Origin: Oscillospiraceae bacterium
GTDB taxonomy: Bacteria > Bacillota > Clostridia > Oscillospirales > Ruminococcaceae
Assembly (NCBI GenBank): GCA_018110925.1
Contig: JAGAZJ010000027.1
Span: 1 to 37,425, forward strand
Direction of reading: 5' to 3'
Length of the DNA stretch: 37,425 bases
Each line of letters begins with the position of its first letter. The first letter of the stretch is position 1. The notes below the pieces were generated by a model. It was not told the origin of the DNA and searched no databases. It saw nothing but the letters and a program-made list of their open reading frames with translations. Made by a program: the position numbers and the translations under genes. This document shows, one piece after another, positions 1 through 37,425 of the stretch.

Positions 1-117
1 CAACTTATTTGTAAGTTACCTTACTCTCATTGTTCAATTTTCAAGATTCTTTTTAGAGCTTAAAACCGCTTTGTTACGCTGTTTTTCAGCCCTCCGCCGC
101 CCCTCTCATCGGGCGAC
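1..117 (-). other. 5' leader of an rRNA operon (16S lies beyond the left edge)
   Basis: The minus strand carries a motif reading TCTTGAAAATTGAACA (about 49-31). A motif of this kind (CTTTGAAAAcTGAACA and variants) is typical of pre-rRNA leaders and spacers in Firmicutes. It lies downstream of a consensus promoter, and no open reading frame of note occurs in the leader. That the 16S rRNA gene follows just outside the window is inferred. Confidence 0.65.
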
Positions 118-123
118 TTATAT

Positions 124-152
124 ATCTTACCACATCGCTACTCTTTTGTCAA
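124..152 (-). promoter_or_regulatory. Strong sigma-A promoter of an rRNA operon
   Basis: Read on the minus strand, TTGACA (152-147) is followed after exactly 17 bases by TAAGAT (129-124), with an extended TGG just before the -10. No protein gene lies downstream before the left edge, and the transcript runs straight into an rRNA-type leader motif. This is the arrangement of an rrn promoter firing leftward. Confidence 0.8.
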
Positions 153-258
153 GGGATTTTTTTCAAGTTTTTCAGATTTGGTTAGTTTGCTGTGGTTTAC
201 CATATCTTTAACACTGTCTTTTATGCGGTTTTATCCAAGACATTTTGTCATCGGTGCT

Positions 259-792
259 TTACACGCATATATCATTCTTTATCGCTTCATACTTCTTCTC
301 GCCGATACCCTTGACCTCCATGATCTCCTCCGCCGTCTCAAACGGCGCTATCTCCCTGTATGCGATGATCGCATCAGCTGTCTTCTCTCCAATGCCCGAC
401 AGGCTCATGAGATCTTCCTTTGATGCGGTGTTTATGTTTATCTTCCCCGCTCTTTCGGTCGTGACAGCCTCAGTCTTCTCCGTTTCGGACACCGTCGTTT
501 CTTCCGGCATATCCACAGACATCACCCTCTGAACCGGTATCGGCTCTGTCCCGGGGACATCTCCGCTGATGTCTATGAGTACCGTTGCCTGCGATACCTC
601 CGATATCTCCGTCACGACAGCTTCCGTCTGCTCCTCCGTCATAGCCGATGATGCCGATGTTTCCGTAATGACCTCGACCTCAACGGGCTTCTGACGCATT
701 TTTGCTATCTCGCCCGTGACTATCCCCGTGAGAAAAGCGGCGAGTACGAGAACAAGTGCCGCCGCATAGCTGTCGGGTGCCTTTATCTTCAT
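259..792 (-). CDS. ComEA-like membrane-anchored helix-hairpin-helix DNA-binding protein
   Basis: 177 aa. The C-terminal 60 residues (about 118-177) form the double helix-hairpin-helix unit of ComEA: the segment INTASKEDLMSLSGIGEKT, then a second GIGEKK hairpin. Residues 9-30 are one hydrophobic segment, so the protein is probably anchored with its DNA-binding end outside. In between is an acidic, Thr/Ser/Glu-rich linker of about 85 residues in place of the SLBB domain found in many longer ComEA proteins. ComEA binds incoming DNA during transformation. No comEC or other competence gene is visible here, so a role in DNA uptake is family knowledge only. It lies 21 bp after ribU on the same strand and is probably co-transcribed with it. 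Confidence 0.8.
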   Translation of the reverse strand: MKIKAPDSYAAALVLVLAAFLTGIVTGEIAKMRQKPVEVEVITETSASSAMTEEQTEAVVTEISEVSQATVLIDISGDVPGTEPIPVQRVMSVDMPEETTVSETEKTEAVTTERAGKININTASKEDLMSLSGIGEKTADAIIAYREIAPFETAEEIMEVKGIGEKKYEAIKNDICV

Positions 793-813
793 ACTCGCCG
801 CCTCCGTTCAAGA

Positions 814-1431
814 TCAGCTTACCGCCCTTGTCTTGCCGCCGTTTTTAAGCACAGGGGAGATATATTTGTACACAACGGCCGTAATGACCGCACTCGCCGC
901 ACCCTTAACAAAGGTGAACGGCATATTGAACCTTATCAGACAGTCCATAAGCGTCTCAACGCTCGGGTCTATCACCTTGTATGCACCGATGATGGCTTCC
1001 ATGCCGCCGAACCCCTTTGCATATATGGGATAGATTATGAAGTAGTTGGACACCACGCTCAGGAGCGCCATTGCCACAGCTCCCGCACCTGCGCCGATAA
1101 GAGCCCTGGTCTTGTTTTTCTTGGACTTGTAGATGAGCCCTGCCGTCACCACAAAGGAGCAGCCCAGAATAAAGTTGGACAATTCTCCCACGCCTGCGGT
1201 GTTAGACCCCGTGATGAGCTTCACAAGGTTCTTTATCAGGCACACGCACGCACCCGAAACAGGCCCCAGCGCAAATGATGCGATAAGAGCAGGCAGTTCC
1301 GACAGGTCAAACTTGATAAACCCGGGGATAAGCGCAGGTATCGGGAAATTCAGCATTTCCAGAACTGCCGCCATAGCTCCCATAATGGCTGTCACCGTCA
1401 TCCATCTTACGTTTGATACTTCTTTTTTCAT
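814..1431 (-). CDS. ribU: ECF transporter substrate-binding (S) component for riboflavin, RibU type
   Basis: 205 aa with about five or six membrane segments. The loop after the first membrane segment (residues 36-70) carries the RibU-type motif FIKFDLSELPALI followed by GPVSG and KN. RibU binds riboflavin in the membrane and works with the shared EcfT and EcfAA' modules, which are encoded elsewhere. The FMN riboswitch in the leader gives independent support for a flavin substrate. The start ATG at 1431 is preceded by AGGAGG at close spacing. It probably heads a two-gene unit with the ComEA-like gene 21 bp downstream. Confidence 0.9.
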   Translation of the reverse strand: MKKEVSNVRWMTVTAIMGAMAAVLEMLNFPIPALIPGFIKFDLSELPALIASFALGPVSGACVCLIKNLVKLITGSNTAGVGELSNFILGCSFVVTAGLIYKSKKNKTRALIGAGAGAVAMALLSVVSNYFIIYPIYAKGFGGMEAIIGAYKVIDPSVETLMDCLIRFNMPFTFVKGAASAVITAVVYKYISPVLKNGGKTRAVS

Positions 1432-1496
1432 AGCAGATACCTCCTGATAGATCTATAATGAGCAATCTGCTTTGAAGGTCTTTCACAGAAAGACAC

Positions 1497-1522
1497 TGCC
1501 CCCGTATATGCATACAGGGGCA
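1497..1522 (-). terminator. Expression-platform hairpin after the FMN aptamer
   Basis: TGCCCC-TGTAT and ATACGGGGGCA form a strong stem directly after the aptamer and before ribU. The following tract (GTGTCTTTCTGTG on the minus strand) is only moderately U-rich. It may be an intrinsic terminator that responds to FMN, or a stem that acts on translation; the sequence does not decide. Confidence 0.55.
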
Positions 1523-1531
1523 GAAAAACCG

Positions 1532-1657
1532 TGTTTCTTCCATCCGGACTATACCGTCGGTATCGGAATCTCACCGATTCATGCACCCCGAAGGACGCTC
1601 GCAGACTATACTGCCGGTGGGGAATAGCTCGCAAGAGCATCACCCCGCCCCGAAACA
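1532..1657 (-). promoter_or_regulatory. FMN riboswitch (RFN element)
   Basis: On the minus strand the conserved blocks of the FMN aptamer appear in order: TTCGGGGCGGGGTG (from about 1655), CCCCACCGGCAGTA, TCTGCGAGC, TCGGTGAGATTCCGAT, CCGACGGTATAGTC and CCGGATGGAAGAA (to about 1533). The element starts 100 bases before ribU. FMN binding is expected to lower expression of the riboflavin importer. Confidence 0.96.
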
Positions 1658-1721
1658 AATTGCTTATTAACTTGTATATCGCCCGACGAACTCATGGCTC
1701 GTCACAATGCGCAACGCCCTG

Positions 1722-2162
1722 TCAGAATGTCTCTTCCTGCTCCTCGTCGTCAAGAGAAACATCCAGTTCAAGCGGTTCGCCGCAGGCAGGACAGTTGAGA
1801 CTGCCCTCACTCAGCATATCCTCATCGAGATATATCTCCTCGCCGCAGGTAGGACAGATGACCTCATACATACTTTCATCATCAGCATCATCGAGTTCAT
1901 CATCAGACATATCGCCGTCCTCGCCGCCGCATTTTCCGCAGCAGTCGGAGGAATACACATCCTCAGCGATAGCTCCGACCTCGTCATCGAGTTCATCCGT
2001 CCTGTCGGACAGATCGTCGATATCCCTGCCCATCGAATCGACCGCATGAGATATATCGTTCAGCAGCTCGGCGGTTAGGGTCACTATCTCATCATCAACG
2101 CCCTTGCCTTTGATAAGGCCGAGAAGATATGCGGATTTTTCCGAAAGTGAATTAAAGCTCAT
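1722..2162 (-). CDS. CD1247-type N-terminal domain protein with C-terminal zinc ribbons
   Basis: 146 aa. The N-terminal 50 residues (MSFNSLSEKSAYLLGLIKG) resemble the CD1247 N-terminal domain, a helical domain found in Clostridia. The C-terminal half has a CCxxC cluster, a very acidic stretch, and two CPxCG knuckles (ICPTCGEE and NCPACGEP), so it probably binds zinc. The ATG at 2162 is chosen over a GTG at 2171 because AAAGGTGG sits at correct spacing from it and overlaps the GTG. It follows efp by 26 bp on the same strand and is probably translated from the same mRNA. Its function is unknown; the pairing with efp suggests a translation-linked role, which is inference. Confidence 0.75.
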   Translation of the reverse strand: MSFNSLSEKSAYLLGLIKGKGVDDEIVTLTAELLNDISHAVDSMGRDIDDLSDRTDELDDEVGAIAEDVYSSDCCGKCGGEDGDMSDDELDDADDESMYEVICPTCGEEIYLDEDMLSEGSLNCPACGEPLELDVSLDDEEQEETF

Positions 2163-2188
2163 ATGCTCCACCTTTCAGCAGACGGGGA

Positions 2189-2746
2189 TCATGCCCTTTC
2201 CATGTACTCCCCTGTACGGGTATCTATACGGATCATGTCGCCCTCGTTTATAAAGAGAGGCACCTTGATCTCTGCGCCTGTTTCAAGAGTTGCAGGCTTG
2301 GTAGCGTTGGTAGCTGTATCACCCTTGAAGCCGGGGTCTGTCTGTGTTACCTGGAGCTCAACGAAGTTGGGGGGCTCTACTGCAAATACCTTGCCCTTGT
2401 AGGAACATACCTTGCAGATCATCTGCTCCTTGACGAACTTGAAGCTGTCGCCCAGCTCGTTTGCACTGATGGGCACCTGCTCGTAGCTCTCGGGATCCAT
2501 GAAATAATAAAGCTCTCCGTCGGAATATGAATACTCCATATCCCTTCTCTCAACAAATGCAGTGGGGAACTTCGCAGAGGGGTTGTAGCTCTTTTCAACC
2601 ACAGAGCCTGTGATAACATTCTTTACCTTCGTTCTTACAAAGGCCGCACCCTTTCCGGGCTTAACGTGCTGAAATTCAACTATCTGAAGAACGTTTCCGT
2701 CTTCCTCAAAGGTCATTCCGTTTCTGAAATCGCCGGCAGTAATCAT
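2189..2746 (-). CDS. efp: Translation elongation factor P
   Basis: 185 aa, the normal length for EF-P. EF-P binds ribosomes stalled at consecutive prolines and promotes peptide bond formation. The N-terminal KOW-like domain has the loop [10 protein letters not shown], with Lys32 at the tip, the residue that is modified in many bacteria. The two OB-fold domains follow, and the C-terminal signature around [14 protein letters not shown] is intact. No modification enzymes are nearby. The start at 2746 has a good GGAGG ribosome binding site. The gene has its own promoter 30-60 bp upstream. Confidence 0.97.
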
Positions 2747-2776
2747 AACTAACCTCCAAAAGATTTTATCCTATAC

Positions 2777-2805
2777 ATAATAGCACAGTTTTCTGCAATT
2801 TGCAA
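2777..2805 (-). promoter_or_regulatory. Promoter of efp
   Basis: TTGCAA (2805-2800) and TATTAT (2782-2777) on the minus strand, separated by 17 bases. Transcription would start near 2770, about 25 bases before the efp start codon. Confidence 0.75.
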
Positions 2806-2844
2806 TAGTTTTGTGTGATTTTTCCCAAATCGCCATACAGCAAA

Positions 2845-2879
2845 CCGCAAAACAGCCCATTTCTTGTTAAAATGGCTGT
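2845..2879 (-). terminator. Intrinsic terminator of smc
   Basis: Directly after the smc stop codon the minus strand forms ACAGCCATTTT / AAATGGGCTGT (2879-2852) followed by TTTTGCGGTTT. Confidence 0.7.
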
Positions 2880-2880
2880 A

Positions 2881-5800
2881 TTATTCGTCCGAGGGCGGCA
2901 GCTGTTCCATCCTGAGCAGTTTGGATATGCCCTTCTCCTGCATGGTCACGCCGTAAAACACATCCGCTTCCTCCATAGTGCCTCGTCTGTGGGTTATGGT
3001 GATGAACTGGGTGGTATCGGTGTAATTGTGGAGGTACTGCGCATATCTCGACACGTTCACATCATCGAGCGCCGCCTCTATCTCATCGAGTATGCAGAAG
3101 GGCGCAGGCCGAACACGCAGTATGGCGAAGTATATCGCTATCGCCACGAATGCCTGCTCACCGCCCGACAGCAGTGACAGATTGCCTATCACCTTGCCCG
3201 GTGGCGCAACGTTTATCTCTATGCCCGATTCAAGCACGTCGTCGGGGTCGGTAAGCACAAGCTCAGCCCGTCCGCCGCCGAAAAGCTCCGTGAATATCTT
3301 CTTGAACAGGGTGTTTATCTCACCGAAGTTCTTTGTGAAGCGCTCCTTCATTATGGCAGTGTATTCGTCTATCAGGCGCAATAACTCACGCTTTGAAGCA
3401 TTCACGTCCGCAAGCTGCTTTGACAGCACTTCGTATTTTTCCGACACTGTCTTGTAGTCGTCGATGGCTTCAAGATTTATACTGCCCAGAGCCCTGATGC
3501 GGTTTCTCACCGTGGTGAGCCTTGTGTCAAGCTCCTTCTTGTCGATATCCTTTATGACCAGTGCCTCGGCTTCCGAGGGGTACAGCTCATACTGCTCCGC
3601 CATATCCGACAGTATCTTGTCACGCTCCGAAAACGATGCGTCCCTGCGTTCTTCAAGCCTTATCCTCTCGGCAGAGAGAGCCGCCTTGTCGTCATTCGCC
3701 TTTTTGAGTTCGCGTCTCAGCTCGCCGTCCCTGCGCTCACGCTCCAGATTTTCGTGCTTCTTGGCGTTGATGCGCTGTGTTATCTCCTCCGACCTCTTGC
3801 CCGAATCCGAAAGGGACACACGCCTTTCCTCTATCTCTTTTTTGTAGCCCTCAATAAGCTCCTTCTGACGGGCTATCTCAACGGTATGCCCTGCGGATAT
3901 GTCGCCTGTCTTCCTGCCCTGCTCCTTAATATCCTCGACAAAGGCAAGAGCCGCTTCCCTGTCCTTTTCAAGAGATGTGCGCTTTATGCTCAGACCCGAT
4001 ATTCGTTCCGAGAGCTCATCCCTCTGCTGACGTAGCCTTTCGTATTCAGCGCCGTCTGCACCCGACTCGGCCTGCTCTGCCGCTATCTTTGCTTCCGTAT
4101 CGGCGAGCTTTTTCTCATTCTCGGTTATGATGCGCTCGGTGTCCTCACGCTTCTTTTCAAGGCGTGATGCGGTATCGTCCGCAAGACGCTGCGCATTCTC
4201 GTTCTGCTCTTCAAGCTGGGCTATTCGTTTCAGCTCGCTCTCATATCTTATCCTGTCCTCGCCCATGCGCCTGAGATCGGCTTCAAGAGCTTCAAGGTCT
4301 ATCGCCGCCTTGTCGCACTCCGCTTTCAGCCTGCCGAAGCGCTCCTTTATCTCCTGCTCCTCCGCCGTCCTGCTCCTTATCTCGGCGGCAACGCTTTCTA
4401 TCTCGTTCTTTCTGGTAAGTATACCGCTGGATCTGTTCACGGAACCGCCCGTGTACGAACCGCCCGCGTTGACCACCTGGCCGTCAAGGGTGACTATCCT
4501 GAACTTATAGCCGAAGCGCTTTGCGATAGCGCCCGCCTGGTCTATGTCCTCCGCAACAGCCACTCTGCCCAGTATCGAGGTCACGACGCCCTCATACCTC
4601 TTGTCATAGCCAACCAGATCACAGGCAAGAGCCACAAAACCGGCGCACATATCAAGGCCTCTCTCACTCAGCCTGTTCCCGTGTACGGAAGTGAGCGGCA
4701 GGAACGTGGCACGACCCGCACCCATCTCTTTGAGCAGGCGTATGCCCTTCTTTGCGCTCTCCTCATCCTCGGTGACGATATTCTGCACCGAGCCGCCAAG
4801 AGCCGTTTCTATCGCCGTGCTGTATTCCGGCGGCACATCCACTATCTGTGACACCGTACCTACGATGCCGCTTATCCTGCCGTTCTTTGATGAGCGGAGT
4901 ATCTGCTTTACGGCATTGGCGTAGCCGTCCATGCTGTTCTCAAGGTCTGTGAGTATCCGCTCCTTGCTCCTGAGACCGCCTATATCGGCAGAGAGAGCCG
5001 AAAGCTGTGCAGAAAGCTCCGACTGCTTCTGACGCTTGCCCTCATAGATGCGCTTCATGCCGAGTATCCTGTTGTTCTGCTCCTCCGCCTTTTCGGAGAC
5101 CACTCTGAGGCCGTCCTCGGTCTCCGCCTTTTCCTTTGCAAGACCGTCCTTGCCCTGTGCTATCTCGTCAAGACGCTGTTTTGCGCTAACAGCCTGTGAC
5201 TGCGCTTCATCAAGGCTGTTCCGTGCGGCTATGACGGTGGTGTTTATCTCGGTGCGGCGTATGTAGAGCGCATTGAGCTTCTGTTCGTGCTCGGAGCGCT
5301 TTCTGTCAAAAACGTCGGAGCTTGTCCTTGTGTGTATGAGCTCGTCCTCTGCGGCTTTTACATCGTTTTCCAGCTGTCTCAGCTGAGCGGAGATGTCATC
5401 GGCCTCTTTCAGCTTTTCAGTCACCAGCCGCCTGTTCTCCTCACTGCTGGTCCTGGCGGCTTCTATCGCCTTTTCCAGCTCCTCTGTCTTTTCCTGTGCG
5501 TGCTTGATATTATTTTCGAGCACGGCAATGCCCGATATGTCCTCGGAATTGCTCCTCTCGTTCTCGATCAGTTCCGCCTGGAGAGAGTCCACCTCGATAT
5601 TGGCAAGGCTTATCTCCTCGGACAGCAGCTGCTGCTTCTCCTCCAGTGTATTTATATCATTCTCGGAGTTGCGGAACTCTGCCGAGTTTATCAGCAGTTT
5701 GTCCTCTATCTCCCTGATCCTGGTTTTCAGCACCTCCACAGTGCCCATCCAAGAGGTTATCTCCAGGGATTTCTTCTCCTCCGCATACTTTATGTATTTT

Positions 5801-6438
5801 TCCGCCTTCTCCGCCTGTATCTTCAGGGGTCCCAGCTGTTCCTCATAGAGAGAAACGGAGTCGTTGAGGCGGTCGATGTTCTCCTCCGCCTTTTTAAGCT
5901 TGTTCTCGGCATCTTCCTTGTGATAGCGAGCCTTTGATATGCCTGCGGCCTCCTCGAATATGCTCCTGCGCTCAGATGAGCGTGATGAGACTATCTCTGC
6001 CACCTTGCCCTGCCCTATGATGGAATAGCCGTCCCTGCCGAGACCCGTGTCCATGAAAAGCTCGGACACGTCTTTCAGCCTGACCTGCTCGCCGTTTATG
6101 ATGTATTCGCTCTCACCGCTCCGGTAGAGCTTTCTGGTGACGGATACTTCCTTTTCGGAGGTGTTGAGGAGCCCCTTGTCGTTGACTATATTCAGCGTGA
6201 CGCTTGCAAAGCCCATGGGCTTGCGGAGCTGTGTTCCCGCGAAGATGACATCCTCCATTTTTGCGCCTCTGAGCGTCTTTGAGGACTGCTCACCCAGTAC
6301 CCAGCGCACCGCATCGCCTATATTGGATTTGCCGCTGCCGTTAGGCCCTACCACGGCGGTTATGCCTTTTCCGAATTCAAGGCTTATCTTGTCAGGGAAT
6401 GACTTGAATCCCTGGAGTTCAAGTGATCTGAGATACAT
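2881..6438 (-). CDS. smc: Chromosome segregation ATPase SMC
   Basis: 1185 aa, full length for the family. SMC dimers with ScpA and ScpB compact and resolve the chromosome. The N-terminal head starts MYLRSLELQGFKSF and has Walker A GPNGSGKSN at 31-39. Two long coiled coils flank a glycine-rich hinge at roughly 500-650 (GYANAVKQIL to YTGGSVNRS). The C-terminal head has the ABC signature LSGGEQ near 1090 and Walker B CILDEIEAALDD at about 1115-1126. The ATG at 6438 is preferred over upstream TTG codons because it gives the conserved N-terminus and has AAAGGA at 8 bases. The usual neighbours rnc and ftsY are absent here. Confidence 0.97.
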   Translation of the reverse strand: MYLRSLELQGFKSFPDKISLEFGKGITAVVGPNGSGKSNIGDAVRWVLGEQSSKTLRGAKMEDVIFAGTQLRKPMGFASVTLNIVNDKGLLNTSEKEVSVTRKLYRSGESEYIINGEQVRLKDVSELFMDTGLGRDGYSIIGQGKVAEIVSSRSSERRSIFEEAAGISKARYHKEDAENKLKKAEENIDRLNDSVSLYEEQLGPLKIQAEKAEKYIKYAEEKKSLEITSWMGTVEVLKTRIREIEDKLLINSAEFRNSENDINTLEEKQQLLSEEISLANIEVDSLQAELIENERSNSEDISGIAVLENNIKHAQEKTEELEKAIEAARTSSEENRRLVTEKLKEADDISAQLRQLENDVKAAEDELIHTRTSSDVFDRKRSEHEQKLNALYIRRTEINTTVIAARNSLDEAQSQAVSAKQRLDEIAQGKDGLAKEKAETEDGLRVVSEKAEEQNNRILGMKRIYEGKRQKQSELSAQLSALSADIGGLRSKERILTDLENSMDGYANAVKQILRSSKNGRISGIVGTVSQIVDVPPEYSTAIETALGGSVQNIVTEDEESAKKGIRLLKEMGAGRATFLPLTSVHGNRLSERGLDMCAGFVALACDLVGYDKRYEGVVTSILGRVAVAEDIDQAGAIAKRFGYKFRIVTLDGQVVNAGGSYTGGSVNRSSGILTRKNEIESVAAEIRSRTAEEQEIKERFGRLKAECDKAAIDLEALEADLRRMGEDRIRYESELKRIAQLEEQNENAQRLADDTASRLEKKREDTERIITENEKKLADTEAKIAAEQAESGADGAEYERLRQQRDELSERISGLSIKRTSLEKDREAALAFVEDIKEQGRKTGDISAGHTVEIARQKELIEGYKKEIEERRVSLSDSGKRSEEITQRINAKKHENLERERRDGELRRELKKANDDKAALSAERIRLEERRDASFSERDKILSDMAEQYELYPSEAEALVIKDIDKKELDTRLTTVRNRIRALGSINLEAIDDYKTVSEKYEVLSKQLADVNASKRELLRLIDEYTAIMKERFTKNFGEINTLFKKIFTELFGGGRAELVLTDPDDVLESGIEINVAPPGKVIGNLSLLSGGEQAFVAIAIYFAILRVRPAPFCILDEIEAALDDVNVSRYAQYLHNYTDTTQFITITHRRGTMEEADVFYGVTMQEKGISKLLRMEQLPPSDE

Positions 6439-6512
6439 AAACACTGTCCTTTGGCTCAATATTACCGATCCTGTGACGGATGCCCCTGCGGCTCACGCCG
6501 CCGGCGTGTACT

Positions 6513-6541
6513 ATGATAACACAAACCGCATAAAAAGTCAA
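6513..6541 (-). promoter_or_regulatory. Promoter of smc
   Basis: TTGACT (6541-6536) and TATCAT (6518-6513) on the minus strand with a 17-base spacer. The predicted leader of about 70 bases has a GC-rich hairpin (CGCCGGCGGCG) before the start codon. Confidence 0.75.
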
Positions 6542-6583
6542 ATGCGATCACGGCACATTCACGCAGGGACGAACGGCATCATC

Positions 6584-6620
6584 AAACGAAAACACCCGAA
6601 TGCCCATAACATTCAGGTGT
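6584..6620 (-). terminator. Intrinsic terminator of the small RNA unit
   Basis: On the minus strand ACACC-GAATG (6620-6610, one mismatch between the blocks) pairs with CATTC-GGTGT (6602-6592) around a 7-base loop, followed by TTTCGTTT. The opposite strand has no U-tract, so it acts leftward. Confidence 0.65.
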
Positions 6621-6664
6621 CGCAAAGCCTATACCACAGGTCATCATGTCACAAATGACCCAAC
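6585..6664 (-). ncRNA. Candidate small RNA (about 80 nt) or attenuated leader upstream of smc
   Basis: A consensus promoter at 6700-6671 is followed within 80 bases by an intrinsic terminator, with no start codon and ribosome binding site between them. The predicted RNA has a 5' hairpin GGTCAT / ATGACC (about 6660-6639), a single-stranded stretch GGTATAGGCTTTGCG, and the terminator stem. It could be a free small RNA or a prematurely ended long leader of smc. I do not recognise its family; transcription is inferred from the signals alone. Confidence 0.45.
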
Positions 6665-6670
6665 ATATCA

Positions 6671-6700
6671 ATTATAATACAAAACCGCCCGAAAGGTCAA
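6671..6700 (-). promoter_or_regulatory. Promoter of the small RNA unit
   Basis: TTGACC (6700-6695) and a perfect TATAAT (6676-6671) on the minus strand, spacer 18 bases. It faces away from the promoter of the large RNA 60 bases to the right. Confidence 0.7.
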
Positions 6701-6758
6701 TAGGCAAAATGTATAAATATTTTGCACAAATCCTGTGCGGTAATTTTTCGAAAAACTA

Positions 6759-6790
6759 TTGACTTTTTACAGGGGATGTGGTAGTATAAT
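6759..6790 (+). promoter_or_regulatory. Promoter of the large structured RNA
   Basis: TTGACT at 6759-6764 and TAGTAT at 6782-6787 with a 17-base spacer. TGTGG precedes the -10, as at several other promoters of this window. An overlapping TATAAT at 6785-6790 would give a 20-base spacer and is less likely. Confidence 0.75.
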
Positions 6791-7407
6791 ATCAACGAAA
6801 GGGAAAGCTCAATACACTAACCGAAAGAGCAGTCCGTATTCGACAACGTCAGCAGAAAGGGGCGAGTCCGATGGCAACAGAGACACAGTCAAGAGAGTTC
6901 CGTAGCGGCTCGTACATCGGTGAAGGCTGAGGGAAGTATAAATGCAGTATAGCCTGTGAGCTATCCACTTCCGATTATTAAAACGATTGGTTTTACATCC
7001 GAATATACGAGTACCGCAGGAGCTTTGGCAAGTGTTAGTCCATTAAGGGTGACACAGAGCTTTGGGCGGTGATTTTTATACCCTTTGCGGGACAGGGTGC
7101 ACAGCATCTCACCTGATAAGGTGGCACGCAGTTTATACCTAGGGTTCTCTCTTGTTGAAGATTGCGGATCCAACGGAAGGATCCGGTGATTAAAGTCAAT
7201 TCCGAAAGGATGACAGCTTATGAAGGGATTTTTCAGAAGGTTCATTTGATCTGAGAGGAGTGAGTCCAACAGGCTGTTTAGTTTGACCGCAGTGTATGCC
7301 GAAAGGCAGCGGCAGGATGTTACGCTCATAAGGCCGATGGTCAGGGAGCGTGTACCGTAGTGATACGGCAAATTCCCGAAAGGAATGATTTCGTATGATC
7401 AGGAGAT

Positions 7408-7500
7408 ATTCCGGAATCTGAAGAAGAGGAGTGAGTCCGAAAGTAACTTGAAGCTTCTTTAAGTGCTTGGGTTCTTGATGAAAGGGCTGATTTTTATGAA
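7408..7500 (+). repeat. RNA module copy A inside the large RNA
   Basis: Matches copy B (7841-7933) over about 92 bases. Order: CGGAATCTGA, the hairpin GGA-GTGAG-TCC (7428-7438), a variable 8-bp hairpin (7446-7453 with 7457-7464), then stem GTTCTT (7471-7476), pentaloop GATGA and AAGGGC (7482-7487), then CTGATTTTTATGAA. Confidence 0.75.
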
Positions 7501-7840
7501 ATCGAGAGGTCACGATCTGCATCGCAGGTGAGCGGGCCGGGGTCATAGGGACGTCGGTTCGGGAAAGACGTAAACTTTTAGATGATCAAGGAGATACTCC
7601 CATGGACAGTTGAACGGTTGCACTAAACGACTAAACTCGGGTGTGAAGCCCTGAGAAGCAAGATGAGGTGTATTCCAATGGCATGAGATCCAATGCCTGA
7701 ATAACTATCCACTTTGTGGAAATAAAGTAATGGAGCAAGTCCAATGGATTAAAGTTTATAGATCTTTTGCATATAATATGCTTTAAATAGAATTTCTGCT
7801 TTTGTAAAGGAGCATGTATCGCAACTTATTTAAAGTTTAT

Positions 7841-7933
7841 TTCGGTAATCTGAATGATAGGGAGTGAGTCCGCCTAACACGGTAAATTCTGTTTAGGATC
7901 TTTGGTTCCCGATGAGGGAGCTTGATAATGATA
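7841..7933 (+). repeat. RNA module copy B inside the large RNA
   Basis: Same order and nearly the same spacing as copy A: CGGTAATCTGA, GGA-GTGAG-TCC (7861-7871), a variable hairpin (CCTAA 7873-7877 with TTAGG 7893-7897), then GTTCCC (7905-7910), loop GATGA, GGGAGC (7916-7921), then TTGATAATGATAA. Both copies keep six pairs in the last stem although the bases differ. Confidence 0.75.
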
Positions 7934-7937
7934 ATAC

Positions 7938-7972
7938 AGCGTCGCTTTAGGAGTTCGGAAGCGGCGCTTTTT
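7938..7972 (+). terminator. Intrinsic terminator of the large RNA
   Basis: AGCGTCGCTT (7938-7947) pairs with AAGCGGCGCT (7959-7968) around an 11-base loop, followed by a run of five T (7968-7972). Confidence 0.85.
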
Positions 7973-8010
7973 CATGCCCTCATACACTCGGATATCCCCC
8001 GTACATACGG

Positions 8011-8044
8011 ACAGCGCCCGACGCTTTGCGTCAGGCGCTGTTTC
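8011..8044. terminator. Very strong stem-loop between convergent transcripts
   Basis: ACAGCGCC-GACGC pairs with GCGTC-GGCGCTGT around a TTT loop (8011-8041), 30 bases after the stop of the minus-strand c-di-GMP gene. A short T-run exists only on the plus side (8040-8043). It probably ends the minus-strand gene, acts as a second stop for the large RNA, or both. Confidence 0.6.
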
Positions 8045-8072
8045 CATACTGATCTGTTGTTCGGTCAGAATA

Positions 8073-9992
8073 TCACTTATTTATAAACTCGACGAAATCT
8101 CTCTCGCAGAGAGCCCGTGAGAAGTAATACCCTTGCAGATAATCCACATCGAGATTTGCAAGGATCGCCGCCTGCTCGGCGGTCTCAACGCCCTCTACCA
8201 GTACATCACGCTTCATCTGCTTGAACATCTTGACCGTGTTCTCAAGCATTATCCTGCCGAGCTCGGTCTGCTCCGCTCCCCTGAGCAGGCTCTTGTCTAT
8301 CTTGATTATATCAAAGTTCAGAGACAGCAGAGCGTTCATATTTGAATAGCCCGTGCCGTAATCATCCATCGAGAAAAGAAATCCGCTGCTCTTCAAAGTA
8401 TTTATGACGTGGCTCAGGAGCTCATAGTCATCAGCCGCCACCGATTCGGTGATCTCAAAGTTCAGAAAATGCTTGTCTATGCCCGACCTCTCGACTATCA
8501 TGTTGATATGTTCGGCAAATCCGGGTCTCATGCACTCTATCACCGACAGGTTCACGTTTATCGAGCCCATGCCGTGTACGGCGGGTATGCCGCTCTTGAT
8601 AAAGGCACATACCTGTTCAAGGACAAAGTCGTCGATTCGGTCTATGATGCCCATCTGCTCCGCCACGGGGATGAATTCGTCGGGGGGTATGTCGCCAAGC
8701 TCCCTGTCGTGCATCCTGACGAGTGCTTCCGCACCGTGGAGCTTTCTGTCCTTCATGCTGTATGTCGGCTGATAGTATACGGAGAAGCTCTTTTCCTCAA
8801 GCCCTCTCGACACAGCCGCCTCGACCGCATTGTGCCTTATCAGATAGTTCAGATCATCGCCCGTCAGCACCTTTTTGTCATTGCCCTTGGGCAAGGGTGC
8901 GTCTATCATGTAGAATGCGTGCCTTGCGCCTGCTATCTGCTTGCTCGGCAGCCCTGCGGCGAGCACGACTGCTTTGAGCATAATATCCATATCATTGAGC
9001 CGCCAGGTCGAGTCAAAGCGCCTGCTCAGCTCCTCCGCCTTGTCCCTTGCTTCCTTCTCACTCTTGTCGGTCATAGCAATGACAAATGTGCCTGTGCTTG
9101 CGTTATAGACAGCCGCCCTCGGCACTGCCGACCGCAGATAATCAGCCACCAGTCCCGACAGCACATCGGTATTTTCAAGACCTGTGGTGCGCAGTATTAT
9201 ATCGGCATTGGTTATCCTGAGCACTATCAGCTGGACGGGGCGCTTGTTAAGGATATATCCGTCTAAATCCAGCTTCAGGGCTCTGCGGTTGTAAAAGCCC
9301 GTGTCTGAGTCTATCCTCTCGTCCTCACTCTCAACGGAGAGCATTATGCCCATAAGACCCAGTGCCTCCGCAAAAAGCTCGACCTTTATGTTGTTGAACA
9401 CGAGCTGTACAAGTATTCCTGCGGCAACGACAAAGAAGAAATAGAACAGCGCAGACCTGCGCTTCTCGGTCAGTGCCTTCCATGTGGACATGAGGCGCAG
9501 GAAAGCCAGCACGAGATAGAAGGCGGCGGCGGCATAGATTATGTACTCTGCCCACCCTCGCTTGAAAAGCCGGTTCTCGTCAAATGTATACAGCCATGAT
9601 GTCAAGGGATTTGTCAGAGCCAGAAGCTCCGTGACCGCAAACACCGCTACATACACTATCTTCATTTTGCTTTTTTTGCTGAACGCCACACCGCAGACAG
9701 TGGTGACGTAGGCAAAGAACACGGGGCTCAGCATGGTATGCACCGCAAAATAGGTATATACCATCGTCTGATACACAAGGAAATATGTGTTGCTCTCAAA
9801 GAGCAACGCCTCCATATACCCTGCGCCTATCTCGCTCAGGGCATTGAAAAACACGATGTATATGAGCGCAATGTAGATCTGATTATTCTTTTTGTCGGTG
9901 CGCTGCTGTATGACCGTGAAAAGCAGACAGGTAAGACAGATCATCAGCGCAGAAAAACCGAATATTATCCGTGTATAATCGTATGTATTCAT
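8073..9992 (-). CDS. Membrane-bound c-di-GMP phosphodiesterase with degenerate GGDEF and intact EAL domain
   Basis: 639 aa. Residues 1-220 contain about seven membrane segments, a sensor-like input. Residues 225-370 have the GGDEF fold, but the signature site reads STGTF, so cyclase activity is very unlikely. The EAL domain (about 385-639) keeps the catalytic set: E422 in GAEALVR, N481 in NVNLS, E513 in FEITES, D543-D544 in MDDYGTG, K564 in IIKID, E600 and E603 in VEGVET, and Q620 in LQGYYF. It should therefore hydrolyse c-di-GMP, possibly gated by the GGDEF-like domain. The ATG at 9992 has GGGAG upstream. The gene has its own promoter and a leader of about 190 bases with an ATACCGG/CCGGTAT stem-loop just before the ribosome binding site. 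Confidence 0.93.
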   Translation of the reverse strand: MNTYDYTRIIFGFSALMICLTCLLFTVIQQRTDKKNNQIYIALIYIVFFNALSEIGAGYMEALLFESNTYFLVYQTMVYTYFAVHTMLSPVFFAYVTTVCGVAFSKKSKMKIVYVAVFAVTELLALTNPLTSWLYTFDENRLFKRGWAEYIIYAAAAFYLVLAFLRLMSTWKALTEKRRSALFYFFFVVAAGILVQLVFNNIKVELFAEALGLMGIMLSVESEDERIDSDTGFYNRRALKLDLDGYILNKRPVQLIVLRITNADIILRTTGLENTDVLSGLVADYLRSAVPRAAVYNASTGTFVIAMTDKSEKEARDKAEELSRRFDSTWRLNDMDIMLKAVVLAAGLPSKQIAGARHAFYMIDAPLPKGNDKKVLTGDDLNYLIRHNAVEAAVSRGLEEKSFSVYYQPTYSMKDRKLHGAEALVRMHDRELGDIPPDEFIPVAEQMGIIDRIDDFVLEQVCAFIKSGIPAVHGMGSINVNLSVIECMRPGFAEHINMIVERSGIDKHFLNFEITESVAADDYELLSHVINTLKSSGFLFSMDDYGTGYSNMNALLSLNFDIIKIDKSLLRGAEQTELGRIMLENTVKMFKQMKRDVLVEGVETAEQAAILANLDVDYLQGYYFSRALCERDFVEFINK

Positions 9993-10188
9993 AACACTCC
10001 CATGATACCGGTCTGTGGTCTGTATAACAGAACCGCCGGTATAAAGCGATCATAATACTAATTCCTCGATGTATAGAGGATCTCTGCCCACAAAACCGCA
10101 TATACTTAAACTTTTGCAGGTATTTCTTCTCTCTTCGTCAGAAGATAATTGCTTCGGTCAATAATTAGTATAAAAACCTATCACCTTG

Positions 10189-10217
10189 ATTATACCACAA
10201 TCATATATCATTGTCAA
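10189..10217 (-). promoter_or_regulatory. Consensus promoter of the c-di-GMP phosphodiesterase gene
   Basis: TTGACA (10217-10212) and TATAAT (10194-10189) on the minus strand, spacer 17, with TGTGG before the -10. Both boxes match the consensus exactly. Confidence 0.9.
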
Positions 10218-10243
10218 CTTTATTATGAACTATTTCTTACGGT

Positions 10244-10900
10244 TCATCCGTCATCATCGAGCGCCAGTGCGGTGTGCCGTGCATAAACCGTCAGAGCGGC
10301 ATCTATGCACAAAGAGACGAACAGGGAAAGGAGCGCATCCGTCCTTGCAATCAGTCCGACGGCAAGGTCTGCGGCAAAATGTACTGCTATCGCTATATAC
10401 AGATATTTCTTTGACTCTCTGTAATGCACCGATGCCATAACGAGCACGGAAAAGGCGATGTGTATGACGATGCAGCCCGCAAATGATGCCATGCCTAACA
10501 AGCCCTCTGTCTCCACCTCGCCTGCGTGCAGACCTTTCAGGAAGTGATCCGTCATGACCGTCACATTGCCGAGTATAAGCTCTGCTCCGCCGTGACCCGC
10601 TCCGTAGGACATGGCATCGTGCCACTTGTCGTGCTCATGCATCACATACATCATGGCAAGGTATCTGCCCACCTCTTCAAGAACGCCCGAAAGCACCGCA
10701 TTTGCGGCAATGTCCCCTGCTCCGCCGCTGTTCAGAAAAAGGCGGAAGACCGCCCTGATCCACGATATGACCATGTATGTGAAAAAGCCCGTGAGAAACG
10801 GCTTCAATGCGGCACCCGTGCGCTTTCTGAGAAACAGGTACACACCGAAGGGCATTGCCGCCGCAATGAGTATCTCGATAAATCCTGCAACAGCGTTCAT
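10244..10900 (-). CDS. YhfC family glutamic-type intramembrane protease
   Basis: 218 aa with about six to seven membrane segments. It has the features of the YhfC family, putative membrane peptidases related to the CPBP superfamily: an EEVGRY motif (E75, E76), GAGHGGAE (101-107, with H102 and E107) and HFAADL near residue 193. Substrate is unknown. Its start overlaps the end of the upstream transporter subunit by 4 bp, so the two are translationally coupled and probably part of a three-gene unit with the ThrE-like pair. The stop lies 27 bp from the next gene's promoter. Confidence 0.8.
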   Translation of the reverse strand: MNAVAGFIEILIAAAMPFGVYLFLRKRTGAALKPFLTGFFTYMVISWIRAVFRLFLNSGGAGDIAANAVLSGVLEEVGRYLAMMYVMHEHDKWHDAMSYGAGHGGAELILGNVTVMTDHFLKGLHAGEVETEGLLGMASFAGCIVIHIAFSVLVMASVHYRESKKYLYIAIAVHFAADLAVGLIARTDALLSLFVSLCIDAALTVYARHTALALDDDG

Positions 10901-11412
10901 ATCTTCTTTATGTTGTCGTCATGCTTTGAGGCAAGGCCGTGTATGGCTTCGATGATCTTACGTCCGTTCGCTTCCCTGAAATCCTTTATTAGCCTTACCA
11001 CCGAGGATACCATGAATATTCCCATTGCGATGGCACCCGCCGCCTCAAAGGTGTCGAGCAGGCGGCTGAGGAAGGATTCGCTGTCCCCCAGCACAAGGGT
11101 TATCATAGTGTCGTATATGGTCTTTCCCGGCACAAGGGGGATTATGCTGACCACCAGATACATATTTACGGGGGAGCGGAAGAGACGTGCCAATATCTCC
11201 GAATAGAGCGCCACAGCCGCCGCCGCAAGGAATATGCTCTTGACCTCGCTCACCTCCAGCCCTGTGAGCAGGGAATACACAAACTCGCTGACCACGGCAC
11301 CTATCGCCGCCGCTATCAGATGTCTGCGCAGGATATTGAACATCATGCCGAAGGCGATGCACGCCACGAATATTATCAGACAGGGAACGACTATATCATT
11401 CAGTATATCCAT
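10897..11412 (-). CDS. Threonine/serine exporter small subunit (ThrE_2 / DUF3815, YjjB type)
   Basis: 171 aa with about five membrane segments. It corresponds to the C-terminal half of ThrE-type exporters, which is encoded as a separate protein in many bacteria (YjjB in Escherichia coli). The segment VSIIPLVPGKTIYDT carries the PG motif expected of this domain. The ATG at 11412 is chosen because GGAGGGG precedes it; an earlier in-frame start would overlap the upstream gene. It lies 13 bp after its partner. Together they form a complete two-component ThrE-like carrier; the actual substrate cannot be read from sequence. Confidence 0.85.
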   Translation of the reverse strand: MDILNDIVVPCLIIFVACIAFGMMFNILRRHLIAAAIGAVVSEFVYSLLTGLEVSEVKSIFLAAAAVALYSEILARLFRSPVNMYLVVSIIPLVPGKTIYDTMITLVLGDSESFLSRLLDTFEAAGAIAMGIFMVSSVVRLIKDFREANGRKIIEAIHGLASKHDDNIKKI

Positions 11413-11425
11413 ATCGTCCCCTCCG

Positions 11426-12172
11426 TTATATGAGCGATGCCGCAACAGCCGCACCTGCGCCGACTGCAAGCCCTGCGGCAGTCAGGAGCGCTTCCGTCAG
11501 GGTGTATATTCCCGAATAGAAGTCACCGGATATGAAATCTCTCATGCAGTTGGTTATCTGTATGCCCGGCACGAGCGTCATGGATGCGCCGATTATCATT
11601 TTGTCAAAGCCCGATACGAAGTCCACCGACTTTATCGCCACCGCAAGGAAGGATATGACCGCCGAGCAGACCACAGCATTGAGAAAGGCGCTCGCCTTCA
11701 CTGCTTTCAGCCTCTCGCTCATAAACCTTATCACCACAGCCAGCAATGAACCGAATATCACCTCTGTGATATTGCCGCCGTAGAAAAAGGTGAATGCTCC
11801 CCCGACGATGAAGTATGCCGCATACATCACCGCCTGCGGATATACAGGGCGCTTGTTTATCTCGTTGAGCTTTTTGAGTATAGCCATATGCTCAGGTCTT
11901 CTCAGACATATCCAGCGTGACAGGTCATTGAGCCTGCCCAGCCTGTCGAGATTTGTCTGTCTGCCGCCAACCATAACGGTGTCGGTGACGGGCATATCGC
12001 CCTTTATGGTTATGATGAAATTCGCAGGGGTGGCGTATATCTGGGCATTGTGCTTGGAATATGCCGCACATATCCGCTTTATGGTATCCTCTACCCTGTG
12101 TATCTCCGCCCCGTAAAGCGTCATATACTTGGCAATGGTCGTACACACCTGTGCAAGCTGTACATCAGTCAT
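11426..12172 (-). CDS. Threonine/serine exporter large subunit (ThrE / DUF1212, YjjP type)
   Basis: 248 aa. The N-terminal 110 residues are soluble and carry the DUF1212 pattern (MTLYGAEIHRVEDTIKRI, then ATPANFIITI); about five membrane segments follow from residue 120, with LVPGIQITNCMRD as the PG-containing motif. It pairs with the small subunit 13 bp downstream. The ATG at 12172 is preferred because AAAGGGG lies 8 bases upstream and the protein then starts at the conserved MTDVQLAQ; the longer reading frame to 12295 adds residues that do not resemble the family. A weak promoter may lie near 12185-12215. Confidence 0.87.
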   Translation of the reverse strand: MTDVQLAQVCTTIAKYMTLYGAEIHRVEDTIKRICAAYSKHNAQIYATPANFIITIKGDMPVTDTVMVGGRQTNLDRLGRLNDLSRWICLRRPEHMAILKKLNEINKRPVYPQAVMYAAYFIVGGAFTFFYGGNITEVIFGSLLAVVIRFMSERLKAVKASAFLNAVVCSAVISFLAVAIKSVDFVSGFDKMIIGASMTLVPGIQITNCMRDFISGDFYSGIYTLTEALLTAAGLAVGAGAAVAASLI

Positions 12173-12363
12173 CAATATAGCCCCTTTATAAATATGCGAT
12201 CGTGTAAAAGCCAACGGATCCAAATATGCGGACGCAGGTGTCATATCAGCGTTGCAGCCGTCGGCACACGATTCCTTAAAAACTCGTATAAACAAAAGTC
12301 ACCGTGCCGCAGACTGCGCAGATGCCACAGTCTTATCAACGAAGTGGCTATCGGCACTGCCGA

Positions 12364-13074
12364 CTATATGTGTATGCCGCCGTTGACACCGAGTATCTGA
12401 CCAGTGATGAAATCGGATGCCTCGTCGGCAAAAAACAGCGCCGCCCTCGCCACGTCATACGGCGTCCCGATGCGCCCAACGGGAGTTTCCTCGCAAAGCT
12501 CACGCATGGTCGCCTCGTCATGGCAGGCGTTCATGTCGGTATCTATCACGCCCGGCGTGATGCAGTTGACGGTTATCCCCGACGGTCCGACCTCCTTGGC
12601 AAGAGCCTTTGTCAGACCTATGACAGCCGCCTTTGCCGCCGAATAGTGTACCTCACACGAGCCGCCCGTTTCGCCCCACATGGAGGAGATGTTTATTATC
12701 CTGCCGTACTTATTGTGTATCATATGGGGTAATATGGCATGGATAAGGGCATAGTCGCCCTTGACGCTGACATTCATCATGCGCTCCCACATATCCTCGG
12801 TAATATCGGTGAAAAGCGCCTGCTCGGATATGCCTGCGTTGTTTATCAGCACATCCGCTCTGCCGCCGTCAAGTATCCGTGACACGGTGTCATGCACCAT
12901 ACCCACATCACTCACATCGCACCTGTACATCTCAAAGCCCTGTGAGCGCATATCATTGGCAATATCCTCACTGGCAAGATACAGCCCCGCCACATGATAT
13001 CCCCGGTTTTTAAAAAGCTCCGCACAGGCTCTGCCTATTCCCCTTGTGGCACCTGTTATGACCGCTGTGTTCAT
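12364..13074 (-). CDS. Short-chain dehydrogenase/reductase, FabG-like
   Basis: 236 aa, a classical SDR. The NAD(P)-binding motif TGATRGIG is at 7-14, NNAG at 78-81, and the catalytic residues are S131, Y144 and K148 (YSAAK). The C-terminus (SDFITGQILGVNGGIHI) is typical of FabG-type oxidoreductases. It could be a 3-oxoacyl-ACP reductase, but no fatty acid genes lie nearby, so another ketone or alcohol substrate is equally possible. Its ATG overlaps the stop of the YfhO gene in an ATGA, so the two are translated together; a link between them is unexplained. Confidence 0.88.
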   Translation of the reverse strand: MNTAVITGATRGIGRACAELFKNRGYHVAGLYLASEDIANDMRSQGFEMYRCDVSDVGMVHDTVSRILDGGRADVLINNAGISEQALFTDITEDMWERMMNVSVKGDYALIHAILPHMIHNKYGRIINISSMWGETGGSCEVHYSAAKAAVIGLTKALAKEVGPSGITVNCITPGVIDTDMNACHDEATMRELCEETPVGRIGTPYDVARAALFFADEASDFITGQILGVNGGIHI

Positions 13075-15923
13075 TCGCCGCTCCTGTCTGACGCCCTTTT
13101 CCTTGAGGGAGTGAGCAATGCCAGTGCGGTGATGGCGAGCACGCCCGCAAGAGAGAGTATGATACCCTCTTTGAGTCCCTTGGGGAAGAACTTCATCTCT
13201 ATCTCATGGTCGCCTGCGGTGAGAGGCACGCCTATGAGCGCATCGCATACCTCGACAGGCTCGGTCCTGACACCGTCCACATATATCGTCCAGCCGGGCT
13301 CCCAGCTTATCGTGGTGAACATGATGCCGTCCTTTTCAGCGTTTATCGTGCCCTTGAGGTGATCCTCCCTGAAGGATGTGACTTTCAGGCCGTGCTCTTT
13401 CAGCCTGGCAACGTCCTCCTTGAACATATCCTCGTCCAGCCAGCATATGATCTTGTCCTTGAACAGCAGTTCGTTCTTTTCCTCGGTGATGGTCGCTATC
13501 AAAGATATCTTCTCGCCCTTTGTGAACCTGCCCAGAGTCATTATGCGCATATTGCCGCCCTCGAAATAGTAGTTCAGAAATTCCTTGTTGAGCCAGAGGT
13601 TTACCTTGCGCTCATAGGATGAGGGCATATAGAAGTAAAGCATATTGCCGTTGGGGGCTTTGAAGGTGAACTCGACGTGGCTGTTCTTGCCCTTTTCCAC
13701 GGGCACATACTTTGTGTGAGAGCCATAGCTGGTCTGGTGGGCATTCTCGGGAAAAGTGCCGAGGAGCTGTACACGGTGGAAATATTCCTTGTACTCATCG
13801 CCCACCAGATGGCTCATGAGCTCGTTCTGATTTCTGAACGGGTCGTCAAGGTCAAGGCTCACGTCAAGTATGGAGTCATCCGCCATGAAGCCGACAGGCA
13901 GGGCGTTGGGGTTCTCATAAACGCCGAATATATCCACATCGTCCTCATTCATCAGCACAAGGTCGGGATACGACTTGTCCGAAGGGAGTTTTTCGCTCTC
14001 GACAGTCTGCTTGTCCATGACGTACTTTATGCCGAGTATGGCATCGGTGATGTATGTGGCTCCGTCATATTTTATGTAATGACCGCCGTAGGAGAAGCCG
14101 AGACGGCGCAAAAACTCAATGGGCTTCTTGTTCATGGTGGAGCTTGAATGGGATATGCCGAAGGAATTCATCGCAAGGGCATCGTTCACCGTTCTGTGAT
14201 AGTTTTTCTCTATACGGTAGAAGCCGCTCTTTTCAAAGGGGTCTTTCTCGTATATCTTGCTCACAGTATCCCTGCCGAGAGTGATGTAGCGGTTGTAGGA
14301 GGAATACTTGGAGTACACCACGTCCTTGTTTATGTCAAACATGGTAGTGAGCGCCGTGCCGAAGAATTCACCCGATATGATGACACCGAGGACATATGTG
14401 AGCACCGCCCTCTTCTTCCGGGGAGCGAGCTTTATAAATCTGAGGAGCAGGGCATAGACAAAGGCAAACACCACCGTATACCACACGGTGAGTATCAAGT
14501 CAACGCCCTTGAAGTCCTTTCCGCCCACATAAAAGGCATAGACCATAAGTGCGAAGGCAGTGATGCCTATTTCCTTGACGGTGATGCCGCTCAGCCTCTC
14601 AAACGTCAGCGCACCCATTATCAGTACAATGAAGCTGAATGTGAAGCTGTATCTGTAAGGGAGCCAGTTGGGCACCTGGAAACCGTGCCATGCAAGGTCG
14701 ACCGTTGACATATACATGGACAGGGTGACAGCCATGAGTACGGAACCGAGGCCTATTTTCTGTCTGAAGCGTATCTTTGAATTGAGGAAGAACAGCGGCA
14801 CCAGCATAACGGCGATAACGCCGCAGTATATGACGGGCGAGCCCTCAGGACGGCAGGTGTCGTACACATTGGGCAGTACGTTCTTGAAAAAGTCGATGAA
14901 GTCAAACTGGGTCTTCAGCTTATAGCTCGGCTTTGTGAACTCGAATTTGCCCAGACCAAGCGAATAATAGAGGGGTATCAGCACCCATGACGCTGTCAGT
15001 GCGGCGATACAGCCGCCTGCCGCAAAGCGCACTCCTGAGCTGACAAACGACTTGAAGGAGAATGTGTATACCTTTTTGCCTGCAAAATAGTAGTAGATGA
15101 AGTATATGATCGAGAAAAAGGTAATCATCCAGCCGATGTAGAAATGAGCCATATACATGAGTGCCAGCGGTATGATGAAGCTGAGCCAGCCGCCGTCGTC
15201 TATGATCTTCTCTATGCCGTAGATTATGAAGGGCAGATATATGAGGCCGTCAAGCCACATGGGGTTCATGAGCTGAACGATCATATAGCCCATGAGGGAA
15301 TACATTATTGAGAAAAGGAACGCCGTGCTGTCCTTGCAGTTCTTGGAGCGTCTGAGATAGATGAAGAAGGACAGCGCCGCAGTGCCCACCTTGCATATCT
15401 GCATGATAAGAAGTGACTCCGTCATCATGGAGCGGGGCAGCAGCATGGGTATTATGACAAAGGGGCTCGCAAGGTAATATGCGTACATTCCCATGATCTC
15501 GCCGGAGAGATTTCTGCTCCAGGAGTTCACAAGACTGCCGTTGCCGTGCAGGGCATCCCTCAGATTTTCATAGTAGTAAACGTACTGACCGTTAAGGTCG
15601 AGCACCAGCACCGACATATCGCCGAAGGGATGCACTCTGAACGCCGCATACGCCCCGAAGAGGAGCAAGGCCGGTATCAGGAACACGAATATATACACCT
15701 TATGAGAGAGTATGCTCTCCCATATCTTTCCAAAAAAGGCAGAGAGCTTTTCCTTCCGCCCGGGGACAGCCGCCTTTGTGTCGCCGCTGTCGGCATCGGC
15801 TCCTTCGGGCAAAGTCTGTGCACCATCCGTGTCTGTCTCTGATGCGTCGGGGGTATCGGGCTCTGCGGCAGCAGTTTCATCCGCAGGGTCTATCTCCCCT
15901 GTCTGTATATTCTTTTCTTCCAT
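13071..15923 (-). CDS. YfhO family polytopic membrane protein (putative glycosyltransferase of cell-envelope polymers)
   Basis: 950 aa. Residues 1-70 are cytosolic, acidic and rich in Thr, Ala and Asp. From about 80 to 560 there are a dozen or more membrane segments. The first external loop has the pattern FGDMSVLVLDLNGQYVYYY, typical of YfhO proteins. A large outer domain covers about 570-910, and a last membrane segment (GIILSLAGVLAITALALL) precedes the C-terminus. In Bacillus and Listeria, YfhO-like proteins help attach sugars to teichoic or lipoteichoic acid; the acceptor here is unknown. The ATG at 15923 is chosen for its GGAG box; the longer frame to 16049 runs through the promoter. The SDR gene is translationally coupled to its end. 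Confidence 0.88.
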   Translation of the reverse strand: MEEKNIQTGEIDPADETAAAEPDTPDASETDTDGAQTLPEGADADSGDTKAAVPGRKEKLSAFFGKIWESILSHKVYIFVFLIPALLLFGAYAAFRVHPFGDMSVLVLDLNGQYVYYYENLRDALHGNGSLVNSWSRNLSGEIMGMYAYYLASPFVIIPMLLPRSMMTESLLIMQICKVGTAALSFFIYLRRSKNCKDSTAFLFSIMYSLMGYMIVQLMNPMWLDGLIYLPFIIYGIEKIIDDGGWLSFIIPLALMYMAHFYIGWMITFFSIIYFIYYYFAGKKVYTFSFKSFVSSGVRFAAGGCIAALTASWVLIPLYYSLGLGKFEFTKPSYKLKTQFDFIDFFKNVLPNVYDTCRPEGSPVIYCGVIAVMLVPLFFLNSKIRFRQKIGLGSVLMAVTLSMYMSTVDLAWHGFQVPNWLPYRYSFTFSFIVLIMGALTFERLSGITVKEIGITAFALMVYAFYVGGKDFKGVDLILTVWYTVVFAFVYALLLRFIKLAPRKKRAVLTYVLGVIISGEFFGTALTTMFDINKDVVYSKYSSYNRYITLGRDTVSKIYEKDPFEKSGFYRIEKNYHRTVNDALAMNSFGISHSSSTMNKKPIEFLRRLGFSYGGHYIKYDGATYITDAILGIKYVMDKQTVESEKLPSDKSYPDLVLMNEDDVDIFGVYENPNALPVGFMADDSILDVSLDLDDPFRNQNELMSHLVGDEYKEYFHRVQLLGTFPENAHQTSYGSHTKYVPVEKGKNSHVEFTFKAPNGNMLYFYMPSSYERKVNLWLNKEFLNYYFEGGNMRIMTLGRFTKGEKISLIATITEEKNELLFKDKIICWLDEDMFKEDVARLKEHGLKVTSFREDHLKGTINAEKDGIMFTTISWEPGWTIYVDGVRTEPVEVCDALIGVPLTAGDHEIEMKFFPKGLKEGIILSLAGVLAITALALLTPSRKRASDRSGE

Positions 15924-15975
15924 AAATTTTTCTCCGATTATAGGTTTAGTATACCAAAACACAGTATCACATTTT

Positions 15976-16004
15976 ATTATACACCGAACAAGCCGAAAAT
16001 ACAA
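15976..16004 (-). promoter_or_regulatory. Promoter of the YfhO-SDR operon
   Basis: TTGTAT (16004-15999) and TATAAT (15981-15976) on the minus strand, spacer 17 bases, between the upstream terminator and the YfhO start. Confidence 0.65.
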
Positions 16005-16031
16005 GTGTTTTGAGAAAATAAAACAGACGGC

Positions 16032-16064
16032 AAAAAAGCGTCCCCGCACTTACAGCAGGAACGC
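16032..16064 (-). terminator. Intrinsic terminator of the ABC transporter operon
   Basis: GCGTTCCTGC (16064-16055) pairs over ten positions with GCGGGGACGC (16047-16038), followed by TTTTTT on the minus strand. It begins 7 bases after the permease stop codon. Confidence 0.9.
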
Positions 16065-16070
16065 CGTATA

Positions 16071-19000
16071 TCATTCTGTCGCTTTCATGGACGAAGCCAT
16101 GTCTATGCTTTTGAGCTTGAAGAATATGATGACATTGACAAGTATCACAAATGCCGTCATCAGCAGTACCGTCCACAAAAAGCAGACAGGTGCGATGTCA
16201 CGCATGAACATGACGGTGCTGACCTCCGCCGTGACTATAACGAAGCGCTCAAATGCCACTCCCACAAGCAGTCCCAGGAGAACGCCAAGCACCGTGGTTA
16301 TGGTGTTCTCACGGTAGACATAGGAGCTCACCTCGCTGTCAAAAAAGCCCAGTACCTTGATGGTCGCAAGCTCATAGCGCCTTTCGGTGATGTTTATCTC
16401 CGCCAGGTTCAGCAGTATCACAAATGTCAGCGCGCCTACGAATATGATTATCACCACCACGATAAGGTCAAGGCTGGATATGAGGTCAAAGAAGTTAGAC
16501 AGTCCGTCCTGCATGAATACGGCGGATGTCACGCCGCCGCAGGCGATGAGCTTTTCCGTGGCGTCGTTCCTGCCCTGCCTGTCAGGCACGGATGTGGTGC
16601 GTATCAGTATCGTGTCGGGTGTCATCTGCCCGAAAAGCTCCTCATAGGTCACGGGGCTGAGATAGACATAATGGCCGATGTGGTTTTTTACCACCGCATA
16701 TATCTCTATGTCATGCGCCGCTCCCTGTATCTTTATGCTGTCCCCCGTCTTTACGCCGAGGAGGGATGCGAGCTTCTCGGTCACGACCGCACCGCCGCTG
16801 TACAGAGGCGTGCTCCTGCCCGTAGATGCGTCTCTGAGGTCTATGTAGCCCTCAAGGCTGTCCGCAGGGGAGAAGATATATGCCTCCTCCTTTTTGCCCG
16901 CAAAGGAAACATCCTTCTTCTGCTGGTCGGCGTAGATATGTCCGTCGTATATGCCGAGGGATGTGATCGCCGCATCAGCCTCCTCACGCTCCTCATCGGT
17001 GATGTCTTCATCGAGAGTGACCATTGCGTCATAGGAGAATATCTGCCCGTACTGCCTGTCGGGAGCGGCGGATATGGCGTATTTGAGCCCGAACCCCGTA
17101 AGGAGCAGGGCGGTACAGCCGCCTATGCCCACCAGCATGAGGAAAAATCTGCTCTTGTATCTGAACAGGTTGCGGAAGGATACCTTCCTAAGAAACGGCA
17201 TTGCCGACCAGAGCGAGGGGAACTTTTCAAGGAATATCCGCTTGCCGCTCCTCGGGGGCTTGGGACGGATAAGCACGGCAGGCATACCCCTCAGTTCCTT
17301 TACGGCGGCATAGACCGCAGAGAGGGATGTACACAGCAGCGACACCACCGCACAGCCCGTGCATATGCCCATATCATAACGCGCCTCAAAGGCAGGGAAG
17401 TGGTACATGGTGGCATAGCAGTCAAATATGACCTTCGGCAGCAGCTTTGACCCGAGGACAAGCCCCACGGCACTGCCGACAGTGCTTGCCGCCGCCGCAT
17501 AGAGCACATACTGCATCACTATGGAGACCGAAGAAAACCCAAGCGCTTTGAGAGTGCCTGCCTCTCCCCTGTTCTCCTCTACCATCCTTGTCATGGTGGC
17601 ACAGCACACCAGTGCGGCTATCAGCACGAAGAACACTGGGAATGCCGCCGCAATGGAGTCCACCCTGTCGCAGTCATCGCCGTAGGACATACAGTCAGGG
17701 TCGAACCCGTTGCGGTCGGTGATATACATTTTTCCGTCGGCGAGCCTGTCCTCAAGCTCGTTCTCAGCCTTTTCAAGCTCTTCTTCCGCATCGTTCAGCT
17801 TTATCTCGCCGTCTTTAAGCTCTCTTTCCGCCTTGTCAAGCTCTGCCCTTGCCTTGTTCAGCTCCTTCTGTGCGTCCTGTATCTTCGTATCGGCATCGCT
17901 CAGCTCTTCGCTCCTGCTCTTTACCTCTTCACGCTTTGCGTCAAGCTCGGCAAGGGCGGCGGCCGTCGCCTGTCTGACCTGCTCGTTGACGGCGATTATG
18001 CCGTCCCTTGCGGTCTTTCTGGTGTCGGGGTCGGTCTTGGGGTCGGTTATGACGTATATGGCTAGCAGCTCCTGCACCTGTGCATCCACGCTGTTGGCAT
18101 CGTAGGATGCCTGTATCTCCTTGAACGAGTCAAGGAGCGGCAGGGGCAATGTCTGGAGATAGGTGTTCTCATAGTCCGACAGGAATTTGTCGATGAAAGT
18201 GCAGGTCTCCGCAAGGTCCTGCATTTGCAGGGTCTTTTCGTCTATCTCACGCATAGCATCCTCGACAGAGCCGGAGAATTCGCTCATCTCGCCCCTCATG
18301 CCGTCTATCTGTGCCTTTGCTTCATCATATTCGGCAAGCCCCTGTTCATATTCACGCTTGCCCTTCCGATACTCCGCTTCTGCGTCCTCCAGCTTCTTTC
18401 TTGCGTCGTCAAGCTCCTCACGGGCATCGTCCCTGATACGGTCACGCCGCCTGTCGAGCAGTACCGCAGAGCTTCTTTCAAGCTCATCCGCCGCATCGGA
18501 TACGACACTGTCGTAATAGTCGGAAAATGCCGCCGCAGTCCTCGCATCGCTTACGGACAGATAGATGTCCGTATATGCCTCATATGCGAAGGCATCGGGT
18601 CTGACATAGGCAAAGGCTGTCACCTCGCCCGTGCCTATCCGGGAATGTCCCCTGGCGTCGGTGACATACAGGGGCGATGAAGCAAGCCCCACCACGGTGA
18701 ACTCGGTGACGGTCAGTATATCCTCAACATCCTCATCATCGGGGGCATAGAACCTCACCTTGTCGCCTATCTTAAAGGACACATCCTCCCCCGAATGTTC
18801 GTCACACACTATCTCATCGGGAGCGATTGGGGCTCTGCCCTCGGAAAGGACTATCCTGTTGAGGGGCTGATCCGAAGTGAATGACATCAGCTTTATGACG
18901 CATTTGCCCCTGGCGCCGTCCGTGAAAAGATCCGCACTGTATCCCGCATACGCCCTGTCAAGCTCATGCACGGTGCTGAGTATATAGTTCACGTCGTCAT

Positions 19001-19205
19001 CGTTGAAACCGAGAGTTGACATCATATGCAGGTCCGCCAGCGCCGTGTCGGAGTAGTATCTCCACGCCGAGGCCTTCATCTCCGGTGCTGATGCCTTGAC
19101 TCCCGAGTAGAATGCACAGCTTATGGCTATTATCGCCGTTATCGCAAGAAACCGCCCGAATGTGCGGAACACTCTGCGCAGGCTGTTTCTGAACAATCTG
19201 CTCAC
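16071..19205 (-). CDS. FtsX-like ABC transporter permease with long coiled-coil extracellular arm
   Basis: 1044 aa. The first membrane segment is at 18-36, followed by an external domain. Residues 238-335 and 405-490 are charged heptad-rich helices (for example LDDARKKLEDAEAEY and KARAELDKAERELKDGE) separated by a short folded part; together they look like an antiparallel coiled-coil arm outside the membrane. The first FtsX unit starts at about 519 (FPVFFVLIAALVCC) and a second external domain and FtsX unit fill 670-1044. Such MacB/FtsX-type permeases often act on peptides, lipoproteins or cell wall hydrolases by mechanical coupling rather than classical transport. The ATPase gene lies 15 bp upstream. 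The substrate is unknown. Confidence 0.88.
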   Translation of the reverse strand: MSRLFRNSLRRVFRTFGRFLAITAIIAISCAFYSGVKASAPEMKASAWRYYSDTALADLHMMSTLGFNDDDVNYILSTVHELDRAYAGYSADLFTDGARGKCVIKLMSFTSDQPLNRIVLSEGRAPIAPDEIVCDEHSGEDVSFKIGDKVRFYAPDDEDVEDILTVTEFTVVGLASSPLYVTDARGHSRIGTGEVTAFAYVRPDAFAYEAYTDIYLSVSDARTAAAFSDYYDSVVSDAADELERSSAVLLDRRRDRIRDDAREELDDARKKLEDAEAEYRKGKREYEQGLAEYDEAKAQIDGMRGEMSEFSGSVEDAMREIDEKTLQMQDLAETCTFIDKFLSDYENTYLQTLPLPLLDSFKEIQASYDANSVDAQVQELLAIYVITDPKTDPDTRKTARDGIIAVNEQVRQATAAALAELDAKREEVKSRSEELSDADTKIQDAQKELNKARAELDKAERELKDGEIKLNDAEEELEKAENELEDRLADGKMYITDRNGFDPDCMSYGDDCDRVDSIAAAFPVFFVLIAALVCCATMTRMVEENRGEAGTLKALGFSSVSIVMQYVLYAAAASTVGSAVGLVLGSKLLPKVIFDCYATMYHFPAFEARYDMGICTGCAVVSLLCTSLSAVYAAVKELRGMPAVLIRPKPPRSGKRIFLEKFPSLWSAMPFLRKVSFRNLFRYKSRFFLMLVGIGGCTALLLTGFGLKYAISAAPDRQYGQIFSYDAMVTLDEDITDEEREEADAAITSLGIYDGHIYADQQKKDVSFAGKKEEAYIFSPADSLEGYIDLRDASTGRSTPLYSGGAVVTEKLASLLGVKTGDSIKIQGAAHDIEIYAVVKNHIGHYVYLSPVTYEELFGQMTPDTILIRTTSVPDRQGRNDATEKLIACGGVTSAVFMQDGLSNFFDLISSLDLIVVVIIIFVGALTFVILLNLAEINITERRYELATIKVLGFFDSEVSSYVYRENTITTVLGVLLGLLVGVAFERFVIVTAEVSTVMFMRDIAPVCFLWTVLLMTAFVILVNVIIFFKLKSIDMASSMKATE

Positions 19206-19220
19206 CTTGAAAGCTCCCCC

Positions 19221-19922
19221 TTACCACTCTATATCTTCCACAGGAGTGGGAGAAGGGTTGAGCACGATCTTTGCGACCTTGCTGTTCTTTATCTTTATGA
19301 CCCTGTCAGCCATCGGGGTTATCGCCTGATTGTGGGTTATCACGACGACGGTCATGCCTTTTTCGCGGCAGCAGTCCTGCAAGAGACCCAGTATGGTCTT
19401 GCCCGTGTTATAGTCAAGTGCGCCCGTGGGCTCGTCGCACAGCAGGAGCTTCGGAGATTTTGCGATAGCCCTTGCGATGGACACTCTCTGCTGCTCGCCC
19501 CCGGAAAGCTGTGAGGGGAAGTTGTTCATCCTGTTTTCAAGGCCGACCCTTTTGAGCGTCTCTCTCGGGTCAAGGCTTTTTTTGCATATCTGTGAAGCCA
19601 GCTCCACGTTTTCAAGGGCAGTGAGGTTCTGCACGAGATTGTAGAACTGGAACACAAAGCCGATGTCATAGCGCCTGTACGCCGTCAGCTCCCTTGGGGA
19701 GAGGCTTGCGATATTCCTGCCGTCAACGATGATCTCGCCCTCATCACAGCGATCCATGCCGCCGAGGAGATTAAGAACCGTGGTCTTGCCTGCGCCGCTC
19801 TCGCCCGTGATGACCACGAACTCGCCCTCTTCTATGTCAAAGGTAACACCGTCTGATGCGGTTATGGTGACCTCACCCATGCGGTAACGCTTGAATACAT
19901 TTTTCATCGAAACATAGCTCAT
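19221..19922 (-). CDS. ABC transporter ATP-binding protein, LolD/MacB-type
   Basis: 233 aa. Walker A GESGAGKT at 40-47, Q-loop near [10 protein letters not shown], signature [14 protein letters not shown] at 139-152, Walker [13 protein letters not shown] at 159-170 and an H-loop histidine in VVVITHN. The pattern places it with the MacB/LolD/FtsE group, which partners with FtsX-like permeases, and such a permease gene follows 15 bp downstream. It hydrolyses ATP on the cytosolic face. The start ATG at 19922 has GAGGAAG upstream. Confidence 0.95.
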
Positions 19923-19963
19923 ATATAAACTTCCTCATCATTGTTATCGGAACATACCCTTTG

Positions 19964-19969
19964 ATTATA
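19964..19969 (-). promoter_or_regulatory. Extended -10 element of the ABC transporter operon
   Basis: TGG followed by a perfect TATAAT on the minus strand, about 40 bases before the ATPase start codon. No good -35 box is visible at 17 bases, which an extended -10 can tolerate. Confidence 0.55.
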
Positions 19970-20070
19970 CCATTTACAGCGCTTTTTTAATAGTGGCAAA
20001 TTAAGAGAAAATGTATGTCGACGGTAAAGTTTTTTATAATATTTATCCAAACGGGTATTGTGGAGGGTAT

Positions 20071-20101
20071 AAAAAGCAAAACCGCAGGACTTACCTGCGG
20101 C
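20071..20101 (-). terminator. Second intrinsic terminator downstream of tmRNA
   Basis: CCGCAGG and CCTGCGG (20100-20082) form a 7-bp stem, followed on the minus strand by TTTTGCTTTTT. Confidence 0.75.
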
Positions 20102-20149
20102 ACTGCGATAAACAGACAGACCCTTAACTAAAAAGCCGAAAGTGAAGTA

Positions 20150-20185
20150 TAAATGCCAAAGCTCCCACGAATTAACGTGGGAGCT
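20150..20185 (-). terminator. First stem-loop downstream of tmRNA
   Basis: A perfect 10-bp inverted repeat AGCTCCCACG / CGTGGGAGCT (20160-20185) with loop of six, followed by TTTGGCATTT, lies 25 bases after the tmRNA 3' end. It probably ends or trims the precursor. Between 19970 and 20209 I see no gene, only this hairpin and the second terminator. Confidence 0.65.
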
Positions 20186-20209
20186 ACGTTGGCTGCCGGC
20201 ACTGCCGGC

Positions 20210-20563
20210 TGGTGGAGATGACGGGAATCGAACCCGTGTCCGAAAACCTATCCACCCGAACTTCTCCGAGCGCAGCTTATCTACAACATTCCCCCGAGCG
20301 GCATCCGGGTAAGCACGGAGCCGTCAGAGTAGCCTGCAATACATCATCCGTGACACAGGCACTTCACGGTGACGTTCACTGCTAATCGACGCCCAGGCTC
20401 AAGCCGCAGTACTCAAGAGCAGGACGGACGGCTGTCAAGCAGCCATCGGTACAAAATTATTCTTGTCGTCTAATTTTAAAACGTGTGCGGTTTAAAGAGT
20501 TACAGCACCGTCCTCTGCTCGCTTATCGAGATTCAAAGTCCCCGTCGAAACCTTTACATCCCC
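20210..20563 (-). ncRNA. ssrA: Transfer-messenger RNA (tmRNA)
   Basis: 354 nt. The 5' end reads GGGGATGTAAAGGTTTCGAC and the 3' end GGTTCGATTCCCGTCATC-TCCACCA, with CCA encoded. GGGGATG pairs with CATCTCC to form the tRNA-like acceptor stem, and the T-arm is intact. The tag frame follows TTAGAC and reads GAC AAG AAT AAT TTT GTA CCG ATG GCT GCT TGA, giving the tag (A)DKNNFVPMAA with the usual AA end for protease recognition. tmRNA rescues stalled ribosomes together with SmpB, whose gene lies 330 bp upstream on the same strand. Confidence 0.97.
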
Positions 20564-20611
20564 ATATAAAGATCAGAGTATACTCTGAGATCTTTTGATT
20601 GTATTACGAAG

Positions 20612-20891
20612 TCAGCAATGACCCCATCCGCGGGAAATCCATTCCCCGTCTTTTTTCTCAACTGTCCAGAGTCCCAGGCTGTCATATGCCATATCAGGTG
20701 ACCATCCTGTGTCGATGCCCGAAAAGGTCACTGCCTTGAAATACAGCAGCTCATGTCCGTTATCTGTTTCATAGTCTCCGTCAACATATTCAAGCTATGG
20801 AGCAGCCTGCATAGAAAATACCGACACCAATCACGGGCAACAGAAGTATTCCCGCAATAACGGCGATGATCGCCTTTGTAGCTTTATCCAT
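20612..20891 (-). pseudogene. Frameshifted small membrane-protein gene between smpB and ssrA
   Basis: Its ATG shares the last base of the smpB stop (TAATG), so it is translationally coupled. The first frame gives 33 residues: a lysine-containing start, a long hydrophobic segment (KAIIAVIAGILLLPVIG) and FYAGCSIA, then TGA at 20790. The +1 frame continues without a break for about 60 codons from LEYVDGDYETDNGHELLYF through DTGWSPDMAYDSLGLWTVE to ISRGWGHC and a stop at 20612. Joined, they would give a single-pass membrane protein of about 93 residues. It is either a disrupted gene, an assembly error or a frameshifted one. I do not recognise the family. Confidence 0.6.
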
Positions 20892-21358
20892 TACTGATTG
20901 CGGCTCTTGATAGCACGCTCGATATCGCGCTTTGCGGCGGCTTCTGCCATTGCATCACGCTTGTCATGGAGCTTCTTGCCCTTGCACAGACCCAACTGCA
21001 CCTTGACCTTGGAGCCCTTGAAATAGAGCGAAAGCGGTATGAGGGTCAGACCCTCCTGCTTTACCTTGCCGAAAAGGCGGAGTATCTCACGCTTGTGCAT
21101 GAGGAGCTTCCTGACACGCATGGGGTCACGGTTGAATATATTGCCGTGCTCATAGGGCGATATATGCATACCCTTGATCCACAGCTCACCCTCATCGATA
21201 CTGCACCATGAGTCCTTTAAATTCACGCCGCCCTGACGTATCGCCTTGACCTCGGTGCCCACAAGCTCGATGCCTGTTTCAAAGGATTCTATGACGAAGT
21301 AGTCATGGCGTGCCTTACGGTTGTCTGCTATGGTCTTCAGACCTGTTTTCTCAGCCAT
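20891..21358 (-). CDS. smpB: SsrA-binding protein SmpB
   Basis: 155 aa, normal for the family. SmpB binds the tRNA-like part of tmRNA and its C-terminal tail probes the empty mRNA channel of stalled ribosomes. Typical features: [10 protein letters not shown] at the N-terminus, [15 protein letters not shown] in the OB-fold, [39 protein letters not shown] split by beta strands, and a basic C-terminal tail. The ATG at 21358 has GGAGGTGA at ideal distance; an earlier in-frame start at 21376 lies upstream of that site and is rejected. ssrA lies downstream on the same strand. Confidence 0.97.
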
Positions 21359-21406
21359 GATCTCACCTCCGCACACATATAGCCATCCAAAAAAGCTGTA
21401 AATTAT

Positions 21407-21435
21407 ATTTTATCTCTTTGCCGTCCCCTTGTCAA
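21407..21435 (-). promoter_or_regulatory. Promoter of smpB
   Basis: TTGACA (21435-21430) and TAAAAT (21412-21407) on the minus strand, spacer 17 bases. A TATAAT a few bases further would need a 22-base spacer. Confidence 0.75.
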
Positions 21436-21527
21436 GTCATCGGGATAAATTTAACAGTTTATTTACAATCGCAGCTAGTATCATGATTCCACATACATAT
21501 AAAGGATGCATAAATGAGACACACGGA

Positions 21528-21554
21528 TTAGCACTCTCAAATACAGAGTGCTAA
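21528..21554. promoter_or_regulatory. CIRCE operator (HrcA binding site)
   Basis: TTAGCACTC, nine bases, GAGTGCTAA: a perfect match to the CIRCE inverted repeat. It lies 120 bases upstream of clpB, so the gene should be repressed by HrcA and induced by heat. The clpB promoter itself is not clear to me. smpB on the other side is less likely to be controlled, because its promoter is about 95 bases away. Confidence 0.95.
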
Positions 21555-21673
21555 TTTTCGCTGTTTGGTCACTGCGCTGTCACACAGCTATCACATATAT
21601 GGATATAATTATACTTACCCGAAATGGATAAACGGGTATGATTTGACGAATGCTCAGACAAGGAGTGAGATAT

Positions 21674-24355
21674 ATGAACACACAAAAATTCACCAAGAGA
21701 TCGCTGGAAGCGCTTCAGGCGGCGCAGGAGATTGCCATTCAGCACAGCAACACCAATGTTGACCAGCCTCATCTGCTCTATGCCCTGACCGTGCAGGAGA
21801 ACGGGCTGATACCCGAGCTTTTCAAGCGCATGGGCAAGGACTCCGCCACCATCGCAGGCAGGCTTGAACGCATAATCTCAATGATACCCAAGGTAACGGG
21901 AAGCGGCAGGGATATGAACACCGTCTATATCTCACAGAGCCTCGACAGGCTGCTGAACGCCGCAGAGCCCATAGCAAAGAACATGGGCGATGAATATGTA
22001 TCCGTTGAGCATATCATCATGTCCTACTTTGAGAACGGCGACAACAACATCAAACAGCTTTTCAGGGATTTTGCCATAGACAAGGACGTATTCTACAAGG
22101 CACTCCTCGACGTGAGGGGCAATCAGCGTGTCACCAACGAGAACCCCGAGGAGACCTATGATGTGCTCAAAAAGTACGGTCAGGACCTTGTGGAGCTTGC
22201 CCGTCAGAACAGGCTCGACCCCGTTATCGGCAGAGATACCGAGATAAGGAACTGCATACGCATACTCTCCAGAAAGACAAAGAACAACCCCGTCCTCATA
22301 GGTGAGCCGGGCGTCGGCAAGACCGCCATAGCAGAGGGGCTTGCCCAAAGGATAGTAAAGGGCGACGTGCCCGACAATCTCAAAGACAGAAAGCTCTTCT
22401 CCCTCGATATGGGTGCCCTCATATCGGGCGCCAAGTTCAGGGGCGAATTTGAGGAAAGGCTCAAAGCCGTGTTGAACGAAGTCAAGAAGTCGGACGGCAA
22501 GATAATCCTGTTCATAGATGAGCTTCACACCATAGTGGGTGCGGGCAAGACCGACGGCGCTATGGACGCAGGCAACCTGTTAAAGCCCATGCTCGCAAGG
22601 GGCGAACTGCACTGCATAGGCGCTACCACCCTTGACGAATACAGACAGTACATAGAGAAAGACCCCGCACTTGAAAGACGTTTCCAGCCCGTACACGTTC
22701 CGGAGCCCACCGTTGAGGACACCATCAGCATCCTCAGAGGTCTTGAGGAGCGCTACGAGGTGTTCCACGGCGTTAAGATACAGGACAGCGCACTCATAAC
22801 CGCCGCCGTGCTCTCAAACCGCTACATAACGGACAGGTTCCTGCCCGACAAGGCGATAGACCTTGTGGACGAGGCCTGCGCACTTATCAAGACCGAGATG
22901 AACTCCATGCCCTCGGAGCTTGACGACATCGCAAGAAAGATCATGCAGAAGGAGATAGAGGAGACCGCCCTGAAAAAAGAGGACGACAAGCTCTCTCAGG
23001 AAAGGCTCGCCGACATCGAAAAGGAGCTGTCGGAGCTGCGTGACGAGTTCAAGGCAATGAAGACCCGCTGGGAAAACGAAAAGAACTCCATCGGCAAGGT
23101 TCAGAAGCTCCGTGAGGACATAGAGAGCACCAAGGGTCAGCTGGCAAAGGCAGAACGTGAGGGCGACCTCAACAAGGCGGCAGAGCTCAAATACGGCACT
23201 CTCCCCGACCTCACCAAACAGCTTGAGGAAGCGGAGGCAAATGCGGACAACTTTGAGAAGAACACTTTGCTCAGAAACAAGGTCACCGATGAAGAGATCG
23301 CCAAGATCGTGGGCAGATGGACGGGCATACCCGTTTCAAAGCTCATGGAGGGCGAGCGTGAGAAGCTCATGCATCTCGAAGACATACTCCACAAGCGTGT
23401 CATAGGTCAGGATGAGGCTGTAACAAAGGTCAGCGAAGCCATACTCCGTTCAAGGGCAGGCATACAGGATCCCAACAGACCGCTGGGCTCGTTCCTGTTC
23501 ATGGGTCCTACGGGCGTTGGCAAGACAGAGCTGGCAAAGGCACTGGCACAGGCGCTCTTTGACGATGAGAAGAACATCGTGCGCATAGATATGACCGAGT
23601 ATATGGAGAAATTCTCCGTCAGCCGCCTGATCGGAGCGCCTCCGGGATATGTAGGCTATGAGGAGGGCGGTCAGCTCACAGAGGCTGTGCGCAGAAAGCC
23701 CTATTCAGTAGTGCTTTTCGATGAGGTGGAGAAGGCTCACCCCGATGTGTTCAACATACTTCTTCAGGTGCTGGACGACGGCAGAGTGACCGACTCTCAG
23801 GGCAGAGTGATAGACTTCAAGAACACTATCATCATACTCACGTCGAACCTCGGCTCGGACTATATCCTTGAGGGCATCAACGAGAACAACGAGATCACCG
23901 AGGACGCAAGGCAGAAGGTGGACAAGCTTCTGAAAAGCCACTTCCGCCCCGAATTTCTCAACCGTCTTGACGAGATCGTATTCTACAAGCCCCTTGCCAA
24001 GACAGAGATATATCCCATCATCGACCTCATGCTTGAAAAGCTCCGCAGCCGTCTTGCAGACAAACAGCTCACCCTTGAAATCACCGAAGCGGCAAAGAGC
24101 CGCATAGCGGACGAGGGATACGACCCCGTATTCGGCGCAAGACCTCTGAAGAGATACATCCAGAGCAGGATAGAGACACTCATAGCACGCACCATGATAG
24201 CAAACGACCTCGATCAGGGCACGGTGCTCACCGTTGACACCGATGAGAACGGCTTTACGGTCAGCCACAGGGCGGCAGATGAAGCCCCTGCGGAAGAACC
24301 CGAGGAGAAGCCCGAACAGACCATTGAGGTAAAGACATCAGACTCCGATGAATGA
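21674..24355 (+). CDS. clpB: ATP-dependent disaggregase ClpB (Hsp100)
   Basis: 893 aa. ClpB hexamers pull proteins out of aggregates together with DnaK. The N-domain covers about 1-145. The first AAA+ ring has Walker A GEPGVGKT at 210-217 and Walker [11 protein letters not shown] coiled-coil middle domain, diagnostic of ClpB rather than ClpC or ClpA, covers about 400-535. The second AAA+ ring has Walker A GPTGVGKT from 611, Walker [14 protein letters not shown], and the C-terminal [10 protein letters not shown] sensor. The last 35 residues are an acidic tail. The ATG at 21674 is chosen for AAGGAG upstream. Controlled by CIRCE. Confidence 0.97.
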
Positions 24356-24372
24356 TGCGCTCACAAAGCGAT

Positions 24373-24405
24373 GCCCCCGGACGGAACTGCCGCCCGGGGG
24401 CTTTG
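24373..24405 (+). terminator. Intrinsic terminator of clpB
   Basis: GCCCCCGG-CGG pairs with CCG-CCGGGGGC (24373-24401), followed by TTTG, 17 bases after the clpB stop. Confidence 0.75.
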
Positions 24406-24482
24406 TATGCGGATGTATTTACTATTTTACGACCAATGTATAAAACATCATACAAATTCTTTCATATAACATTGAGAAGTAA

Positions 24483-26102
24483 TCAGTATTTGGCACCTGC
24501 CACATGACGGGGATACCAGCGCTCAAAGAACACCGTGAACGCTCCCATTGCCGCAGGGGCGGCGATGGTGATGACATTTCTCACTATGAACATATCATAC
24601 CTGAATGTGATCAGTGCAGCAGCGGCTATGGCAAGGTAGAGTATGCCCCACGCCGCCGCAAGGATGTAATTCGTCTTCATGAATATCACGTTTGACAGGG
24701 CGCTGTCGCCGCCGTAGCTGTACTTCACATAGGCGGCTGATACGGGCTCTGCCGTGAAGCAGGACAGGAGCCACATGAGACCGAACACGAGATATCCGAG
24801 ACAGGCAGGGACTGCGACATTGCCCGTGATGAGGGATATGCAGGAGAGTATGGTGACTGCCGCACAGGATATGCCGTCGTATACCGTCTGCTCATGCTTT
24901 CTCATGATAAGGGGCATAAGTGCCGCCGCCAGTGCAGGTATGGCTGTCCAGGGTGCGCCGAAGGATATGACCGTCCAGAACACTGTCCAGGGAATGAGCA
25001 TAGTTGTCATGACAGCAGGCTTCCTGTCGGTCTTTGCAACGGCAGTCTGCCCTCCCGTGCCGAAGTACTTGTCCCAGTTTATCATAATGTCAAAGTCGCC
25101 GTTCACGGTATAGAGGTGCTGTGCCATAGCATCCGTGCCGGATATCCTGCCGTCAGCGATGTCCTTCCACACGGTAAAGGGCGTGTTTATCACGGTGTCG
25201 GGCTTTGCTGAGCCGTCCTCGGTGACCTCTGCCCCCTCTGCGCCCATGCGTATCTGATACGCCTTGCCGATGTCGGTGTAGCGCATCTCAAGCACACGTT
25301 CCCTGCCGTCAAAGCTGTCCTTGTTATAGAGGAGCGCCATCTGTCTTGTGAAAACAAGGCTTATGTCTTTTTTGGCGGGCTTGTCCGTACCCTCTCTGCT
25401 GTCCTCAACGCCCCAGCTCTCGTCAGCCAGCTTCTCAAATACATCCTTCGGCATGAGAAGCTCTGCGAGCGATGCCTTCGTCTCCGCCGTGATACTGCCG
25501 TGAGCAAATTCCCTGCCTGCGTTTCTCACCTTTCCGAGATAGGCGTCTGTGAGGCTTCTCAGGGCATCAACGGAGAAAAGCTCCCCCTGTCCGCAGAATA
25601 TGGTGTCATAATCCTTGCCGCAGATATGGTCAAACATACCGCAGACGGCGTTGTAGTTGCCCTCGGCAGAGTAAAAGCCGCAGGTGGATATGAGCATATA
25701 TCTCTTTGGCGCCATGTCGTAGCGCTGAGGATGTGCGCCGCTGCCCAGGCCGTCCTCCCTGTCGGTCATAAAGGGGAGCATCATGGGGAGCTGTCTGTCT
25801 ATCATATCCTTGAGTATCCCCGGCACGCTGAAATAGTACAGGGGGAAGCTGTATATGACCACATCGGCGGCGATGAGCTTCTCTATTATCACGGGCATAT
25901 CGTCCTTTATGACGCATTTGCCGGGTGTGCCCTTCCAGCAGCCGAAACAGCCCTTGCAGCCCTTTATGTCCATTTCGGACAGGGTGACGGTATCCACCTC
26001 TGCCCCCGTGCTCTCGCAAAAGCCCTCACAGAATGCCTGTGCGACCCTGAGCGAATTTGAGCGTCTGCCCTTGGGACTGCCGTTTATCAAAAGTATCTTC
26101 AT
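24483..26102 (-). CDS. NAD(P)H-dependent FMN reductase/flavodoxin fused to SCP2-like and membrane domains
   Basis: 539 aa. Residues 1-220 form a flavodoxin-fold FMN reductase (MKILLINGSPKGRRSNSL, with flavin phosphate loop GSPKGRRSN) and a cysteine motif GCKGCFGCWKGTPGKC typical of the NADPH-dependent FMN reductase branch. Residues 250-360 (to VNGDFDIMINWDKYF) resemble an SCP2-like lipid-binding domain. About six membrane segments follow from 365 to the end. The reductase half is common; the joined membrane half may place the enzyme at the membrane and link it to a lipid-soluble electron carrier, which is inference. It is the third gene of the LytTR-DUF3021 unit, 33 bp after DUF3021. Confidence 0.75.
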   Translation of the reverse strand: MKILLINGSPKGRRSNSLRVAQAFCEGFCESTGAEVDTVTLSEMDIKGCKGCFGCWKGTPGKCVIKDDMPVIIEKLIAADVVIYSFPLYYFSVPGILKDMIDRQLPMMLPFMTDREDGLGSGAHPQRYDMAPKRYMLISTCGFYSAEGNYNAVCGMFDHICGKDYDTIFCGQGELFSVDALRSLTDAYLGKVRNAGREFAHGSITAETKASLAELLMPKDVFEKLADESWGVEDSREGTDKPAKKDISLVFTRQMALLYNKDSFDGRERVLEMRYTDIGKAYQIRMGAEGAEVTEDGSAKPDTVINTPFTVWKDIADGRISGTDAMAQHLYTVNGDFDIMINWDKYFGTGGQTAVAKTDRKPAVMTTMLIPWTVFWTVISFGAPWTAIPALAAALMPLIMRKHEQTVYDGISCAAVTILSCISLITGNVAVPACLGYLVFGLMWLLSCFTAEPVSAAYVKYSYGGDSALSNVIFMKTNYILAAAWGILYLAIAAAALITFRYDMFIVRNVITIAAPAAMGAFTVFFERWYPRHVAGAKY

Positions 26103-26135
26103 GGTCTGCTCCTTTCATCAAACACCGATTGCGGT

Positions 26136-26552
26136 TCACTTTGCGTTGTGCCTGCGGAGTGCGTTGTTTATCCTCTCAGCCTCTCTCAGGTCTGTGATGT
26201 AGTAGAATGTGTATGTCAGCAGGTACACGCCCAGAACATACAGTGCCATAAAGCCTGCGCCGCCGAGATCCTTCTCTGCCCAGCCCATGAACATCCCGAA
26301 GGGTATCATGAATGCACAGAGCAGTATGTAGTGCAGAAGTACCACAAGGTAACAGCCGGCCTTCGTCTTTGGCTCGCCCCACCTGACCAGCACGGTTATG
26401 AGCGCCGTGACAAGTCCCGCCGCCGATACCGCAGGCAGAGCCGTCACATCCACTGTGCGTATGCCGCTTATCAGACAGCAGATATAGAACACGGGCAGTA
26501 TGGATGCCGTTATATATGCGGTGAATTTGAGTATGTATGATATCCTGTTCAT
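26136..26552 (-). CDS. DUF3021 family membrane protein
   Basis: 138 aa with four membrane segments (about 9-30, 42-60, 68-90, 100-122). DUF3021 proteins are encoded next to LytTR regulators in Firmicutes and probably hold or inhibit them at the membrane, as in other LytTR regulatory systems. The ATG at 26552 is chosen because GGAGAGG precedes it; a GTG at 26558 also overlaps the upstream stop. The pair is adjacent and overlaps in sequence, which supports co-function. Confidence 0.85.
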   Translation of the reverse strand: MNRISYILKFTAYITASILPVFYICCLISGIRTVDVTALPAVSAAGLVTALITVLVRWGEPKTKAGCYLVVLLHYILLCAFMIPFGMFMGWAEKDLGGAGFMALYVLGVYLLTYTFYYITDLREAERINNALRRHNAK

Positions 26553-26554
26553 GG

Positions 26555-26998
26555 TCACCTCTCCAGTCCGAGCTTCTTTTTCATTTCGGGTACATATTGT
26601 CTTGATATGACGATCTTCTCGCCGTTGGTGAGCTTTGCCTCGAACCGTGCCCCGAACGAGGGCGTGACCGACTCGATGTGAGACACATTCACTATCACCG
26701 ACTTTGACACTCTGACAAGGTCGCTTTGGGCAAACCTTTCCTCTATCTCATAGAGCTTCGCCCTGACCTCATAGACGTTCTTCTCGGTATAGGCAAAGAG
26801 CCTTCCGTCCACCGATTCAAAGTAGTATATATCATTCGGCATGAGCTTGCGTGCGCTCTTGTCGTCATAGCCTATAAGCTGTTCCCTGCCGGATGCAAGC
26901 GTCTTTATGAGCCCCAGCAGTTCGTCGTCCAGCTCCGCACAGCGGATGATTATCTCATCCTCCGCATCCTTTTCGGGTCTTTCAATAATGATCTTCAT
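26555..26998 (-). CDS. LytTR-type DNA-binding transcriptional regulator
   Basis: 147 aa without a receiver domain. The C-terminal 100 residues are a LytTR domain (IYYFESVDGRLFAYTEKNVYEV split in beta strands, then FAQSDLVRVSKSVIVNV and FEAKLTNGEKIVISRQYV). The N-terminal 40 residues have no clear match. Such single-domain LytTR proteins paired with DUF3021 usually control their own operon. A matching direct repeat lies just upstream of the operon promoter. The start ATG at 26998 has GGAGG 8-10 bases upstream. Confidence 0.92.
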   Translation of the reverse strand: MKIIIERPEKDAEDEIIIRCAELDDELLGLIKTLASGREQLIGYDDKSARKLMPNDIYYFESVDGRLFAYTEKNVYEVRAKLYEIEERFAQSDLVRVSKSVIVNVSHIESVTPSFGARFEAKLTNGEKIVISRQYVPEMKKKLGLER

Positions 26999-27028
26999 TA
27001 TCTTCCTCCCCTCCGTGTTTATGTATAC

Positions 27029-27057
27029 ATCATATCACAGAGATACGATGAATTCAA
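27029..27057 (-). promoter_or_regulatory. Promoter of the LytTR-DUF3021-flavodoxin operon
   Basis: TTGAAT (27057-27052) and TATGAT (27034-27029) on the minus strand, spacer 17, with TGA before the -10. Confidence 0.7.
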
Positions 27058-27067
27058 GTCAAATCAA

Positions 27068-27098
27068 GTGAGTTGCATTTTTTGAGATGTAAGTTGCA
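27068..27098 (-). promoter_or_regulatory. Probable LytTR binding site (two direct repeats 21 bp apart)
   Basis: On the plus strand GTGAGTTGCA (27068-27077) and GTAAGTTGCA (27089-27098) match at nine of ten positions and are offset by 21 bp, two turns of the helix. They lie 11 bp upstream of the -35 box, where an activator dimer would bind. LytTR proteins are known to bind such paired direct repeats; that this one does is inference. Confidence 0.65.
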
Positions 27099-27151
27099 CA
27101 GGGGCTTTCTTAAAATCAGATTAAGATCTGATTAGAATATGCCGTGAGGTA

Positions 27152-27180
27152 TTGCAAATCCCCTGCGGCTGTGATATTAT
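27152..27180 (+). promoter_or_regulatory. Promoter of the DUF1232-like small gene
   Basis: TTGCAA (27152-27157) and TATTAT (27175-27180), spacer 17, with TGTGA before the -10. Confidence 0.7.
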
Positions 27181-27222
27181 GATCCTGACGGATAAGACCG
27201 AACATTATCAGGAGGGATAGCC

Positions 27223-27405
27223 ATGAATAAAAAAACGATCACAGGTATTGCCGCAATAGTCCTTGCGCTTATTTATGCCGCAAGTCCCGACTTTGTGCCG
27301 GGGCCTGTCGATGACATGATAGTGCTGATAGTATCGGCGATAATATCCAACCGCAGTTTCAGGCAGGAGAGGATAGAGACAGGTGATACCGACCTGCGGC
27401 CATGA
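27223..27405 (+). CDS. Small DUF1232-like membrane protein
   Basis: 60 aa. One or two hydrophobic segments; the core YAASPDFVPGPVDDMIVLI follows the DUF1232/YkvA pattern of Y..SP.D.....G..DD. It has AGGAGGG 7 bases before the ATG, its own promoter and a terminator, so it is a real gene despite its size. Function of the family is unknown. Confidence 0.75.
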   Translation: MNKKTITGIAAIVLALIYAASPDFVPGPVDDMIVLIVSAIISNRSFRQERIETGDTDLRP

Positions 27406-27435
27406 TGAGCCGAACACATACACAGGGACATATAA

Positions 27436-27466
27436 ACAGCGCCCGGGAGCCTTTCCCGGACGCTGT
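27436..27466. terminator. Bidirectional terminator
   Basis: ACAGCG-CCGGGA pairs with TTCCCGG-CGCTGT (27436-27466) between two convergent genes; TCTCATTTT follows on the plus strand and TTTATAT on the minus strand. Confidence 0.7.
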
Positions 27467-27468
27467 TC

Positions 27469-27858
27469 TCATTTTACCTTTTTGAATGTTCTCGCTTTGC
27501 CGCCGTCCATCTGCAATGTCAGGTCATCGCCCGACACGGTGTAGTGGTAACTGAAGTCGAGCCCGTCCTCATCGTCGTGTACGAACACGGTATGTTCCGC
27601 CGTGTCAACGGAGTACGGACCTGCGATCGTGATGATGGTGCCGTTAAGATCGGTCTCATCCTTTACCTTGCCGTCAGCGCCGAATGTGACAGTGGCGAGC
27701 TCGTCGCCCGTGCCCTTCCATGTGCCCACCAGTTCTGTGGCTGTAACTGCGCCCGATGCGGACGGCGTATCCCTGTCCCCGGTCTTGCCGTCACAGGCAG
27801 TGAAACACATCGCCGTGCAGAGCATAAGCGCCGCAAGGATGATATGCAGTGTTTTCAT
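27469..27858 (-). CDS. Small lipoprotein, lipocalin/DUF5640-like
   Basis: 129 aa. A lysine at residue 3, a hydrophobic stretch and the lipobox FTAC (Cys22) mark a lipoprotein signal peptide. The mature part begins after a short linker with LVGTWKGTGDELATVTFGADG, a pattern seen in small beta-barrel lipoproteins annotated as lipocalin-like or DUF5640. Function unknown. The ribosome binding site is GAAGGAGG. No promoter of its own is visible: the 5' end lies just behind the tRNA-Arg terminator, so expression may come from read-through. Confidence 0.8.
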   Translation of the reverse strand: MKTLHIILAALMLCTAMCFTACDGKTGDRDTPSASGAVTATELVGTWKGTGDELATVTFGADGKVKDETDLNGTIITIAGPYSVDTAEHTVFVHDDEDGLDFSYHYTVSGDDLTLQMDGGKARTFKKVK

Positions 27859-27875
27859 GATAGGTCCTCCTTCAT

Positions 27876-27907
27876 AAAAAAATGCACGGAGCCGCTGTTC
27901 CGTGCAT
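27876..27907 (-). terminator. Intrinsic terminator of tRNA-Arg
   Basis: ATGCACGGA (27907-27899 on the minus strand) pairs with TCCGTGCAT (27890-27882), followed by six T, directly after the tRNA 3' end. Confidence 0.88.
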
Positions 27908-27909
27908 CA

Positions 27910-27986
27910 TGGCGTCCCCGGCGCGATTCGAACGCGCGGCCTTTCGCTTAGGAGGCGAACGCTCTATCCTGCTGAGCTACGGAGAC
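27910..27986 (-). tRNA. tRNA-Arg (anticodon CCT)
   Basis: 77 nt including an encoded CCA. The acceptor stem GTCTCCG pairs with CGGGGAC; the D-arm has GCTC/GAGC; the anticodon stem TTCGC/GCGAA carries loop CTCCTAA with anticodon CCT (reads AGG); the T-arm GCGCG-TTCGAAT-CGCGC is perfect. It has a consensus promoter and a terminator of its own, so it is transcribed as a single tRNA. Confidence 0.97.
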
Positions 27987-28006
27987 ATTTGCAAAATCAC
28001 TTGAAT

Positions 28007-28035
28007 ATTATATCACAAAGAAAAAGAAAATGCAA
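28007..28035 (-). promoter_or_regulatory. Promoter of tRNA-Arg
   Basis: TTGCAT (28035-28030) and TATAAT (28012-28007) on the minus strand, spacer 17, with TGTGA before the -10, about 20 bases before the tRNA. Confidence 0.85.
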
Positions 28036-28111
28036 GCCTTTTTCCATTATTTTTTGATTTGTATATCATGACTATATTTTCAGGCAGATATTTGTGCATT
28101 ATTTCAGAGAA

Positions 28112-28144
28112 GGACAGCAGGGCATCAGAAGCGCTCTGCTGTCC
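28112..28144 (-). terminator. Probable terminator of the alcohol dehydrogenase gene
   Basis: GGACAGCAG (28144-28136 on the minus strand) pairs with CTGCTGTCC (28120-28112). The following TTCTCTG is only weakly U-rich. Confidence 0.5.
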
Positions 28145-28152
28145 GCTTTGAC

Positions 28153-29223
28153 TTATATATCTATTATCCCGTACATCACCTGTCTGTCCACCGCAAATGG
28201 GCAGAGAGCCAGTTTTGCGGGGTTTGCGAGAACGGCCTCCGCAGAGCGTTCGAGGAGCGCCCTGTCTGCCTTCACGGGGGCGAGGGCATCTGTCACACGG
28301 CGCAGGTCGTCGGGGCTGTCAAAGCCCGCCGCAGAGAGCATAGCCTGCCGTCTGTCCTTTTCGGCGCAGGCGATGTAGTTTGCCTGAAACACGCCCACAG
28401 CCGCTCCGTGGGGGATATGCGCCTCATAGGTCAGCAGATAGCTGAGGGAATGGGGCAGTGTGGTGCCCGTCTGGGCTATTGACATACCCGCAAGGGAGGA
28501 TGCGTTCATAAGCATCAGTGCGGCGTCCTCGGTGAGCGCCTCTCTGCCCTCGATATAGGGGCGGCACTTTCTCCACTCCGCAAGCCCTGCGAATACGTTC
28601 ATATCGCTGAATGTATCCGCCTGTGCGTTTACGCCGCTCTCTATCAGGTGCGCCAGCGCATCCACGGCGGTGTTCTTTATTATCCGTGAGGGCGCTTCAA
28701 GCAGATACCTGCCGTCAACGAGCGCCAGCACGGGGAATATCCTGTGCTTTATAGAGCCCTTTGTGCCCAGGTCGTGGCGTGTTATCACCGACACACCCGT
28801 GACCTCCGAGCCTGTGCCGCAGGTGGTGGGCACGGCTATCATGGGCAGAGCCTGCGCCCGTGTGTCCTCATACATGAACTGCCAGTCCCTGTCGGGATTG
28901 TTTATCATCAGCGCCGCCGCCTTTGCGCAGTCCAGCGGAGAACCGCCGCCTATGCCGATAACATGGTCGGCACCGCAGGATATGCCCCTGTCCCTTGCCG
29001 CCATGACGGTCTCAACGGAGGGGTTCTCCTCAACGTCGTCAAAGACAGTATATGCTGTGCCGTTTTTTTCAAGCACCGACACCACGTCGTCGAGAGAGCC
29101 GTTTTTTCGTGAGGAGCTCTTCCCCGTGACTATGAGCGCATGAGCGCCTATGCGCATCTCGTCTGCGTGCGCCTTTACCGCATTTATTCCGCTGTATACC
29201 CGTGTGGGCATATAGAACTTCAT
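28153..29223 (-). CDS. Iron-dependent alcohol dehydrogenase (group III)
   Basis: 356 aa. The nucleotide-binding motif GGGSPLD is at 92-98, and the four metal ligands D188, H192 (TAVDALAHLIES), H258 (LPHSLSY) and H272 (HIPHGAAVG) are all present, so it should be active with Fe2+ or Zn2+. This family reduces aldehydes or oxidises alcohols with NAD(P)H; the substrate cannot be fixed, though butanol or ethanol dehydrogenase would suit a fermenter. It is a single gene with a promoter so close that the leader is only about 10 bases. Confidence 0.92.
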   Translation of the reverse strand: MKFYMPTRVYSGINAVKAHADEMRIGAHALIVTGKSSSRKNGSLDDVVSVLEKNGTAYTVFDDVEENPSVETVMAARDRGISCGADHVIGIGGGSPLDCAKAAALMINNPDRDWQFMYEDTRAQALPMIAVPTTCGTGSEVTGVSVITRHDLGTKGSIKHRIFPVLALVDGRYLLEAPSRIIKNTAVDALAHLIESGVNAQADTFSDMNVFAGLAEWRKCRPYIEGREALTEDAALMLMNASSLAGMSIAQTGTTLPHSLSYLLTYEAHIPHGAAVGVFQANYIACAEKDRRQAMLSAAGFDSPDDLRRVTDALAPVKADRALLERSAEAVLANPAKLALCPFAVDRQVMYGIIDI

Positions 29224-29239
29224 ATCATCACCCCATAAT

Positions 29240-29269
29240 ATGATAGCACATATGACCCCTGCAAGTCAA
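29240..29269 (-). promoter_or_regulatory. Promoter of the alcohol dehydrogenase gene
   Basis: TTGACT (29269-29264) and TATCAT (29245-29240) on the minus strand, spacer 18. It is back to back with the promoter at 29315. Confidence 0.65.
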
Positions 29270-29314
29270 GAACAAGAGATCGGCATGACCGCAGATATTT
29301 TTTTATGTAAGCTA

Positions 29315-29343
29315 TTGACAAAGGTGAAGTGACGTGATATAAT
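29315..29343 (+). promoter_or_regulatory. Consensus promoter of the replisome-organiser-like gene
   Basis: TTGACA (29315-29320) and TATAAT (29338-29343) with a 17-base spacer and TGA before the -10. Both boxes are perfect. Confidence 0.9.
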
Positions 29344-29349
29344 GAAAAT

Positions 29350-29498
29350 AGAAATGCACTACGCAAATTTATGCTGCAAATGCAGGGCGGAACGGCCGTG
29401 TCATGTCCGTATCCCATTGTCTCGGGATATGGCAGAGGTCGTTCTGCGCCCACAAATGTGCATAACGCAAATATTAACCGTACAGAAAGGAGACCGCA
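29350..29498 (+). other. Structured 150-nt leader before the replisome-organiser-like gene
   Basis: GGGCG-GAACGGCC (29385-29397) pairs with GGTCGTTC-CGCCC (29437-29451), and inside it CCGTATCCC (29407-29415) pairs with GGGATATGG (29424-29432). The folded unit lies between two related sequences, AAATG-ACGCAAAT at 29352 and 29454. It could be a cis-regulatory RNA or part of a replication control region. I do not recognise a riboswitch class. Confidence 0.5.
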
Positions 29499-30059
29499 AT
29501 GGCAAACAGACGAATGTTCTCAAAAAATATCACAGAGAGCGACGACTTTCTCGACCTCTCACACTCTGCACAGACGCTGTATTTTCACATGGCGATGAAT
29601 GCGGACGATGACGGCTTCATAAACAGTATGAAGAAGATACAGCGTATGCTGGGCTGTGCCGACAGCGACAGGGAAGAACTGGCGGAGAACGGCTTCATCA
29701 TCGTATTTGACAACGGCGTTGCCGTCATATCCCACTGGAAACAGCACAACCGCATACAAAAGGACAGGTACAAGCCCACCATATACAGAAAGGAGCTGTC
29801 ACGGCTGGTATGGACGGGGGACAGCGAGGGATATTCCCTTGGCGGTGCGGATGATGACGAAGAAAACACGGATGGATCTGAGGAAGATCCGGAGGAAGAT
29901 GAGACTTTCAACACATTTTTCAACAATCTCAACACCCGAAACACATATCGCAGGGGCATTTCCGACACTTCCAACATTCCCAACACAAGAACTTCCAACA
30001 CTCCCGACTTTTCCGACTTTTTTGACGCCAAACTTTTCAACACTTCCGACAATTTTTAA
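29499..30059 (+). CDS. Phage replisome-organiser N-terminal-like protein with repetitive C-terminus
   Basis: 186 aa. Residues 1-103 resemble the winged-helix N-terminal domain of phage replisome organisers (MANRRMFSKNITESDDFLDL, then LYFHMAMNADDDGF, IQRMLG, GFIIVFDNGVAVISHW). In phages this domain binds origin DNA and a C-terminal domain recruits helicase. Here residues 108-136 are acidic and 137-186 are low complexity, rich in Asn, Thr, Ser and Phe; the expected DnaD-like C-terminal part is missing. The DNA of this 3' part is an array of 9-bp repeats. The ribosome binding site AAAGGAG is good. No other phage gene is nearby, so it is an isolated relic or a domesticated gene. Confidence 0.7.
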   Translation: MANRRMFSKNITESDDFLDLSHSAQTLYFHMAMNADDDGFINSMKKIQRMLGCADSDREELAENGFIIVFDNGVAVISHWKQHNRIQKDRYKPTIYRKELSRLVWTGDSEGYSLGGADDDEENTDGSEEDPEEDETFNTFFNNLNTRNTYRRGISDTSNIPNTRTSNTPDFSDFFDAKLFNTSDNF

Positions 30060-30076
30060 ACACTTTTTTCAACACG
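29907..30076 (+). repeat. Array of degenerate 9-bp repeats (TTCCRACAC type)
   Basis: About 13 copies of a 9-mer such as TTCAACACA, TTCCGACAC, TTCCAACAT, TCCCAACAC, TTCCAACAC and TTCCGACTT. Copies start at 29907, 29919, 29928, 29960, 29969, 29978, 29993, 30002, 30011, 30020, 30036, 30044 and 30068. Several runs are exactly in 9-bp phase. The last copy lies past the stop codon, so coding alone does not explain the array. Confidence 0.65.
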
Positions 30077-30136
30077 CCCAAAACACGCTGTGTAAAAACC
30101 GGGGCAAAAGCCCTTTCAAACGTCTGTGGTGCGTCA

Positions 30137-30177
30137 TGTGTCCAAAACGGACACAAAATGTATCCGCTCCGGATACA
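30137..30177. repeat. Twin 19-bp palindromes
   Basis: TGTGTCC-AAAAC-GGACACA (30137-30155) and TGTATCC-GCTCC-GGATACA (30159-30177) have the same architecture, 7-bp arms and 5-base centres, and start 22 bp apart. The middle pair differs in both arms together (G-C versus A-T). They could be protein-binding operators or paired RNA hairpins. Confidence 0.6.
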
Positions 30178-30268
30178 CTTTGGATCCACAGTAAAGGTAA
30201 GTACAGGAGAGTTTAGTCAAGTCAAGGGGAGTTCAGTGCACACACGCACAGCTCCGCTGTGCGTGAAC

Positions 30269-30326
30269 AGTAACAGTAACTGTAACAAAATGTACGCGTT
30301 ACAAAACGTTACAAAGCGTTACATTT
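30269..30326. repeat. Direct and inverted GTAAC/GTTAC repeats
   Basis: AGTAAC, AGTAAC, TGTAAC stand in tandem at 30269-30286. Then CGTTACAAAA, CGTTACAAAG and CGTTACATTT stand in tandem at 30297, 30307 and 30317, exactly 10 bp apart. The two sets are mutually inverted (GTAAC versus GTTAC). Confidence 0.75.
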
Positions 30327-30486
30327 TTTTAAAAGGACAAACCGCAAAAAATAAATGCGCAAATACGCAAAAATATCCTGCCGCACTGACAAGCCATGCT
30401 ATCGGACGGCTATGTGCCGATACCCTTTCGGGTCTTCCGATCATACCCGTCGAATGCTTCTTCCGTGTATAAATATCCGATTGTTA

Positions 30487-30515
30487 TTGCAATTTACATA
30501 TTTATGTGCTATGAT
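30487..30515 (+). promoter_or_regulatory. Promoter of the GNAT-phosphoesterase-HD-RmuC operon
   Basis: TTGCAA (30487-30492) and TATGAT (30510-30515), spacer 17, about 30 bases before the GNAT start codon. Confidence 0.75.
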
Positions 30516-30543
30516 ATCACTATCAACATATCGGGAGGACAAG

Positions 30544-31284
30544 ATGTACAGAACAGACGATGTGCGATTTGCGCACTATGCGGATATGATAAGATGCGGC
30601 GCTGTTTATCCCATGTCTATGGCACAGGGCATACAGGGCGGCGATATGTACACCGACGGCGAAGCGGTGCTGTTCCATCACGACTGCGGCTTCGGACTGC
30701 TTGCAGGGGATATGAGCATAGCCTTTCTCGATGATGTGTATGAGCTGATGAAAAACTGCGGCAGGCGGCTCGTGCTTTTCTCCGAGAGGAGCGACGTAAC
30801 GGAGCGTTTTGCTTCAAGGGCGGATATACGCACAGACCTGCGGTATTTCTATGAATACAAAGGCAGTGACGACATCCCCGTGACCGCACCGAAACGCGGC
30901 TTCACGGTGGAGAGGATAGACGCGGGGAACATAGACAGACTAAACGGCAGGATAGTCCCCTCGTTCTCATGGAAGCGTGACGTATTTCTGAAAAACGGCT
31001 TCGGCTTTGCGGTGATGTGCGGCGGCAAAGCGGCTTCATGGGCATTCTCAGCCGCTGTCAGCGACACTGAGACCGACATAGGCGTTGAGACCGCCGAGGA
31101 GTTCAGAGGGCAGGGGCTTGCATCCGCCGCTGTATCGGCAATGACGGCATATATACTCAGAACGGGCAGAAAGCCCGTGTGGGCGTGCCACCACCTTAAC
31201 ACCGCATCGGCACGTCTGGCGGAAAAGAACGGCTTTGTAAAGGTCGCCGAATGTATGACCATAACACGGGAGGGCACAACATGA
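30544..31284 (+). CDS. GNAT family N-acetyltransferase (GNAT_acetyltran-like)
   Basis: 246 aa. The C-terminal half has the GNAT acetyl-CoA loop EEFRGQGLASAAVS (185-198) and a final segment TASARLAEKNGFVKV typical of the fold. The N-terminal 110 residues form an extra domain as in the larger GNAT group (PF12746 type). The acceptor is unknown. The ATG at 30544 is chosen because GGGAGG lies just upstream and the promoter is placed correctly; the frame is open back to 30355 but crosses the promoter. Its stop overlaps the next start in ATGA, so it heads a coupled operon. Confidence 0.82.
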   Translation: MYRTDDVRFAHYADMIRCGAVYPMSMAQGIQGGDMYTDGEAVLFHHDCGFGLLAGDMSIAFLDDVYELMKNCGRRLVLFSERSDVTERFASRADIRTDLRYFYEYKGSDDIPVTAPKRGFTVERIDAGNIDRLNGRIVPSFSWKRDVFLKNGFGFAVMCGGKAASWAFSAAVSDTETDIGVETAEEFRGQGLASAAVSAMTAYILRTGRKPVWACHHLNTASARLAEKNGFVKVAECMTITREGTT

Positions 31285-31946
31285 TATACATCACGGGCGA
31301 CACCCACGGTGCATACAACGACCTGGTGAACAGGCTCGCCCCCTATTCTCCGTCACCCTCGGACACTGTGATTGTCGCAGGGGATTTCGGCTTCATATGG
31401 TCGCCTGCGGACACACGCTCACTGGAACAGGTCAAGGCTCTGCCCTACACCGTGGCATTCGTTGACGGCAACCACGAGAACTTCGATATGCTGGGCACAT
31501 TCCCCGTTGAGGAATGGCACGGCGGAAATATCCACCGCATCTCCGACAATGTGATCCACCTGATGAGAGGTCAGCTCTTTGAGATAGAGGGAAAGACCAT
31601 ATTCGCCATGGGCGGCGCATACTCAGTGGACAAGATGATGAGGAAAGAGGGGCGGAGTTGGTGGAGAGCCGAACTGCCCTCCGACGAGGAGTACAGGACT
31701 GCCGCAGCCACCCTTGAAAAGTGCGGATACAAGATGGACTGCATCATCACCCACACTCTGCCGTCATCTGCGATAATTCGTCTGGTACAGCAGCCCGACA
31801 TACACGACATGGAGCTGACAGGCTTTCTTGAATGGCTTTACCGCAAGGCGGAGTTCAAAATGTGGTTCGGCGGACACTTCCATGAGGACAGGCAGATAAC
31901 GGACGATATATGCGAATTGTATGAGAGCGTCAGAGAGATAGAATGA
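31281..31946 (+). CDS. Calcineurin-like metallophosphoesterase
   Basis: 221 aa. All metal-binding motifs are present: GDTHG (D7, H9), GDFG (D35), GNHE (N64, H65), H158 in ITHT and GHFH (H199, H201). It should be a two-metal phosphoesterase; the substrate could be a phosphoprotein, nucleotide or nucleic acid end. The start codon at 31281 overlaps the GNAT stop and gives the conserved MIYITGDTHG start. It is the second gene of a four-gene operon. Confidence 0.92.
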   Translation: MIYITGDTHGAYNDLVNRLAPYSPSPSDTVIVAGDFGFIWSPADTRSLEQVKALPYTVAFVDGNHENFDMLGTFPVEEWHGGNIHRISDNVIHLMRGQLFEIEGKTIFAMGGAYSVDKMMRKEGRSWWRAELPSDEEYRTAAATLEKCGYKMDCIITHTLPSSAIIRLVQQPDIHDMELTGFLEWLYRKAEFKMWFGGHFHEDRQITDDICELYESVREIE

Positions 31947-31961
31947 ACAAAGGAACTGCCA

Positions 31962-33053
31962 ATGATAAACTACATACATGAGCCCACCGACCTCCAGTGC
32001 GGTCAGGCGGTGCTTGCAATGGTGCTCGGAAAGAGCGCCGAAGATATGGCGGATCTTCTGCGTAACGAAAGAGAGACCACGCTGAAAGAGATGAAGGATA
32101 CATTCGCACTGTTCGGCGTGAGCGTATCTTCTCAGAGAAGGGAAGCCACAAGCAAGGCAGACCTGCCCGACCTTTGTATGCTGAGCCTTGAAACGCCCCG
32201 ATGCTGGCACTGGTCGCTGTATGCCGGCGGGGTGTTCTATGACCCCGAGCACGGCGTTATGGATGACTTTCCCGAATGTAAGAGAAAATACTTCTGGCAG
32301 CTAACAAAGCCCCGTCACAGGCTCACAGACACTGCCCTTGAAGATGCCCTCATGCACGATGACAAGCCATCGGAATATCTTTCACTAAACAGGGAGCGAT
32401 ACCCTCAGCTGGCGGCGCTCACCGGCATACCTCAGCCTGCACAGCACCATATGGAGGGGGATGCCTTCACCCACACCCTCATGGTGGCGGATGAAGCCGC
32501 AAAGCGCCGTGATGCAGTGCGTTTCCCGCTGGGGTTCATGCTGGCGGCGGTTTGTCACGATATGGGCAAGGCTGTCACCACCGTGACGGAGAACGGCGCT
32601 GTACACGCCCTTGGGCATGAGACGGAGGGTCTGCCAATAGCGGCGGAGTTTCTGCGGTCGGCAGGGGCTGACGGGCATATATGCAGATATGTGCTGAATA
32701 TGACAGAGCTCCATATGGAGCCTAATATCATGGCAGGAGCGGGGTCAAGGCTCAAAAAGACCAACAGGCTCTTTGACCGTGCAGAGGTGCCCTATGACCT
32801 GATACAGCTTGCTGTCTGCGACGGGCTGGGCAAGATCCCTCCCGTATCCTATGAGGGTTTTCTGCTTGAAAGATATGATATGTTCAGGGAGATAATGTCA
32901 CGCCCCTTTGTCACCGTATCAGACCTGAAAAACGCAGGCATACGGCAAGAGAAGCTCGCCGATGCGGCGGGATATGCCCACAAGCTCCGCCTTGCGGGTA
33001 TAGACAGAGAGAACGCACTCATACAGACATTGTCTCAGAAAGGCTTTAAATAA
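31962..33053 (+). CDS. Fusion of a C39-like cysteine peptidase fold and an HD-domain phosphohydrolase
   Basis: 363 aa. Residues 1-113 resemble a papain-like C39 fold: a Gln-Cys pair (LQCGQAVLAMVLG, C13), then HWSLY (H83) and YDPEHG (D94) at the spacing of a catalytic triad. Residues 125-310 form an HD hydrolase similar to the HD part of tRNA nucleotidyltransferases and related proteins: H171 (FTHTLMVADEA), H199-D200 (CHDMGK), H219 (GHETEG), and D287. Both halves keep the residues needed for activity. I know of no named family with this architecture. The ATG at 31962 has AAAGGA; its stop TAA overlaps the rmuC start (TAATG). Confidence 0.7.
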   Translation: MINYIHEPTDLQCGQAVLAMVLGKSAEDMADLLRNERETTLKEMKDTFALFGVSVSSQRREATSKADLPDLCMLSLETPRCWHWSLYAGGVFYDPEHGVMDDFPECKRKYFWQLTKPRHRLTDTALEDALMHDDKPSEYLSLNRERYPQLAALTGIPQPAQHHMEGDAFTHTLMVADEAAKRRDAVRFPLGFMLAAVCHDMGKAVTTVTENGAVHALGHETEGLPIAAEFLRSAGADGHICRYVLNMTELHMEPNIMAGAGSRLKKTNRLFDRAEVPYDLIQLAVCDGLGKIPPVSYEGFLLERYDMFREIMSRPFVTVSDLKNAGIRQEKLADAAGYAHKLRLAGIDRENALIQTLSQKGFK

Positions 33054-34420
33054 TGGAACTGGTCACGATATTATGTGTGGTGAATATACTCCTCCTTGCC
33101 GCAGTGATCGTTATACTGCTGACAAGGAGCAGGACAGATGGCTTGGACTCCCTGAAAGAATACCTCGACATGGGGCGCAGGGGTCTGTCGGAACAGATAG
33201 GCACGCAGAACAGCGCCGTCAGCGAGAACGTGCGGCAGAATGTGGAGCTCATGGGCAGAAACATCGTGTCGGAACAGAAGAACCTGCGTGACATCACCCT
33301 CACAGCCCTTGACGATATGTCGTCGGAAATGTCCGCCATGAAAAAAGACACCAGAGAGGAAATATCCGAGATACGCACCATAGTCACCGAGAAGATGCAG
33401 TCCGCTCTCAACAGCAGGCTGGACTCACTGACGAGCGGCATCACATCGAGCGTCACCGAGCTCGGCAAGAGCCTCAGAGAGGAGCAGAAGAACCAGCTTG
33501 AACTCATAGGCCGCAGTATGGAGCAGATGAGGCGTGAGAACAGCGAGAGCCTTGAAAAGATAAACGGTACCGTTAGCGAAAAACTCACAGAGTCCCTTGA
33601 CAAGCGCATCTCAGAGTCATTCAGGACGGTGAGCGACCAGCTCATGAGCGTATCAAAGGGTCTGGGCGAGATGCAGAGCGTGGCGGCGAATGTCACCGAC
33701 CTTAAAAAAGTGCTGTCCAACGTCAAGACCAGAGGCAACTTTGGCGAGGTACAGCTCGAAGCCATCCTTGCGGATATACTCACCCCACAGCAGTACATCG
33801 TGCAGGCGGGCGTCACAGGGGACGAGAAGCGTGTGGACTTTGCGGTGAAGCTCCCCGGCGCTGACGGAGAGCCCGTGTATCTGCCCATAGACGCAAAGTT
33901 CCCTGCCGAGACATATGCCGCCCTTACGGACGCTGTGAACTCGGGGGACAGACAGGCGGCGGAGGAGCGAAGAAAAAAGCTCATCGCCACCGTCAGGGAC
34001 GAGGCAAAGAGCATCTCTCAGAAATATATCTCACCCCCTGCCACCACCGATTTTGCGGTGATGTTCCTGCCCTCAGAGGGACTTTACTGCGAGGTGGTGA
34101 ATCTGGGGCTGATAGACGAGCTCCAGCGCACCTACAGGGTGAACATAGCAGGGCCGTCCACAATGGCGGCTATGCTCAGCAGCCTCAGGATGGGCTTCCA
34201 GACCCTGAAAATACAGCAGAAGAGCGCAGAGATACAGCGTGTGCTTGAGGACGCAAAGAAAGAATTCGCCTCATTCGGCACCACGCTGGAGAGCGCCCAG
34301 AAAAAGCTCAAACAGACCGAGGAGGAGCTGACAAAGCTTTTGGGCACACGCACAAACGCCATAAACAGGGCTCTCTCCGGTGTCACCGAGGACAGACTGC
34401 CCCTCCGTGAGGATCAGTAG
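33053..34420 (+). CDS. rmuC: RmuC-family DNA recombination protein
   Basis: 455 aa. A membrane anchor at 4-22 is followed by a coiled coil to about 220 and the RmuC nuclease-like domain at 225-430 (NVKTRGNFGEVQLEAIL, VDFAVKLPG, LPIDAKFPAE, MFLPSEGLYCEVV split in the usual order). RmuC limits DNA inversion between short repeats in E. coli and has a PD-(D/E)XK-like fold. Start overlaps the preceding stop by one base. The 3' end overlaps the convergent deaminase gene by 7 bp. Confidence 0.94.
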   Translation: MELVTILCVVNILLLAAVIVILLTRSRTDGLDSLKEYLDMGRRGLSEQIGTQNSAVSENVRQNVELMGRNIVSEQKNLRDITLTALDDMSSEMSAMKKDTREEISEIRTIVTEKMQSALNSRLDSLTSGITSSVTELGKSLREEQKNQLELIGRSMEQMRRENSESLEKINGTVSEKLTESLDKRISESFRTVSDQLMSVSKGLGEMQSVAANVTDLKKVLSNVKTRGNFGEVQLEAILADILTPQQYIVQAGVTGDEKRVDFAVKLPGADGEPVYLPIDAKFPAETYAALTDAVNSGDRQAAEERRKKLIATVRDEAKSISQKYISPPATTDFAVMFLPSEGLYCEVVNLGLIDELQRTYRVNIAGPSTMAAMLSSLRMGFQTLKIQQKSAEIQRVLEDAKKEFASFGTTLESAQKKLKQTEEELTKLLGTRTNAINRALSGVTEDRLPLREDQ

Positions 34421-34866
34421 CCCGTGTGACTGCCTGCGGAGTATTCCGCAAAGACTTTGAGACATTCCTCACGGTCGGTCATGATGAGCATATCCTTGCT
34501 GCCGGAGGCGGCTATCTCATAGAACCGCCCGTCACGGAAGCCGATGCTGTCGGTGTCCTCCACGGTACAGCCGTAGAACACCCTGCCGATATTCGCCCAC
34601 AGTATCGCACCCAGACACATGGGGCAGGGCTCTGCGGTGGTGTATATATCACAGCCCGACAGGTCAAAGGTGCCGAGATTTTTGCAGGCGTCGTGTATCG
34701 CCATCATCTCGCCGTGACAAGTGGGGTCGTTTCGGTGTATGACCTCATTGTGTCCCCTTCCCACAACGGCGCCGTCCTTTGTTATCACAGCGCCGAAAGG
34801 CCCTCCGTGATGCGCTCTTATGCCGCTCCTTGCTTCATCGGCGGCTATCTGCATGAACTTGTTCAT
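34414..34866 (-). CDS. Cytidine/deoxycytidylate-type deaminase, probably guanine deaminase
   Basis: 150 aa. The zinc motif is HGE (H51, E53, in TCHGEMMAI) plus PCPMC (C81, C84). The second motif and GGPFGAVI at the N-terminus match the guanine deaminase GuaD branch rather than tRNA adenosine deaminase TadA, which normally has HAE and a different tail. Gly in place of the usual Ala in HAE is uncommon. It deaminates guanine to xanthine if the assignment holds. Start at 34866 has AAAGGAG; the palindrome ATGAAC-TTG-TTCAT spans the start codon. It is divergent from the small gene at 34900. Confidence 0.85.
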   Translation of the reverse strand: MNKFMQIAADEARSGIRAHHGGPFGAVITKDGAVVGRGHNEVIHRNDPTCHGEMMAIHDACKNLGTFDLSGCDIYTTAEPCPMCLGAILWANIGRVFYGCTVEDTDSIGFRDGRFYEIAASGSKDMLIMTDREECLKVFAEYSAGSHTGY

Positions 34867-34899
34867 ACGTTTATTCTCCTTTCATAACGAGGTAATGAC

Positions 34900-35124
34900 A
34901 TGGGTATATTCAGAAAAAAACAGCCCGAAAAGAAGAGCTTCGACAGGGACAGACTTCGCCCTGCCATACGCTCATCCATCTGCACGGGCGAACAGGTGGC
35001 GGGCTTCAAGGACATCGCCACGGGAAAATTTGAGGACATCATGCTGATAAACAGCCGTGACGACCTTATAGGCTTTATGGAAACATACGACATCGTCGAG
35101 AGCGAGATCGTAAAGATATACTGA
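34900..35124 (+). CDS. Conserved small protein of unknown function
   Basis: 74 aa, charged, no membrane segment. It starts MGIFRKKQPEKKSFDRDR and ends with an acidic tail; the middle ICTGEQVAGFKDIATGKFEDI looks folded. GAGG lies 8 bases before the ATG. It is followed after 53 bp by the GH9 gene on the same strand. I do not recognise a function. Confidence 0.6.
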   Translation: MGIFRKKQPEKKSFDRDRLRPAIRSSICTGEQVAGFKDIATGKFEDIMLINSRDDLIGFMETYDIVESEIVKIY

Positions 35125-35177
35125 CAACAGACAGCAGACATCGGGCGGTCAGCCCACTATAACATTGAGGTGACAAT

Positions 35178-36818
35178 ATGAACACAAAGTACTTTGACAG
35201 AGACACGACACATCTTAAAACAACGCCCTTCGGCATATTCACCGACCAGGCAGGATATGAGCCGAAAGGCATAAAGAAGGCTGTGATGCCTTTTCCCTGC
35301 GACAGTGCGGATATATGCGACACAGAGGGAAATACGGTATTCACCGCAAAGGCGGAGCATCACGGCTTTGATGCACAGTCGGGGGATGATGTATACACCG
35401 TCAGCTTCACCGGATTTGACAGACCGGGCACATACCGTGTCAGTGCAGGCGGCCGTACCTCCGCTCTCTTTGAGATAAAGGACGGGGTCTATGACAAGGT
35501 GCTTGACGACACACTGAAAGCCTTTTACTATCTCAGGTGCGGTTGCGGCCTTGACAAGCGCTATGCAGGGGCATACGCCCATGCTGAGTGTCACAGGACC
35601 GATGCCCTGCTGTGGGACGACCGCAGTGTCTCTCTCGATGTGACGGGCGGCTGGCATGATGCGGGCGATTACGGGCGCTATGTCACCGCAGGCGCAGTTG
35701 CTGCGGCGCATCTGCTGTATGCGTACAAAATGTATCCCGAAGCCTTTGACAGACAGGATATAAACATACCCAAGGAAAACATGCCCGACATACTCGCCGA
35801 ATGCAGATATGAGCTTTTGTGGCTGATGAAGATGCAGGCGGCGGACGGCAGTGCCTATCACAAGGCGACCACGGCTCTCCATGCACCGTTCATCATGCCC
35901 GAAGACGACAGGGAACAGCTCTATGTGTTCCGCACATCGTCAATGGCGACAGCCGACCTTGCGGCGGTGTGCGCCCTTGCGGCAACAGTGTACAGGGACA
36001 TTGACGGGGACTTTGCAGACAGCCTTATGAGCACCGCAGAAAGAGCCGCAGGCTGGCTCGGTGCCCACCCGGGATTCATAGGCTTTGACAACCCCGAGGG
36101 ATGCAACACGGGCGGATACGGCGAACGTGACGACATATCCAACAGGTTCTGGGCGTATGCCGCCATGTATGCCGCCACGGGAGACAAGGCATTTCACGAA
36201 AGGATGCTCTCGGGCGCAACGGCTGTGTCAGACCTCACCGCCATGGGCTACGGCGAAGTGGGCGGACTGGCTTCGCTGTCGTATATGCTGTGCCCCCATG
36301 AAAAGGACGATGACTTTGCGGAGACGATACGCTCCGCCTTTGCCAAAAAAGCGGCAGAGCTCCGCAGGCTTTCCGAAAAGAGCGGATACGGTGTCGCCAT
36401 GCACGACCGTGAATACTGCTGGGGCAGCAATATGAACGTGATGAAAAACGGCATGATACTCGCCGCCGACGAGTACATGAACGGCACCGACAACTCTGTG
36501 TTCATCGCATCACAGCTCCACTACCTGCTGGGCGTGAACGCACTGGGCATAAGCTATGTCACGGGCACGGGGGAGTTCGCCTGCAACTATCCTCATCTGC
36601 GCCCTGCCTTTGCCGACGGCATAGAGGAATGTATGCCCGGCATGGTCATAGGGGGGCCAAACAGCCGCCCTGCCGACCCCTTTGCCTGTGAGGTCATAGC
36701 ACAGGGCACACCGCCCATGAAGTGCTACGCCGACGACACAGCCAGCTACTCCCTCAATGAGATAACCATATACTGGAACTCCCCTGCCGTTTTCGTACTG
36801 GGATATATATGCAGATAG
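35178..36818 (+). CDS. Glycoside hydrolase family 9 enzyme without signal peptide
   Basis: 546 aa. The N-terminal 100 residues form an Ig-like CelD_N-type domain (FGIFTDQAGYEPKG, then YRVSAGGRTS). The catalytic (alpha/alpha)6 barrel starts at about 108: the conserved GGWHDAGDYGRY has the catalytic base D161 or D164, the late H-motif is GVNALGISYVTGTGE, and the acid E528 is in SLNEITIYWNSP. No signal peptide, dockerin or carbohydrate-binding module is present, so the enzyme is expected to be cytoplasmic and to act on cellodextrins or other imported glucans, perhaps as a cellodextrinase. Ribosome binding site GAGGTGA. It ends with a long stem-loop terminator. Confidence 0.92.
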   Translation: MNTKYFDRDTTHLKTTPFGIFTDQAGYEPKGIKKAVMPFPCDSADICDTEGNTVFTAKAEHHGFDAQSGDDVYTVSFTGFDRPGTYRVSAGGRTSALFEIKDGVYDKVLDDTLKAFYYLRCGCGLDKRYAGAYAHAECHRTDALLWDDRSVSLDVTGGWHDAGDYGRYVTAGAVAAAHLLYAYKMYPEAFDRQDINIPKENMPDILAECRYELLWLMKMQAADGSAYHKATTALHAPFIMPEDDREQLYVFRTSSMATADLAAVCALAATVYRDIDGDFADSLMSTAERAAGWLGAHPGFIGFDNPEGCNTGGYGERDDISNRFWAYAAMYAATGDKAFHERMLSGATAVSDLTAMGYGEVGGLASLSYMLCPHEKDDDFAETIRSAFAKKAAELRRLSEKSGYGVAMHDREYCWGSNMNVMKNGMILAADEYMNGTDNSVFIASQLHYLLGVNALGISYVTGTGEFACNYPHLRPAFADGIEECMPGMVIGGPNSRPADPFACEVIAQGTPPMKCYADDTASYSLNEITIYWNSPAVFVLGYICR

Positions 36819-36822
36819 ACCG

Positions 36823-36885
36823 ACAGCTGCCTGTATGCCGCTCCTTCCTCTATACATCGGTCAGGAGCCGGTATGGCAGCTGTTT
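36823..36885 (+). terminator. Long-stem terminator between GH9 and the convergent gene
   Basis: ACAGCTGCC (36823-36831) pairs with GGCAGCTGT (36875-36883); inside it GCTCCT pairs with AGGAGC. TTT follows on the plus strand. It lies 5 bases after the GH9 stop. Confidence 0.7.
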
Positions 36886-36889
36886 AATG

Positions 36890-37425
36890 TCAGAAATACT
36901 TTACTTCCTTTGTCAGCCTCAGAAGCATCTCCAAGCGCACCTCGTCCCTGTATTCGGGGCGTATCATGTAGTACATATAGTTTTCAAGCACATTGATGTC
37001 GGGCACGCTCCTGCCCTCTATCTTGAAGTTGCGGTAGCCCATATCCGCATACCTGCCGTACACGGCATCGGGTGAGATATGGAGCGGAGAACCGGTGGTC
37101 TGATAAAGGTTCTTGAGCATACATTCACATTCAAAGGGCTCGGGGTCGCACATCCTGTGGTTTTTCACCAGATACTCTGCGCACTTTATCTGACTTCTGC
37201 CTATTGAGCGGTAATGCTCCCCCCTGCGCTTGCAGTGCGGTGTACAGCATGGGTTTATGAGTATCTCCGCCTTTTCCCTGTGAGGGAGCTTTTCGAGCAC
37301 CTCAAAGTCATTGTTGAAATTATAATCAAGCACGACAAGGGAATAGTCCTTTTCAAGCTCCTTTTCAAGCTCGCCCACGTCCTCTATCTGCTTGCAGGTC
37401 GATGATGTGAGTTTCATATCCGGGA
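36890..37425 (-). CDS. Partial protein cut by the right edge (peptidase U32/PrtC-like?)
   Basis: At least 175 residues of a longer protein. The frame is open to the edge; an ATG at 37417 is internal in appearance. Cysteine-rich stretch NPCCTPHCKRRGEHY followed by DPEPFECECML suggests a metal- or Fe-S-binding region. The residue pattern (LVVLDYNFNNDFEVL, EILINPCC) recalls barrel proteins related to peptidase U32, but I am not certain. Function open. It converges with the GH9 gene. Confidence 0.55.
   Translation of the reverse strand, partial: PDMKLTSSTCKQIEDVGELEKELEKDYSLVVLDYNFNNDFEVLEKLPHREKAEILINPCCTPHCKRRGEHYRSIGRSQIKCAEYLVKNHRMCDPEPFECECMLKNLYQTTGSPLHISPDAVYGRYADMGYRNFKIEGRSVPDINVLENYMYYMIRPEYRDEVRLEMLLRLTKEVKYF

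Follow-up and report, generated by a model that had tools for sequence, protein, structure and literature searches.

A putative structured RNA gene of the Ruminococcaceae with a conserved array of micro-ORFs

Introduction

The window analyzed here, a stretch of 37,425 nucleotides from an Oscillospiraceae bacterium (assembly GCA_018110925.1, contig JAGAZJ010000027.1), contains at positions 6795-7972 what we read, on balance, as an independent RNA gene. Its product would be at once a structured RNA and a translated array of micro-ORFs, acting by engaging ribosomes. The anatomy of this array and its conservation are well supported by comparison of relatives, and from the same sequences we infer transcription, translation, ribosome retention and a biological role. 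A first-pass annotation had presented the segment as an ornate non-coding RNA. That description is not supported, since micro-ORFs led by Shine-Dalgarno (SD) sequences fill the RNA, their starts and stops keep a common frame, and some of their peptides are preserved through synonymous change.

Locus and putative transcription unit

The features of the window RNA, all on the plus strand, are as follows.

6723..6738, plus strand: upstream box TGCACAAATCCTGTGC, partly palindromic, 5' of the promoter
6759..6787, plus strand: promoter; -35 TTGACT (6759-6764), 17 nt, -10 TAGTAT (6782-6787), extended by TGTGG
6795..7972, plus strand: whole RNA gene (micro-ORF array RNA), 5' end predicted
6860..6869, plus strand: first GGGCGAGTCC motif, just 5' of ORF1 and able to pair with GGCUCGU within it
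6871..6930, plus strand: ORF1 (leader-like), MATETQSREFRSGSYIGEG-stop, covering the 5' strand of the long-range helix
6902..6920, plus strand: long-range helix, 5' strand
6931..6972, plus strand: hairpin P2 (GGGAAGU..ACUUCC and an inner stem), enclosed by the helix; covariation on alignment A3
6999..7017, plus strand: long-range helix, 3' strand
7220..7249, plus strand: micro-ORF MKGFFRRFI-stop
7258..7267, plus strand: class C motif GAGTGAGTCC, resembling a ribosome-binding site, with no ATG after it
7395..7421, plus strand: micro-ORF MIRRYSGI-stop
7429..7438, plus strand: class C motif GAGTGAGTCC
7496..7531, plus strand: micro-ORF MKSRGHDLHRR-stop, apparently one of the RG[FY]HDLN family
7602..7613, plus strand: mini-ORF MDS-stop
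7678..7686, plus strand: mini-ORF MA-stop
7744..7752, plus strand: mini-ORF MD-stop
7769..7781, plus strand: small hairpin GCAUAUAAUAUGC 5' of CUUUAAAUAGAAUUUC, read by eye, with a similar stretch in G014 and G015
7862..7871, plus strand: last class C motif GAGTGAGTCC, then GCC
7940..7972, plus strand: intrinsic terminator; a stem of 9 bp (7940-7966) followed by C and five U

Conserved promoter, structured RNA and terminator together make 6795-7972 look like a separate transcription unit, with a predicted start near 6795. Both flanking genes lie on the minus strand and match Pfam models, SMC_N (E 1.7e-72) for smc and an EAL domain (E 1.6e-63) for the other, in agreement with the placement originally given, between smc and a c-di-GMP phosphodiesterase. 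The gene 3' of the RNA is convergent, and the RNA ends in its own terminator. That terminator, likewise named at first pass, has a stem energy of -11.5 kcal/mol in addition to its U tail; it is unlisted in the consensus scan, probably because of its loop length. A terminator-like hairpin is also seen on the minus strand, at 6591-6621, between smc and the RNA gene.

The promoter stands as it was first described (TTGACT, 17 nt, TAGTAT, with TGTGG) and recurs across relatives. A consensus scan, a weak indicator by itself, gives 7 promoter-like sites against 3.2 +/- 1.7 expected. By pattern search, a near-identical promoter (TTGAC, 13-14 nt, TGTGGTATAnTATA..CAAGGAAA) is present in 20 of the 27 homologue-bearing genomes; two more were recognized by eye (G015 and G008), and G285, G218, G034, G245 and G178 gave no match to the pattern. 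At similar spacing 5' of the promoter, GCACAA is found in 14 of the 16 genomes shown, G198 and G200 being the exceptions, and the box at 6723-6738 is a possible site for a regulator.

Plus-strand ORFs of at least 40 aa are limited to one of 48 aa at the promoter (6759-6905) and a second, of 54 aa, which begins at 7922 and extends beyond the RNA. To this extent the earlier statement that the segment has no plausible plus-strand protein is correct; what it overlooked are the micro-ORFs, which escape a gene finder because they are too short. A protein on the minus strand, where ORFs of 116 and 136 aa can be drawn, was rejected: over 25 stretches, antisense ORFs of at least 70 aa number 15, against 13.6 +/- 3.1 after shuffling. 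A few of the antisense ORFs are alike, as expected from homologous DNA.

Layout of the array

Besides ORF1, the window array comprises three micro-ORFs of 8-11 codons, the mini-ORFs MDS, MA and MD, and three class C motifs. Relatives have in common the promoter, in most cases the upstream GCACAA box, ORF1, hairpin P2 and the long-range helix, followed by an array that varies. ORF1 spans 16-28 codons and begins in relatives at a start motif such as GGCGAGTCCRATGG. Three classes of ORF can be distinguished, each after an SD: the leader has 16-28 codons, a second class 8-13, and the start-stop mini-ORFs 2-3. The class C motif, GGAGUGANNCC (window 7258, 7429 and 7862, and relatives), resembles a ribosome-binding site with no ATG; in the frame of its GUG a stop often falls within 6-11 codons, but a start at GUG is doubtful, the SD being too close. 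The idea that GAGTGAGTCC is related to the RNase P core GAGGAAAGUCC was dropped, being without Rfam support.

Units of about 127-139 nt, built around the motif GGGAGTGAGTCC, are repeated in tandem in G011, G018, G009, G003 and G001. In G138, the mini-ORFs ME, MD, ME, MD and ME lie at 338, 393, 450, 505 and 561. The array of G008 includes eight ORFs, each 11-12 codons long and of the MKARGFHDLNL or MIKRRFHLLCI type. A short form is found in genus g16; in G245, its length up to the terminator, counted from a point just upstream of ORF1, is about 440 nt. G285 has ORF1 but no mini-ORF array. Among gaps between neighboring start or class C sites, 53 of 179 are 50-59 nt long; in the window the mini-ORF starts stand farther apart, at 76 and 66 nt.

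Distribution of the array RNA

Homologues, which the first-pass annotation had suggested looking for, were found by all searches combined in 17 of the 20 genomes of the genus (G007, G012 and G017 lack one) and in 14 genera of the family (g1, g3, g16, g46, g88, g90, g99, g102, g114, g116, g120, g132, g135 and g142). In g132 only ORF1 was seen, so that further micro-ORFs follow ORF1 in 13 genera. A DNA search was positive in 13 of the 20 genus genomes and in 0 of 41 others. An exact 14-base motif matched 8 of 197 family genomes, and the five exact-motif matches from other genera read as true homologues. The first-ORF pattern matched 14 of 397 genomes, while its reversed control matched 3.

R1, a sequence-only profile of the 5' domain, matched 23 of 198 family genomes, which belong to 11 of the 95 genera covered, and 2 of 10 chosen genomes. 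In an order-wide search of 247 genomes, run with stricter filters and with most non-matches unlisted, it matched 4, all within the same family. The R1 counts are lower bounds, because five homologues known from patterns (G198, G200, G425, G285 and G034) were missed. E-values are weak for g99, g102 and g120 (5e-5 to 2e-4), yet micro-ORFs follow there. A peptide pattern found 0 matches in 345 genomes of the order, a result that says little because the window's genome was the only member of its genus in that sample.

The homologue genomes are mostly fragmented drafts, and several are close kin. The named carrier contigs are metagenome-assembled genomes (MAGs): Oscillospiraceae bacterium SUG1041, SUG2049, RGIG8511 and RGIG9084, and uncultured Ruminococcus sp.; RGIG8511 and RGIG9084 come from water deer gut. 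In many relatives a divergent DUF1292 gene lies upstream of the RNA (of 6 fragments typed, 5 pass the Pfam threshold), whereas in the window, G014 and G015 the RNA adjoins smc instead. This pattern of loci fits a chromosomal gene that is mostly inherited vertically. A phage or mobile element RNA finds no support: viral contigs gave 0 matches to two exact patterns, a search that diverged copies would escape.

In G018 (L035/L038) and G009 (L039/L044), the RNA gene is split across two contig ends within tandem units, and such splitting makes the gene easily overlooked in MAGs. G002 has two copies (L041, reverse strand, 3055-3720 and 5053-6257), of which the minimal one, about 0.65 kb, has its own promoter and terminator and three micro-ORFs.

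Comparison with Rfam

That the segment belongs to no family then recognized agrees with the Rfam scan, which gave no match to it at a gathering score. Rfam 15, which includes ROOL, GOLLD, OLE, raiA, RNase P, tmRNA, introns and 6S, returned 3 matches in the window, none within 6790-7975. A permissive scan of 6500-8300 returned 9, each below half its gathering score, and 14 homologue loci returned tRNA and 6S genes only. Membership of an Rfam 15 family was rejected, as neither the RNA of the window nor that of the 14 loci has a match that reaches the gathering threshold. Elsewhere in the window, an FMN riboswitch (1528-1661, minus strand), a tmRNA (20210-20563, minus strand) and a tRNA gene (27913-27986, minus strand) all exceed their gathering scores. 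In L006, L007, L009 and L010 the matched part of the array RNA has a 6S RNA gene no more than about 1.5 kb away, and in L061 (G134) a sequence that to the eye resembles RNase P RNA begins soon 3' of the array terminator. No such array is described in the open-licence literature searched, a scope outside which most subscription papers lie.

Starts and stops of the micro-ORFs are under selection

We counted each ATG with an SD match at 5-12 nt (SD-ATG) in 25 stretches longer than 600 nt, the window included, and in 200 dinucleotide shuffles. Four of 29 stretches were excluded for length: G425 reaches a contig end, G285 has ORF1 without the array, and G034 and G245 are of the short form. G411 (L126) has no clear reading. 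SD-ATGs number 266; the shuffles give 85.8 +/- 9.5, with 113 as the highest of 200, and the reverse complement gives 13. ORFs of at most 4 codons are opened by 109 of them, compared with 18.1 +/- 4.4 in shuffles (maximum 32) and 2 on the reverse complement; in G010 a single RNA has as many as nine. The 25 stretches are not independent, because G018 and G009 contribute two pieces each and some are close kin (G153/G231). The lengths of SD-led ORFs (n=258) and of ORFs from other ATGs (n=364) are distributed as follows: 1 codon, 8 and 17; 2 codons, 54 and 24; 3 codons, 41 and 10; 4 codons, 6 and 13; 5-7 codons, 15 and 55; 8-11 codons, 66 and 92; 12-16 codons, 30 and 65; 17-24 codons, 29 and 47; more, 9 and 41. 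The peak at 2-3 codons thus belongs to SD-led ORFs.

The stops are specific to the frame. Among 119 sites picked by the upstream motif alone, ORF1 starts included, codon 2 or 3 after the ATG is a stop at 82 in frame, compared with 10 in frame +1 and 6 in frame +2; 33 sites have no stop within five codons. Twelve stretches found later, unused in forming the idea but including relatives of the first set, give 39 in frame and 15 and 5 in the other frames, of 52 sites. After ATGGACAGT the next codon is a stop at 9 of 11 sites (TGA 5, TAA 3, TAG 1, other 2), and after ATGGCA at 16 of 34, all three kinds being used. In ORFs of at most 4 codons, the stops are TAA 58 times, TGA 42 and TAG 9.

Two classes of start site differ in context. 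The mini-ORFs (94) have GGAG at about -12 to -9, UCC at -4 to -2 (T 86, C 91, C 94%) and G at +4 in 71%. The ORFs of 8-13 codons (80 distinct) have an AAAGG-like SD at about -15 to -11 and are without the UCC consensus, which just 1 of the 122 control starts taken at these loci shows. Searches of these genomes for their own 16S tail gave 0 matches; against a general bacterial 16S tail, predicted duplex energies are -12.5 kcal/mol for mini-ORFs, -13.5 for the 8-13 codon class and -10.9 for controls, these being long ORFs with their best-pairing ATG rather than annotated genes. Pairing is only modestly stronger than for ordinary genes, so a special 30S clamp is not established. That GGAG...UCC pairs with the 3' end of 16S rRNA is conjecture, and the duplex energies do not separate the mini-ORFs. 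Nor are the SD sites predicted to be unusually open (single-strandedness 0.41 and 0.46, against a mean of 0.45 for the RNA). The mini-ORFs do have the marks of minigenes, namely an SD at start distance, an ATG and an in-frame stop after one or two further codons, all under selection.

Conserved structure

The structure is, as far as alignment and folding can tell, selected alongside the micro-ORFs. The minimum free energy (MFE) of the window RNA is -364.7, against -338.8 +/- 6.4 for shuffled sequences (z -4.0), with 0 of 40 shuffles as low, and C(GNRA)G is found 9 times against 3.2 in shuffles, which confirms the density of GNRA hairpins noted from the start. Also confirmed is the long-range helix, in which 6902-6920 pairs with 6999-7017 around the stem at 6931-6972. 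The covariation sought among homologues appears in part. Hairpin P2 covaries, whereas RNAalifold on the 5' domain, where the MAFFT alignment is poor, gave 9 pairs and no double change. For P2 (18 sequences), 92% of cells are paired against 80.8% shuffled (0/500), 25 cells are changed on both sides against 8.8 (0/500), and the covariation score is 0.250 against 0.121 (0/500), with slid controls at 0.099 or below; by contrast, no clear excess over shuffles is seen in double-change pairs (6 against 4.3, 48/500) or in pair types (10 against 11.9, 485/500). For class C units, RNAalifold gave 7 pairs, 2 of them with double changes. A GGA-UCC hairpin in the motif was rejected: RNAalifold draws it, yet no pair there is changed on both sides.

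Because of the poor alignment, the long-range helix was tested sequence by sequence. In 14 of 24 sequences, no more than 7 of 200 shuffles equal the pairing of the end of ORF1 with the downstream ACGAGCCGC-like strand; in the other 10, more than 7 do. GGCUCGU within ORF1 has alternative partners, GGCGAGUC just 5' of the ORF1 start or ACGAGCCGC downstream. Both pairings can be drawn, and the upstream one is nearly invariant and so gives no covariation. In many relatives, the ORF1 stop lies inside the 5' strand of the helix. Since ORF1 spans that strand, a ribosome translating ORF1 would have to open the helix.

Coding selection and alternative explanations

Some of the longer ORFs are preserved as peptides. 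We count this in favor of our main reading, a translated array; it also speaks for an explanation that we consider unlikely, in which the RNA would serve as a polycistronic mRNA encoding functional peptides (ORF1 as well as cationic or hydrophobic peptides of 8-13 aa, such as the MxxRGFHDLNF family) and the mini-ORFs would only couple or tune translation. The HDLN-type ORFs (21 distinct windows, the MKSRGHDLHRR ORF of our own window being left out) have a pN/pS of 0.43 in frame, against 2.26 and 0.99 in the other frames, and they are repeated within a single RNA in G008 and G011. The window's MKSRGHDLHRR ORF has, as read by eye, lost one codon in frame (TTT of G014). For ORF1, the MADVTEQQF group (5 distinct) has pS/pN of 0.52/0.04 in frame and 0.04/0.15 and 0.00/0.15 in the other frames; the window's own group (pS 0.53, pN 0.45) is uninformative. 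In g16, MRVIRIGPSE and MRIVFRIGPSE share RIGPSE, with three synonymous changes and a length difference of one codon. Peptides of 7-17 aa are rich in I, L, R, K and F. For an mRNA of this kind, however, the numbers of 8-13 aa ORFs and mini-ORFs vary widely among relatives, the peptides differ between genera, and the arrays of G138 and G235 are largely di- and tripeptide ORFs, which are hardly conventional gene products. Moreover, no shared gene for processing or export was noticed nearby, the neighbors in relatives being annotated for DUF1292 only.

It is rather improbable that the structured RNA is the active part, as scaffold or regulator, and that its ribosome-binding sites merely shield the transcript from nucleases. 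The covarying hairpin, the helix and the folding z-score are consistent with such an RNA, and work cited in PMC8708949 reports that strong-SD binding at a mini-ORF stabilized an mRNA; yet SD binding needs no in-frame stops at codons 2-3, which are strongly kept, and one or two sites would be enough where G010 has nine. A purely structural large ornate RNA of the ROOL, GOLLD or OLE kind, with ATGs and stops as by-products of repeats such as GGAGUGAGUCCRAUGG, is disfavored, and we give it very little credence. The repeated motif, the excess of C(GNRA)G and the covariation would suit it, whereas a stop excess that is specific to the frame and draws on TAA, TAG and TGA alike, two classes of start site that differ in context yet both have an SD at start distance, the 2-3 codon peak of SD-led ORFs, and synonymous substitution would not. 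A cascade of leader-peptide attenuators has a small chance of being correct. Here, each micro-ORF would stall the ribosome on a drug or metabolite and so switch the fold, with an output in trans or in transcript length. The overlap of ORF1 with a helix strand that has an alternative partner points in this direction, as do ORFs of 11 codons with a conserved C-terminus beside the stop. Against it, the window unit has no regulated downstream gene, ending in its own terminator before a convergent gene; G218 and G008, unlike the window, have a same-strand gene closely 3' of the array.

Proposed mechanism

We tentatively favor an RNA that is loaded with ribosomes running start-stop cycles behind a helix gated by ORF1. 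Ribosomes on ORF1 may open the long-range helix and so expose or couple downstream sites. At a strong SD followed by an ORF of 2-3 codons, a ribosome would initiate, terminate at once, and tend to stay or re-initiate. According to PMC8708949, a strong SD lets a ribosome re-initiate on a minigene without dissociating, and minigenes of two codons or ending in UAA are more toxic. Given a site spacing of 50-59 nt, initiating ribosomes could sit side by side. The RNA might in this way be lined with cycling ribosomes, and the 8-13 codon peptides could serve as stall or termination sensors within the relay. Such an RNA may track or buffer the capacity for initiation, in terms of free subunits, initiator tRNA and release factors, or alternatively hold ribosomes under some condition set by the promoter. 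A bolder reading, which we consider less likely than not, is a new kind of RNA machine, a cellular and chromosomal ribosome-array RNA with repeated start-stop mini-ORFs, often about 55 nt apart, in which initiation and termination, rather than the peptide, would be the function, either as ribosome parking or as a read-out of the capacity for both.

Comparison with known systems

The array RNA would work like minigenes on a string, with a gate that recalls a leader peptide. Bacterial minigenes, such as axe-txe mg2 and those in the EHEC LEE1 and LEE4 leaders, have the same SD, ATG, one or two codons and stop. Phage lambda bar is a further case. For both minigenes and array mini-ORFs, rapid start-stop cycles with peptidyl-tRNA drop-off or re-initiation are expected. 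As described in PMC8708949, known minigenes are single elements in the leaders or operons of ordinary genes and act in cis. The array RNA differs in being a separate RNA gene with several of them (up to nine of at most 4 codons), and in 13 genera with micro-ORFs after ORF1.

ROOL, GOLLD and OLE are large, structured RNAs from separate transcription units. The array RNA resembles them in size and structure (with covariation in P2), as was first noted, and in autonomy, and differs in its variable repeats with translated-looking ORFs and its chromosomal neighbors. ROOL, according to PMC12286853, is found in phages and prophages, often near tRNA islands. The resemblance holds for structure and covariation and fails at the selected coding sequence and the missing Rfam match, and for these two reasons we do not file the array RNA under ROOL, GOLLD or OLE. 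In leader-peptide attenuators, such as ermC and tna, a short ORF covers a strand of a helix that can switch, and ORF1 of the array RNA likewise covers a helix strand for which two pairings can be drawn. The array RNA is not filed among them because its unit in the window has no regulated gene; a series of further micro-ORFs is another difference. SgrS/SgrT and RNAIII are dual-function RNAs, structured and encoding one ORF. Like them the array RNA is structured and peptide-encoding, but it encodes many ORFs, much of them for di- or tripeptides or 8-13-mers.

Minigenes are known as single odd elements, and a conserved RNA gene with rows of them would, if the reading is correct, represent a new class of genetic element. 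Gene finders would miss the class because it looks non-coding, and RNA-family searches because its make-up is too variable. The array RNA would offer a direct handle on the cellular use of two-codon ORFs and on whether bacteria build scaffolds that hold ribosomes. At least 14 genera, all of one family, have it, and as the named members include gut MAGs, metatranscriptome data that bear on it may already exist.
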